From NCBI RefSeq assembly GCF_009730915.1, contig NC_052489.1:1302001-1366000 (forward strand): 64,000 bases of DNA, in the 5' to 3' direction. Each line of letters starts with the position of its first letter. Positions within the stretch are counted from its first letter, which is position 1. A program made the translations under genes and the position numbers. Below the pieces are notes generated by a model. The model saw only the letters and a program-made list of their open reading frames with translations, was not told the origin of the DNA and did no database searches. This document shows positions 1-64,000 of this stretch, piece by piece. Source of the stretch: Dioscorea cayenensis subsp. rotundata (lineage: Eukaryota > Streptophyta > Magnoliopsida > Dioscoreales > Dioscoreaceae).

Positions 1-445
1 TATATTTAATAACAAAATATGTATGCATCACCTTCCCTATTGCTTTCTTATCTCTTATTTTTCTTATATAAAGAAGCAATATTTAATAACCGTTGGCAGC
101 CGTGCGATGTAGCCTGGATTTTCTTGGATCTAGTGGGAAAATGATTGGGATGGCCGAGGAGGCACATGATATGTCCACGGGCTAGACTCTCTTTGATGTT
201 GTAGGCTCTGAGGAGGCCTGTTGTTTCTCTGTTTTGTATTTTGGTATCCGACTTTGTGTATCACTCTGCATGACACTCTTTCAGATCTTGTCGTTTTATC
301 TTAATCTATTGTGGTTTATCCACTTAAAAACTTCTTCATTCGGTTATCATCTTCTTTCCATCTATTTATCATTCAATAATTATTAATTCTCTGATAGTTG
401 ATCCTCTAATAATTAGTATATACATGAAGACTTTTGTAATATACC

Positions 446-486
<41 letters not shown>

Positions 487-1170
487 CGGTAAGACTTTTG
501 GGTACCTTGTGTTATACCTTTTGCATTCAACACATGTAATTTAAAAAATATATAGAAAAATATTATAGGAAAATATTATTGGTAGAAAGCATAACAAAAA
601 CATAGATAATAAGATAATAAAACTTCTCTATGCATTTATCATCCTCCCTCTCATCAATTTATAATCTCATAGCCAATTTTATAATTATTATTGTCCTTCA
701 ATTATTTATAATCTCATAATCACTTTTATAGTAGAAAGATGATAAATCTTTTCCTTCATTTATTTATAATCTCATAACCAATTTTATAATAGAAGGATGA
801 TAAATCTTTTCTCTTCCACGTGAGAGATTTAGCAATCAACTTTTTTTTCACACAAGCTAGTTAAAGTGACAACAGTTAAAGTAACTAATTTGTCCATTTT
901 TTATCAATATATATATATATATATAATATTTATTAATTTTTAATAATTAATAATCAATTAAAGTGTAAATTTTTAAGTGTTGTTAAGCTATTATAACTCC
1001 TAATCTCCCTATCTATTCATCTTTTTTTATCATGTTTGTAACTTTTGTCAATAATAATGTTAATATTATTATTATTTTTATAATTAATTGTGGATCCTCT
1101 CATTCCTTTCAACCACGTTCCATTTCCTAACTAATTAAGAAACACATCTTAATTTCCATTCTCTTTCTTC
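1..1170. other. AT-rich intergenic DNA with a TA microsatellite
   Basis: No coding region is supported here. The stretch is AT-rich and contains a pure TA run at about 453-482 and a shorter AT run near 907-924. It lies upstream of P450 copy A and should contain that gene's distal promoter. Confidence 0.7.
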
Positions 1171-1176
1171 TATAAG
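1171..1176 (+). promoter_or_regulatory. TATA box of P450 copy A
   Basis: TATAAG lies 45-50 bases before the ATG at 1221, in the same setting (CTTCTATAA.TCC) as the TATA boxes of copies B (9203-9208) and C (19549-19554). The match among three paralogues supports the call. Confidence 0.55.
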
Positions 1177-1220
1177 TCCTATACCTCTCAAACACTCAAA
1201 CTTGAATGCAAAATTTATCC

Positions 1221-2138
1221 ATGGACTTTCTCCATTACAATACCATTCTCTTCTTTGTCTTCCTCCCCCTCTCAATCTATCTCTTTCAGAGGTACTACTC
1301 CATTAAAAAAACCCTTCAAGAACCTCCCTCCAAGTCCTCCATCACTCCCTTTCATTGGCCACCTTCACCTCCTCAGACCCCCTCGCCATCTCTCCATCCA
1401 CTCCCTTTCCAAACTCTACGGCCCGGTTGTCACCCTCCGTCTCGGCTCTCGTAACGCCATCATTCTTTTCTCTCCAGCCGCCGTCGAAGAGGCCCTTATA
1501 AAAATGACACTGTCTTCTCCAACCGCCCCATGATCAAGGCCGGAGACATCCTTGGTCACAAGAACACCGCCATTTTCTTCTCACCTCACGGCCCTCACTG
1601 GAGCAATCTCCGCCGTCTCACCTCCTCAGAACTCCTCTCCACCCGCCGGCTCAACCTCCTCTCAGGAATCCGGTTCAATGAGTTCCTCTCCCTAATCCAC
1701 CGCATGGTGCAAGCCTCTTCATCCGGCGAGATTGAGCTCAGAGCAAGGCTCTTTGAAATGGCCCACAATTCAATGTCCAAAATGGTGTTTGGGAAGAGGT
1801 ATTATGGTGAAAACTTGGACGTTGAAGTGGATGTTGCCAACCAGTTTAAGGATATCATGCATGAGGTAATTGATCTCGTGTTCTCTTTCAATCCAAGAGA
1901 TTTTTTCCCGGCGTTAGGGTGGTTGGATTTGCTTGGTGTTGAGAGGAGGATGAAGAGGCTGCTTCCAAGGTTAGACGGATTCATCACTGAGATCATCGAG
2001 GAGCAGAGGAGAAGGAGGAGTGAAGAGGCTAACGCCGGCAGAGAAGCGGAGGAGAGAAATCTACTTGATGTCATGCTATCCATGCAGGAAACTGATCACG
2101 AGATGTACACAGATGAGCACATCAACGGTCATATCCTG
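1221..2138 (+). pseudogene. CYP81-like cytochrome P450 copy A, exon 1 only, frameshifted
   Basis: This is the N-terminal half of a microsomal P450: a hydrophobic anchor, the proline-rich hinge (LPPSPPSLPFIGHLHLL) and the C-helix region PHWSNLRRL. Exon 1 ends at a donor after CTG (2138/2139), exactly where copies B, C and E end. Compared with those copies, one extra A in the run at 1305-1311 shifts the frame, and one missing base near 1498-1500 shifts it back, so about 60 codons between are out of frame and contain a stop at 1452. No exon 2 (K-helix ExxR, heme Cys) follows before copy B. It is therefore a truncated pseudogene. The frameshifts could partly be assembly errors, but the missing second half cannot. 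Confidence 0.85.
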
Positions 2139-3238
2139 GTCAGTATATATTCTTACTCAAAATGCCAACTTAATTATCAACAAATCCAGAAAAAAGGATA
2201 TATATATATATAAGAAAAGGAGCAAGAAGATAGGGAAGAATAATTTTCAAAATAAAATCATTTACATGAGGCATAAAAAACTATATGTAAATATGTATAT
2301 TTTAAATAATACATATTGAACCAATGGGTATATGACAAAAATGAAAAATTTATGAACAAAAAGAAGGGCCATTCATCACCCTAGCTAGTGTATATATATA
2401 TTATACAAATCATGAATAGAATTCAAACCAAATATTCAAATAAACTTTTTCCTATAAAATTAAATAAGCCTTTAAAAAAATGTTTTTTTTAAACTAAAAA
2501 ATGTTTTTGTTTGTAATTTTGACAACATGTATGCCCATTCTATTGATTTTTTTTTAACAGATTCATCTCCTCAAAATAGCTCTTCTTTTAGCCAAATAAT
2601 CCCTTTTTAAATCCTTTATTAGTTTCTATTTTGTTATATGTTGCATCTTTTTCTTATATATAATTTCCTCATTTATCTCCCGTAAGCACAGTTTGCATTG
2701 TTTCAAATATTTCTCATTCCTCACATAAAATTGTAACTTTCAAGTTATTATTATCATAATTATTTGATAAATATCAACAAACCACAAACTTACATGTTTT
2801 CTAATATTTCTCATATTTTTCTGCATCAAGATATATATTGCTTTTAACAAACGCATCAAAATTATCACATGCACAAACGTTCTATCTGTCTCTATCTGTA
2901 CCATCTAATTGTCCCTCACCTACAAACCTCTCTCTTCTCACACGCAAATGCTTCTTCTACACAACTTTATCAAGCTCGTAGCTTATATTAAACACATATC
3001 GTCTCACTGGTGTTGAAAATAATATATTTGCTTGAAATATTTAACTTAATTTATGAATTACGTGTATTAGTGAACTAAAACGTATACTTTGACTTTCATA
3101 GCGTTTATTATTAATCTAATTAGCCTTACACCTTAGATTTTCTGAGATCCTAATTATGGCTCATGCATGTATAAAGTACGTACGTGCCATTACATGCAGG
3201 TTATCTACAAATTAAGAGAGTTTACAAAGGATGAAAAT
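2139..3238. other. Intron remnant and duplicated P450 upstream block
   Basis: No coding region. The first part is the start of the copy A intron. From about 2885 to 3238 the sequence matches 36030-36350 base for base over long stretches (for example the segment around TCCCTCACCTACAAACC), and the match resumes at 8681. It is the distal upstream block of copy B, duplicated upstream of copy E. Confidence 0.7.
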
Positions 3239-3446
3239 TGTTGAAAAAGGGTGTTCAGAACTTTGACTTGAAAGTTCCTTGGGTCTCGTTCTTGTTTGGC
3301 TTGACCATTTGGGTCAAGGTATGTCTAGTCAAGTCTTTGATAGATGGGTTACTCCAAATGAGCTTACTTAATGCTTCTTTACTTTCGGTTTGTACGAGGT
3401 TTACATCCTTGTGTATTGTCCTTTTAGTATTGGTCAGAGCAATATC

Positions 3447-3959
3447 TGTTGTGATGTGGAGAGCTGCTGGCTTGAGGTGTTCGACGAAATGTCTCTAGAT
3501 TATCCGATAATGTAAAACAATCATTCAAAGAGTCAAAGTATAAAGTGGGAGACAGAGGAAAATCTCAGCCAATTCAAGAAGTCCATTAGCATTTGAATAT
3601 ATATATATAACAACAGACAGGTAGACACTTAACTCAGCGACTATTGGGCGAGACACCAAAACGTTCTCCTATTGGTCTGTCCGTAATCTTGACTCACCCA
3701 ACCATTGGACCAACCCAAACACCCAGAGATTCAAACATTAAAATACTAATATATCAAAAGGTTTCCAACTACTTTAAACTACCCACAGGGCTCAGTATCC
3801 ATGCCCTGCAATCTCTGAACACAATGGTTCTCCATCCTCTCTGGTACAGCACCATGCTAGTTTGCTTCTCCACAAGCACCAGCCTTTCCCCCACACCACA
3901 CGCCTCACTTGCTCACCATGCCCACTGTCTGGGTCTTGTCTTCAATCACCATCTCAACA
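3447..3959 (-). repeat. 3' LTR of copia-1
   Basis: 513 bp, TGTTGTGATG...ATCTCAACA, nearly identical to 7967-8486. The last 18 codons of the pol frame run into it, as is common in copia elements. It differs from the other LTR mainly by one- or two-base indels, which make it 7 bp shorter. Confidence 0.92.
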
Positions 3960-6900
3960 CCCCCTCTTGATTGAAACTCGTGGACTCCTATCATACTCCT
4001 CATCATGGCATGCTTCTCTGGCGGAAGAGGTTTTGTGAACAAATCTGCAAGTTGGTCATAGGTAGAGCAGTGTTGGACGGCGATTACTCCATCACTCACC
4101 AGGCCCCTGATGAAATGGTAACGAACGTCGATGTGCTTGGTCCTTCCGTGGTGTGCCGGATTCTTTGCCACAGCTATAGCTGATTGGTTGTCACACCAGA
4201 GGCATATTGGTTTGTTGAAAACATGCCCGCATTCCTCAAGCAGTCTCCTGAACCATACAATTTGACACGCAGCTGCGGTGGCCGCTATGTACTCTGTTTC
4301 CGTGGTCGACAATGCCACCACATCTTGCTTTCTAGAACTCCAGGATATGGTGCTTTGCCCCAACCGAATTACCACCCCGGTTGTGCTCTTCCGATCGGGC
4401 ACGGATCCTCCCCAGTCACTATCTGAAAAGGCTTCAAGCATTCCACCACTATCTCGAGAGAACCATAGACCAAGATCTTTGGTGCCAGCGAGATACCTCA
4501 CTACACGCTTGGCTGCAGTGAAGTGTGAATTACAGGGTGAATGCATGAACCTTGCTAGATAGCTAATAGCAAAACAAGTGTCTGGTCGTGAGTGTGTGAG
4601 ATACAGCAGCTTCCCAACAAGGCTTCTATACATCATTGGATCAGTGAGCTCGGCATCAGTGCTTCTGAGTGTCTTCTCATTCACTCCCATGGGTGTCGTC
4701 ATGGGTTTGCAGTTCACCATGTTGAGTTGGTGCAGAATCACATCAATGTAGTTTTTTTGTCTGATAAATATCCCACTTGATACTTGTTTAATCTCAAGCC
4801 CGAGAAAGAAACTCAGCTCACCCAGGTCTGACATGTCAAAGGTCTTCATCATGTCTGCCTTAAACTGGTTCACAAGAGCACAGGACGAACTAGTGTAGAT
4901 GATATCGTCCACATAGAGACTCAACAACAGACTGTCTCCATTCTTCAATACCTTCCTATACAAAGTATGCTCGAATTCACTTCGAATGAAGCCATGATCA
5001 CGAAAGTGTTGATCAATTCTTCCGTACCAAGCACGGGGGGCTTGCTTCAACCCATACAAAGCTTTCTTCAATCTGTAAACTTGATTTTCCTTCCCTTCAA
5101 TCTCATAGCCCTCCGGTTGCTGTACATATACCTCCTCTTGTATGTCCCCGTTCAAGAAAGCCGACTTCACATCAAAGTGATGAACCGTCCAGCTTGCATG
5201 AGCTGCGAGCGCGAGCACTAGCCTTACTGTTTCCAACCTAGCTACTGGAGAGAACACCTCCTCATAATCCACACCTTGCCTCTGTGAGTATCCCTTGGCG
5301 ACCAGTCTGGCTTTCAGTTTGGCAACCTCCCCTTGTGCATTCATTTTAGGCTTGAATATCCATTTCAACCCCACAGCATGCTTCCCGGATGGTAGCTCAC
5401 ACAGCTCCCAGGTGCAATTCTTCTCGATTGATGCCATCTCAACATTCATAGCCTCCTGCCACCCCTTGTGCTTCACAGCTTCTTTGTAATTTGCTGGAGC
5501 ACCTGCACACAATGCAAAGGTACACCTGTTGTATATCTCTTCCAGTGAGCGGGTTTTCTTTGATGGTGTTTCTTCAGCTTGTGTCCCCAGCTCATCTTGT
5601 CCTCCTATAAGCTGAGTTGCAACCTCTCCAGATCCGCAATCTGCATCACCCGCGGCATCATGTGCATTATCAATTGAGATTTCTGGGCCTCTATGAGCAC
5701 GGCCATCCCAGTTCCACCGTGAGTCCTCATGAAACATTACATCCCTGCTTACAATGACTCTACAAGTGACGGGATTAAATAACTTATATGCCTTGGATTC
5801 AAGGCAATACCCAATGAACACACATTTTTCAGCTTTATCACTAAGTTTCTTCAACTTAAGTGATGGAATTAAGGTGAAAGCAATGCAACCAAACACACGG
5901 ATATGTTTCACAGATGGTTTACCTCCATGCCAAACCTCGTAGGGGGTCTTGTCCTGCAGCGCGCGAGTCGGTGATCGATTGACAAGGTGCACTGCAGTGG
6001 ACACTGCCTCCCCCCAGAATTTCACGGGCAGTCCTCTACTCTTGAGTAGTCCTCTGGCCATTTCAACAATAGTGCGGTTCTTGCGCTCAACGACGCCGTT
6101 CTGTTGAGGTGTGTAAGGGGCTGTAAATTCCCTCCGAATGCCAAACTCATTACAGTAGTCCTCGAATTCTTTTGATGAGAACTCGCCTCCACGATCGCTT
6201 CTTACTGCCTTGAGCTTCATGCCAATCTGTCTTTCTACAGATGCATGAAAGATGCGAAACTTGGCAAAGGCCTCGGCCTTATTTTTGATGAAGAACACCG
6301 TGCACCATCTGCTGTAATCATCCACCAACAGATAGAAGTACCTGTTACCTCCCAGTGAATCCTCGCTCATTGGACCACAGAGGTCCATATGAACCAACTG
6401 AAGACATACATTGGCCCTCCGAGACCCTCCACTGGGAAATGAGTTTCTTGACAGTTTCGTCAATGCACATCCTTCGCACTGCACTCCTTGCTTCAGTTCA
6501 GGTATCCCGAATGCCAACTTCTTACGAGCCATGGTCATCAGACTGTTATAATTTAGATGACCCATCCTTAGGTGCCACAACTCCTCTAGTGTTTGACACC
6601 TGGTATTCAGCACTAAACTTCCCATCTTCGCAATGTCGAGTGGAAACATGTTGCTCGATCTCGGAATGCATATTGCTTGACCCTTCACATGATTATCAGA
6701 GATAACACATTGGTTCTTCTCGAACACCACAGAGTACCCTCTGGTAAGAAACTGCCCCACGCTCAAGAGGTTATGTGCCAACCCCGGCACATATTGGACT
6801 CCATGTAATTTCTTATGGGTTCCTGTGCTTGTGCTTACAGCCACGGTCCCTTCTCCACACACTTTCATCTCCTTATCATTTCCCAGTCTCACCTTGATGC

Positions 6901-7941
6901 TCAATGACTCATCAAAGCTGCTGAACAAGGATTTGTCCCCGGTCATGTGGTTTGAACACCCGGAATCTATGAGCCAAACGGAACTTGATTGTTCTCCTGT
7001 GGAGTAGCTGGCCATGAAAAGATTCTCGGTACATTCCTCCTCTGCAACAAGCCCAGCACCCTGCTCTGGTTGCTTTTCACGTGCTCTGCATTCGGCTTTT
7101 ACGTGGCCAAATTTCTTGCAGTGATAACACTGGATGTGACTTTTATTATCGAAGCCCCTTCCTCGTCCGCCTCGGCCTCGACCTCTCCCGCGTACGAATG
7201 ATCTCCCACGACCCCGGCCAACTCCCCATGAGCTCCCAGCACTCCCACCTTTGTTGTGGTTTGAGATTGAGTGCTCGGTCTTGACATAGAGGGCTTTCTC
7301 TACAGTTTTCCCGGCAGCTCGATTCACCCTCACCTCGTGAGCTTGCAGCGTTCCACAGAGATCATCCAGAGTGAGCTTCGCGATCTCCTTCGACTCTTCA
7401 ATCGCGACAGCAACCCAGTCGAACTTCGGCGCCAGACTCCGCAGCACCTTGGAGACAACCTCTGGCTCCTTGAGCTTGTGCCCTAGAGCTTTAATCTGGT
7501 TAGTGATCGTGATGACCCTCGAGATGTAAGCCTGAACACCCTCGTCGTCGCCCATTTGTAATGTCTCAAAGTCCTGTCGGAGGGCTTGGATCCTCAGCGA
7601 CAAGACTTTGGACGTCCTCGAGCGATGCTTCCTCAAAAATCTCCCAAGCATCGATGCGCCGATTTGGCCTCGGCTATCCGGGTCGAGATTTGGCCCGTCC
7701 ACCGCTTCTTTGGATCAAGCACGACGCTTTTCGCATCTCGCTTCGGTTTTCCCTCTCGACCGCCTCGTCCTCGACTCCGTCACACCATTCTCCACCAAGT
7801 CCCACGCTCACGGGACACGAATCACGGTTTTTCATCCACGAGATTCCACCGCCCGTACTCCTGCCCGGTGAACACCGGAACTGACGGTTGGGAGAGACAC
7901 ACTGGAGCCCCTCCTGGTGCCGTCGAGCTGCAGGTTGCCAT
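3905..7941 (-). CDS. Copia-1 Gag-Pol polyprotein (5' end frameshifted)
   Basis: The main uninterrupted frame is 1265 codons (7702-3905). In order it shows: the end of Gag with a CCHC zinc knuckle (CYHCKKFGHVKAEC) preceded by an Arg/Gly-rich stretch; aspartic protease (WLIDSGCSNHMTG); GAG-pre-integrase (LWHLRMGHL); the integrase core with RSDRGGEF and TPQQNGVVERKN; reverse transcriptase with YVDDIIY; and RNase H, ending with the typical FQSRGG tail. Gag begins at the ATG at 7941 (residues MATCSSTAPGG...), but between about 7825 and 7690 the Gag homology moves between frames, so the N terminus is broken by small indels. Everything from protease onward appears intact. Roles: capsid assembly, polyprotein cleavage, cDNA synthesis and integration. 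Confidence 0.88.
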
Positions 7942-7966
7942 CGTCTCCAGAGCTCGATACCGCAGT

Positions 7967-8486
7967 TGTTGTGATGTGGAGAGCTGGCGGCTTGAGGTGT
8001 TCGATCGAAATGTCTCTAGATTATCCGATAATGTAAAACAATCATTCAAAGAGTCAAAGTATAAAGTGGGAGACAGAGGAAAATCTCAGCCAATTCAAGA
8101 AGTCCATTAGCATTTGAATATATATATATAACTACAGACGTGTAGACACTTAACTCAGCGACTATTAGGGCGAGACACCAAAAAGCGTTCTCCCTATTGG
8201 TCTGTCCGTAATCTTGACTCACCCAACCATTGGACCAACCCAAACACCCAGAGATTCAAACATTAAAATACTAATATATCAAAAGGTTTCCAACTACTTT
8301 AAACTACCCACGTGGGCTCGATGATCCATGCCCTGCAATCTCTGAACACAATGGTTCTCCATCCTCTCTGGTACAGCACCATGCTAGTTTGCTTCTCCAC
8401 AAGCACCAGCCTTTCCCCCACACCACACGCCTCACTTGCTCACCATGCCCACTGTCTGGGTCTTGTCTTCAATCACCATCTCAACA
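7967..8486 (-). repeat. 5' LTR of copia-1
   Basis: 520 bp, same termini as the left LTR. On the minus strand this is the promoter-bearing LTR, upstream of gag at 7941. Confidence 0.92.
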
Positions 8487-8680
8487 ATATCTTTGCTCTT
8501 CAGAGATTGGTCAAATGGCTGTTGCCTTTCCAATTCTATTTATCTTGTATGACCAGTAGCATGAAGTCTGAGAAAAAGATTATCTTAATACATAGTTCAA
8601 AGCTTTTCTCCTTCTTTTGCCTTCTTCATCTTGCTGTGAGTTTCTACTCTCTTCTCAATTACCTGGTATTCACTCCAACA

Positions 8681-9202
8681 AAAATATGATGAAAACGTAG
8701 GAGATGAACCTTATACAATTTCTTCATCTTCATTATTGACTTCTTGTTCATCTATTTGTAATCATTCTCATAGTTAAATTTTTACTTATCGAGTAGAGTT
8801 TAAGTCCTCTAATTTACTGCAATCTGTTCTATCTCCTAACTAATTAATTAATTAACAAGCACATCTGTTGCTGCACTTCAATGTAGTGGGTCGTTAATTT
8901 CTACCCTGATTTACTTCCTCTTTGCTCTTTTTGCTTTGAGTTCATGATATATGCACATGACCACTGGAGGTGAACTAAATACCACTTAACATAAAATTTA
9001 ATGAAAAAAACAAGTTATATGTATATATATATATATATATTGATTTGTGATTAAAAAAAAAAAAGGTACATTCATATTCATATGTTTATCACTTGTCATC
9101 GCTTCTGTTGTTTTTTTTTAATAAAGAAAATAAATCATAAATTTATTAGAAAAAATAAAAAGGACAAACACACGAAAATAAAAAAAAAACCTGTCATCCC
9201 TC
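8681..9202. other. Upstream region of P450 copy B
   Basis: No coding region. Sequence from 8686 to about 9050 continues the block that matches 36360-36715 upstream of copy E. Poly-A runs and a TA run near 9020-9040 lie closer to the gene. Confidence 0.65.
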
Positions 9203-9208
9203 TATAAA
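9203..9208 (+). promoter_or_regulatory. TATA box of P450 copy B
   Basis: TATAAA, 44-49 bases before the ATG at 9252, in the same position as in copies A and C. Confidence 0.55.
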
Positions 9209-9832
9209 TCTTACAATATTTCAGAAATCAAACATAAAAGCAAATATACTCATGGACATCCTCCATCATGTTACCACTCTCTTCTTTGTTATCACCCTCT
9301 TCTCCATCTATCTCGTCCATCACTACTCCAATAAAAGACCCTCCAAAAAACTCCCTCCTAGTCCTCCATCACTCCCCATCATTGGCCACATTCACCTCCT
9401 CAGACCCCTTCGCCACCTCTCAATCCACTCCCTTTCCAAACTCTACGGCCCCGTCGTCAGCCTCCGTCTCGGCTCTCGCAACACCGTCATTCTTTCCTCT
9501 CCTGAGGCTGTTGAAGAGGCCCTCATCAAGAAGGCCACCATCTTCTCCAACCACCCTGTTGTCAAAGTAGGACAAATCCTCGGCTACAACAACCACTACA
9601 AGAAAAACAGTAATTTGGCACGATTTATTTGGCACGGTTTTGATTCCGTGCCAAATTTGTCACGGAAATTGGCACGAACACAAAGTTAGTGACAACGTTA
9701 GCACGGTATTTGGCACGGTTACCAAACCGTGACAATTTTGTCACGGTATTTAGCACTATTTATATTTTCGTCTAAAATTTAAATAAAAATCCGTGTCAAC
9801 ACCGTGCCAAAAACCGTGACAAACAATCAGCT

Positions 9833-10800
9833 CTTTATTTGTCACGGTTTTTGGGACGACCAAAGCAAAACCGTGCCAAAAATAGTGACAATGAAGCATA
9901 TAGTATTTGGCACGGTTTTTGGCACGGTCTAGGCTTGGCCGTGCCAAAAACCGTGACAACATCTCATCTCTTTATTTGTCACGATATTTGGCACGTGCAA
10001 GCCAAAACCGTGCCAAAAATCGTGACAATGGAGAACATGTCATTTGGCACGGTTTTTGGCACGGTCTAGGATTTCCCGTGCCAAAAACTGTGACAAACAA
10101 CTCATCCCTTTATTTGTCACGATATTTGGCACGTGCAAGCCAAAACCGTGCCAAAAACCGTGACAATGGAGAACATGTCATTTTGGCACGGTTTTTGGCA
10201 CGGTTCTAGATTTCCCGCGCTAAAAACCGCGACAAACACCTCATCCCTTTATTTGTCACGATATTTGGCACGCGAAAGCCAAAACCGTGCCAAAAACCGT
10301 GAATAATGGAGAACATGGCATTTGACTACGCTTTTTGGCACGTTTCTAGGCTTGCTCGTGCAAAACCGTGACAAACACATCATCCCTTTATTTGTCATGA
10401 TTTTTGGCACGACCAAGGCAAACCTGTGCCAAAAAACAATGACAATGGAGAGCATGGCATTTGGCACGGTTTTTGGCACTTTCTAGGATTGTCCGTGCCA
10501 AAAACCGTGACAAACACCTCATCCTTTTATTTGTCACGGTTTTTGCACGGACAATCCTAGAACGTGCCAAAAACCGTGACAATAGAGTACATGGTATTTG
10601 GCACAGTTTTTGGCACGGGCAAACCTAGAACGTGTCAAAAACCGTGACAAACACCTCATCCCTTTATTTGTCACGGTTTTATGACATATCAGCCAAAACC
10701 GTGCCAAAAATCATGGATCAATGAAGTACATGGATTTCGACACTGTTTTTTGGCACGGTTTTAACTTGGTGGTGCCAAAAACCATGACAAATCCCTTTTT
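9833..10800. repeat. 138-bp tandem subterminal repeats of the CACTA element
   Basis: Seven copies of a unit that starts near CTTTATTTGTCACG (about 9833, 9970, 10108, 10247, 10386, 10524, 10662), with a spacing of 137-139 bp. Each unit contains GGCACGG and CCGTGCC motifs in opposite orientation, so each can form stem-loops. The left subterminal block 9606-9830 holds shorter versions of the same motifs. Open frames through this array are artefacts of the 138-bp period, which is a multiple of three. Confidence 0.9.
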
Positions 10801-11345
10801 TGTGACGGTTTTTTGGCACGAACAACCCAAAACTATATCAAAAACTTAATTTTACTCTATATTTATAATAATAATTACATAATAATTATACTCTATTTAT
10901 AATAATTACTCACCCACAATAAAAAAAACTTATTTTTTTATATTATAATTTAAAATTAGATAAGTATAAATTTTCTTGGATAATATAAATACGCATACAC
11001 ATGATATTTCTATATTTATAATAATTACATAATAATTATACTCTTTTTATAATAATTACATACCCACAATAAAAAAAAACTTAATTTTTTCTTGCATAAT
11101 ATTTTCTTATAAAGTCTCTATACTTCACAGAAATATATAAGAATTTTATTGCATAATTTAATTACGCATACGATATTCAATATTTATAATAATTATATTC
11201 TATTTATAATAAATTTTTATATTATAATTTAAATTTGATAAGTATAAATTGACTAATATAATTAAAATTGATTATTTTAAAAATTTTAAATAAAACTAGG
11301 AATGTCTTTATTTGGTACAATATTTGGCATGCTATTTGACACGGT

Positions 11346-11775
11346 GTGCCTAAGATCATGCCAAAAATCGTGACAAAATCCCTAAACCATTCTCCCAAAA
11401 CACCCGCCTTGCTTCTTCATCATCGTCCCTCCGTGTTGTTTTTAGGCTTTCTAATTAGGATAGGGGCCCAGTGCTTTGATTTACATGTTAGGAGAGGTAC
11501 CTATTGGAGGAGTAGAGGAGGTAGGAAGAAGCTCGAGCTATCACCGCTGTTGTTGCCGTCATTACTACTGATGAGCAAAGTTTAGCTCAGGAAATATCAC
11601 AAGGAACCTCAAGCCCCTCACTGATGGATCAACCTAGTCTGGAACGTGTCGGACAGGAAAAAGCTCGAACACATGTCTTACTGTCGTAGACTCATTTGGT
11701 GGTGAGCATGAACACCAGAGACTTTAACACGATCAATGCATCAGAGCTGCACGACATCTACATAGAAAGGTACCT
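11346..11775. other. CACTA internal sequence of unknown origin
   Basis: Higher GC than its surroundings, with short open frames on the + strand (for example 11346-11585) but no domain I recognise. It could be a second captured host fragment or part of a decayed element gene. Confidence 0.3.
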
Positions 11776-12139
11776 TCTAAACAATATTTTTGAACATCTT
11801 TTAGCCCTTTAACCCCAAATCAACAATCTTGAAGCAACTGAATTTTTTTAATATAATTAATCAAATAAGTATTTTATTCATAATTATTAATATCATCAAC
11901 ACTAACAAATATCAATAATTAATTTGAACATGATAAATTTATTTATTTTTATTAGTGTTAAAGTTGGGTAAAAATAATCCTTCCCTAAGTGACTGTGTCC
12001 CTTTTTTTAAATTTTCTTTCAGAAAAAATCCATTATTTAAAAACCAATATGATACTAATTTTCCACTAAGAAAATAAATAAATAAATAAATAAAATATGG
12101 AAATTTGTAATTAACATAGAAACAAGGGTCTTAATCAAA

Positions 12140-12329
12140 TGGGCTTTTTAACTGGGTTTGGTAGCCCAACTTTGTGGATAAACTTGGAAGGCTATCAGCC
12201 GTTGCTTCCATCCACTCCGCCAATCTCAACCGTTGACGAAAAACGGGATATATACACACGCGATTCCTAGCTTTTCTTCTCTTCCAATCCAATCTTTCGC
12301 CTCCAGAAACCCTAGAGGTGAAACCCTAG
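12140..12329 (+). promoter_or_regulatory. Captured promoter-like region with TGGGCY and telo-box motifs
   Basis: TGGGCT occurs at 12140-12145 and, inverted, AGCCCA at 12163-12168. Telo boxes AAACCCTAG occur at 12307-12315 and 12321-12329, with a TATATA-like stretch near 12248. Site II elements followed by telo boxes in the 5' leader are characteristic of plant translation-machinery genes, and the eIF3d fragment begins 47 bases downstream. The natural reading is that the eIF3d promoter and leader were captured with the gene; that step is inference. Confidence 0.55.
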
Positions 12330-12375
12330 AACCTTGATCTCCTCTCGTGGTATCCGAAGCTCTAGATCACCATTA

Positions 12376-12934
12376 ATGGGTTTCGATTGGTCGATGGGAA
12401 GCCCTCGCCGCGTCCCAAGTTTTGCCCCAAGTGGCGGTTTCAGCAGCGTCCTCAACTCTCCAGCGACGCGATGAGGAGGTCGAAGCCCGCCGACGTGAGG
12501 CTAAGAAGGAGCGTGCACGCCGAGATCGGATTTACCACCATAACCACTGCTCTTCTGGCCCTCCATCTAATGCTCACCAAGGTCCCCAGTGTTGCGAGGC
12601 CTCTTCTCTCAAATCTTCTGTCGATATCCAGCCTGAATGGATAATGCTCGATCAGATCCCCTTCTCTACCTTCACCAAACTCTCCTTCTCCGTCCCCGAC
12701 CCCCCGTAAGACTTCGATTTCGTGGTGCCCTCGAGCTTTTATGACCGCCTCCCTACGATCGCGTCAACCCTAAGAACGAACGCGCTCGAGAGTTTCAAGA
12801 CCCGGAATTTCTTCAAGGTCACCACCACCGCCGACCCTCGCCATCCGCCACCTCGCTAATGAAGATAAAGCCACCGCCTTTTGCCATCGATGCCATCCTC
12901 TCCACCCTTATGTGCGCCCCAGCTCTGCCTACTC
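12376..12934 (+). pseudogene. Captured, rearranged fragment of eIF3 subunit d
   Basis: Pieces in different frames match plant eIF3d: an initiating ATG-GGT-TTC-GA (MGF..., as in the native N terminus) is joined directly to the internal segment VDGKPSPRPKFCPKWRF. After a frameshift come RRDEEVEARRREAKKERARR and LDQIPFSTFTKLSFSVPDP. Then, again shifted, come KTRNFFKVTTTADP and the HLANEDKATAF / AILSTLMCAP segment, ending near 12934. Native eIF3d is a roughly 570-residue mRNA-cap-binding subunit of the eIF3 complex. Here most of the N terminus and everything after CAP..YS is missing, and small deletions disrupt the frame. It sits inside the CACTA element, so this is transduplicated host sequence. 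Confidence 0.85.
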
Positions 12935-12974
12935 AACTTGTATTTATTTTTATTAAACTTAACGGTTTCAGTAA

Positions 12975-13640
12975 TCATCTTCAGTTGCTTTTTCAGCAAG
13001 TCGATTTTTGCTCGGTTGGAACCTTTGGGCTCGCCATCAATGACCGACCTCTTCTCGCTCAGGTTTGAATTCATTTTCTCGATATTCCTTTTGGCTTGGA
13101 CTTTACATGCTATATACTCGATCAATATACATATACACGGACCAATTTATTAAATTTATGGCCTTTTGTGGATAGAAATTTTATGATTTGGACATTCTAT
13201 GGATAGAAAGACTTGTCACTCACAAAAATGTTCATTCTATTTGATGATTTTTGAGTCAAATACACGTAAAAGAACTTTAGTCATTCCGTGAATTATTCAG
13301 GTTTCAAAACCTTGGCGAGATGATGACTCTCATGACGAATGGTGCAAAGAATAACGCCTAGTTTCATTGAAGGCCCCGACCTTGGATGGACCTATTGGTC
13401 ATGCCGGTAATTAACATGCACATTCTGTTTATACAGAATGCATTTTCTTTCTCTATGACTAATGATGATGTACATGCATCTCGTATTTCAGCGAGAAAGT
13501 TAGCATACTTGTGGAGGTTGCCGACTGATGAACACAGGGGTGAAGGTCGGGATCGGGCTTGGCTCACAAAGAGTGCTAACGATTCTATCGCATTGTTGCA
13601 AAACCAAACTCTAACGAAAGCAATTGCAGGATCATAAGTT
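12975..13640. other. Coding-like segment of unknown origin inside the CACTA element
   Basis: Beyond the eIF3d piece there are short open stretches on + (for example 12990-13068 and 13386-13637, the latter including RKLAYLWRLPTDEHRGEGRD) flanked by plausible splice-like CAG sites. I cannot assign them to a family. They may be a second captured gene, possibly with introns. Confidence 0.3.
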
Positions 13641-13895
13641 TATCGGTATGCTTTTACGCATGTCGAGTTTCATGTTGCATAATTTTTATTATGCTTTTAC
13701 ATATGTTATTCTAATTATGACCAAATAAAGACAAAAACATTTGGGTTTAAATTAACTCAATTATTAGTGTACTACTCGATTTCAGTGTGTTTTGTATATA
13801 GAATTGTAGCTTTCTGCTTTATTTGACTTTAAAATTAATCGATGTAGAAACAATAATAGAAATTTTTGCTCGCTCTCCCTTGCAATTAGATATTT

Positions 13896-13898
<3 letters not shown>

Positions 13899-13944
<46 letters not shown>
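13899..13944. repeat. TA microsatellite
   Basis: About 23 uninterrupted TA units inside the CACTA element. Confidence 0.9.
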
Positions 13945-13946
<2 letters not shown>

Positions 13947-15169
13947 TTTCATGTCTTTTGATTTCTTTCTTTGTATTTTTCATCATTTGTTGTTTAGAAG
14001 TAAGTTTCATATGATAGAATTAATAGAATGAATAATAGTGCATGAATATTCCTAGATGAAGGAAGCCAATTACAATAATAAGATGAATAATAGTGCATGA
14101 TTTGGTAAAAGCTTGATTTTTAAAGCTTTTTATGAGTATGTTGTTATTTCTGTGATGTGTTTAGTACTTTCCATTTGAGAGTATTATCCATGGCAAGTGA
14201 TCATTGTAGTCTGTTCATATATTTGTAAGTTGAACATATCGCTCCAAGGAAATAGCAGTGATTAACTTGTAGGCTAATGAAAAAGGTGATTTGCACCAAA
14301 GAATCCCAATGTTTCTTTTTCTTGATTCTGATAGATGGTACCTAACCTTGGGATAGAAGACTGTTTATCACAAGGAAGTATGAAGCTACAACTTTATAAT
14401 CATTTGTTTATTTGAAACTACTGGACTGCTTTTTTTGTTCTTGGTTCCAAGAATTAGTTCTTGGTAGTGGAGACTTGACTTTCTGTTCCTTCTTTTCTCT
14501 GCTATTAATGGTCTAGTTGATGTTATGCAGTTAGAGTATATTGTAAACCAAATCTGATTGTATCTTGCACTCTTTTGGATTCTTAGGTGTAACATTAGTT
14601 TTAATGTTTGTAGGGCACTATACCAAATCAACAAACCAGAACAAAACTCATGATAATGCGTGATGAGTTTTTGGGATATAACGCCTCATTATGGTCGGAA
14701 CAAAGGTTTGAGCTTCACTCACAAATATGAAGTATAAGAATGAATGTGAAAACGTAAGAATTTAGTGGGCTCTACTTAATTATGCTTGTATATGTTATAT
14801 TGCTTAGCCACTTAATGTGATAAAGTTTTTTCCTCCTTTCAGGCAAGGTATTGATCAACCTTTCTAGCATGTCTAATGTTACTCGCATGCCACATGCCCT
14901 TGAACACCGACAGGAGTCACAAATACATGCCGATAAGCACTCTCCAATGCCAAGAGAGTTCGTATTTCTCCATCATAGGATGATGTATAGGGTTATGTTA
15001 GATTGGACCTTATTATTATAATAATGTTATGATTGTAATAACATTTTTGCATATTTTTACCAATATTGTAATTTATATTTTGATGAAATTAAATGCAGGT
15101 TTAATATTAAATAAATTTATTTGAAATTTATTTTATTTTTTAAAATAGAATTGTGTCAAATTCAGTAAC

Positions 15170-15755
15170 AAAAAAAATCATATCAATATCAATACTAAAT
15201 TTAAAACCGCTCCAAAAAAATGTGACAAAAAAATGTGTTAATAATTATGTTAAATTTGAAACCGTGACAAAAAATTGTGACAAAAAAATTATCTTTGTGA
15301 CAAAAATAATTGTGCCAAAAAAATCGTGACAAAAATCAATCGTGCTAAAAACAGTCTAATCAATAACCGTGTCAAAAACCAGTAATAAAATCAATCGCGC
15401 TAAAAACCGTGATAAAAATCATCCATGCTAAAAATAGTGCTAACTAACTGCGTCTAAAAAATCGTGACAAAAATAATCGTCCCCAAAAACTGCACTCAAA
15501 AAGTCGTGTTTAAAACCGCGATAACATTAGTTGTGCCAAAAATCGTGACAAATAAAACCGTGACAAAAACTGTACCTAAAACCGTGACAAAATTGTCACG
15601 GTTTTACTATTTCGTGACAAATTATATTTGTCACGCATGTTATAGGCACGGTTACTATTCCGTACCAAAATCCGTGCCAAAATCAATTTGTCACGGTTTT
15701 TTGGCTTATTTCCGTGCCAAAATTGTCGTGCCAAATTTCTGTTTTTCTTGTAGTG
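15170..15755. repeat. Right subterminal repeat block of the CACTA element
   Basis: Irregularly spaced CCGTGACAAAA, CGTGCCAAAA and related motifs, mostly in one orientation, run up to the right inverted terminus. The block lacks the regular 138-bp period of the left end, so the two ends are asymmetric. Confidence 0.85.
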
Positions 15756-16355
15756 AACTCCACCATCTTCTTCTCCCCTTACGGCCCTCACTTTCGCAAT
15801 CTCCGTCGTCTCACCTCCTTACAACTCCTCTCCAGTCACCAGCTCAACCTCCTCGGCCGTCTCCGTGCTGAAGAGTTCCTCTCCCTCATCCACCGCATGG
15901 TGAAAACCTCTTCATCTGGCGAGGTTGAACTCAAAGAAAGGCTCTTTGAAATGATTTATAATTCAATATCCAAGATGGTAGTTGGAAAGAGATATCACGG
16001 TGACAACGTGGACGTTGATGTGGAGGTTGCCAACCAATTTAAGGATATCATTCAAGAGGTAATTCAGCTTGTGTTCTCTTTCAATCCAAGAGATTTTTTC
16101 CCAGCGTTTGGGTGGTTGGATTTGCTTGGTGTTGAGAGGAGGATGCAGAGGGTGCTTCCAAGGCTCGATGAATTCATCACTGAGATCATAGAGGAGCGCC
16201 GGAGTAAGAGGAGGGTTAATGACGCGGCCAACGGCGGAGGAGAAGCAGGGAAAGAGACTGAGGAAGAGGAGAGGAGTCTGGTTGATGTGATGTTATCTTT
16301 GCAGGAAACTGATCCCGAGACATTCACTGATGAAGTCATCAAGGGCCATATCCTG

Positions 16356-17237
16356 GTCAGCATTCCCTACTTATTTTTGGAATTTTTAATTTTAATTTGC
16401 TAGAAATTTAAAGAAGTATCAAATTATTTTGTTAGTGTTTTTTTTTTTCTCCGGGTTTCACCTCTCGTTACCTAATCCGTTGTTCTATTCTCTTCTCTAG
16501 TCTTTCCTTTTTGTGTTTGTAATTTGCTTTTTTTTTTTAGTGCATGTGTGATTTATTATTATTTTTTAAAAAAATATCCAATTATTTTAGTGGCATTAAA
16601 CTGATTTAATAAAATTTTAAAAAATTGATAAGTCGTGGTAATTAGTTTATCTCCATATATATTTATCTTTTGATAAATTTTTTTAATAGGCCCTTGTTGC
16701 TTATTGTAAAAATAAAATTATCACACTGTTAAATGATCTATTTTATTAATTCTTAAATTTATTTGTAAAATATTTAAGAGTTTGATGTGACTATATGCGT
16801 GTGGTTACTATGTTCGGATTTTGTTCAAACATGGTCAAACATTTACCAGCAACATTGTAAGTCTAGACATGCATGATAAGTATTACATGTTGTAGCTCTC
16901 TTTTATTTTTGTTGTTGGTTTATACTCTATTAATTTCTCCATTTTTTTAAATATATTTATGATTTATCTATTAAAAAAATTAAATAAATACAAAAATAGT
17001 TTACACACCAATAAAGTTAACTATTTAATTATATATATATATATATATATTTATCTTAGTATCAAATATCAATATATAATTGTTTTATTAAATTATCAAG
17101 GAAAAATTAATCAATCATGTTAAGCTAGCATAACCCCACAGATCACTCAATTAGAGAATGCATATTTATATATACGAGTGAACTAATTAATACATATAAA
17201 GTAATAATATATAGTCTCACATTTGAATCATGCACAG
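16356..17237 (+). other. Intron of P450 copy B
   Basis: 882-bp AT-rich intron, GT at 16356 and AG at 17236-17237, phase 0. It is at the same codon position (GHIL | TML..AG) as in copies C and E. No gene is seen inside. Confidence 0.85.
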
Positions 17238-17855
17238 ACAATGTTGTCAGCCGGCAGTGACTCGATAGCAAAGACAATTGAGATAACCATGTTGTTTCTC
17301 CTTAGCCACCCGGAGATACTGAGGAAGACGAAGGCGGAGATAGACACTAATGTCGGCCATGACCGCATCATTGACGAGTCAGACCTGCCTAACCTCCCTT
17401 ACCTCAAAAACATCCTCAAAGAAAGCCTTAGGCTAGGGATGCCAATGCAAGTAATGCCACCGAGAGAGTCCTCCAATGACTGCACCATTCAGGGTTACCG
17501 CATTCCTAAGGGCACAATGCTTCTAGTTAACCTCTGGGGAATTCAACGAGACCCGGAGTTATGGGATGATGCTATGAGCTTCAAGCCGGAGAGGTTCGTC
17601 GGTGAGATTGAAGAGAAGGGTTTGAAGTATTTAGCGTTTGGTGCCGGAAGGAGGAAGTGCCCTGGTGAGCATTTGGCCGTGCGCATGGTGACGGCTGCAG
17701 TTGGTGCATTGGTCCAGTGCTTTGAGTGGGAGACGATGAGTAAAGAGGAGGTTGATATCAATGCATTACTTGGCCTCACTGTGTCTAATGGTAAGCCTGT
17801 GGTGGCTAAGTATAAGGTACGTGACTGCATGGCTGATGCTCTTTCTAAAATTTAG

Positions 17856-19548
17856 AATGAAATGTATCATTATTATGTTATGGATGTACGTAAAAAAATG
17901 AAGAGACTTTATGAACTGCTGCTTGATCTGAAGATTACTAATAAAATATTTGGTTTTGTCTCGAGACTATATATATATATATATGCATGAATATTCTCCT
18001 CAGCGATATTGATTTACAATTTTATAAAAAAGGGAAAAGAAATTGCAAATCAAGAGAATTTAACAGCTGTGGTAGCACTAATTTGTTGATCTGGATATGC
18101 TTTCTCAAAGCGCATCATTCACTAAAATTAATTTTAGTTTCATGTAAAAAAAATTAAAATGTATTTATGTTAAAAAGAAAATAAAAATTTAACAAAACAA
18201 TATAATTAACTACTAGCAGAAAACAAAGTTAATGGCACGCTCCAAAAATAATTTTATAGGCTGTTCGATGTGGTAGACCGTTAATTTTATAGGTTGTTTG
18301 ATGTGATAGACCGAGGTAACTTATGCCATTCACATAATTATGTGCTCATATGAATCATGTGATTGAGATCTTATTTTATTCTTGGGCTACTATGATAATA
18401 TTGTTTCTAATGACTATGGATCTATACTCATTCTATTGATTATTTTTATATATATAGATCTATACTCATTCTACTAATTAATTTTTTATATGTATTGATG
18501 TACTAAAACCTCTCCTTTTTTAAGCTCAAACAATAACTTGAACCCTTGATACTTCCATTTTTTTTTATAAACATGATTTAGCTTCTTCTTCATATTTTTT
18601 TAAAACACTTCAGCAACACTCATTTTAGAATATTTCCACTTGGAACTGCTCACACACACCATCAAACCTTTTCTTTAAATTAAAGTGATTAAATACACCA
18701 ACAAACTTCCAAATTTTTTTTTACATTTTTTTAATTTTTAAATTCCTCAACTTGAACTTTGACTTGGAATTTTGTATAATGTATTTCTTACCTTACACGT
18801 TTTCGCATATTTCTATGCATAAACAACTTACAATTTTTCTTAATATTTCTCTCAACTTTTCACACAAATATGTATTTTGTTAATAATATGAGTGTAAATA
18901 ATCCCTTTATTTCAAAATATATTTCGTTTAAAAATGATTCATAAAAATTAATGATAGTATTAAATTTTTTTAAAATTAAACATAAAAATTAATCAAAGCA
19001 CTAAACTATTCCTGGTTCGAAACCTTAACTATATCTTTAAAACTATAAAAATTACTTTCTTTATTTATATAATTTATTAAATTAAATACAATTAATGTTA
19101 GAAAAAAAAAATATATAATCTTGAAACTCTAAAGCCATACCTATTTTACAACGGAGGGAATACTTACTTAATAGAATTTTTTTTATTTATATAATTATTA
19201 AATAAAATAAAAGTAACGTTAGGAAAAATAAATAAATATCATCTTGAAAATTTAAAGCGATAATTATTTTGATTTTTGTTTTTCATATGGCACCTGTTTC
19301 ACAACCAAAGGAGTACTAAATAGACGAGGTTCACACCTCACATATATCTGTGTGTCCCCTAATTAATTATCATCTCCCTCTATCCTCTCAATCCTAATTA
19401 TTTTTTCCTTTCTTCTCACACACAACAACCCTTCTAATATAATCTTATTATGCTCTTTACTTTATAATAGACATAGTCATTATCTCACAAAGCCCTAATT
19501 AACTCCTCACCAAGTAACAAAGACATCTCTCCATCACTACTCTCCTTC
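17856..19548. other. Intergenic region between P450 copies B and C
   Basis: No gene seen. The first 150 bases will include the 3' UTR of copy B (AATAAAA-like signal near 17940). AT-rich sequence follows, with a MITE-like block at about 18897-19315. Confidence 0.6.
18897..19315. mobile_element. MITE-like sequence(s)
   Basis: The left edge reads AATCCCTTTATTTCAAAATA and internal/right edges read ACAACGGAGGGAATAC and AACCAAAGGAGTAC. These are the inverted CTCCCTCCGTTTC-type ends of Stowaway/Mariner-like MITEs, apparently two adjacent or nested copies. Ends are diverged and no clean TA duplication was established. Confidence 0.45.
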
Positions 19549-19554
19549 TATAAA
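19549..19554 (+). promoter_or_regulatory. TATA box of P450 copy C
   Basis: TATAAA, 54-59 bases before the ATG at 19608, in the conserved CTTCTATAAATCC setting shared with copies A and B. Confidence 0.6.
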
Positions 19555-19607
19555 TCCCACCACCTCTCAAGCCCTCAAACTCAAAAGCAAAGGTACTAGC
19601 TATACCT

Positions 19608-21570
19608 ATGGACATTCTCCACTACACTATACCTACCATTCCCTTCATTGTCATCCTCCTCTTCATCTATATCATCCACCATTACTCCAATAAAAAGCTC
19701 TCCAATAACCTCCCTCCAAGTCCTCCATCACTCCCCTTCATTGGCCACCTTCACCTCCTCAAATCACCTCGCAACCTCTCCATCCACTCCCTTTCCCAAC
19801 TATATGGCCCCGTTGTTGCACTCCGTCTAGGTTCTCGCAACGCCATCATTCTTTCTTCACCGGCCGCTGTCGAAGAGGCCCTCATCAAGAACGACACCAT
19901 CTTCTCCAACCACCCTGTTATCAAAGCAGGTCACATCCTTGGCTACAACAATACCACCATGTTCTTTTCTCCTTACAATCCTCACTGGCGCAATCTCCGT
20001 CGTCTCACCTCCTTACAACTCCTCTCCACTAGCCGGATCAACCTCCTCACTAGTATTCGCACCGAAGAGTTCCTCTCCCTTATCCGCCGCATGGTGAAGG
20101 ACTCTTCATCAGGTAAGATTGACATCCAAGCAAGGTTCTTTGAAATGACTTACAATTTAATGTCCAAGATGGTGGTCGGAAAGAGGTATTACGGTGAGTG
20201 CTTGGATGTTGAAGTGGAGGTTGCCAACCAGTTTAGGGATATCATGAAGGAGGAAATTCAGCTTATGTTTTCTTTCAATCCAAGAGATTTTTTTCCGGCG
20301 TTGGGGTGGTTGGATTTGCTTGGGGTGGAAAGGAAGATGGAGAGATTGCTTCCAAGAGTTGACCGATTCCTCACAGACATCGTCGAGGAGGCCCGGAGAA
20401 AGAGGAGGAATGATCCGGCCAACGGCAATGAAGAAGCGGAGAAAGAGACTAAGGAAGAGGAGAAAAGTCTGGTTGACGTGATGCTATCAATGCAGGACAC
20501 AGATCCCGAGACATTCACTGATGAAGTCATCAAGGGCCATATTAAGGTTAGCATTCTTTACCTAAAAACTCTTCGGAATTTCTCCACTTTGCCTGAAAAT
20601 ACTACTAAATATTGATCTATTATGTTAATTGTCAAACAAGTTTGGAGCATAGTTATGATCCGCTGTAGTTGTTATATATGTTTGGATTTTGTTGGTACAA
20701 GTTCAAAAATTTATCAGCACTCAATCAATTTGCAAGTCTAGACATGCATAACTATTTCATTAAAATCTCAATGAGTTGCCAAAATGATAAAGTTAATTAT
20801 TTTAATCTAAATTTATGCATTCATCTCAATAAATTTTTATTAAATTAAAGAAAATAAACATATTTAGACTGAAAAATTAATCTTGTTAAAGATGGCAAAG
20901 CCCCAAAGCCAAAGGCTATGAATAAATAATGAAAATAAAACTAATTAATTAATCACAGACAATGTTGATGGCCGGGACTGACACCATGGCGTTGACAATT
21001 AAGAGAATGATGTTGTTTCTCTTGAGCCACCCTGAGACACTGAAGAAGACGAATGAGGAGATAGACACTAATGTTGGGAATGAACGAATTATCAACGAGT
21101 CAGACCTACCCAAGCTCCCATACCTTAACAACGTCCTCAAAGAAACTCTCCGGCTGACCCTAGCAGACTTCCCACCCCGAGAGTCCTCCGGCGACTGCAC
21201 CATCCAGGACTACCACGTTCCTAAAGGCACAATGCTCTTTGTTAATGCTCTGGGAATTAACCGTGACCCAGAGTTATGGGACGATGCCATGAGCTTCAAG
21301 CCAGAGAGGTTCGACAGAGAGGAAGAAGAAAAGGTTTTCAAGTATATGCCATTCGGTGCTGGAAGGAGGAAGTGCCCTGGTGAGCATTTGGCCATGCGCA
21401 TGGTCATGGCTGGAGTTGGTGCATTGGTCCAGTGCTTTGAGTGGGAGCCGATGAGCAAAGGGGAGGTTGATATCAGTTCATCGCTTGGCCTCATTGTGTC
21501 TAATGGCAAGCCTGTGGTGGCTAAATATCAGGTACGTAATTGCATGGTTGATACACTTTCTAAGATTTAG
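19608..21570 (+). CDS. CYP81-like cytochrome P450 copy C (intact)
   Basis: Two exons, 19608-20546 and 20959-21570, with a phase-0 GT-AG intron, give 516 residues, the normal size for a plant microsomal P450. Visible in order: N-terminal membrane anchor (about residues 5-27), proline hinge PPSPPSLPFIGHLHLL (about 40-55), C-helix PHWRNLRR, I-helix AGTDT at 318-322, K-helix E375-R378 (ETLR), PERF 428-431, and heme loop FGAGRRKCPG with the thiolate Cys 452. One oddity: the Trp usual before GI.RDPE (N.WGI.RDPE in copies B and E) is Leu here. The CYP81 assignment rests on the SPPSLPFIGHLHLL...GSRNAIILSSP region and the C-terminal signature. It should act at the ER with cytochrome P450 reductase as a small-molecule hydroxylase; the substrate is unknown. 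It is the only intact copy of the cluster. Confidence 0.93.
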
Positions 21571-24218
21571 AATGAGATAATTTCGTATGGATTTAATGGA
21601 GGACTATGAACTGCCGTATCTCTCCAGCTGATTACTAATAAAATTTGGTTATATACACATAAGATGTTTGATTATAGATGGTTCTATACGCCTGATTCTC
21701 CTCGCTGCTTGTGAGTAATTAACGAATGTTTTTTTAAAGATGCAAATTAATATGAAGAAAATAATATGAAATATATTGCATCTATCACTCCCCGAGCCTG
21801 GTGCACTAACAAATGACGGTATACCTACAAAGCTGATACCTAATATATCAATACACATAGATTTATATGTAGTAACACTCTATTAATATGTCACGCCCCG
21901 GACCCGGTCAAAGCGAATCTGATACAAGGACAAATGGCTAGTCCCACAAGGCGAGAGCCCGGTGAGCCTGCAAGACCTCAAAACCTAACTCAAAGTGAAA
22001 AATAAAATAAACTAACAAAATACATAATACAGATACAACTTTAAGGAATATAACAATGTTCAATACATTATAATCAAAATATAGAAATATCCCAAAGGGT
22101 AGGGTTTTAGCAACCACATGCATAACAAAATACAATAACATAAGTCTCAACTCAAGCGAAAAAAATGTGACTACTAGAATATTTCTAAAATCCTTGGGTC
22201 TATTGCTCCTGATTTGAAAAAGATTTTAAACAATTTCATGAGCTCATTAACCCAGTAAGTAATTCAAAAATTTGAAAAAAAAAAGTTCGGATTTGAAATA
22301 TGCAGAGTAATTAATAACCCACAATTATAGCAATCAGATGAAAATAAGAACTTAAATACATAACAAAATATAACAGATTTTTCGAATAACAGAATATGTC
22401 TCCAAATTCATTATAGATGTCAGAGGTCATTTGTTTACCATCGGTGACCCTAGTCAGAATAACAGATGTCATTTGTTTACCCTCGATGATCTGAAGTTGA
22501 ATATCAGAGGCCGTTATTATTTTATCGACAGATTGGTTCAAAACCGTAGTCTTAATTTTCTCAGAATTGTTTGTCAATAAGATCAATGTTTAACACCCAC
22601 TTGACAGGGTTAGGTATAGTTCACTTGGAGACAAAGATCCTCAAACAAAACTCATAACCATGGAAAGATTCACAAAATTTCCTAAATGTACATGTAACTA
22701 TAAATACCAAATGCCAAGTTACAGCCTGATGCTTCCACTTTAGAGAGGTAATAATAATTTTTAAAATAACTAAAACCATTATATCACCATGATTGGATGG
22801 AAGACAACCCATAGAAAATCAATGTGCAAATAGTAAGTAGTAAGTATTTAAATAAAATGAGTAACTAACATGAATTAAAATAACTATATAAACAATTAAA
22901 TAATAATAGAATGGATAAATATATGTTTAAATAAAAGTTTTGAAGACATGGCTACTGAAAGTATGGGTATCAACAAAAGTCGTTAATTAAATATAATTTG
23001 ACTAGATGATAAACATAATTCAATGGAGGTTGAAAATGACGCAAGTGTACATGTTGATAATGTAATAAAATGTGCATAAAATCAGGATATTGGTCCACAA
23101 GAAAGAATGAGATTACTAGTACTAGCCTTAGTTCCAAAAATTAGCCTAATTAATCTAGTGATGTGTGTGAAAAAAAGAGAGAAAAAGCAAGAAATACAGA
23201 ATAAAATAGGAGGAAAATCAGGGGAAGAAATGATGTCCGAGCATACGATCCCTCTAGGGTTTGATAAAGTGCAGGACAAAAGTTGTCTAGGTATGCAATC
23301 CTATTTGAACCGAGAAGTTTTCTAAATCATACTAAACCCTTGGTAGAGGATGAAGAGTAATTGAATCGGTATATAGCTAATACAGTCATCCACACAATCG
23401 CAATAACACTCTATGAAATATCATTGAGAATCGCTTAAGTAGATAATCTCTCGTATGAGAAGAGATTACCCTTAAACAGAGTAAAGATGCGATATATCCT
23501 AAAATCTACTCCACATGATTACAAAGAGCACAAAGATACTCATTAGCTCACTAAGGAGACTTGAGGGAGACAAGGTCCCCAAAGTACGATATTTCTAGGC
23601 TTACTCACAATCCCCTCTAATCACGGTATGTCTATGCTAGGTGGGTGTTTTTACGTGTCACAAAGCACATCAAGTTTGATAAATAGAGCCTTCGCCACAA
23701 TATCAATCAAGCATTCAAACACGCAATTAGATTCAAATAGAATGGATTGCAATAAAGAAAACAAGTAAATCAAATGAGTCATGCAAAAGATAAACCCTAG
23801 AGTTCAACTATGCCCAAACACCATGAAATTTAGTTCTCCCTCATTGGAGAACAACAATCCAATAAAAATGAATTAAAATACATAACGAGAATTACAAAAC
23901 TCTCTTAAAGTAGAGAAGAAGATCCCCCCAAAAGCCCTAATTTCTGGCTTTTATAACTCAGGAATTGAGAGTTCTTACGACTGTAAGAGGTCCTTACAGC
24001 TCGAGGCTTACGGTTGTAATAGTGCCTATAAAGTTTTCTGGTTTAGAGTTACACCCATAACCGACCCATAATAGTACCTATAAATAGTGATTTGCTACAA
24101 TATGATGAACATCATACTGCTACAATACCCTTACAGCAAGAGGCTTATGACTGTAACAGTGTGCATAAGATTCTCAGGTTGGGTCTTATGGTCGTAACTG
24201 TGCACATAAATAGTGATA
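21571..24218. other. Intergenic region with retroelement-like debris
   Basis: No gene supported. 21571-21660 is likely the 3' UTR of copy C. From 21889 an LTR-like end is seen. The segment 23340-24218 contains imperfectly repeated phrases (GCTTACGGTTGTAATAGTGC and variants) that look like part of a diverged LTR, but no partner copy exists in the window. Confidence 0.5.
21889..22260 (-). mobile_element. Gypsy-type LTR end fragment
   Basis: Starts TGTCACGCCCCGGACCCGG, the reverse complement of the ...GGGGCGTGACA end typical of many plant gypsy LTRs (compare the GGGACGTGACA end of the solo LTR at 38907-41150). The other boundary and the target duplication were not found, so the right coordinate is approximate. 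Confidence 0.4.
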
Positions 24219-24446
24219 AATAAATGAAAACTCAATATTTAAAGCTTCATAGTCCCCAACAACCACCCACCACCAAACCTATCCCTACCCTCCGCCCCCA
24301 CCACCACCACCACCACCACCGACACTGAAATAGCATTTTTTTTCATCAATACATATCGATTGTAGGCCCTATGACAATCTTACTCTTACCCAAACGAGGG
24401 AACTATCATGAGCTAGGGTTGCTAACTTCGAAGCTGGGATTGCTAA

Positions 24447-27400
24447 TGTGGAGATTTATTGTATGTTTATATATTTTTCAGGTTTTTCAGAGGCTTGATA
24501 TTTTTCAGGTTTTTCAGAGGCTTGTGGGAAAATAGATAACTATGAAATATTCTAAGGTTGTTTTTATAAGAGTGAGGTGTAAGACTCTATATAAGCCTAA
24601 AAAATTAGTCAATGAGAATGAACAAAATTAAAAACAATATGGTATCAGAGAGAAATCTAGTAAAACCCTAACGCGTCGCCGCTGCAGTACCGCCGCTACA
24701 GTACAGCCACCCATCTCTTCTCTACTCGGCCACCACCTTTCTCTTTTTCTGTCAATTGAAGTTTTCCCAAGTGGGGGGGTTGATACCCCACCGATTTCGA
24801 AGAAGGGGTTGACATGGGTTTGATCTAGATCTTGATGACTTGAATAACCAAGATTGTGTCAAGAAACGAAATAAAGGTTGAATGAAAGGGATCTTGATCT
24901 TGTGGGTAAAGAAGATCGAGACTGGGTCAAGTTAAGAAGGGGAAGGAAGTCACGTTATATCTGTGTGATCTAGATTTTGATCTTGTGTTGTTTCTTTTGA
25001 TATTCCCAGGGTGAACTTCACAGAGAAGGGGACAGGTCAGAGACTTGGGACTAGCACGTGGCATAGAGGATTGTGGTACATGGACAGAGAGGGGATGGAT
25101 TCAGCATTGACATCTTTGGTAGAGGGGGCGGGAGTATGAGTGTCTGGGATGAATGTAGAGGAGGTGTTTCTACTGCATCATCGGCGTATGGGACACATTT
25201 CATTGTCTGTTTTGAGTCAGTTGTACCCTTCATTGTATGAAAGGGCAAATTAAGAAAAGTTAGTATGTGATGCTTGTGAGTTAGGAAAATATACTAGAAA
25301 CTCTTATCATAGCTCTGGGAATAAGAGTTTTGGGGTTTTTGATCTTATTCACTTTGATGTGTGGGGGTCTTGTCCGGCAAATACAATCAATGGTTATAGA
25401 TATTTTGTGACTTTTATTGATTGTTTTTCTCGTGTTACTTGGTTGTATTTGATGAAAAATAAGAAGGATGTACTTGCTTGTTTCAAAGACTTTCACAAGG
25501 CAATACAAACTCAATATGGCACCATGGTTAAGGTATTGAGATCCGATAATGGGACAGAGTACACTAACAAGGCTTTCGGGGAGTACTTGTCTACACAGGG
25601 AATACATCATTAGACTACTTGCCCATATACATTGGTACAAAATGGGATAGCATAAAGGAAGAACAGACACCTTCTAGAGGTAGCCTGATGTATGATGATA
25701 TCGATGAATGTCCCAAATTATCTATGGGGGTAAGCAGTCTTGACAGCTGCTCAACTAATTAACAGGATGCCTTCGAGAATATTGGATTAGAAGTCTCCTT
25801 GTGAGATGCTGAAGAGTGATAATGGAGGAGTTCTTCCCTTGAAAGTGTTTGGATGTGTGTACTTTGTGAGAGACAACAGACCAATAGTGGGGAACCTAGA
25901 TCCTAGAGCAATCAAATGTGTTTTCGTAGGCTACTCAGCCACTTAGAAAGGATATATGTGTTGGAGCCCAGGAGAAAGACGATTGTTTGTAAGTATGGAT
26001 GCGACTTTTCGTGAGTCTGAGCCATACTACCTCTTGAGAGTAACCTCACCCTTTGGTGACTCGCCAGATAATGGAGAAATAGGGCAAAAAGGGGAGAAAA
26101 GTGAGGAAGAAAAGGTAATTGAGTTAGAGATGGGATTAGGTCCTGTTTTGAGGGAAGAATTGACCGAGGATGAGCTGGAAGAAGAGGCTGAAATAGAGGT
26201 AGTAGGAGAAAAAAGAAAAGAAAAACAGGCTTATGAGGAGCTGAGAGTGTACCAGAGGAGAGAAAAGGTGAATGTACTTATGCCTACAGTACCACTCGTG
26301 CCAAGTTCCTTGTCTCGGCCTTCTCCAACTCTTGAGATGCCTACATCATCTACCACAAATCTAGGTGATATGATTCCTCTCTTTTCTTCTCCCGTGACAT
26401 TAAGGAGGACTTCTTACAGTAATGCGGGAAATTCTCCTGATCGTTTTGGGTTTCCATATAATATTGACCAGTTTGTTCAATACTCTAATCTATCATCCAC
26501 ATATGGAGCATTCATTACATCTTTGGATATTGTCTCTATACCCAAGTGTTGGCAGGTAGCAAAGGAGGACCCAAAGTGGAAGACAGCCATGAAGGAAGAA
26601 CTAAAGGCTCTTGACAAAAATCACACATGGGAGTTAGTATTACTGCTATCTGGGAAAAGGACAGTTGGATGCAAGTGGGTCTTCACTGTAAAGCAGAATC
26701 CAGACGGCAGGTTGAGCGTTACAAGGCACGCTTGGTAGCAAAAGGGTATAGCCAAACCTATGGCATCGACTATGATGAAACCTTTGCACTTGTAGCGAAG
26801 ATGAGCACCGTCCGGATGTTGGTTTCGCTAGAAGTGAATGGTGGGTAGAAGGTACACCAGCTAGATGTGAAGAATACATTTCTTCATGGGGATTTAGTGG
26901 AGGAGGTGTACATGGATATACCACCAGGATTTGGCACAGACCAAATAATGGACAAGGTCTGCAGGTTGAAAAAAATCTCTTTATGGGCTAAAGCAATCTC
27001 CTCGAGCTTGGTTGGATAGGTTCTTGAGAGCTATGATAGGTATGAGATACCAGCAGATCAACGCTGACCACACTGTGTTCTTTCGACGAAATGGGGGTTG
27101 TGTTACTATACTTGCAGTATATGTGGATGACATGATCATCACAGGGGATGATGAGAAGGAGATTGCCCAACTCAAGGTGAGACTAAGCAAAGAATTTGAG
27201 GTAACGGATCTTGGTTTGCTTCGATATTTCCTTGGGATTGAGATAGCTCGAGGAGCGGAGGAAATGGTTCTGTCTCAAAGGAAGTATGTAATTGATCTTC
27301 TCACGGAGACAGGTATGTTAGAGTGTAAACCTACAGAGGCCGGAGAACCAGTTGATCACGAGAGATACCAGAGATTGGTAGGCAAGTTGATCTATCAGAG

Positions 27401-28323
27401 TCACACGCATCCTGATATCTCTTTTGAAAAATGCTCCATGCATGACCCGAGGAAGGGTCATATGGATGCAGTGTACCAGATCCTGAGGTATTTGAAAAAT
27501 GCTCCTAGAAAGGGACTGATGTTCAGCAAGAATGGTTATGTGAAAGCGTGGTGAGTCGCTACATGCATGACCTGAGGAAGGGTCATATGGATGTAGTGTA
27601 CCAAATCCTGAGGTATTTGAAAAATGCTCCTAGAAAGGGACTGATATTCAGGAAGAATGGTCATGTGAGCATTAAGGAGTACTGTAACTCTGATTGGCAT
27701 GTCTGTGTTCCGATGATAGGAGATCCACCTCTTGTTACTATATCTTGTAGGAGGTAACTTGGTCTCTTGGAAGAGTAAGAAGCAGTCTTTGGTGGCAAGA
27801 TCGACACCATAAGCAGAGTACAGAGCTATGGCTTTGGGAGTTGCAGAGTTATTATGGCTAAAAGGTATGTTGGTGGAGTTGACTTTAGATCAAGGAGTCA
27901 GAATGAAGTTATGGTGTGACAACTAGTTAACTATAAGCATTGCCAACAACCTAGTGCAACATGATAGGACCAAGCATATTGAGATCGATAGGTTCTTCAT
28001 CAAAGAAAAGTTGAATAGTGGACTACTGGAGCTAGGCCATGTTTCAACCAAAGACCAGGCAACAGATTGTCTAACGAAATTGCTTAATTCGTCAGACTTA
28101 GCTAGAGGATGTGACAAGATGGGCTTAGTGGATATCTTTCGCCCATCTTGAGGGTGAGTGTGGAGATTTATTGTATGTTTATATATTTTCATGTTTTTCA
28201 GGGGCCTATGGGCAAATAGGTAACTATGAAATAGTCCAGAGTTGTTTTTATAAGAGTGAGGTGTAAGGCTCTATATAAGCCTAAAAAATTTATCAATGCG
28301 AATGAACAAAATTAATAACAATA
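24447..28323 (+). mobile_element. Decayed, internally deleted copia element with short LTRs (copia-3)
   Basis: Direct LTRs are at 24447-24639 and 28159-28323, with the target duplication GCTAA at 24442-24446 and 28324-28328. The primer-binding site TGGTATCAGAG (24640-24650) follows the left LTR directly. Tandem copy 2 near 29050 has the empty site (GATTGCTAACCC). The LTRs end in ...ACAATA rather than ...CA. The left LTR is longer because a 27-bp phrase (ATTTTTCAGGTTTTTCAGAGG region, 24471-24525) is duplicated. Gag and protease are essentially gone: only about 400 bp separate the primer-binding site from the integrase region. Confidence 0.88.
25050..28150 (+). pseudogene. Copia-3 pol remnant
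   Basis: Degenerate fragments in copia order: integrase zinc-finger/core (25200-25613, including VLRSDNGTEYTNKAF), a linker frame 25956-26738, RT N-terminal region ([20 protein letters not shown] near 26725), RT with YVDDMIIT (27012-27554), and RNase H up to the DIFRPS end near 28150. Stops and frameshifts occur between fragments. A roughly 110-bp segment (27437-27546) is tandemly repeated at 27562-27670, duplicating the region before RNase H. Confidence 0.85.
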
Positions 28324-29347
28324 GCTAACCCCGAAGCCAAGGTTAGCATTCGGCCCCAATTTCGGCCCAACCATTCTGAATGGAAAGCATTGCTCAAATT
28401 ATATATGAAGCTGATGCATTTCCAACATGCAATATATATTGATACCTTAGAAAAGGAAACTCCACTTATAAGAATCTGGGATGCCAAGTTGGTAGAGCAA
28501 GACTCTTTTTTAAATGATGAAGTCTTGGACCACATAGAGGAAATTAAACTACCATTAACTCTATCAGAAAACGATAAAGCTAACCATATGATTTGTTGTC
28601 ATTTTAAAGACAAGCCACTGAACCATCACTCAAGAAAGTGTGCTCACAGACAATTACTTATTTCACCATAACATTATATCAATAACTGCAAAGGTAATGA
28701 AATAATTAAATCCGTATATTAATCCGAGCAGAAGATGGATGGGTATGAGCCTTCTTGATAAAGACACTAACCTTTTGCATGTAAGCCTAAATAGCGATGT
28801 TCCTTCTGTAAGCTAATAAAATTTTCAAACTCAATATATAAATGAAAACTCAATATTTAAAGCTTCATGGTCCCCAACAACCACCCACCACCAAACCTAT
28901 CCCTACCCTTTGCCACCACCACCACCAACACTGAAATAACATATTTTTTTTTCATCAATACCTATCAATTGTAGGCCTTATAGCAATCTTACTATTATCC
29001 ATACGAGGGGACTATCATGAATTAGGGCTGCTAAATCCGGAGCTGTGATTGCTAACCCAGAGTCGAGGCTAGCCTTCGGCCCAACTATTTGGCTTGGAAA
29101 ACATTGCTCAAAAAGTATATGAAGCTGATGCATTTCTAATATGCAACATATATGATCACTTAAGAGTGAGTCAGTAGAGTATGACTCTTTTTTGAATGAT
29201 GAAGACTAAGACCATAAAGAGGAAATAAAACTGCCATTAACTCAATCAAAAAATGATAAAACTAACTAGATGATTTACTATCATTTCAAAGACAAGCCAC
29301 TAAATCGTCACTCAAGAAAGTGTGTTCACAGACAATTGCTTACTTCA

Positions 29348-29655
29348 TCCATTCTTTTTTTACTTGTTAATTTTACCTAATTCACACCAATTAAAAAAAG
29401 TTGGTTGAAGTTAGTTGGTAACCTAAGATTTATAAAAAATTATATTAACTTTCCAATATTACCCTTATTTAAAATATGTTTTGAAAAATTTATAGTTGAA
29501 TATAATTTATTAGAAGTTGTAGAAGCATGATAAATATAAAGGGTAAATTTAAAAAACCAATATTTAATGTTGCACAAAAATTTTAAATGAACAAGTAAAA
29601 AAAACAGAGAAAAACTCTAAAATATGACAAGTAAAAAGTAACAAAATGAGTATTT
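29348..29655. mobile_element. MITE-like insertion in tandem copy 2
   Basis: This stretch is absent from tandem copy 1, where ACTTATTTCACCATAAC is continuous. It begins with CTTTTTTTACTTGTTAATTT and ends with inverted matches (ACAAGTAAAAAAAACAGAG, and ACAAGTAAAAAGTAAC). It has no coding capacity. Length, AT richness and inverted ends suggest a MITE; the duplication at the target is not clean. Confidence 0.5.
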
Positions 29656-30051
29656 TACCATAACATGATATCAGTAACCGCAAAAAATAGTGAAATAATT
29701 AAATCCGTTCGAGCAGAGGATGAATGGGCATGAGTCTTCTTCATAAAGACACTAACCTTCTTCATGTAAACCAGATTAGGTATTTAAAGTTTCATGGTCC
29801 CCGACAACCACCCACTACCAAACCTATCCTTACCCTCCGTCCCACCACCACCATCACCAAATAACATTTTTTTCATCAATAACTATCAATTGTAAGCCTT
29901 ACAACAATTTACTCTTACCCAAACGAGGGGAGCTCTGTAAAAATTTTACATTAATAAGGAAACAAGATGTACAACAAAGTCCCTTCACTTGCAATGGAAA
30001 CTGACGAAGTATAATAAAAATACAAAAGACAACAATGAAAAAAATATACCC

Positions 30052-30163
30052 ATGGACTTTCTCCATTACGATACCACTCTCTTCTTTGTCATTATCATCC
30101 TCCTCCTCTCAATCTATCTCTTTCTTCAGCAATACTACTCCAATAAGAAACCCTCCAAGAACC
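30052..30163 (+). pseudogene. CYP81-like P450 copy D, 5' stub
   Basis: The first 37 codons (MDFLHYDTTLFFVIIIL..., membrane anchor to KKPSKN) and about 160 bp of upstream sequence closely match copy E at 36735-36995. The match stops at 30163, in ...TCCAAGAACC, where a copia LTR remnant begins. The rest of the gene is absent. Confidence 0.88.
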
Positions 30164-33100
30164 AAAACAACTAATATAAAGACTAAATCAAACATAAATA
30201 TTTATTAATATATTGATCTGCCACGTATGCAGGTTTCAATTAACTCCAACATCCTCCCTTGATTGGAACCTGCGCACTCCAAGCATGAATCTAAAATGAT
30301 AGTGACTTTGAGCAGGCACTACCATGGTAAATATGTCTGCCATTTGTTCTTTAGAACTGCAGTACCTCAAATTAATCTGATCACTTGAAACTGAATCTCT
30401 TATGAAGTGGTACCTTAACTTTATGTGCTTTGTAGGCCCATGAAATATAGGATTCTTGCTAATGGCTATTGTTGATCTATTATCACAATAGATATAGGTT
30501 ACATCACAATGTTTCTGTTCCAAATCCATCAGCAATCTTCTAAGCCATATAGCTTGACATGCAGAAGTTGTTGTTGCAATATATTCGGTTTCTGTTGTTG
30601 ATAATGTCGCAACTTCTTGTTTTCTTAAGCTCCAAGTAATAGCACTTGAACCCAGAAAAAAAAACATGTCCAGAAGTAATCCGATCATCAAATGAGTCGG
30701 CCCAATCGCTATCGGTGTAGCCTTTCAAATGGAAGTTAGATTCATAAGTGTACATCAAGCCATAGTCCATTGTTCCTGAAATATATCTCAAGATTCATTT
30801 TGCTGCCCCAAAGTGATGTTTTGATGGGCAACTCATGAACTTTGAGATTACACCAACTGAGAATGCGGTATTAGGTCGAGTATGAGTTAGATAAATCAGT
30901 CCACCCATGAAACTTCGATACTGCCTTGTATCTGCATCCTCAGTCCCATCTTTCAATTTCAACTTGTCACCAGTGTTCATAGAAGTTACAGTTTTCTTAC
31001 AATGGAGCATATTAAACTTGCTTAGCAAATTCTCTGCATACCTTTTTTGGCAGATAAACACTCCTTCCTCTCCTTGCTTGATCTCTAGTCCCAGGAAATA
31101 ATGTAAAAGACCAAGATCACTCATTTCAAACATCTTCATCATCCCTTGCTTAAACTCATTTGCCAAAGCTTGTGTTGAAGCCATGTAGATGATATCAGCT
31201 GCATACAAGCAAACAAGCAAAAGTTCATTACCTCCTACTCTCCTTTTGTACAAAGTGGGTTCATTTTTTTATCTTTCAAAGCCTTGTTCTATAAAATATT
31301 TATCAATCTTGCTATACCAAGCCCTGGGTGCTTGTTTTAGCCCATATAAAGCTTTTCTTAGCCGATAAACTTTGTGTTCATTCCCTTCAGTAACAAAACC
31401 TTCAAGTTGAGTGACATATACTTCCTCCTGAAGTTCACCATTCAAAAATGCCGATTTGACATCCAATTGATGCACCAGAAATCGTTGATGAGCAGCCAAG
31501 GCAAGAAAGATCCTAACTGTCTCAAATCGAGCTATAGGAGAGAAGGTTTTCTCATAGTCAACTCCATGCATTTGAGAGTAACCCTTTGCAACCAGACGTG
31601 CTTTGAATCGCTGAACACTTCCATCAGCTTTATACTTGGTCTTGAACACCCATTTCAAGCCTATAGGAGTCTTCCCTTCTGGTATATCCACAAAATCCCA
31701 AGTGTTATTCTTTTGAATAGCTGCATATTCTTCAAGCATCGCTTCTTGCCACTCTTCCTTTGTTGTTTCCTCCTCATATGTGACAGGATCTTGAACTACG
31801 AGTGCAAAGTTACAAGACTCATAAATTTCTCTCAAGGATTTTACCTTTAATGGAGGTGTTTCTTCCATTGAAGCTAACGGAGACTGTTCAGGAATTGAAG
31901 ACGTAGAGATAATGTTAGATGTTGAATTTGCAGTCCGTCTAGAAGATGATCTTGCTACACGTTGAGATGATGTTTTTCCAGCTGAGTTTTTTGCAATTCC
32001 AAGTGCTAGAAACTAACAAATTCCTGCTGAAATTTCTGTAGTTTCTGCTGAAATTTATCCAATGCTTTGAGTTGTAGGCATAGGTATGATAAGTGAGACA
32101 TGTGACTGTTGCCTACTTGAATTGATTCCTCCATGAAGTCAACGGGAATCTTTGAATGGCCTTTATCTTTACTGTTGCTCCAATCCTATTCACCATCCTC
32201 AATGAAAATTATATTATGACTAACAATTACAATACCTTTAACATGTTCATATAATCTATATGCCTTTGACTCAACACAGTAACCAATAAATATAGTTTTC
32301 ATTGATTTGGAATCTAGTTTTTGTTGCTGAGGATTGATTAATGAATATGCAATGCAACCGAATATGCGAAGATGATTTACATATGGCTTTATACCTGTCC
32401 ATGCCTTAAATGGTGTTTGATCTAGCACCGCCTTTGTTGGAGATATGTTGAGCAGTTATACAGAAGTTGCCACAGCTTCTACCCAAAAATAGTTTGGAAG
32501 CTTCTTCGCCTTTAGAAGACCCCTTGCCATCTTGATCACGGTTATATTCTTTCTTTCTCCAATTCCGTTTTGTTGAGGAGTGTAGTGTGTTGTTAGCTCT
32601 CTGTGAATCCCTTGTTCCTTGTAATAGATAAAGAACTCTTTAGATAGGAACTCTCCACCCCTATATATTCTCAATGTCTTGATTCGACACCCCTTTTGCT
32701 TCTCTACTAAAGCCTTGAAGTTTAGGAAACTCTCAAAGGCTTGTGGCTTCAATTTGATGAAGAAAGGCCAACATATCCTAGTGAAATTATTCGTGAACAA
32801 CAAAAAATATCTACTACCAGCCAAGGACTCCATTTGCATTGGGCCACATAAGTCAGCATGAATTAGCTTCAAGTGTGTTGATGCTCTCCATTCTTGTCTT
32901 GAAGCAAAATGTCTTCTTGCTTGTTTATTATATATACACCCTTCGCAGAGATCAATGTCATCAATAATAGGAAAACCTTTTACCATTTGTTTCTGGTTTA
33001 ATAGTTTCAACCCTTTGATATTGGGATGGCCATATCTGAGATGCCATATTGTGGAATCATTGTGCTTATATTGACAATCAAGCTATGATTGTTCATATTT

Positions 33101-34290
33101 GATACTTCTAATGGGAACATGTTGTTGTTTGTCTTTTGAATGGTTGCTATAGATTGCCCTATCTTCCCATCTTTTATAATGCACATCTTCTCATTAAACA
33201 CAACAGAATACCCAGAGGCCAACAATTGTCCAACACTTAATAGATTGTGTGCTAAGGTAGGTGCAAATTGGACATTGTGCAATAGCTTGATCTTTCCTTG
33301 AGAAGTTTTAATAGCAACTATACCTCTTCCTTCCACTTGTATTTGCTTGTTATCACCAAGCCTAACAACCATATTTTGGGACTAATCCAATTCTTGAAAC
33401 AACTCTCTTTTGCCAGTCATGTGGTTAGAACAACCGCTGTTTATGAGCCAACACAACCATCAACTTGTTTGGTTTCATAGTGTGTTATGAAGAGGTTGCT
33501 TACCTCTTGTTCTTCAACAAGATTAACATTCTTCTCCTTGGACCAACATTCAGTTTTAACATGCTGGAACTTTTAACAGTTATGACATTGAACTCCTTAT
33601 CTAGAATTAATCATGATACTGTTGCCTTGCGTCTATGTTGCGTCCTCTTTCTCTCCCAAGGCTTCTGCCTCTATAAGCACCTCAACCTCGACCTTTGCCA
33701 TTGCCATGGTCATGGTTACCTTCACTCGTTTGAGATGCTTCTCCTTCAACTTGTAGTGCTTTTTCATCACTTTTATCTGAAGATCTTGTTATTCTTGTTT
33801 CATGAGCCTGAAGAGAGCTACTTAACTCATCGATGGTGAAGATTGTGAAATCCTTTTACTCTTCAATCGCAGCGACAACATGATAAAACTTTGGTGTGAG
33901 GCTTCTTAAAACTTTTGCAACAACTGTCTGATTTTTGATGAAGTCTCCGTAAGTCTTTATTTGATTAACAATGGTCATCACCTTTGAAATGAAGTCTTGA
34001 ACTGCTTCATTACTCTTCATCTGTAAAACTTCAAACTCAAGCTGCAGCATTTGAAGCTTCACTACAACTACTCTTAATGAACCTTGGAATTTAGTTTGTA
34101 GGATCATCCATGCTTGCCTCGATGTAGTTGCTGCAGCTATCCTTGAGAAAATTGACTCATGCACTGCTTGTTGAATAAAAAACAATACTTTTGAGTTGCA
34201 TTTTCTATTCTCCCTCAACCGGCCTTCTTCATCCGGATCTGAATAACCCAAGTCCACTAAATCCTAGAGATCTTGGGATTTGAACAAAGT
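30164..34290 (-). mobile_element. Decayed copia remnant (copia-2) that truncates P450 copy D
   Basis: Minus-strand pol remnants in order from the right: Gag (34257-33856), protease/pre-integrase (33480-33007, LLHNVQFAPTLAHNLLSVG), integrase (33010-32456, TPQQNGIGERKN), linker, RT (31868-30795, containing LYGLKQAPRAWY) and RNase H (30691-30236, ending FQSREDVGVN). The polypurine tract (complement of TCCTCCCTTG, 30252-30261) abuts an LTR end ...TTAACTCCAACA at 30251, but only about 88 bp of that LTR survive before P450 sequence. The right LTR is missing; LINE-like sequence follows. Many stops; inactive. Confidence 0.85.
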
Positions 34291-34844
34291 GCGCATCTTT
34301 ATACTCTAGAACTCTTATGAGTGTCTCTTGAAGATTGGCAATGCAGGTTGTGAGATGAACAAAGTACCAGTCCTGATCCAAACAAACAAGAAAGACATCA
34401 CCAGCAGTGATACACTTTCAAGAAGAAAAATGATCTAACAAAAAAAAAAGAAAAAGAAGACGAAGAGTGCCAGAAGGTATCAGAGGTCTTCAGCAGCTAA
34501 CTAGGAGAGGCAGGGGTAAATCACTCCCTAATCGAGGGGTTAGTGATGATTTCCAGCAAAGTGGAAGAGTCGCCAGGACAATCTGAGGCTCGAGCATTAA
34601 GTAAGTTGAGCGATCATTTTATTTTCTAAGAAGCTCCATTCAGGGTTTGCTGGTAACGTCCTGAATCTGCAGAGAACCATGAAAGAAGCATATTAACAAT
34701 TTTAAAAATCACAGAAAAATAGGGTAAATCAATTAGTTGGAAGATTTGATCATTCCGTTCTAGCAATATATTGCACATAATGGATCTTATGATGAGGTCC
34801 TAAAGAGTCTGAATTTGAGAATTCAGAGAAGATAATCATGTGGT
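34291..34844. other. Non-coding sequence between copia-2 and the LINE frame
   Basis: No coding region identified. It may be the 3' part of the LINE or an unrelated insertion; a short A-rich stretch lies at 34438-34460. Confidence 0.4.
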
Positions 34845-36033
34845 TCAAATCAAGAACACAGAAGGAGGAGAAGGATGAAAATCTAAGCATTCACTAGAAA
34901 ATGACCAAATGTGTTCTGAGAATTGGCAATTAAAGAAAAGGTGCTCTACTGTTTCAGAGTCTTTATGACAAAGAACGCATGTTTCTGTGAAAGCTTGGGT
35001 GCTACAACCTTTCTTGAAGAGATTTGAAAGTGTAAGAATTTTATCGTCCCATGCTAACCAACATAACAAAGAAATTTTACTTGGATATCGCATTTTCCAG
35101 AACTGAGAATAAAGTGGACACCTCATTCCACCATCTATTAGGAAATTATAAAAGGATTTAATTGTGAAAGTACCACTTTTATCCAATGCCCATGTGTGGG
35201 AGTCCTCCTGGTCATTAGTGCAATTTGGTAAAATTTCCAAAAGCGGATTAAGGTCGTCAACTGTGCTTGTGAGGAAAAGACTTTCTGGAAAGCTAAGTTG
35301 TTGATAGAAATGTCTTAATGTTATTCAAGGATTGGTGCAATCGTTGAAAAGAGATGGCCAAGTATCTTTGAGAGGGCGACTAGAAAACCATTTGTCATAC
35401 CAAAAGACAATGGAAGCTCCATTGTTTACGTTCTTGAATATACATGAATGAAAAGGCTCAATTGTAGTGTTAATCCCTGCCCAGAAGAAGGATTTGTTTT
35501 TAGGTGGGGATTGGAATAGGAGTCCAGCTGTATCTCTAAATAAATAATTTGCTTTGATAATTTTGTCCCAACAACTGTTTGTAGTAGTCACAATTTTCCA
35601 CCGCCATTTTCCTAATAAGGCGTTGTTGAATTCTTGAAGATTGAGGATTCCCCATCCTCTCATGTTACAGGGTCAGAAGATTCTTTTTCAGGCTACTAAC
35701 CTAGCTCCTTTTGTGCCCATGTCTGGTCCTTTCCAAAGGAAGTTTTTGGGAATCTTATCTATTTCTTTTATTACCCAAACAGGTTGTTTAAATACTGACA
35801 TCCAATAGACTACTACTAAAGATAGCACCGAATTTAAAAGAGTTAAGCGTCCACCTAAGGATAAATACATCTTTTTCCAAGGTGCAGTGTGAGCCTAAAT
35901 CTGACCATATCAATGAGTTTGTCCAATTTTGGCGCTTTGGATGTTTTTCAAAAAATGAAATACCTAAGTAGGTGATGGGTAGACAATTCCTGGAGCAGTT
36001 CACATGTAGACGTTGTATCTCTCTCTGTACCAT
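34845..36033 (-). pseudogene. LINE (non-LTR retrotransposon) 3' coding remnant
   Basis: Shifted minus-strand frames read as the C-terminal part of a plant L1-type ORF2: YLGISF...KRQNW and LSLGGRLTLLNSVLS (36033-35688), RGWGILNLQEFNNALLGKWR (35663 on), and the terminal zf-RVT domain with CWLAWDDKILTLSNL and CVLCHKDSETVEHLFFNCQF (35240-34845). The RT core and ORF1 are absent. This is a 5'-truncated, decayed copy. Confidence 0.85.
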
Positions 36034-36883
36034 TTGCGCATTTATCCCTCACCTACAAACCTTCTCTCTTCTCACATGCAAATGCCTCTTCTATACAACT
36101 TTATCTAGCACGTAGTTTATATCAACCACTTATCGTCTCACCGGTGTTGAAAACAATATATTTATTTAACTTTACTTATGAAACGTGTATTGGTAAACAA
36201 AACGTATGCTTTGACTTTCATAGCATTTCTTATCAATCTAATTAGCCTTACACCAAAGATTTTCTGAGATCCTAATTATGGCTCATGAATGCATAAAGTA
36301 CGTGTCATATACAGGTTATCTACAAATTAAGAGAATTTATAAAGGATGAAAATACATTGACAACGCAGGAGATGAACCTTATACAGTTTCTTCATCTTCA
36401 ATATTGACTTCTTGTTTATCTATATGTAATCATTCTCATATTTAGATTTTTACTTATAGAGTAGAGTTTAGGTCCTCTAATTTACCGCAATCTGTTCTAT
36501 CTATTAAATAATTAATTAATTACCAAGCACATCTGTTGCTGCTCTTCAATGCAGTGGGTCATTAATTTCTACCCTGTTTACTTCCTCTTTGCACTCTTTG
36601 CTTCGAGTTCATGATATATGCACATGATCACCGGAGGTGAAGTGAACTAAATACCATTTAACACAAAATTTATTTAAAAAAAGCTAAATTTATATATTGA
36701 TTTGTGATTAAAAATATATATATATATATATTCGGCCCTATAGCAATTTACTCTAACCCAAACGAGGGGATCGAGCTCTGTAAAAATTTTACATTAATAA
36801 GGAAACAAGCTATATACAACAAAGTCCCTTCATTTGCAATGGATACTGACGAAGTGTAATAAAAACAACGAAAAAATATACCT
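36034..36883 (+). other. Chimeric upstream region of P450 copy E
   Basis: 36034-36718 matches the upstream block of copy B (2885-3238 joined to 8681-9050). From about 36732, after a TA run, the sequence instead matches the proximal region of copy D (29890-30051). No coding region. The switch at a microsatellite suggests recombination created a hybrid promoter. Confidence 0.65.
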
Positions 36884-37989
36884 ATGGACTTTCTCCATTA
36901 CGATGCCACTCTCTTCTTTGTCGTCATCATCATCCTCCTCTCAATCTATCTCTTACTTAAGCGGTACTACTCCAATAAGAAACCCTCCAAGAACCTCCCT
37001 CCAAGTCCTCCATCACTCCCTTTCATTGGCCACCTTCACCTCCTCAGACTCCCTCGCCATCTCTCCATCCACTCCCTTTCCAAACTCTACGGCCCCGTCG
37101 TTGCCCTCCGTCTCGGCTCTCGTAACGCCATCATTCTTTCCTCTCCGGCCGCCGTCAAAGAGGCCCTTGTCAAAAATGACCCCATCTTCTCCAACCGCCC
37201 CAGAATCAAAGCCGGAGACGTCCTTGGTTACAAGAACACCTCCATTTTCTTCTCACCTCACGGCCCTCACTGGCGCAACCTCCGTCGTCTCATCTCCTTA
37301 CAACTCTTCGCCACTCGCCCGCTCAACCTCCTCGCCGGAATCCGATCCAATGAGTTCCTCTCCCTCATCCAGAGCATGGTCAAAACCTCTTCTTCTGGCG
37401 AGATTGAGTTCAAAGCAAGGTTCTTTGAAATGACTTACAATACAATATCCAAGATGGTAGTCGGAAATGGTGTTGAAGCTGATGTTGCCATTCAATTTAT
37501 GGACATAATCCGTGAGGTAATTGATCTCGTCTCCTCCTTCAATCCAAGAGATTTTTTCCCGGCATTGGGGTGGTTGGATTTGCTTGGTGTTGAGAGGAGG
37601 ATGGAGAGGATATTTTCAAGGTTAGACGGATTCATCACCGAGATCATTGAGGAGCACCGGAGAAGGAGAAGGAGGAGGAGTGAGGGTGTCAATGCGGGCG
37701 AAGAAGATGAGGAGAGAAATCCACTTGACGTCATGCTATCCATGCAAGAAGCTGATCCAGAGACATACACAGATGACGTCATCAAGGGCCATATCCTGGT
37801 CAGTATTCTTCCTTACAAAATAAATAAATAAATAAATGAAAGAAAAATGCAAGTCTTTATTAAACTGAATGTTTGAGAACTTTTCTTAATTCATTGCAAC
37901 TCAACCGCAAACTCATAATAATTTTTTTTTATTTTGTTTTTAGAAAAATGAGTAAATCACTATTTTTATTAATATTTAAAAGTAGAATT

Positions 37990-38367
37990 TGTTGGATATC
38001 TTGTGAAAGAATGGATTAAAAGAAGACAAAGAGAGCAAGCAGTAATGTGGATGAAGACCTTTTCAATATATTTTTATTTGAAGAAGCTCAATAGATAAAA
38101 GTATATTTCAAAACACATACATAATGACATGCATATATAGCACATGAACCCACAACTTCCACTAGCTACATTATCTCCACTAAATTAGCACATAAACCCA
38201 CAACATCCACTAGCTATACATTATCTCCACTAAATTAGCACGTGAACCCACAACGTCCACTAGCTACATTATCTCCACTATATACTCAACTAATTACCAA
38301 ATAAAGACTAAGTTATTCTCCCACGTGAGTTAATCCACGTCAGTCAGTGCATAAATTAACTCCAACA
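37990..38367. mobile_element. Solo LTR in the intron of P450 copy E
   Basis: 378 bp from TGTTGGATATC to TTAACTCCAACA, flanked by the 5-bp target duplication GAATT (37985-37989 and 38368-38372). The last dozen bases equal the LTR end of copia-2 (30240-30251), so it is probably a related copia LTR, but the bodies were not aligned. No coding sequence. Confidence 0.78.
38140..38282. repeat. Three tandem copies of a 48-50-bp unit inside the solo LTR
   Basis: Units begin at 38140, 38188 and 38238 with GCAC(A/G)T(G/A)AACCCACAAC and continue through CCACTAGCTA(TA)CATTATC. They differ by only a few substitutions. Confidence 0.85.
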
Positions 38368-38906
38368 GAATTATAGTTTGAGAGGTAAAGTGAATAACCA
38401 CTATATATCCCATAATTATATAGTTATTTAATAATTAATTTGATAGTTAAAATAAAAATTACACTTTGAGAAGAGTTATCTACACTGAATAAATTTGTGT
38501 AAACTTGATCAATTGTTTATACCATTTATGCACATTTTTGAATTCATGCATATATATATATATATATATATATATAAACACACTCTTGCCAACATTTGTT
38601 TAAATTTAGATAATGTTAGCGGCGAACGAAACAACAACGGAAACTATTGAGACGGCAATGTTGTTACTTTTGAGCCATGCAGAGGTAATGAAGAAGGCCA
38701 AGATGGAGATAGACATGAATGTAGGGCATGACAGCATCCTAGACGAGTCAGACCTCCTTAAGCTCCCATACCTCAAATACATCATCAAAGAAACTCTTCG
38801 GCTATCACCTCCGATGCAAGGCATACCACCCCGAGCCTCGTCCGGCGACTGCACCATCCAGGGTTACCACGTTCCTAAAGGCACAATGCTCTTTGTTAAT
38901 GTTTGG

Positions 38907-41150
38907 TGTAAGGTTTGTAAAATTTCTTTTTTCTTCATCTTTGACTGGTTGGCTGAGCTGTTGGTGAGCGGGCCCCCATTGTTTGTCTCTTTGCCCTTAA
39001 AAACCGGATCTTGATGAGTGAATTATTGGCTTGTGGTGTTTTGTTTAGTTTTAAGGGGAGCAGCTTGCTTGCTTGCTGATTGGCATCTTCAGGAGGCCGA
39101 AATTCCAGCTTTTTCTTCTCTTAAAGCTTGGAGTTGGAGGGAGATTCTCTTCACCGGCGGATCCTCGGAGAGATTAAAGGTAGGTAATCCTTGTGGTTGT
39201 TTGTTTAATAGGCCTTGCTCCTATAGAAATCCTGGATTCATGCCTAAGCCTTGCAACCTTAGTTCTTATTTACTCTTCCATTTTTTGAGCTTGATCCTTG
39301 TGTTGTGAAAGCTTTGTTTAATTCTTTGAAAATGTTGAGTCTGAGAATTTGTCTGAGTTGTCCTTCTTGTGATGGAATGTGTTTTATCATCATGGGTTAT
39401 TATGTGTAGCATGCCTTTGTAATTTAAGTTATTAGCTCTATGTGTGTATGCTGTGACATTGAGCTTGATGTGAACCTGCAACCTTGTTATGTTATGATTC
39501 TATTTATCTTTCTTGTTTTTGTAAGTTTGAGCATATAACCTTTTAGTTAGCCTATATTTGTGTTCTAAAGCCTGTAAGCATGAGATTTTAGAAGTGTGCT
39601 AAGAGCTTAATAATTTTAAGATCTGATTTTCTAAAATTTTCCACACTTTAATTGCTTTATCATGTTATTATTTTTATATCAGCATGACATCTGGACTTAG
39701 TTTATACATACAACTGTGTAAGCATGTTTGGTTTAGTGGATAATGAATTTCTTTAGAATGCATTATCTGTATATTTTTCTTGCTATTAATTTATATGAAA
39801 CCAAAGAATTTCTTTAGTTTAGTTATGATATTTTTATATGCATCATGTAAACTTGGACCTGTAAACTAACATTCATGCTCTAAATTATTTTAGAGATACG
39901 TTTTCATGTTAATAAACTTGAAAGTGTGAGTGTGCAGCCATGTTATAAGTTAATTGTTATTTATTAACATTTTGTTATATAAGCATGGTATTGTCTTTAA
40001 TCATTCATGTTATTGTTATTTTCATATGTGAATACTTTTATACTCATGGTTGTTCTGATCATGGCTTGAAATATGGTTATTATTTATCCCTTGGTGATTA
40101 GAAGTTTGTTGTTTAATTCCTATTATGTAAAGCTTGGGCAATAGTTAAGTTAGGGCCCAGACCGAGAATTATTCCCGAGTGTAGTTTATTTTTGTTGGGT
40201 TAGATTATTGTAGCGAGTCTTAGCTCGCGGGACTTAGTGAACCCTAACTCTGTAGCTCGGAGCCGGGTAGGCTCTCGACCGAGTATTCCAGTATTTCGGC
40301 AATAATTATTATTTAATTATTGCATTGTTTGATAATTTTATTTATTTGCGTGGTATTTATGTTTATTTATTTATTTTTCTTATTTGCATTATTTATTCAA
40401 GTAATTCCTCCATCCGTATTCAGTATTTTTCTGCGGTTTTTAGTACATCTCCATTTCAGCTCGCCCAGTGAGGAGGAGTAAGTCCCTAGCCATGTGCACA
40501 TGTTTTTCGTAGTAGCGCTACCCCGATCTGCGGTCGAAGATCCGGCTACTACTGTTGATATTACGTTTACGTTCTATTCGACTTCATAGTCGAAGATCCG
40601 ACCTCGTCTTTGTTGATTTTCGCTATTAGCCATGGAGATGTATTTCGCGTGTTTTTCGTGTTTTTGGATTATTCCAGATATTCGCGTATTTTACGTATTA
40701 CGTATGAAGCATGAACTATTATTCTGCAATATCTGCTATACTTGTTGTTTTTTCTGCGATCCTACTGGGCCCTTGTGGCTCATGCACTCTGTGTATTCTG
40801 TTTTCGCAGGAGAAGATCAAGTTTAGGTCTGGGGGGTGTCAGAGAGTCGTATTGTCTGCGTTATCAGTATCTTGTTATTACCTGCTTGAGAGTGTAAGAC
40901 TTGTATTCTGACTGTATTTGTAATTTGCAAACTGTTGGATTGTATTTGTATTCTGTAGGGCTGCTAAAGCCCGTACTTGTAGTATGTCAGTTTTCAGTAC
41001 CCTATTTGTGCTTTTATGTTCTATTCATATTTGCTTGTTAGGGTTGACTCTGACCAGGTTTTTAGCTGAGGCCTTGCACCCAGTGGGGCCCAGTCCCATT
41101 GGATGCGGCCGATCTGTCCGCGGGCCCGGCTGTGGGGCTGGGACGTGACA
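38907..41150. mobile_element. 2.24-kb solo LTR in exon 2 of P450 copy E
   Basis: Starts TGTAAGGTTTGTAAAATT and ends GCTGGGACGTGACA, flanked by the 5-bp duplication TTTGG (38902-38906 and 41151-41155). No primer-binding site, polypurine tract, pol coding or second LTR is present, so it is a single long LTR. The GTGACA end and length suit a gypsy-type family. Copies B and C are the empty site. Confidence 0.88.
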
Positions 41151-41473
41151 TTTGGGGCCTTCAAAAAGACCCGGAGTTATGGGATGATGCCATGAACTTC
41201 AAGCCTGAAAGATTTGCTAGAGAGAAAGAAGAAGGAGATATCAAGTATATACCATTCGGTGCTGGAAGAAGGAAGTGCCCCGGTGAGCATTTGGGCATGC
41301 GCATTGTCATGGCTGGAGTGGGAGCGTTTGTCCAATGCTTTGATTGGGAGATGATGAGCAAAGAGGAGGTTGATCTCAATTCACTACTTGGCCTCACTGT
41401 GCCTAAGGGAAAGCCTGTGGTGGCTAAGTATAAGGTACGTGACTGCATGGTTGATACTCTTTCTAAGATTTAG

Positions 41474-43730
41474 CGTAAGATAATTATGTATGGATGTAAT
41501 AATGGAGAGACTATATATCAGCTGCTGCATCTCTCGGAATCAATAACAAAATTTGTTTGTATATATGTATATATATTACATGCGTGTATATATATATATA
41601 TATGTTTGATGATGTCTCTATATATGTAAGGAGATATATAGATCAAGAACCTAGTGTCAGATATATTGGACCTGAATCTTGTCATGTAAATGGCATTATG
41701 ACACACGGGATTGTAATACAGTGTTTTTGACTCAGTTCATTACTATGTTACTGCAAATTAAGTAATTACTGTTGAAAATTACTGGATTAACTTTGGGTAA
41801 TTTTCTTAAAACCTCTGTTCGCTTTTTTTTCTATTTCACTTTCATCTGACAGTGGCCTAGGGGAGGGAGAGAGAGAGATTTATCCTTCTTACTTTTGTAT
41901 TTTCCAAACTTAGGTATGCACAGTTTTTATAGCATTTTATGCTTTAACTTCGTAAGAATTTATTATCTAGATTCTTCATTCCTCTATCTTATATGATCTT
42001 TGAGTTTTATATATGTTAGCATTTTATCTCTTTGTTTTCTTGTATTTGGTTAAATATTGAATTGTGGAAGGTATTTTGTTAGCTTATAGAACTTGGAGAA
42101 ATACTAGTATTTAATGTTAGGCATTATACTAGAACTTGGAAAAAAAACTAGAATTCTAAATTGGAAATATACATATTAAAGCTTATAATGTCTAAGAGTA
42201 GTAGTCTTAGTCTTCCAATCTTACCTTCTTAGCTTCAAAGGTTGTTGTAAACCATGATAAAAATATATAAATAATTTTAACAATAATTGAAACATTAGCG
42301 CATGAAGAAAATTTATCATGAAAAAATGTAAAATGCAAGCATTTTTTTTTCTAGTCAAATATTCTAAGTTATAACCTTGCCTGTTAGAGCCCCTATATCT
42401 CTAAGAGGACAAGGAATTTACATTCTCCAAGTACCCATAATTTCTGCATGGATCTCAGGGATGAGGGAGTCTAAAAATTAGGGTGAAAAGTACCAAATGC
42501 GGTCTACCAAAAGACAAAGTAGAAACAAGTTAACCTCATATTCATTTATCGAGTAACAGAGAACACATGTAGTATGTAGGGAGTCTATTGCACTTTCTGA
42601 CATGTTACCATATTTTTGAGATGAGTATTTAATTATCACAAACCAACTAGTTGAAGAGGTTGACTTTTCAATGGCAAATGTCTTCCAATAATCTGAGCTG
42701 TCTAGCAGAGGGTGTCTCCATGAATGAGGAATCCATAAAAGGATTTGACCAAAAATTGACCATTAAGTATCCATGAATAAGGAGGAATCTATGAGGGTAC
42801 TAGAAAATTTAACTAAGTGAATTCGAATTCAAATTTTTGTATATATATAACTTACTCAGAGAAATCTGCATTCTTGTGGAGCACCTAGTACCTTGTAATT
42901 ATTTTTTACATATGTATTTTTTTCTTTTAAAAAATTATATATATATTATAAGACAAATAAATATATTTGGATCCACCACTCTTCAATCCAAGAGGTTTAA
43001 TCATTTGGGTTGAACTAAAAATCTAAAGATTAGAGGGCTTTTATTTATTTATTTTTCTCTCCTTTAAACTCTAATTAATTAGCAAATCTCTTAATCTTGA
43101 TACACATGTTAAGGTATGCTCTGTTTTAACTAATTAATAAATTAAACGTACTACTCTAGATCACAATTCATGTTTCAGTTTTCCTTTCTTAAAGTTTTAT
43201 TTAGACACATTACACCAAATAAATGAACTTGCTTGAAAATGTTATATATGTAATACATAATTAATTGCTTAATATAATGCATTGATGTATATAAAAAATT
43301 TTCATTCAACAAAATGATGTTCATGTACGTCCAATTTGAATAGCATTTTAAACCTTGGCAATGGTATTACCTCAAGAGCCATGTCACTAATGTTGTAAAC
43401 TATTGCCTCTTAGTCTGCAACCTATACAAACAGTAAAGTCAAGCATCAATGAGACACCAAACTGAAGAGGAGCCTTCCCTTCATCCAAACCTGAAAGATA
43501 ATGTATGTATGAATGTGTGTATATGTATGTATGTCATTAATTAATATCAAATTAAAGTTGTTGGGTTTAAGTAGAAACAGACTGACAGGTGAGAATGGTT
43601 GTTAAATTAATCATGTGCATGCATGGTAGCTGCAACAATATTCACATAACATGACCCAAATGAGAGAGATAAATAAATAGGCATCCATGGACATGCATGG
43701 TTGGTCACTGATAATTAACCTTGGCAATAT
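41474..43730. other. Intergenic region between the P450 cluster and cytochrome b5
   Basis: No gene supported. It includes the probable 3' UTR of copy E, TA runs near 41565-41600, a GA run near 41870, and AT-rich unique sequence. Confidence 0.6.
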
Positions 43731-44309
43731 ATGACTGCCCAAAGAGTGTTCAATCTCCAGCAACTCACTGAGCACAACTCTAAGCAAGATTGCTGGCTTG
43801 CTATCCATGGCAAGGTCCTCTCTCTTACTCTATCTCTTTCTCTTCATCAATATATATATATGTATGTATGTATGTATAACATGCATGTATAAATGATGAA
43901 TGAATTTAAGTATAGGTAGTGGATGTGACAAAGTTTTTAGAAGATCATCCAGGAAGGGGTTCAAGTGCTGTTAGAGGTTGCAGGGAAGGAAGCCACCAAA
44001 GAATTTGAAGACATTGGGCATAGCAAGGTGGCTAAAGAACTAGTTCTTAAATACCAAGTAGGACTCCTCCAAGGCCACAAACATAGTGATCCTGATGATC
44101 ATCATGTTGCTTTGGATGATCTCAAGGAAACCACCAAAGTGGTTGGGAAAGAGAGCATGACTGGTTTTGTCATCAAGGATGATGTGCAACAACATGCATT
44201 GACTGGAAGAGTATTTGGTCAGCTCTTTAACCATGTTGTTCCACTTGCTGTTGTTTTTGCCCTTGTTTGGTATCGCCTTTCCCCTCTGTTTTCAAAGATG
44301 ATGAACTGA
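43731..44309 (+). pseudogene. Cytochrome b5, tail-anchored, with a one-base frameshift
   Basis: Exon 1 (43731-43814, 28 codons, MTAQRVFNLQQLTEHN...CWLAIHGK) is followed by a phase-0 intron and exon 2 (43916-44309). Exon 2 starts [13 protein letters not shown] with the first heme His and reaches DIGHS with the second. The C terminus has a hydrophobic anchor ([19 protein letters not shown]) typical of ER b5. After HPG, one extra A at 43954-43955 shifts the frame compared with the family; the remaining 114 codons are open in the shifted frame from 43965. As written, the protein is broken. Because everything else is intact, this could be a consensus error. B5 donates electrons to desaturases, hydroxylases and some P450s. 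Confidence 0.85.
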
Positions 44310-45310
44310 TTAATTAATCAGTTTTAATGCTATAATAAATCATCATTTGGTTTGAGTTTATTTTATATTTTGTTTAACACGTATCATACAAATCATATTT
44401 GTTTTTTATATTGATGGTCTACGTTTGTTTTCGTTTCTTTAATTATAACATATTTATTGTGATGTTAAATTAGAATACTTTTTCGTATAATGTCTGAAAC
44501 CAAAAAAAAAAAAAGTTGATATGCGTAAGATATGTTACATCATCATAAGTTGGCATTAACTTAAATAGAAATAGACAAATTATTTTATTTCTAAAAACTA
44601 ACATGGATAATTGAAATGACCGAAATATGTTACAATATCATAAATTCACATCAACTAAAAAATAAACTATGTATTTCGAGAGATAAAATTTAAATTATCA
44701 TTCTTCCCTAACTCAAAGCTCTAAAGAATCCTAACCATCACTTTTTTTTTGAAAAAATCCTAACCATCACTTGCCCACATTTTTATTATATATAAAAAAA
44801 AAATATTTTTCTATAGAGAAAAATAACAAGATAACTTGCTTATTTTAAAAAAGTACTAGAGTTTAGTGAAGACATAAAATTTTTACATGCGTCACATGGC
44901 ATGTTACATTTATCACATCACCAGGGAATATATGCCATGAAAAAAACCCAGTTGTATTTCACTAAATAGAGAATAAACTTCTAATAATAAACTCATTAGC
45001 TTTATGAGCCCCACATTTAACAATTATAACATCACAAACAGAAGAAAAACCAAAAAAATAAGATCCATGACAAAAAGGAAAAAGCACCTTTGACAGGCAT
45101 TCAAAAACACTCTGGAAGCCAACTTATGCACAAGTAACAGCAAACCTCCAAGAGTTTTATTCAAACTTCTTATGGAGCATTCTTCCCTTCCATGTTAGAC
45201 CAGCAGAGACAGTGAGCTTTAATTCTATGATTATATTGTACATCTGAACTAGAATTCACAAAGCAGGCAATCAGTCAGTCAATCTAAACTGAAGAGATTT
45301 AGCCCAACGA
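44310..45310. other. Intergenic region
   Basis: Nothing coding seen. It should contain the 3' UTRs of the convergent cytochrome b5 (+) and PP2C (-) genes. Confidence 0.6.
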
Positions 45311-48300
45311 TCAAAGCACAGGCAAGCGGGGGCCTTCCGGTTCACTGGCATCAACGGAGTAAACATCCACAGGTGCATTAGTGCAGTCCATTGTACTGTT
45401 TCTGAATCTGGGTCCACCTCCTCGACGGTGATCAAGATAGATCACTATGACGGTGATATCATCGTGAACATGACGCCTTATTCCCTTCTCGATCCTTTTA
45501 ATGTCATTGTATCTCATTTCTCTTTTCTTTGCAGCTTCATTCAGAGCAGCTCTCACCAACCGCTTTGCTATTCCCTGTGAATTCACTTTTGAGAGAAATG
45601 CAAAGATAATATCAAAGGCTTGACAAGGACAGAGGAGAACAGCAGGCTCACCGGACGTGGGTTTTTGAAAACTATCTCCACTGCATCTTCATCGGTTAGT
45701 TGCTCCCAGAGGCCATCTGAGGCAAAGATCAGAAATAAGTCATTGGCTCTGAGCTTGCGGACTTCAATAGATGGCTCAGCAGTCATGACCGGGCGCTTCA
45801 ATGGGATTGGTGAGACTATTCGTTGGAATAATGGGTCCCGACTGAACTCGGGTTTCTTCAGGTAAATGTCACCAATAGATCGTGATACCTAAAAGGACAG
45901 ATATGAGATCACCATATACCAAAATGCTATTTGTTCACCCAAATGCTTGCAAGCATGCAATGTAGAATGTTAGTTGTCGTTATTGAATTCAAGCAGGTAT
46001 AATTGAAAGAAGTTTTGCACCATCTTTGTTGATTCTAAGTGGATACAGAATACATGCACACAATTCTTGAAAAGATGTTTAGTGGTATAATTGTCTTAGA
46101 CTTGAAGCATATTCATCACCTATCTTTGAAAAAGGAATTCCAAGAAGGTCTAGGGTTATATCAAACAGCACCTTCAACAAAATGTCACTGTTGAGGAAGA
46201 AAACAGAGCCATAAGAAATGGCATTAACACAAATAGAGAATGAGGATGAATTCAAAAACACGGAAAGGTGTAGCTAAAAATGATTATTCATCATACTTGT
46301 ACTCAAACACTATCATATAATGAAAAACTACTAACCATAAACAAGCAATTCTGCAAGTTGCAACATCTTTGTACCACACCACTCTTGAAAAGAAAATTCC
46401 CATGCGCATAACAGAGACATCAAGTAGAAAGGGGCAATGGATTGAAGTACAAAACAGGTTATCTAAAGTTGAGAATAAATTGTCTCATGTAGAATATTGC
46501 TTTAAATTATTGGAAAAAGGAAGTCAAAGCATATTTGTGCATTATGTTGCCTTTGATAATGACTAAAGCAGAAGTACATTGATCCATGGTATACAGGGAT
46601 ACTGCCACTAAAAAGCATACAATGAGGTTGCTCAAGAAAAACAACCATATCATTATGGTGTAATCTAAAGTTCAAAAGTAGTCCTCCGCAAGAAATAAAC
46701 TGAAATCAGAATGGAGGAGAGACACCAAAACAAGACCAATAATATAGAGCAAAGATGCTTATATTTCATGGATATATTTGCTGATTTCAAAAGGGGAAGG
46801 TTCATGAACTAGTACACAACAAATGTGTGTCATAACAACTATGTACATTAATATAGAATAGCCTGCAACTTTAAATAATGCAACTGTTTAGTAACTAAGT
46901 TCCAAAAAAGAATCTGATTCCAAACTTCTTTTCTGTCAATGTAAAAGTAGGGCAAGCTTTACTGAACAACAAACTAGAAGGATTAAGGCAGTTAATGTTT
47001 ACTTAAGAGTCATATATGAAACTGAAATCTAAATCGAATTACTGACATGATAAGATCAATAACACTGTCAATCAGTGATCATGATGCTAACAGCAGAGCA
47101 TAGTAAGCTCAACCACCGCAACAATGGTATTAATCTATCTACCACATCTCCAAAATCAGTGTTTAAGATTATTTCTTAACACTTCATGGCTAGAGAGCAT
47201 CAATCAACGCATTCAAAAGGAATTGAGACCAAAGCTTTATCATCAGTCTCTTCAACTTGTATTTGTGTCTAGCTTTAGCAAAAGGATTTTGAGAAGGCCC
47301 TTCACATCTTCCAAATGCTAAAAACAAAGGATGAATAAGAACAAAAGCTAAAAGAGGACGTGGGGATAGATTGATATGTTTTGTCATCATTCAAAGTAAG
47401 TCCAAGAATTTAAAATGTTCTAAAGGTACAAATTTATCAGGCATCTTCTCACACGAAGGTTCTGTAATAGATTAGATCAACAGGATTATGGGCAGAGAAA
47501 CAATGGCTAGGAATTCCTCACCTGAATGATTCCTTTAATCCGCCAAACACCTCTAGTATAGACGACAATGTGGGAGTCATCCGGATGAAGTTCTGTAAGC
47601 TCCTTCCTGACCTCCTCCACAGCTACATTATGATCACTTGACAGGCGCTCGGCCACCACCGCATTCCCATTCGCACTTCGTCTGCCAAGCACCGCCCTTG
47701 AGTCTCCCAAGTTTGCCACATAGAGCACATCATCAACAATTGCCCCAACAAGGCAGCATGAACCCACTGAAGCAATTTGAGGCCTTGAAAGCCATGACTG
47801 CTTCACCAGATGCAGGAACTCCTCCTCAGTTGCATCAAATGCCTTCCTTATCACTTCCGCCGATAAGCCCCCTTGCTCCGAAGCAAACTCTATCCAATCA
47901 AATACACACACAAGAAAAAGTTTTTAGAAAAAAAAAAACACATACAAGAGATGTTCAAATAAATTAACAGATTCAAAGAGGAATCTCATGGCACTCTTAA
48001 ATCCAAATAGAACTCTATCCGTTCAATAAGTATAACACACAATCCTATTGACCAAATTATTGAAGTAGAACTCAAATAATATTCCATACTTGAAGCAAAA
48101 CCCTTAACCAATTAAAACTACATATCATCAAATATCACAAAAGCATGAAAGAAACTTCAAACTGAACTTTATAAAGCTTAAAACGAATATAGTAACATCC
48201 ATTAAAAAGCATCAAAAGTGAAACTTGGCCACCCTAATAACTCTCCAAACCAAACTCTATCCAATTGAAACCCACTAAAGCGGAAACAGTCAACCAAGCA

Positions 48301-48599
48301 CTTCAAACCAAACCCTTACTGTGAAGATGTGGGAAAAGGCGGCTGTTAACGAACCGAGATGCCTCCGGACCACCATGGCCGTCATAAACACCAACAAGCG
48401 TCGCCGACGGTGACGTCAACACCTGGCCCTGGTCCTCAAGCGCCATGTTCGCTTGCGCCACCGCGATGGAAAAGTCCCCTGATGCATGCGGCTTTAGCTC
48501 CATATGCCACAACAACCCATCGCCGCCACCGCCGCCGCCATCTCCCCTCCACCCCACGCACCTCCAACACGATTTCAGCATCTTCTTCGCTCGATCCAA
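45311..48599 (-). CDS. Protein phosphatase 2C, clade-D-like
   Basis: Four exons on the minus strand: 48599-48320, 47889-47522, 45888-45652 and 45574-45311, all with GT-AG junctions and continuous frame, giving 382 residues. PP2C motifs are GVYDGHGG (metal-binding Asp 73), VGSCCLVGAIVDDVLYVANLGDSRAVLG, RIKGIIQVSRSIGD, ASDGLWEQL and HDDITVIVIYLD. It is a Mg/Mn-dependent Ser/Thr phosphatase. The short N terminus before the catalytic domain and the FASEQGGLS / WRIKGIIQVSRSIGD segments fit plant clade D, whose members dephosphorylate plasma-membrane H+-ATPase and are inhibited by SAUR proteins. That specific role is inferred from the clade. A Gly run (21-26) near the N terminus is encoded by a GCC repeat. 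Confidence 0.93.
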
Positions 48600-49533
48600 G
48601 CCTCAAAAATCCGACCTTTTACTCCTTTTCGCTACCTCTCTCTCTTTCTCTTTGCTTGAGAACGAAGGAGATGAGAGAAAACGGAGAGGAAAAACGGGGT
48701 ACGCGTTGTTTTCCAGCCTTTTTTTCTATGGACTTTGAATTGGTGGTTATTTTATAGCAATGCCCTCCAAAAGATTCGTTATTACATTTTAATCCTTTAA
48801 TAGATTTCTTTTTCTTTGTTTTTTTTATATTTACATGGTTTACTTGCCATTAAATTTATAAAAATGTGATATTTTGAAGGACTTCCTGGCACTTTAACTA
48901 TTTCCTGGCATTTGAATTTTAATTTGTCACTTTATACAAAGCTACAAATGTGTTTGTTATGAATCCTCATTTGTTGGACTCGTTCAATATTCTATTCAAG
49001 ATTCAAAGACTTGACAGGCCTTGGGGTAAAACTAATTTTTCAAAAAAAAAAATATACATATATATAATTAAATTTGATTTCTTTAAAAAAAATAATACTA
49101 CTTATTTTGAGGAAAGAGAAGGTCTTTGGATAAGAAACAAGGGGATGAAATAAATTCCTGGATTAAGTCAGATGTTTTTAATACTGTATCCTAAAAACCA
49201 ATTAAAAAAAGAAGAAAAAAACACTTTGACACATTGGAAACCACGAGTTAATTAATCACTTTGAAAGCAAAAATAGAAACAGGCCATGGTGGGAGCATCA
49301 CTGACTATTGCCATTAAAGCTCACTGTTCTTTATTGTTTGATGTGCACCACAACCAAGTGGATTTCCAAATGGGTCACAAAAAGTTTAGCCAATCCACAA
49401 TGTCATTTGCCACAAAGATTTGCCTCAATTCCATGAAGTTTGATCTTCATATCTTCATATAAACAGATACAAAAAAGATACATCACCTAATCACAGTTAG
49501 ATACTTCTCCATAAGGAAGATGTACAAAAAATT
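48600..49533. other. PP2C upstream region and RING-gene 3' flank
   Basis: No separate gene. A CT-rich stretch at about 48630-48660 (GA-rich on the minus strand) just upstream of the PP2C ATG looks like a pyrimidine/purine leader. The remainder is AT-rich. Confidence 0.55.
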
Positions 49534-51689
49534 CTATTGCCTCTTTGCTGAAGAAACACTGGTTTTTACAGTATTGCGACAATTCGGGCAATCTCCGCAG
49601 CTTCTCAACCATGGCTCCAAGCAAATGCAATGGAACAGATGCCTGCAATACAACCGAAACAACACATCCCCTTCCTGAAACTTATCTAGACATATACTAC
49701 ATTCAGGGAATTCCATAGATTCATCATGTTCTGCTTCTTTGAATGTTTCATGATTTAAACTGCAAATTGCCTCTGAGGTAAGCCCGGGAGGTTTCTTCCT
49801 CGGACTCTGAGGAATATATTCTTGGTTTGCTTCACTGGCAACACTAGCTAAATGTCTGCCTGGTGCAGACCACTCACTTGCATTCCAAGGTTCCCAGATT
49901 TCAGTACCAATAATAGATAAATCATCATCTGCTTCAATTTCATCCCATAAGATGCTTGGAACTCCTGGCCCAAATCTATCAACAGAAAAGAAGGTCCAAA
50001 AATGTTGGCCATATCCAAATGCTCTTGTAAAGCATTTATTCAATCAAGGATAAACCATGCTCACGAATATAAATAAAAAGTAGGTCTACCTGCTTCTTGT
50101 AAGGGAAGCACCTCTTAATCTCTCTGCAAGCCTTGCCTGGGCAAGTAGTACAGTACCAGGAAGTCGATCATTGGTATTCAAGCTAAACCTACTCACTCTG
50201 CTACTTGGAGCAGCTGCGTTTCTGCCATCACCGATCCTATATTCACCGGTGCCAGCATGATCTGGCCAGATAAATTGATGCTCCTGAAAAGCATGCAAAC
50301 ATCAATACACCTTCACAATATGATCAAGCTTTCTTAGCTTGATCGTAGAATAGACAAGCTTTATACCCCACTAAGTAAAATGTAAAATTGATCCTCAAAA
50401 TTGAAAGCGCTAATTTCACCAACTAAGCTAGGTGACACTAGATTACATGGGAAACCAGTGGGATGTGGAGTTAGCATTATACATATCACTATAGACAGGA
50501 ATTTGCCAGCCAAATGTCTTCGTATATTGATGCACAAGGAATTAACATAGTATCATCTGATCAAAAGCTTTCTAGCAAGTAAGTTCCTGCTGCAATGGTC
50601 ATTGAAAATGCATGCTAGAATTCATTAGTTGCACAACAAATTCACGTACTTATGAAAAAAAGTAGTTAACAAAGATGTTTCCATCAGGAGGGAATAAGTG
50701 TGCATGACACAACACAAAGGTTTTTTGGTGAATGATTCAAGCAGGGATTTTTTTAGAATATCAAAACAGGTTAGCCATGATAATATATATCAAGGAGCAT
50801 TAGAGTTCCAAAACAGTCTGTACTTCTCCGGAAATAGTGTAGAATCTGTAAACTTAAAAGGCCAGAATGAGAATCCTGCATTCAATAATTCTCATGCTTA
50901 ACAATGATGGTTCAACTAAGCCTTCACCATTAAAACAAACCATAACATGTGAATAAAGCAGGTATGTGTGCTTTCCAAGTATGAAATCAGATGTTCTAAG
51001 TCCAAGATACCCAGCAACAAGACCTCGCCGAGGAAAGATACTTCTATAATTGAAGGATGTACCAAGGCTTGAACAGAAGATCTTACATAAAAAATACTAC
51101 TTGACCACAACAAAACATTGTTTGACCAAATTAAAAGATACCATGATAGGTCGAAGTGGACAAATGTCAAGGGGCAATGAGCTCAATAAAACAAAAAAAT
51201 CGAGGAAAAACAAAAGACTCTATTTGCAGATGGTTAAAAAGATTTTCGATGTCATAACAAAGATTGCGGAATAGAACCCTTTTACTTTGCGAGGGAATTC
51301 AATAACAGCTTCAATACAAAATAGCATCAAAAAGTAATTTTTTTTTTAAACAAAATCCACTAAAACACAATTGCGTGAAAAACCCTAACAACTAGTTCTC
51401 TAAATCGTGAAAAACTCCCTCTAATTCAACGTTACGGAATCAAACACGTAGCAAAAGGAAACTGAAACAATCTCCAAGTGCTTACCACCGGGGAGTCATT
51501 GCGAGGGATGGAACGGGGCCGGCGCAAGGTATTGCGATCCTCATGGGAGTTGAGATCGAGTCCATTGCGTCGATGGTGGCGGCGGTGGCGGAAATCAGAG
51601 CGAATAGGAGCAGGAGTGGGGTTGGAGAGGGGATTCCGGCCTCCATTGCGAGATCTCAAGGATTGGAAGAGCTCGGAGGCGCTCGTCAT
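49534..51689 (-). CDS. RING-H2 E3 ubiquitin ligase
   Basis: Three exons: 51689-51486, 50283-50090 and 49975-49534, 279 residues with consistent phases. The C-terminal RING-H2 finger has C225, C228, C243, H245, H248, C251, C262 and C265 (CSICLDKF...YCRHLFHCICLEPWL...CPNC). The N terminus is Arg/Ser-rich and low complexity with no membrane segment, and an acidic/aromatic stretch (WDEIEADDDLS...EIWEPWN) lies in the middle. RING-H2 proteins recruit E2 enzymes and ubiquitinate targets; the substrate is unknown. The region upstream of the RING matches no family I know. Confidence 0.9.
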
Positions 51690-52829
51690 GCAAGTGATTG
51701 GGATTGAGATCGGGTGAGATTGGGTGGGGATTTGGGAGGAAGCGATTTCGAGGAAGGAGAAGGCCTTTTTATGGAGGAAAGAGGCGCGATATTTCGAGGC
51801 GGGTGAGCGTTCATCATCTTAAAGATATAAAAATAGTAAAATTTTCAGGGTGTTTTTCGTAAACGCCACATTTACAAAGTTACAACTATATACTTTTGTC
51901 TTATTTCCAAAGAAAGAAATTTATTAATTTAACATATTATTTTTATTTAAAACGGTAAGAATTACACAATATATGACATATAAATAATTTTTTTGAGGGC
52001 TAAAATAAATTAGGGGATAAATATAACATATTTTAACATAAATATTAGACAACCATTTCTATATGGTTTGATATTTTTCAAGATTATTTTATTGGTTATA
52101 GAAATATTTCGATTAATTATGTATTTAAATAAAATTAACCAATGGAAAATTAATAATAATAATCTATTAATTATATATATAATTATTTATTTTATAATTA
52201 ATAAAAATAAATGATCACTGATCTAAAGTGATTATATATCAAATCTAGTTTTACAAATTTTATTTTTAATGGTTATATATCAAATCTAGATTTATAAATT
52301 TTTAGACTGAACACAAAATCTCCATAAAACACTTTTAACAATTGCACCAATACCACTAGTCAAACATTTTGCTTTACATAAAAAAATAAAAAAATTTCAT
52401 TTTAATTTAATTTAGAGCATCAAAATTTGTGACAATTAATTTCATTATTTGTTAAGGGGGTGGCTGGTAAAAACAAGCATCTATAAAATAAAATAAATAA
52501 GAAATAAATAAAGAATTCTACACCTCACTGTAATTGCTCTGCAACTTCTTGTCTTCTCTGAAGCCTTTCGATTTTGGTATTTCATTTGAGAATATGTTCA
52601 GCAGTTTCTCATTGACTAACAATGAAAAATCTTGTAATACTTCCTCAAAAACACCTCCAATTAATCAACAACACCATTGCAAATCAAAATACAAGCTTTA
52701 TACAATGAGAACATGTTTTTTGACATTTGATATATCTATTGGCAAAGCAACATGAATTCATCTTTTAAAGCATTGCAAGCATGACATAAATTTAGCACTC
52801 GAAACATTGCTGCTCTTCTTTCTGTTCAA
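51690..52829. other. Intergenic region, AT-rich
   Basis: Contains the promoter of the RING gene (first about 150 bp, moderately GC-rich), then AT-rich DNA, then the 3' flank of the DUF1230 gene. No coding region supported. Confidence 0.6.
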
Positions 52830-55150
52830 TTAATTAAGTAGATCATCCCACTTGCAGTATTGTCCTCCAGCTAATGCGCGGTAGTAACGATCTCTGCAGT
52901 AAACTGGCCTTCCACCAGCAGCCTCAGCTGCAGCGGCCGCAAGATCGTCATTGTCTTTTACTTCAACTGGTAATCTCAGCAGCTCTTCTTTGCTGCAGGA
53001 AGTTCTAGATAAGTGATTTGAAGTTGGAAATCAATGAATTTCAATTCACTTAAAAAGAGTAGTAAGTTGTGATTTGATGCCTTAAACTCGGCTTGACATT
53101 TGAAGTTGAATTGTTTCCTTGTGATTGAAACACCCGAATGCAGCAAATCCTCAAATGGAGTCGCAAATACGAATAACGATATGGTAGTAACAAGCAGTAC
53201 TCCAGTCCCTACTAATGTTTGCTTTAGAAGCTTGATCACAGGCTTCACCTAGGAATGAAAATGAGAATTACATTGCAAAAGAAATCAGGTGCTTGTACTG
53301 GAGTTTTAAAATTTTCATGGTTTGTTATTCAACTATGAAGTGCAAGCAATGGTGCTAGATGATTTCATTTAACGTTGTTAGAATTGTATAAATCATTGCT
53401 TTTCAAAGTTTATCCTTGTTAGAATAACAGATGATTAGACATGAATTTTTGTGTTTGTATAAAAGAAATGGTACCTTATATGAGCCCAGTAGCCTATCAC
53501 GAGCCAAGACCTGAACAAAAAAACATAGGCATGATCTCAAGAGCATGATAAACAAGCTATAAGGGCATTACATTGAGATTCAACATGTTAAAAAGGTATA
53601 CAATCAAACAATGAGAACAGAAATTATATTGAATGGGCAGTAGAACATCCATATTTGACAATTCAATAATGTGCATTTTGCGATTCAGTTCTCTTGAAAA
53701 ATGACAGTAGTTTCTGACATTAAGTCCTAATTTATATGCAATCTATCAGAATACATATTTGAATTTTTCACAGGTCATGTAATACTCTGGTATGGTTTAG
53801 GTGAGGATAATTTTCACCCCTGATTATTCTATTTTTATGTAATTTAGATATCAAATTTACCGTCATTTATTTTCAACAATGATAATCTTCAATCTGTACA
53901 TCTACAAGTGAAATTTAATCTAGATAATCTTCCAATAAGTTGACTCAGAATTCAGAAATATTGAAGTTGATTTCTACACTTCACTTCTTGCCAGATTTGA
54001 TCTTTCAAACTATATCGGTTTTCCAAAGATCTGTTACTAACCTCTGGTGGCTTTACCCACATTTGGCCATCATACCACCCAGTCTCCTCATATGGAACCA
54101 CAGCTGAAAGGAGCCTATTGCCCACATAACTCCATCCCTATCATGAAAGGTTACATGAAAATAAGTAGACAATATCTTCGACAGAATGAATGACAACTGC
54201 TGTACATTTTCTAAAGCTGCAAATTTGATAAAAATCAACCTGCAGCTACTAATTAACCAATAGAAGTTGATAAAAAGTATTGAAACATCAGCTAATTGAA
54301 TGCCAATAGGATCATTATTGTATTGTGTTCTGATAACAGTTCTTGAAATCAGTTAAATGAACAGCAAAGGTAGATACCAGATATATTCGCAACACGACAA
54401 GAGACACCAGGAGCAGAGTTCCAGTTCCAGCAGCAAGTGCAAACCTCAAAGGATCCTACAGATATAAAAAATGCTACTTCAGTTGCTTGTATAATTGAAT
54501 CTATTACCTTTTAATTTCCTATACATTTGCTAAACACTCAAAGTACTCATTTCTCAGCATTTTTACATACACTCTCAATTTAATTATATTTCTAAGCATT
54601 CAAACTAAGAAATGAGCAGGAACTTCCATCCTCCTCAAAATGATTCAATCCATTATCTTTAATTTGTTATAAATTAACTTCAATTCAATACTCCACAAAC
54701 CTTGGAAGGATCAAAGCTTGCAGCAGCGATTGGACCTCCAAGAACAATGAATGTCACAAACCACAAGCCCCCAAGACGAAAGAAAAAGGATCCAGGACTC
54801 AATTCTCCCCAGGAATAAAGAATTCCATCTTTCAGAGATGAATACTCATTAACCTATTAGAAAAACACAATCACCCACAAACCAAGCAGCATCTCAAAAG
54901 AGGAGAAGAATGAACCCACTGGTCTCTGCTCAAAAGGGACTTCAATTTCCAGCCCAGGATTCCATCTCTGGCCAGCTAAATCTCCAGTTCCTCCTTCAGC
55001 CCCATCTTTGAGAGCTTTAAAGGTGACAAGCTTCCATCTTTGCTGCAATTTCAAGCTCCAAACATGGAAAAACTCCGGAGAACTATTCCTTCGGACATTG
55101 ATTCTGGTGCCAAAGATTGCATGGCTGGAGAATTGGGCAGCTGTGAGCAT
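52830..55150 (-). CDS. CGLD27: CGLD27/Ycf36-like DUF1230 plastid membrane protein
   Basis: Seven exons on the minus strand: 55150-54920, 54853-54701, 54455-54378, 54137-54042, 53510-53475, 53248 to about 53130, and about 52996 to 52830. The first five junctions are clean GT-AG; the exon 6/7 junction is uncertain. An N-terminal region rich in Ser/Arg fits a chloroplast transit peptide. Then come VPFEQRPVNEY, two hydrophobic segments (FVTFIVLGGPIAAASF and ALAAGTGTLLLVSLVVLRIYLGWSYV), and the family signature PYEETGWYDGQMWVKPPEVL. After these come a third hydrophobic segment (VGTGVLLVTTISLFVFA) and the C-terminal CRDRYYRALAGGQYCKW. Algal and cyanobacterial relatives are Ycf36. The Arabidopsis homologue responds to iron deficiency; its exact biochemical role is not established. 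Confidence 0.88.
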
Positions 55151-55324
55151 TTGCAGTGACTGAAGGGAAGAACAGAGGGAGTGATTTCTCTCTGTGTTTC
55201 AATGTTTATATGTTGTTCTTTGTTGTGTTTGTGGCCATGCATTCAGTTTTATTATAGCCGTTGATCGTTTGGATTTTGATACTGTTGCTTATCTCGAGTC
55301 GGGAGACTGGGAAGCAGGAGATGA

Positions 55325-55330
55325 CACGTG
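55325..55330. promoter_or_regulatory. G-box CACGTG
   Basis: Palindromic CACGTG within GACACGTGGC, 175 bp upstream of the CGLD27 ATG. This is the ACGTGGC form bound by bZIP/bHLH factors. Confidence 0.45.
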
Positions 55331-55387
55331 GCTAATGCCTTCTCACACACAACCATTGCGTGCTGATCTCGGACATTGCGTGGTCAG

Positions 55388-55393
55388 CACGTG
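55388..55393. promoter_or_regulatory. G-box CACGTG, second copy
   Basis: CACGTG within AGCACGTGGGA, 63 bp further from CGLD27 than the first. A pair of G-boxes is compatible with light, ABA or iron-bHLH control; which one applies is not shown by the sequence. Confidence 0.45.
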
Positions 55394-56234
55394 GGAATCT
55401 AATCTTTAAAATGTATTTTTCACAAAAATAAAAAAATAAAAAAAATAAAAAAATCCCATGTGAATTGTTTTTATTTATTTTTAATAAAAAAATCTAAATT
55501 TTTATTTGTTTTAGAAAGATTATTACACAAGATCTCAATTAAAAAAATTTAATATGTCCAACTATATATTATTTTTTTGACAAATCCAACTATATATTAG
55601 ACTAATGACAATAAATTTTCTGTATTGAATATTTCATATTTTTGCCGAATTTTAGTTCACATAAAATAAAAAAATACAGGTGACTTGAGATATATTTATT
55701 TTTAAAAAAATTAAACAAAAATGCATATATTATTTTAATTAATTTAAACGTTTTTTAGATTTTATAAATAAGTTAACTATTTTTACTAATAATTTTTTTT
55801 TTGAATAAAGTGGATAAACCACAAATTTATTAGAAAAAAGAGAGGAATAGAGAGTACCAAGTATAGAAGTAAAATAAACCAAACTGGCAAACAACAATAA
55901 TTATCAATAATTTAAATCAGACGTTTTTTAGACAGATGAAATGAGATTTTTTTAAAACATAGTTTCTTTTTTTAAAAAAAATAATTTAAATTACAGGGAT
56001 GTAACCAGAAAATGTAAAGGCGGTAAAATAGTTTAAATGTTTTCAAGGGTGTCTTGAGTAAATTTTCAATTCAAATATAGCATCTCTTTAGTTTAGCGAA
56101 ACAAAGACCCCGAAATCACGCCCATAGAAAACCAACCCTCCCGCGTTGAAGATTCAGAACCCTCGCAGTCTTCGAGGTCTCTCAAACCCTCGATTGATCG
56201 CCATTGCTCTCCTTCTCCGCTTCTCGATCCCTAG

Positions 56235-59200
56235 ATGTCGATGGTCGTCTTGATGAAATCCGGCAAAGCCCGGCCGCTTTGGAGTTTCCCCGCCGTGCTC
56301 ATCGCCTGCGCCGTCCTTTCTTTCATATCCGGCTTCTTCTTCGCCTCCACGCTTATCGTCCCGGTAATCACCCCTTTTTCCCAGATTTCTGGTTTTGCGA
56401 TCTGATTCCTTTTCCTTTTCGGTGTTGTGATCATGGATCGATCTTTGCAGGACTCGTCCGCCGGCGACCCGCATCGGTTGAGGTTAACGGAGATGAAGCT
56501 AGATCGGATGCCGGCGTTGCCTCATGGCGTCACTGGTGAACCTCGCTCCTCCGTGATCCCTTTTCAGGTTCTTTAAGTCTCTCTTACTAGTTACTGATCA
56601 GTGTTTTCTCTTGGTTATGATTAGATTGTATGGCTATTTTGATCAACTTGAGTATTAAAGTTATCGAGGTAGTCCAATGTTTTCTTTCAAGTATTCATCT
56701 CATTCATGGATGCCAATCATCTCGAATTGCAATCTGATGCACTTCATTACATTTATTATAGGTTTGGGATGTGAATTCTTGGATATTGATAGAAGGAAGA
56801 ATGTGACATATAAAGATAAGCTATGAGTTTGATAGGCTGATTGCTTCATGGATGCTTAGTTATCTTGAATTGCAGTCATATGTGCTGCATGTTAGATGTG
56901 ACTCTCTAGGTTTGTAATATGAATTCTTTAAATATGCTGTTGGAATTGCATTTTGCTTTTAGTTTTGATTGGAGTCCTGATTAGAATTTCTCTAGTAAAA
57001 TAATCAGTTTATATACCTTCTAAATGAATTGCTAAATGTTCTATTTGTCTTCTTCTTCTTCTTTTTGACAATAGAGGATGTTGAAGGAGGATTGTTTTGC
57101 GGCTGTCTGAAATGTTATATTAGTCTATAAATTTAGCCGTGTAGTATGAGGTTCCTAATCTAAGTTTCCATTGTGCAAGAGCTTACCCTGTTGAAAATGA
57201 CTTTCGATTTTTGAAACAGATTTTGAGCTGGAAAGCCTCGGGCATTTTACTTTCCTAATTTTGCCACCGCAGAACAATGTGAAGCTATAATACAAATTGC
57301 AAAATTAAGCCTTAAACCGTCCACATTAGCTTTACGAAAGGGAGAAACTACTGACAGTACTCAAGGAATAAGGACAAGGTCAGCTTTTTTTGTATTCCTT
57401 TCAAGATAAATTAATGAAAGAGTTTCACAAGGTAACAAAGATATTAAGCATGCAATATAACTATATACAGTTTTAGTCCCCAGTAGCGGAAGGGTTGCAT
57501 AGAACAGTGTATTTAAATTTTTAACAAGTCAATATGGGCAACTGTCATCAAATTTATAATGTTGCACACTCATTTACCTTAATGAGAATACTGCATCATT
57601 GGAAATAATATGGAAAAATTAAATCATCTTTTGTATTTTAGCATTTATATGTGGCATATGTGTCTCTATTTATCAACCTTGATGGTGACTATGACGAGTG
57701 ATGTTGTATCATCATGAAATTAGATTCTTATGCAGAAATTTTCATGTAGATTTTTTTAGAAGTGTATTCATCACCCCTGCAAGTTAGATTAAATTCCGCA
57801 TATTTCTGAATGTTGCTTCAATTATCTTTAATTTTCCGTTTTCGGCCATCCATTGTCAGTAAATGGACCATGTTGATTCATGTGGATTTTGAGTTGGCTC
57901 ATCATTGTTTGGTTTTGCAACAGCTCAGGTACATTTATCAGTGCATCAGAAGATTCAACTGGAACACTGGACCAGATTGAACAAAAGATTGCAAAGGTTA
58001 CAGCCATTCCAAGAGAACAAGGGGAGGTAATTAGCTCTGAATATTGTATTATGTACTTCTTTGATGAGTTGTATCATTAAAGTATTTAAACATAAAAAAG
58101 CCAGGTCGCATGCTCAACATTCCTCTGAAAGTGCTTCCATTCAGCCTTCTGTCAAATACCAAGTTATTGCCATTTGTAATTTTGTCCATGAGTTACTAAC
58201 TGTTGTTAGGGCTGAACCTTGTGAATTTTAAAACATTAAATACAGATGTTGTAGCTATACATGATTTCTCTTGCCTGCCATTAATGTTTCTTTCATTTAA
58301 AGTTTTAAATATTAAATTCTCTATTTCAGGGAATTTCTAAAGTTGACTGTTGAGTAATCTCAAGCATATCACCATGTTGCAGGCATTCAACATTCTCCGA
58401 TATGAGATTGGGCAGAGGTATGCTTCTCACTATGATGCGTTCAGCCCAGCTGAATATGGACCACAAAAAAGCCAAAGGGTACAGTCTTAGCTACAGCATA
58501 GGATCTCCCCTTGATGTGATTATTATTTTTCCTTTACTTGCACTGCACTGAAGGACCACTTCTTTGAGCTGTATTAAGTTTAGTTCCTATTGCGCTAGAA
58601 TCAACTGTCTTGCTTAAGATATTTTATGGACTCTCTCTCTCTTGCTATATATATCACATGAAACTATTTGTAGAGACTCATGGATACAACATTAATGGAG
58701 TATAGCTTTGATGGTCAAGTTTCAGTAGTGAGTTCTAAGCGGTCAAAATGTATGTTCATTATTTATTATATTTATTCCCTTAGATTGAGTTTTTCATATG
58801 GGTTTCTTTAACTTGTTTATTTTCAAATTCATTGCCAAAAGTTTAGGTTAACTTGAAGAGTGACTAGATCTTTATCCTACCACACTACTCCTGTGTTCTT
58901 GCTTTGTACACTCAATAAGTTAGATTCTTTTTAGTACATGAAGGTTTTCTAGATCCTATGATCTGGATTTAACTTTATTGAGTTCATTTCCCTATTTTTC
59001 CGGCCTTTTTAATTTGATATAGATGAATTGCTTTTTGTTGTCTTTATCTGATTTTTGCTTTCTCATTGAATATTTTGCTCATAACTAAGAGTTCTCTCGT
59101 TTGAGTCATCAGATAGCTTCTTTCTTATTGTACCTCTCAGATGTCGAGGAAGGGGGAGAAACAATGTTTCCTTTTGAGGTTTGTAGGAAAATCATGTGAT

Positions 59201-59701
59201 TTTTTAATCCAAATCTTGTTTATAGCTCTTAGCAAGCGAGCCTTATTTTGGTTTGCAGAATGGTTTGAACATGGACATTGAATATGATTATGAGAAGTGC
59301 ATCGGTCTGAAGGTGAAGCCTCGCCGAGGAGATGGTCTTTTGTTTTATTCATTGTTCACAAATCTCACAATTGATCCAGTAAGTAGTTGAAAATAAGCAC
59401 TTACATTCAATTAATTTTTCTTTCATATCAGTGGATGCTACTAATTGAATCTTCTCTACGTACGAGTCACCATTTAATTTACTAATCGTTCATATGAATA
59501 TATAAATGTAGTTTTCGTCATCCTGTCAAAAGGTTGGATCAAGCTAAGTTCATACCTTTCTATGGTTGCCGCATTTTCTTTTCACTGTTTTATGATTGAA
59601 TGGTTTTGTTTATGCAGACATCACTTCATGGGAGCTGTCCTGTGATCAGAGGTGAGAAATGGGTGGCAACTAAGTGGATCAGAGATCAAATTCAATACTA
59701 A
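56235..59701 (+). CDS. Prolyl 4-hydroxylase (one-base frameshift in exon 3)
   Basis: Eight exons: 56235-56363, 56451-56567, 57220-57378, 57924-58026, 58383-58478, 59113-59178, 59259-59378 and 59618-59701. The product is about 290 residues, normal for plant P4Hs. An N-terminal signal-anchor (about 16-38) places it in ER/Golgi. The 2-oxoglutarate/Fe(II) site is visible: H185-x-D187 (SHYDAF), distal H267 (TSLHGSCPV) and K277. It hydroxylates prolines in extensins and arabinogalactan proteins. In exon 3 the conserved ILSWKPRAFYF reads with one extra A (TGGAAAGCC instead of TGGAAGCC, 57230-57235), which would shift the frame and give an early stop. All later exons are conserved in phase, so either a consensus error or a recent mutation is likely. 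Confidence 0.88.
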
Positions 59702-61150
59702 ATTGTAAGAAATGCAGCTGGATTTTGTTTCCTAATTTTGTTCTTTTAAAGCATTTTCATTGTGATTTAGTTTCCTTGTGTTATCCTTTGTATCTATTTA
59801 GACAAACGTAGGTAAAAAATCTGAAAAGGGTGGATTAATCTGAAATAATTTGTCTCCCCTTAATACATGTTTTGGCTTTTACATATATGGTGTTTAATTG
59901 TTTTTGAAATAAGAGTTTTAAAATTTGAATGTATATTTGTGCAGCTCTTATTTGATTCATATGAATTAAAACGTATGTATTTTTCATTATTAACATTATC
60001 AGTTCATGGGTGATACTTTTTAATATTAATTAATTAAATTTTGTAAAGAAAATGTTCTTTTAATTTGAGTTTATTTCATTTGCTTGAATAATTTGAAGTA
60101 ACTTGGTATGACACTCCAATTGAAATGGCCATGATTATCTATAATAATTAGCTTAAGATCTAGTTTTTAACAAAAAACTGTGCAAATAAGATTTAAAAAT
60201 TTGACATCTTTTTTCATTATAAAAGTCTGAGGACATGGACATATATATATATATATATATACTCATTAAAAATAAATTAAAAGTACATTATAAGGTTTTA
60301 TTCCTTTAAAGTTTTGTCGTGATAAATTAACCATTTTTACTAAACAACAATGTCAATAAAAAATCTAAACATTGCAAGACTTTACAAATAAAGACAAAGG
60401 TAGGGGTTATAAACAATCACTCTGAGTACAAAACATGAATTTTAATCCCAAAATTGCTGATTATATTGTAAACATTTGCTTATTTTTAATCCTAAATATA
60501 ATGTATAAGATTTTATCTATTCTCATTAAAATACAATTATCTTTTTTGGTGCTGAATCCTCTTATATATATATATATACACATACACCTAAAAAGACAAT
60601 ATGGTTTTCAATCATTTTAAATATTATTCATGGTGGTTTGTCCAAAAAAACCAAAGTTCTAAGAGCTGGAATAAAAATCTTTCGCTCCAAAAATATAATT
60701 TTCAAAAATATAAAATTAACAAATAAGTTTTAATCTCAAACCAATAACAGGTAAAGTGATGTGGGGTTGAAACCGCCACTGAAGGAATAAAAAACGAGAA
60801 ATCAAGTTGGCTAACATATACATAAAAACTCGTCTAGATAAAATGACAAAGGAGGCAGTTAGCAGGGCTTTTTGTTTATGATTTTGAGTCAGGGTCCTTG
60901 GGCCGTTTTGATGTTTTTTTTATGTCTTTGTCATGGTGATCCTAGCTTTGTAGCTCCTTCAACGAAAAAAAAACATATACATAACATATGTACAAGGATT
61001 CAGCGATATGACAAGCAAAATAAATTAGTAGAAGCACCCTTTACTGTCTCCTCCCTATAGTTCTATGTTTCCCTGATCTGTATGTTAAAGAGTTTGAAAA
61101 CCACCAGGTAAGGAGAATACGAAAACCCGGTCTAATTACTCACTTGAGGA
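59702..61150. other. Intergenic region between P4H and TAF4
   Basis: 3' flanks of two convergent genes. AT-rich with TA runs at 60243-60260 and 60563-60580; no coding region. Confidence 0.6.
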
Positions 61151-64000
61151 CTACTCTACCATGGAATCATTGGGCATCCGTTCATACAGCCGATAAATCA
61201 ATGTTGACTTGGACATTTGCGGTTCCCGCTCGAGCACTGCAATCACATCCTTTACGGTAATACTTCGTGCAATCTTTGGTTGAGCTGCTAATGCCGAGTT
61301 CTTTCCCATTTTTCTCATGCCTCCTGAAGAACAAGATTTTTTTTGTTATAGTATTATTGCTTAAGATTGAAACAAGAGAAGGAATATGTCGGGGACTCAC
61401 CCGGGATAGAAGCAGTAGAGAGGCTTTTCTTTCCAGTTTCTTGTTGCTCTCTCGAAGTTTTTCCGGTCAAAGCCTTTCGAGTAGCAGTTTTAGTTGTTTG
61501 GGAACCTGAAGCTCCATCAAGTCCTTCACGCTTCTGCCGTGCTTGCTCAGCCATGAGCTGCCATTTTGAGAGCATATCATCACCCCCAACTGCAGCTCGA
61601 GCAGCCACATTTGCGGCCGTTGTTCGCATTTTGTCATCCTCTTCTTTATTGATCTGCAAGCAAGAAAGAACTATTTAAGTTTGAATGAAAAGAAATTATT
61701 TCTCCAGGAAGAGACATGCAGGAAAAAAAATAGAGAACATATGAATCCAAAAGGAACAAGGAACTTTGACTAACATTACCTTAAGGGCTTTGGAACGGCC
61801 TTCGTCCTTGTCCTTATCTGCATCAGTTCCTGTGCTCCCTTCAACCTGCAATTTAAAAGTTCAATTGTCTTTATTTTTAGGCTAAGTTAAACAAGAATAG
61901 AGTGTTTGAGAAGAGAAATAAACAGCAGAATAGGGTATTGGTTTCATCCGAGGGTAAGAAAAATGGAGAGAAGCAACACAGTGAATCCTGGTTACAGATG
62001 CCTAATTATGAGCATCAAGCATGCAAACAAGCTGTAATTGCAACACCAAGTGGGATTATTAGTTTTACGAATAATTCTTAGCCTCTGAACAAACCATGCA
62101 AAGTGCAACAAATTATAATTAATTTAGACTAATACTAGTGTTAGCAGGAGGGCCTTGAACAACAATTTTTACTTTTATTAGTTAAACTAAACATCAGAAG
62201 TGATATTACAAGGCTGAAACATTTATATACAGAAAAAGAAAAAGAAAAAAAGAAACTGAAGAAAAAGCATCTAATCATTGTAGATATATCAAAACAAGTA
62301 CCAATCGTCCGATGAATCCCAGCCCTACTGTCTGTCCTGTCTTCCTCACAGGGGGAACAGTTTTAACAGACTAGATCATTAGTTTCCCTTATTTAACTGT
62401 TTAAGGCATATACCTAAATTCATTAAACAATGATAGACCATACTCACTTGATTGAGCTTCCGAAACTTCTCCGCTTCTTCTGCCTGTTTCTTGTCCCACT
62501 CCTCCTTGGCTTTCTGATTCATGGCTAATATTTGTCGGTGAACATCTGCTGTGATGACAACTCTGTGCCTTGTCTTCTCAATATCAACCCTCTGCAAACA
62601 TGTAAATAGAAGTCAGTCAAAAGAATATAACACATTGAGTAAAAGATGCACAATATTCACCTGTTTCGATAATCGTATCAAATTACTAACAACACCTCGC
62701 AATCGCTCCTCCACACACTGAAGAAAGGGATTGCAACAGATCAATAATAATAACAATTACAACATTTCAATCAAGAAATATTTAGATGAAACATCACCAG
62801 CGATAAACATCGCTCCACATCACCGCCTATGTTACTTATACCACACTTTGAGACTGCAAGGAACACCAAAATCAATGTTTTCATATTTCCTAAGTTCCAA
62901 AACAAGTGTTCTAGATAAGAAAATAGATATCAGATCAAGTGCAAGAGACTGACTGATATCCGCTAATTTTCTCTGAAGAGGGCCCTTCTGCAGAATCAAC
63001 CTTTCTTCTTCCTCTTGTACAAACCTCCTAGTAGCTTCTGAAGCTCGACTATCCTCCTTGGGGGCTGACAACAACTGTTCTTCCTCTTCCTGTTACATAA
63101 CTAATAATGAAGTTGCAGTTTCCCTACCTATCCTTTGATGAGCATCAAGCAATAAACAGCTTAATACTTCACAATTAACAAAGTAAACAAAGAGAGTGCC
63201 CTGAAGAAAACCAAACAAAAAACTCATACCCTCAAGTTAACTCCACTGACAGCAGTGACATCATTCAGCTGTTCAATGCTTTGGTCATGAAAAGCCCCAG
63301 ATGTCTTCTGCTTTTTGCTATTTGATCATAGAAAACAAATGATAAAAGAAGTTAATAAAACAAAACCAGATTCAAGTAGGATTAGAAATGCAGGAAACCA
63401 AAGGCATGCTATATACAGAGTTCTACCTTGCAACAGGTGAGGGTGTGTTTAGTGCTTCAACTGTTTTCTTTTGTCCAGCAGAAGGTTTCTTTGTAGGAGT
63501 TTTCATGGTACTTCCAGCAAGAACAGGAGTCACAGATGACATCTGATTGCGCATCTAAGTTGAACAATAGAATCCAAGAACCATATAAGTTAAAATAACC
63601 ATTATGGCAATCACAAATGTTGCGCACACAGACCAACACAAAAATTTAAAAAAAAATAATGATATTAGATAACAGACCACAAAATGAAACATTCTCATTG
63701 GGAAATTTCTGCTTTCCAGATATCAGGTGAGGTTTCAGGAATTATAAGCTGAGTGATTGATTATTAACAAATGCAATTATGCAACTCATGATCAGAAAAC
63801 AGGGATAGCCAGAAGCAGATTTCTATCAAATCACTCAAGTTTTCACTTCACTGGAGGCCCAATCAAAGAGCATTTTGGTGGTTTTTGGCCACAAGTGTTA
63901 GTAAAATTCATTTTTAAATTAAAACAGCAATAAGGTGCAATAATAATTATAGCCGCTTGATATTTCTATTATGATGCATTTCAAAAGCAACATGAACAAT
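61151..64000 (-). CDS. TAF4: TFIID subunit TAF4, C-terminal part (5' end beyond the window)
   Basis: Nine exons on the minus strand, all with GT-AG junctions and compatible phases: 63554-63427, 63317-63230, 63089-62954, 62853-62798, 62717-62661, 62591-62448, 61845-61780, 61654-61401 and 61324-61151 (stop). The sequence carries the conserved TAF4 C-terminal histone-fold region ([49 protein letters not shown], and [20 protein letters not shown]). A charged stretch follows, then [20 protein letters not shown] and the extreme C terminus [23 protein letters not shown]4 pairs with TAF12 in TFIID to support RNA polymerase II preinitiation. 63555-64000 reads as intron; the N-terminal exons lie outside. 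Confidence 0.92.

Follow-up and report, generated by a model that had tools for sequence, protein, structure and literature searches.

CACTA (En/Spm) elements carry subterminal repeats near both ends. Non-autonomous copies depend for their mobility on a trans-acting transposase, whose binding sites are the terminal inverted repeats (TIRs) and the subterminal repeats. The soybean CACTA element Tgm-Express1, located in an F3H gene, is transcribed, and the fragments it carries are spliced as exons, according to the part of that report cited here (PMC1947982). Pack-CACTA elements occur in several plants and may hold pieces from several loci, as described in the cited sections of two further reports (PMC8903248, PMC13317346).

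The element described here lies in the window, by which we mean the whole stretch of 64,000 nucleotides that was analysed. Its borders and repeats, and the gene into which it is inserted, are located as follows.

9252..9593, + strand: exon 1 of the cytochrome P450 gene, portion 5' of the element that splits it (PF00067, E 1.5e-13, profile 1-74)
9591..9593, no strand: left copy of the target site duplication AAC
9594..15755, no strand: whole CACTA element, 6162 bp, with TIRs matching at 17/17 bp and at 29/30 over the first 30 bp
9626..10791, no strand: left subterminal repeats, GCCAAAAACCGTGACA motif with periods of about 69 and 137 bp (24 of 29 motif matches)
15264..15755, no strand: right subterminal repeats, more degenerate, in short-period arrays (4 of 29 motif matches)
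15756..15758, no strand: right copy of the target site duplication AAC
15756..17855, + strand: remaining P450 gene, with open stretches as far as 16403 (remainder of exon 1) and over 17223-17855 (exon 2)

The perfect inverted repeat of 17 bp (CACTACAAGAAAAACAG) starts at 9594, and its inverted copy ends at 15755. The TIR begins CACTACAAG, which is a CACTA-type start, and AAC flanks both ends as the 3-bp target duplication typical of the CACTA (En/Spm) superfamily. The precise CACTA termini proposed in the sequence-only reading were thereby confirmed. The GCCAAAAACCGTGACA motif has 29 matches in the window (at most 2 mismatches) versus 0.03 expected, and all 29 fall within the element: 24 in the left part, 1 at 11360, and 4 in the right part, with many inverted pairs. 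Subterminal repeats of the kind found in the superfamily are thus present at both ends; together with the TIRs and the AAC duplication, they identify the element as CACTA. When the same motif was sought in viral contigs, 12 stretches contained one match apiece, which we regard as chance.

The CACTA element is inserted in exon 1 of the P450 gene, disrupting it. Downstream of the element, PF00067 was matched with an E-value of 1.1e-15 (profile 86-267) and, in exon 2, with an E-value of 1.7e-55 (profile 268-447). Joining the flanks and removing one AAC restores an open P450 frame, in which GYNN is followed directly by STIFFSP and no stop occurs through exon 1; the reading across the joined flanks is ...GQILGYNNSTIFFSPYGPH..., and the empty site expected without the insertion is GGCTACAACAACTCCACC. 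In the relatives at 1530, 19608, and 36884, open frames cross the corresponding position without interruption. Because the P450 frames are open on both sides of the element, the insertion looks recent relative to the decay of the P450 gene.

The interrupted gene is one of several clustered + strand genes that are related to each other and resemble cytochrome P450 (1530-2213, 9252-17855, 19608-21570, and 36884-37831), possibly of the CYP81 type; family membership by Pfam refers to the interrupted gene at 9252-17855 only. Between two of the P450 genes, an open frame of 1265 aa (3905-7702, - strand) reads as a copia-type polyprotein. Broken open frames at 25956-27554 (+ strand) and 30236-33010 (- strand) were likewise named copia-like by reading, and a 125-bp tandem duplication is located at 27433-27668.

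No transposase family was recognized by Pfam in the 30 of 95 listed frame segments that were searched, a search that a decayed remnant could escape. The element does contain host coding DNA, as a Pack-CACTA does, as seen in the matches to PF05091 and to eIF3D chains in the PDB and in a shuffle control. We propose a non-autonomous element of the Pack-CACTA type, whose movement would need a transposase supplied in trans. The leader-like stretch and the eIF3d fragment are located as follows.

12140..12375, + strand: promoter- or leader-like stretch with site II motifs, a TATA-like motif, a pyrimidine tract, and telo boxes
12378..12930, + strand: decayed eIF3d coding fragment (PF05091, profile 82-262 of 532); the end is approximate, and the alignments stop at 12912-12915

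A real eIF3d fragment is present inside the CACTA element, and we hold element and fragment jointly with high confidence. Among the six single-frame segments over the fragment, the frame at 12377-12706 matched PF05091 with 25.9 bits (cut-off 25.2, E 6.3e-6, profile 109-191), and the frame at 12745-13065 matched collinearly but weakly, without reaching the cut-off (E 0.11, profile 208-262); the other four had no eIF3d match in Pfam. A reading that joins the frames, chosen by eye with plant eIF3d as a guide, matched PF05091 in a single ordered stretch from position 82 to 262 of the 532-position profile (E 1.7e-31). In the PDB, at the default cut-off, all six distinct sequences matched by the joined reading were eIF3D (best E 4.5e-15); these alignments span residues 80-182 of its 188 residues, and for the first 80 the evidence is the Pfam match. 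Single-frame searches of the PDB gave no eIF3D chain among nine matches for the 110-aa piece at 12377-12706 and no match for 12710-12856, while eIF3D took the top two of four places, weakly (E 0.12 and 0.2), for 12745-13065.

Because the joined frames had been picked by eye with plant eIF3d in view, the result was controlled by a frame-tolerant alignment. In this control, the DNA scored 160 and 141 against two eIF3D stretches, compared with maxima of 42 and 51 in 200 dinucleotide shuffles each; the reverse strand scored 26 and 23. Among 19 tiles of 600 bp taken across the element, both tiles on the fragment scored 117 to 160, and the remaining 17 scored at most 48, the tile with 48 being one that overlaps the start of the fragment. 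The residues identical to the two eIF3D chains number 41/98 and 41/97. The GC content rises over the eIF3d piece, to 0.65 per 100 bp, and falls past it. The presence of the fragment in the element is thus well supported: Pfam, the PDB, and the frame-tolerant alignment agree on eIF3d homology, which extends over two or more forward frames, as had been claimed from the letters. A search for eIF3d relatives in viral contigs produced ten stretches that fit a pattern, none of which was confirmed.

Two parts of the sequence-only reading had to be abandoned. The eIF3d piece had been called rearranged; the joined reading matches the profile from position 82 to 262 in order, and this single collinear PF05091 match with frame changes gives no support for rearranged segments. 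A codon string beginning MGF had been taken as the initiation site of eIF3d; however, the ATG at 12376 is out of the eIF3d frame and opens a peptide of 32 aa (MGFDWSMGSPRRVPSFAPSGGFSSVLNSPATR) followed by a stop. The eIF3d frame at this ATG reads NGFRLVDGKP (NGFRLVDGKPSPRPKF), and over the bases of the MGF string it reads NGFRLVDGKPSPRPKFCPKWRF; the Pfam match, and with it the joined reading, starts there, at profile position 82.

The stretch upstream of the fragment resembles a promoter with its leader. TGGGCY (site II) motifs are located at 12140 (+) and 12163 (-), and telo boxes at 12307 and 12321, two of each, in agreement with what had been noticed at the outset; AAACCCTAGA has 4 matches in the window versus 0.20 expected. 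A TATA-like TATATA at 12249-12254 and a pyrimidine tract at 12271-12285, both read by eye, complete a 5' to 3' order of site II, TATA-like motif, pyrimidine tract, and telo boxes. Relative to the ATG at 12376, which is a candidate start only, the telo boxes lie at -69 and -55 and the site II motifs at -236 and -213. In the example ribosomal-protein promoters of the cited part of one study, telo boxes are found 0-280 bp upstream of the start codon, mainly inside the 5' UTR, and site II motifs lie 80-400 bp upstream of it (PMC3022908). The spacing here would fit this ribosomal-protein gene layout if translation began near 12376. The motif cluster makes a captured promoter likely; that this promoter came from eIF3d does not follow.

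On the reading that we favour, the element carries a captured piece of a host eIF3d gene, probably along with a putative promoter and leader, and has transposed into exon 1 of the P450 gene. From the order and spacing of the motifs, capture of promoter, leader, and coding piece of eIF3d as one block is plausible, and we give it roughly an even chance. The eIF3d N-terminal part (profile 1-81) was not found in the upstream leader frames that were scanned, and because no scanned leader frame matched eIF3d, capture as one block would imply that this part was lost. The same result, together with the start of the coding piece at profile position 82, would be expected if the leader at 12140-12375 came from a different gene, perhaps one with a role in translation, and entered the element in a capture of its own, with a junction at about 12376. 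The layout of telo boxes and site II motifs is common to many ribosomal and translation genes, as far as the cited part of PMC3022908 goes, and elements with pieces of several loci are described in the cited part of PMC8903248. A separate source for the leader is a serious but somewhat doubtful alternative: leader and coding piece share their orientation, and because they do, and because eIF3d is itself a translation gene, one source is the simpler assumption.

Returning to the coding piece, it has no open frame across the whole eIF3d domain; only profile positions 82-262 of 532 are present, with stops and frame changes. Collinear but frame-broken, it cannot encode eIF3d and is a pseudogene fragment. 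Breaks near 12737, 12751, 12840, 12869, and 12877 coincide in the alignments to both eIF3D targets, while others differ between the alignments; the two targets are related, and the placements are therefore not independent. Between 12690 and 12880, the frame is broken several times, with eIF3d-like residues preserved from one break to the next; these breaks may stem from repair at the time of capture or from an error in the assembly. The five shared breaks between 12737 and 12877, alike as they are in alignments to related targets, amount to much decay, as would be expected if the piece was already a pseudogene before its uptake by the CACTA element. We consider this unlikely, given the identities to the two eIF3D chains that persist between the breaks (the 41/98 and 41/97 residues above) and given that a single copy provides no date of capture.

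Also unlikely is the alternative that the leader-like stretch is no captured promoter and that its motifs arose by chance or belong to the CACTA interior: the motifs are short and other telo boxes are found at 22100, 23255, 23792, 24663, and 51380, but when the 7 telo boxes and 29 site II motifs of the window were placed at random 20000 times, strand ignored, a 200-bp span with two or more of both motifs arose 22 times (uncorrected for the prior choice of this cluster), and the site II, TATA-like, pyrimidine, and telo elements stand in their usual order. The four telo boxes from 22100 to 24663 lie upstream of a copia-like region, two in each orientation.

Downstream of the eIF3d fragment, three blocks with AG/GT borders, picked by eye, resemble exons.

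12997-13062, + strand: first exon-like block
13301-13406, + strand: second exon-like block
13492-13645, + strand: third exon-like block, with 48 codons and then a stop

A second captured gene could be the source of these blocks; such AG/GT borders are common by chance, and the blocks had no match in Pfam or the PDB. An attempt to name a source gene for 11340-11810 gave no family. Several other matches fell below the curated cut-offs of Pfam and were taken as chance: CopD (E 0.023), DUF4587 (0.018), DUF6633 (0.063), CoV_NSP13_stalk (0.18), Sid-5 (0.0056), Ovate (0.17), HMUD2 (0.12), and KSHV_K8 (0.18).

An active leader would yield an RNA with partial similarity to the eIF3d mRNA, either non-coding or with a short ORF. 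A further step, that the element contains a working translation-gene promoter predicted to transcribe the eIF3d piece and the exon-like blocks, and that the resulting RNA is a source of small RNAs directed at native eIF3d mRNA or that the interrupted P450 locus comes under growth-linked control, we consider very improbable. Were the promoter both captured and active, the locus would be an instance of a transposon delivering a growth-linked promoter to clustered P450 genes.

Plant CACTA elements are already well known to capture genes, and the capture of eIF3d is a further example; a literature search pairing eIF3d with CACTA found no relevant report. The locus is a clean case: the borders are exact, the empty site in the P450 gene is clear, and a promoter may be part of what was captured. 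The likeness to transduplicating CACTA elements of grapevine is that part of a host coding sequence was taken up along with an untranslated region; Cactavine-5 holds part of a PPR coding sequence and its 3' UTR beside a transposase, as given in the cited part of that report (PMC2528002). In contrast, the element described here carries a promoter-like leader with the eIF3d piece, and no transposase was found in the 30 of 95 segments. The element resembles Pack-CACTA elements, as characterized in the cited sections (PMC8903248, PMC13317346), in having CACTACAA termini flanked by a target duplication, in its content of host coding DNA, and in the absence of a recognized transposase in those same segments; the comparison here is based on one copy. 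With Tgm-Express1 it shares a similar size (5.7 kb in soybean), the presence of host gene fragments, and insertion in a metabolic gene, as far as the cited part of that report extends (PMC1947982). However, Tgm-Express1 lies in an intron, contains five host gene fragments, and is transcribed and spliced (PMC1947982), whereas the element described here lies in an exon and contains one identified fragment.
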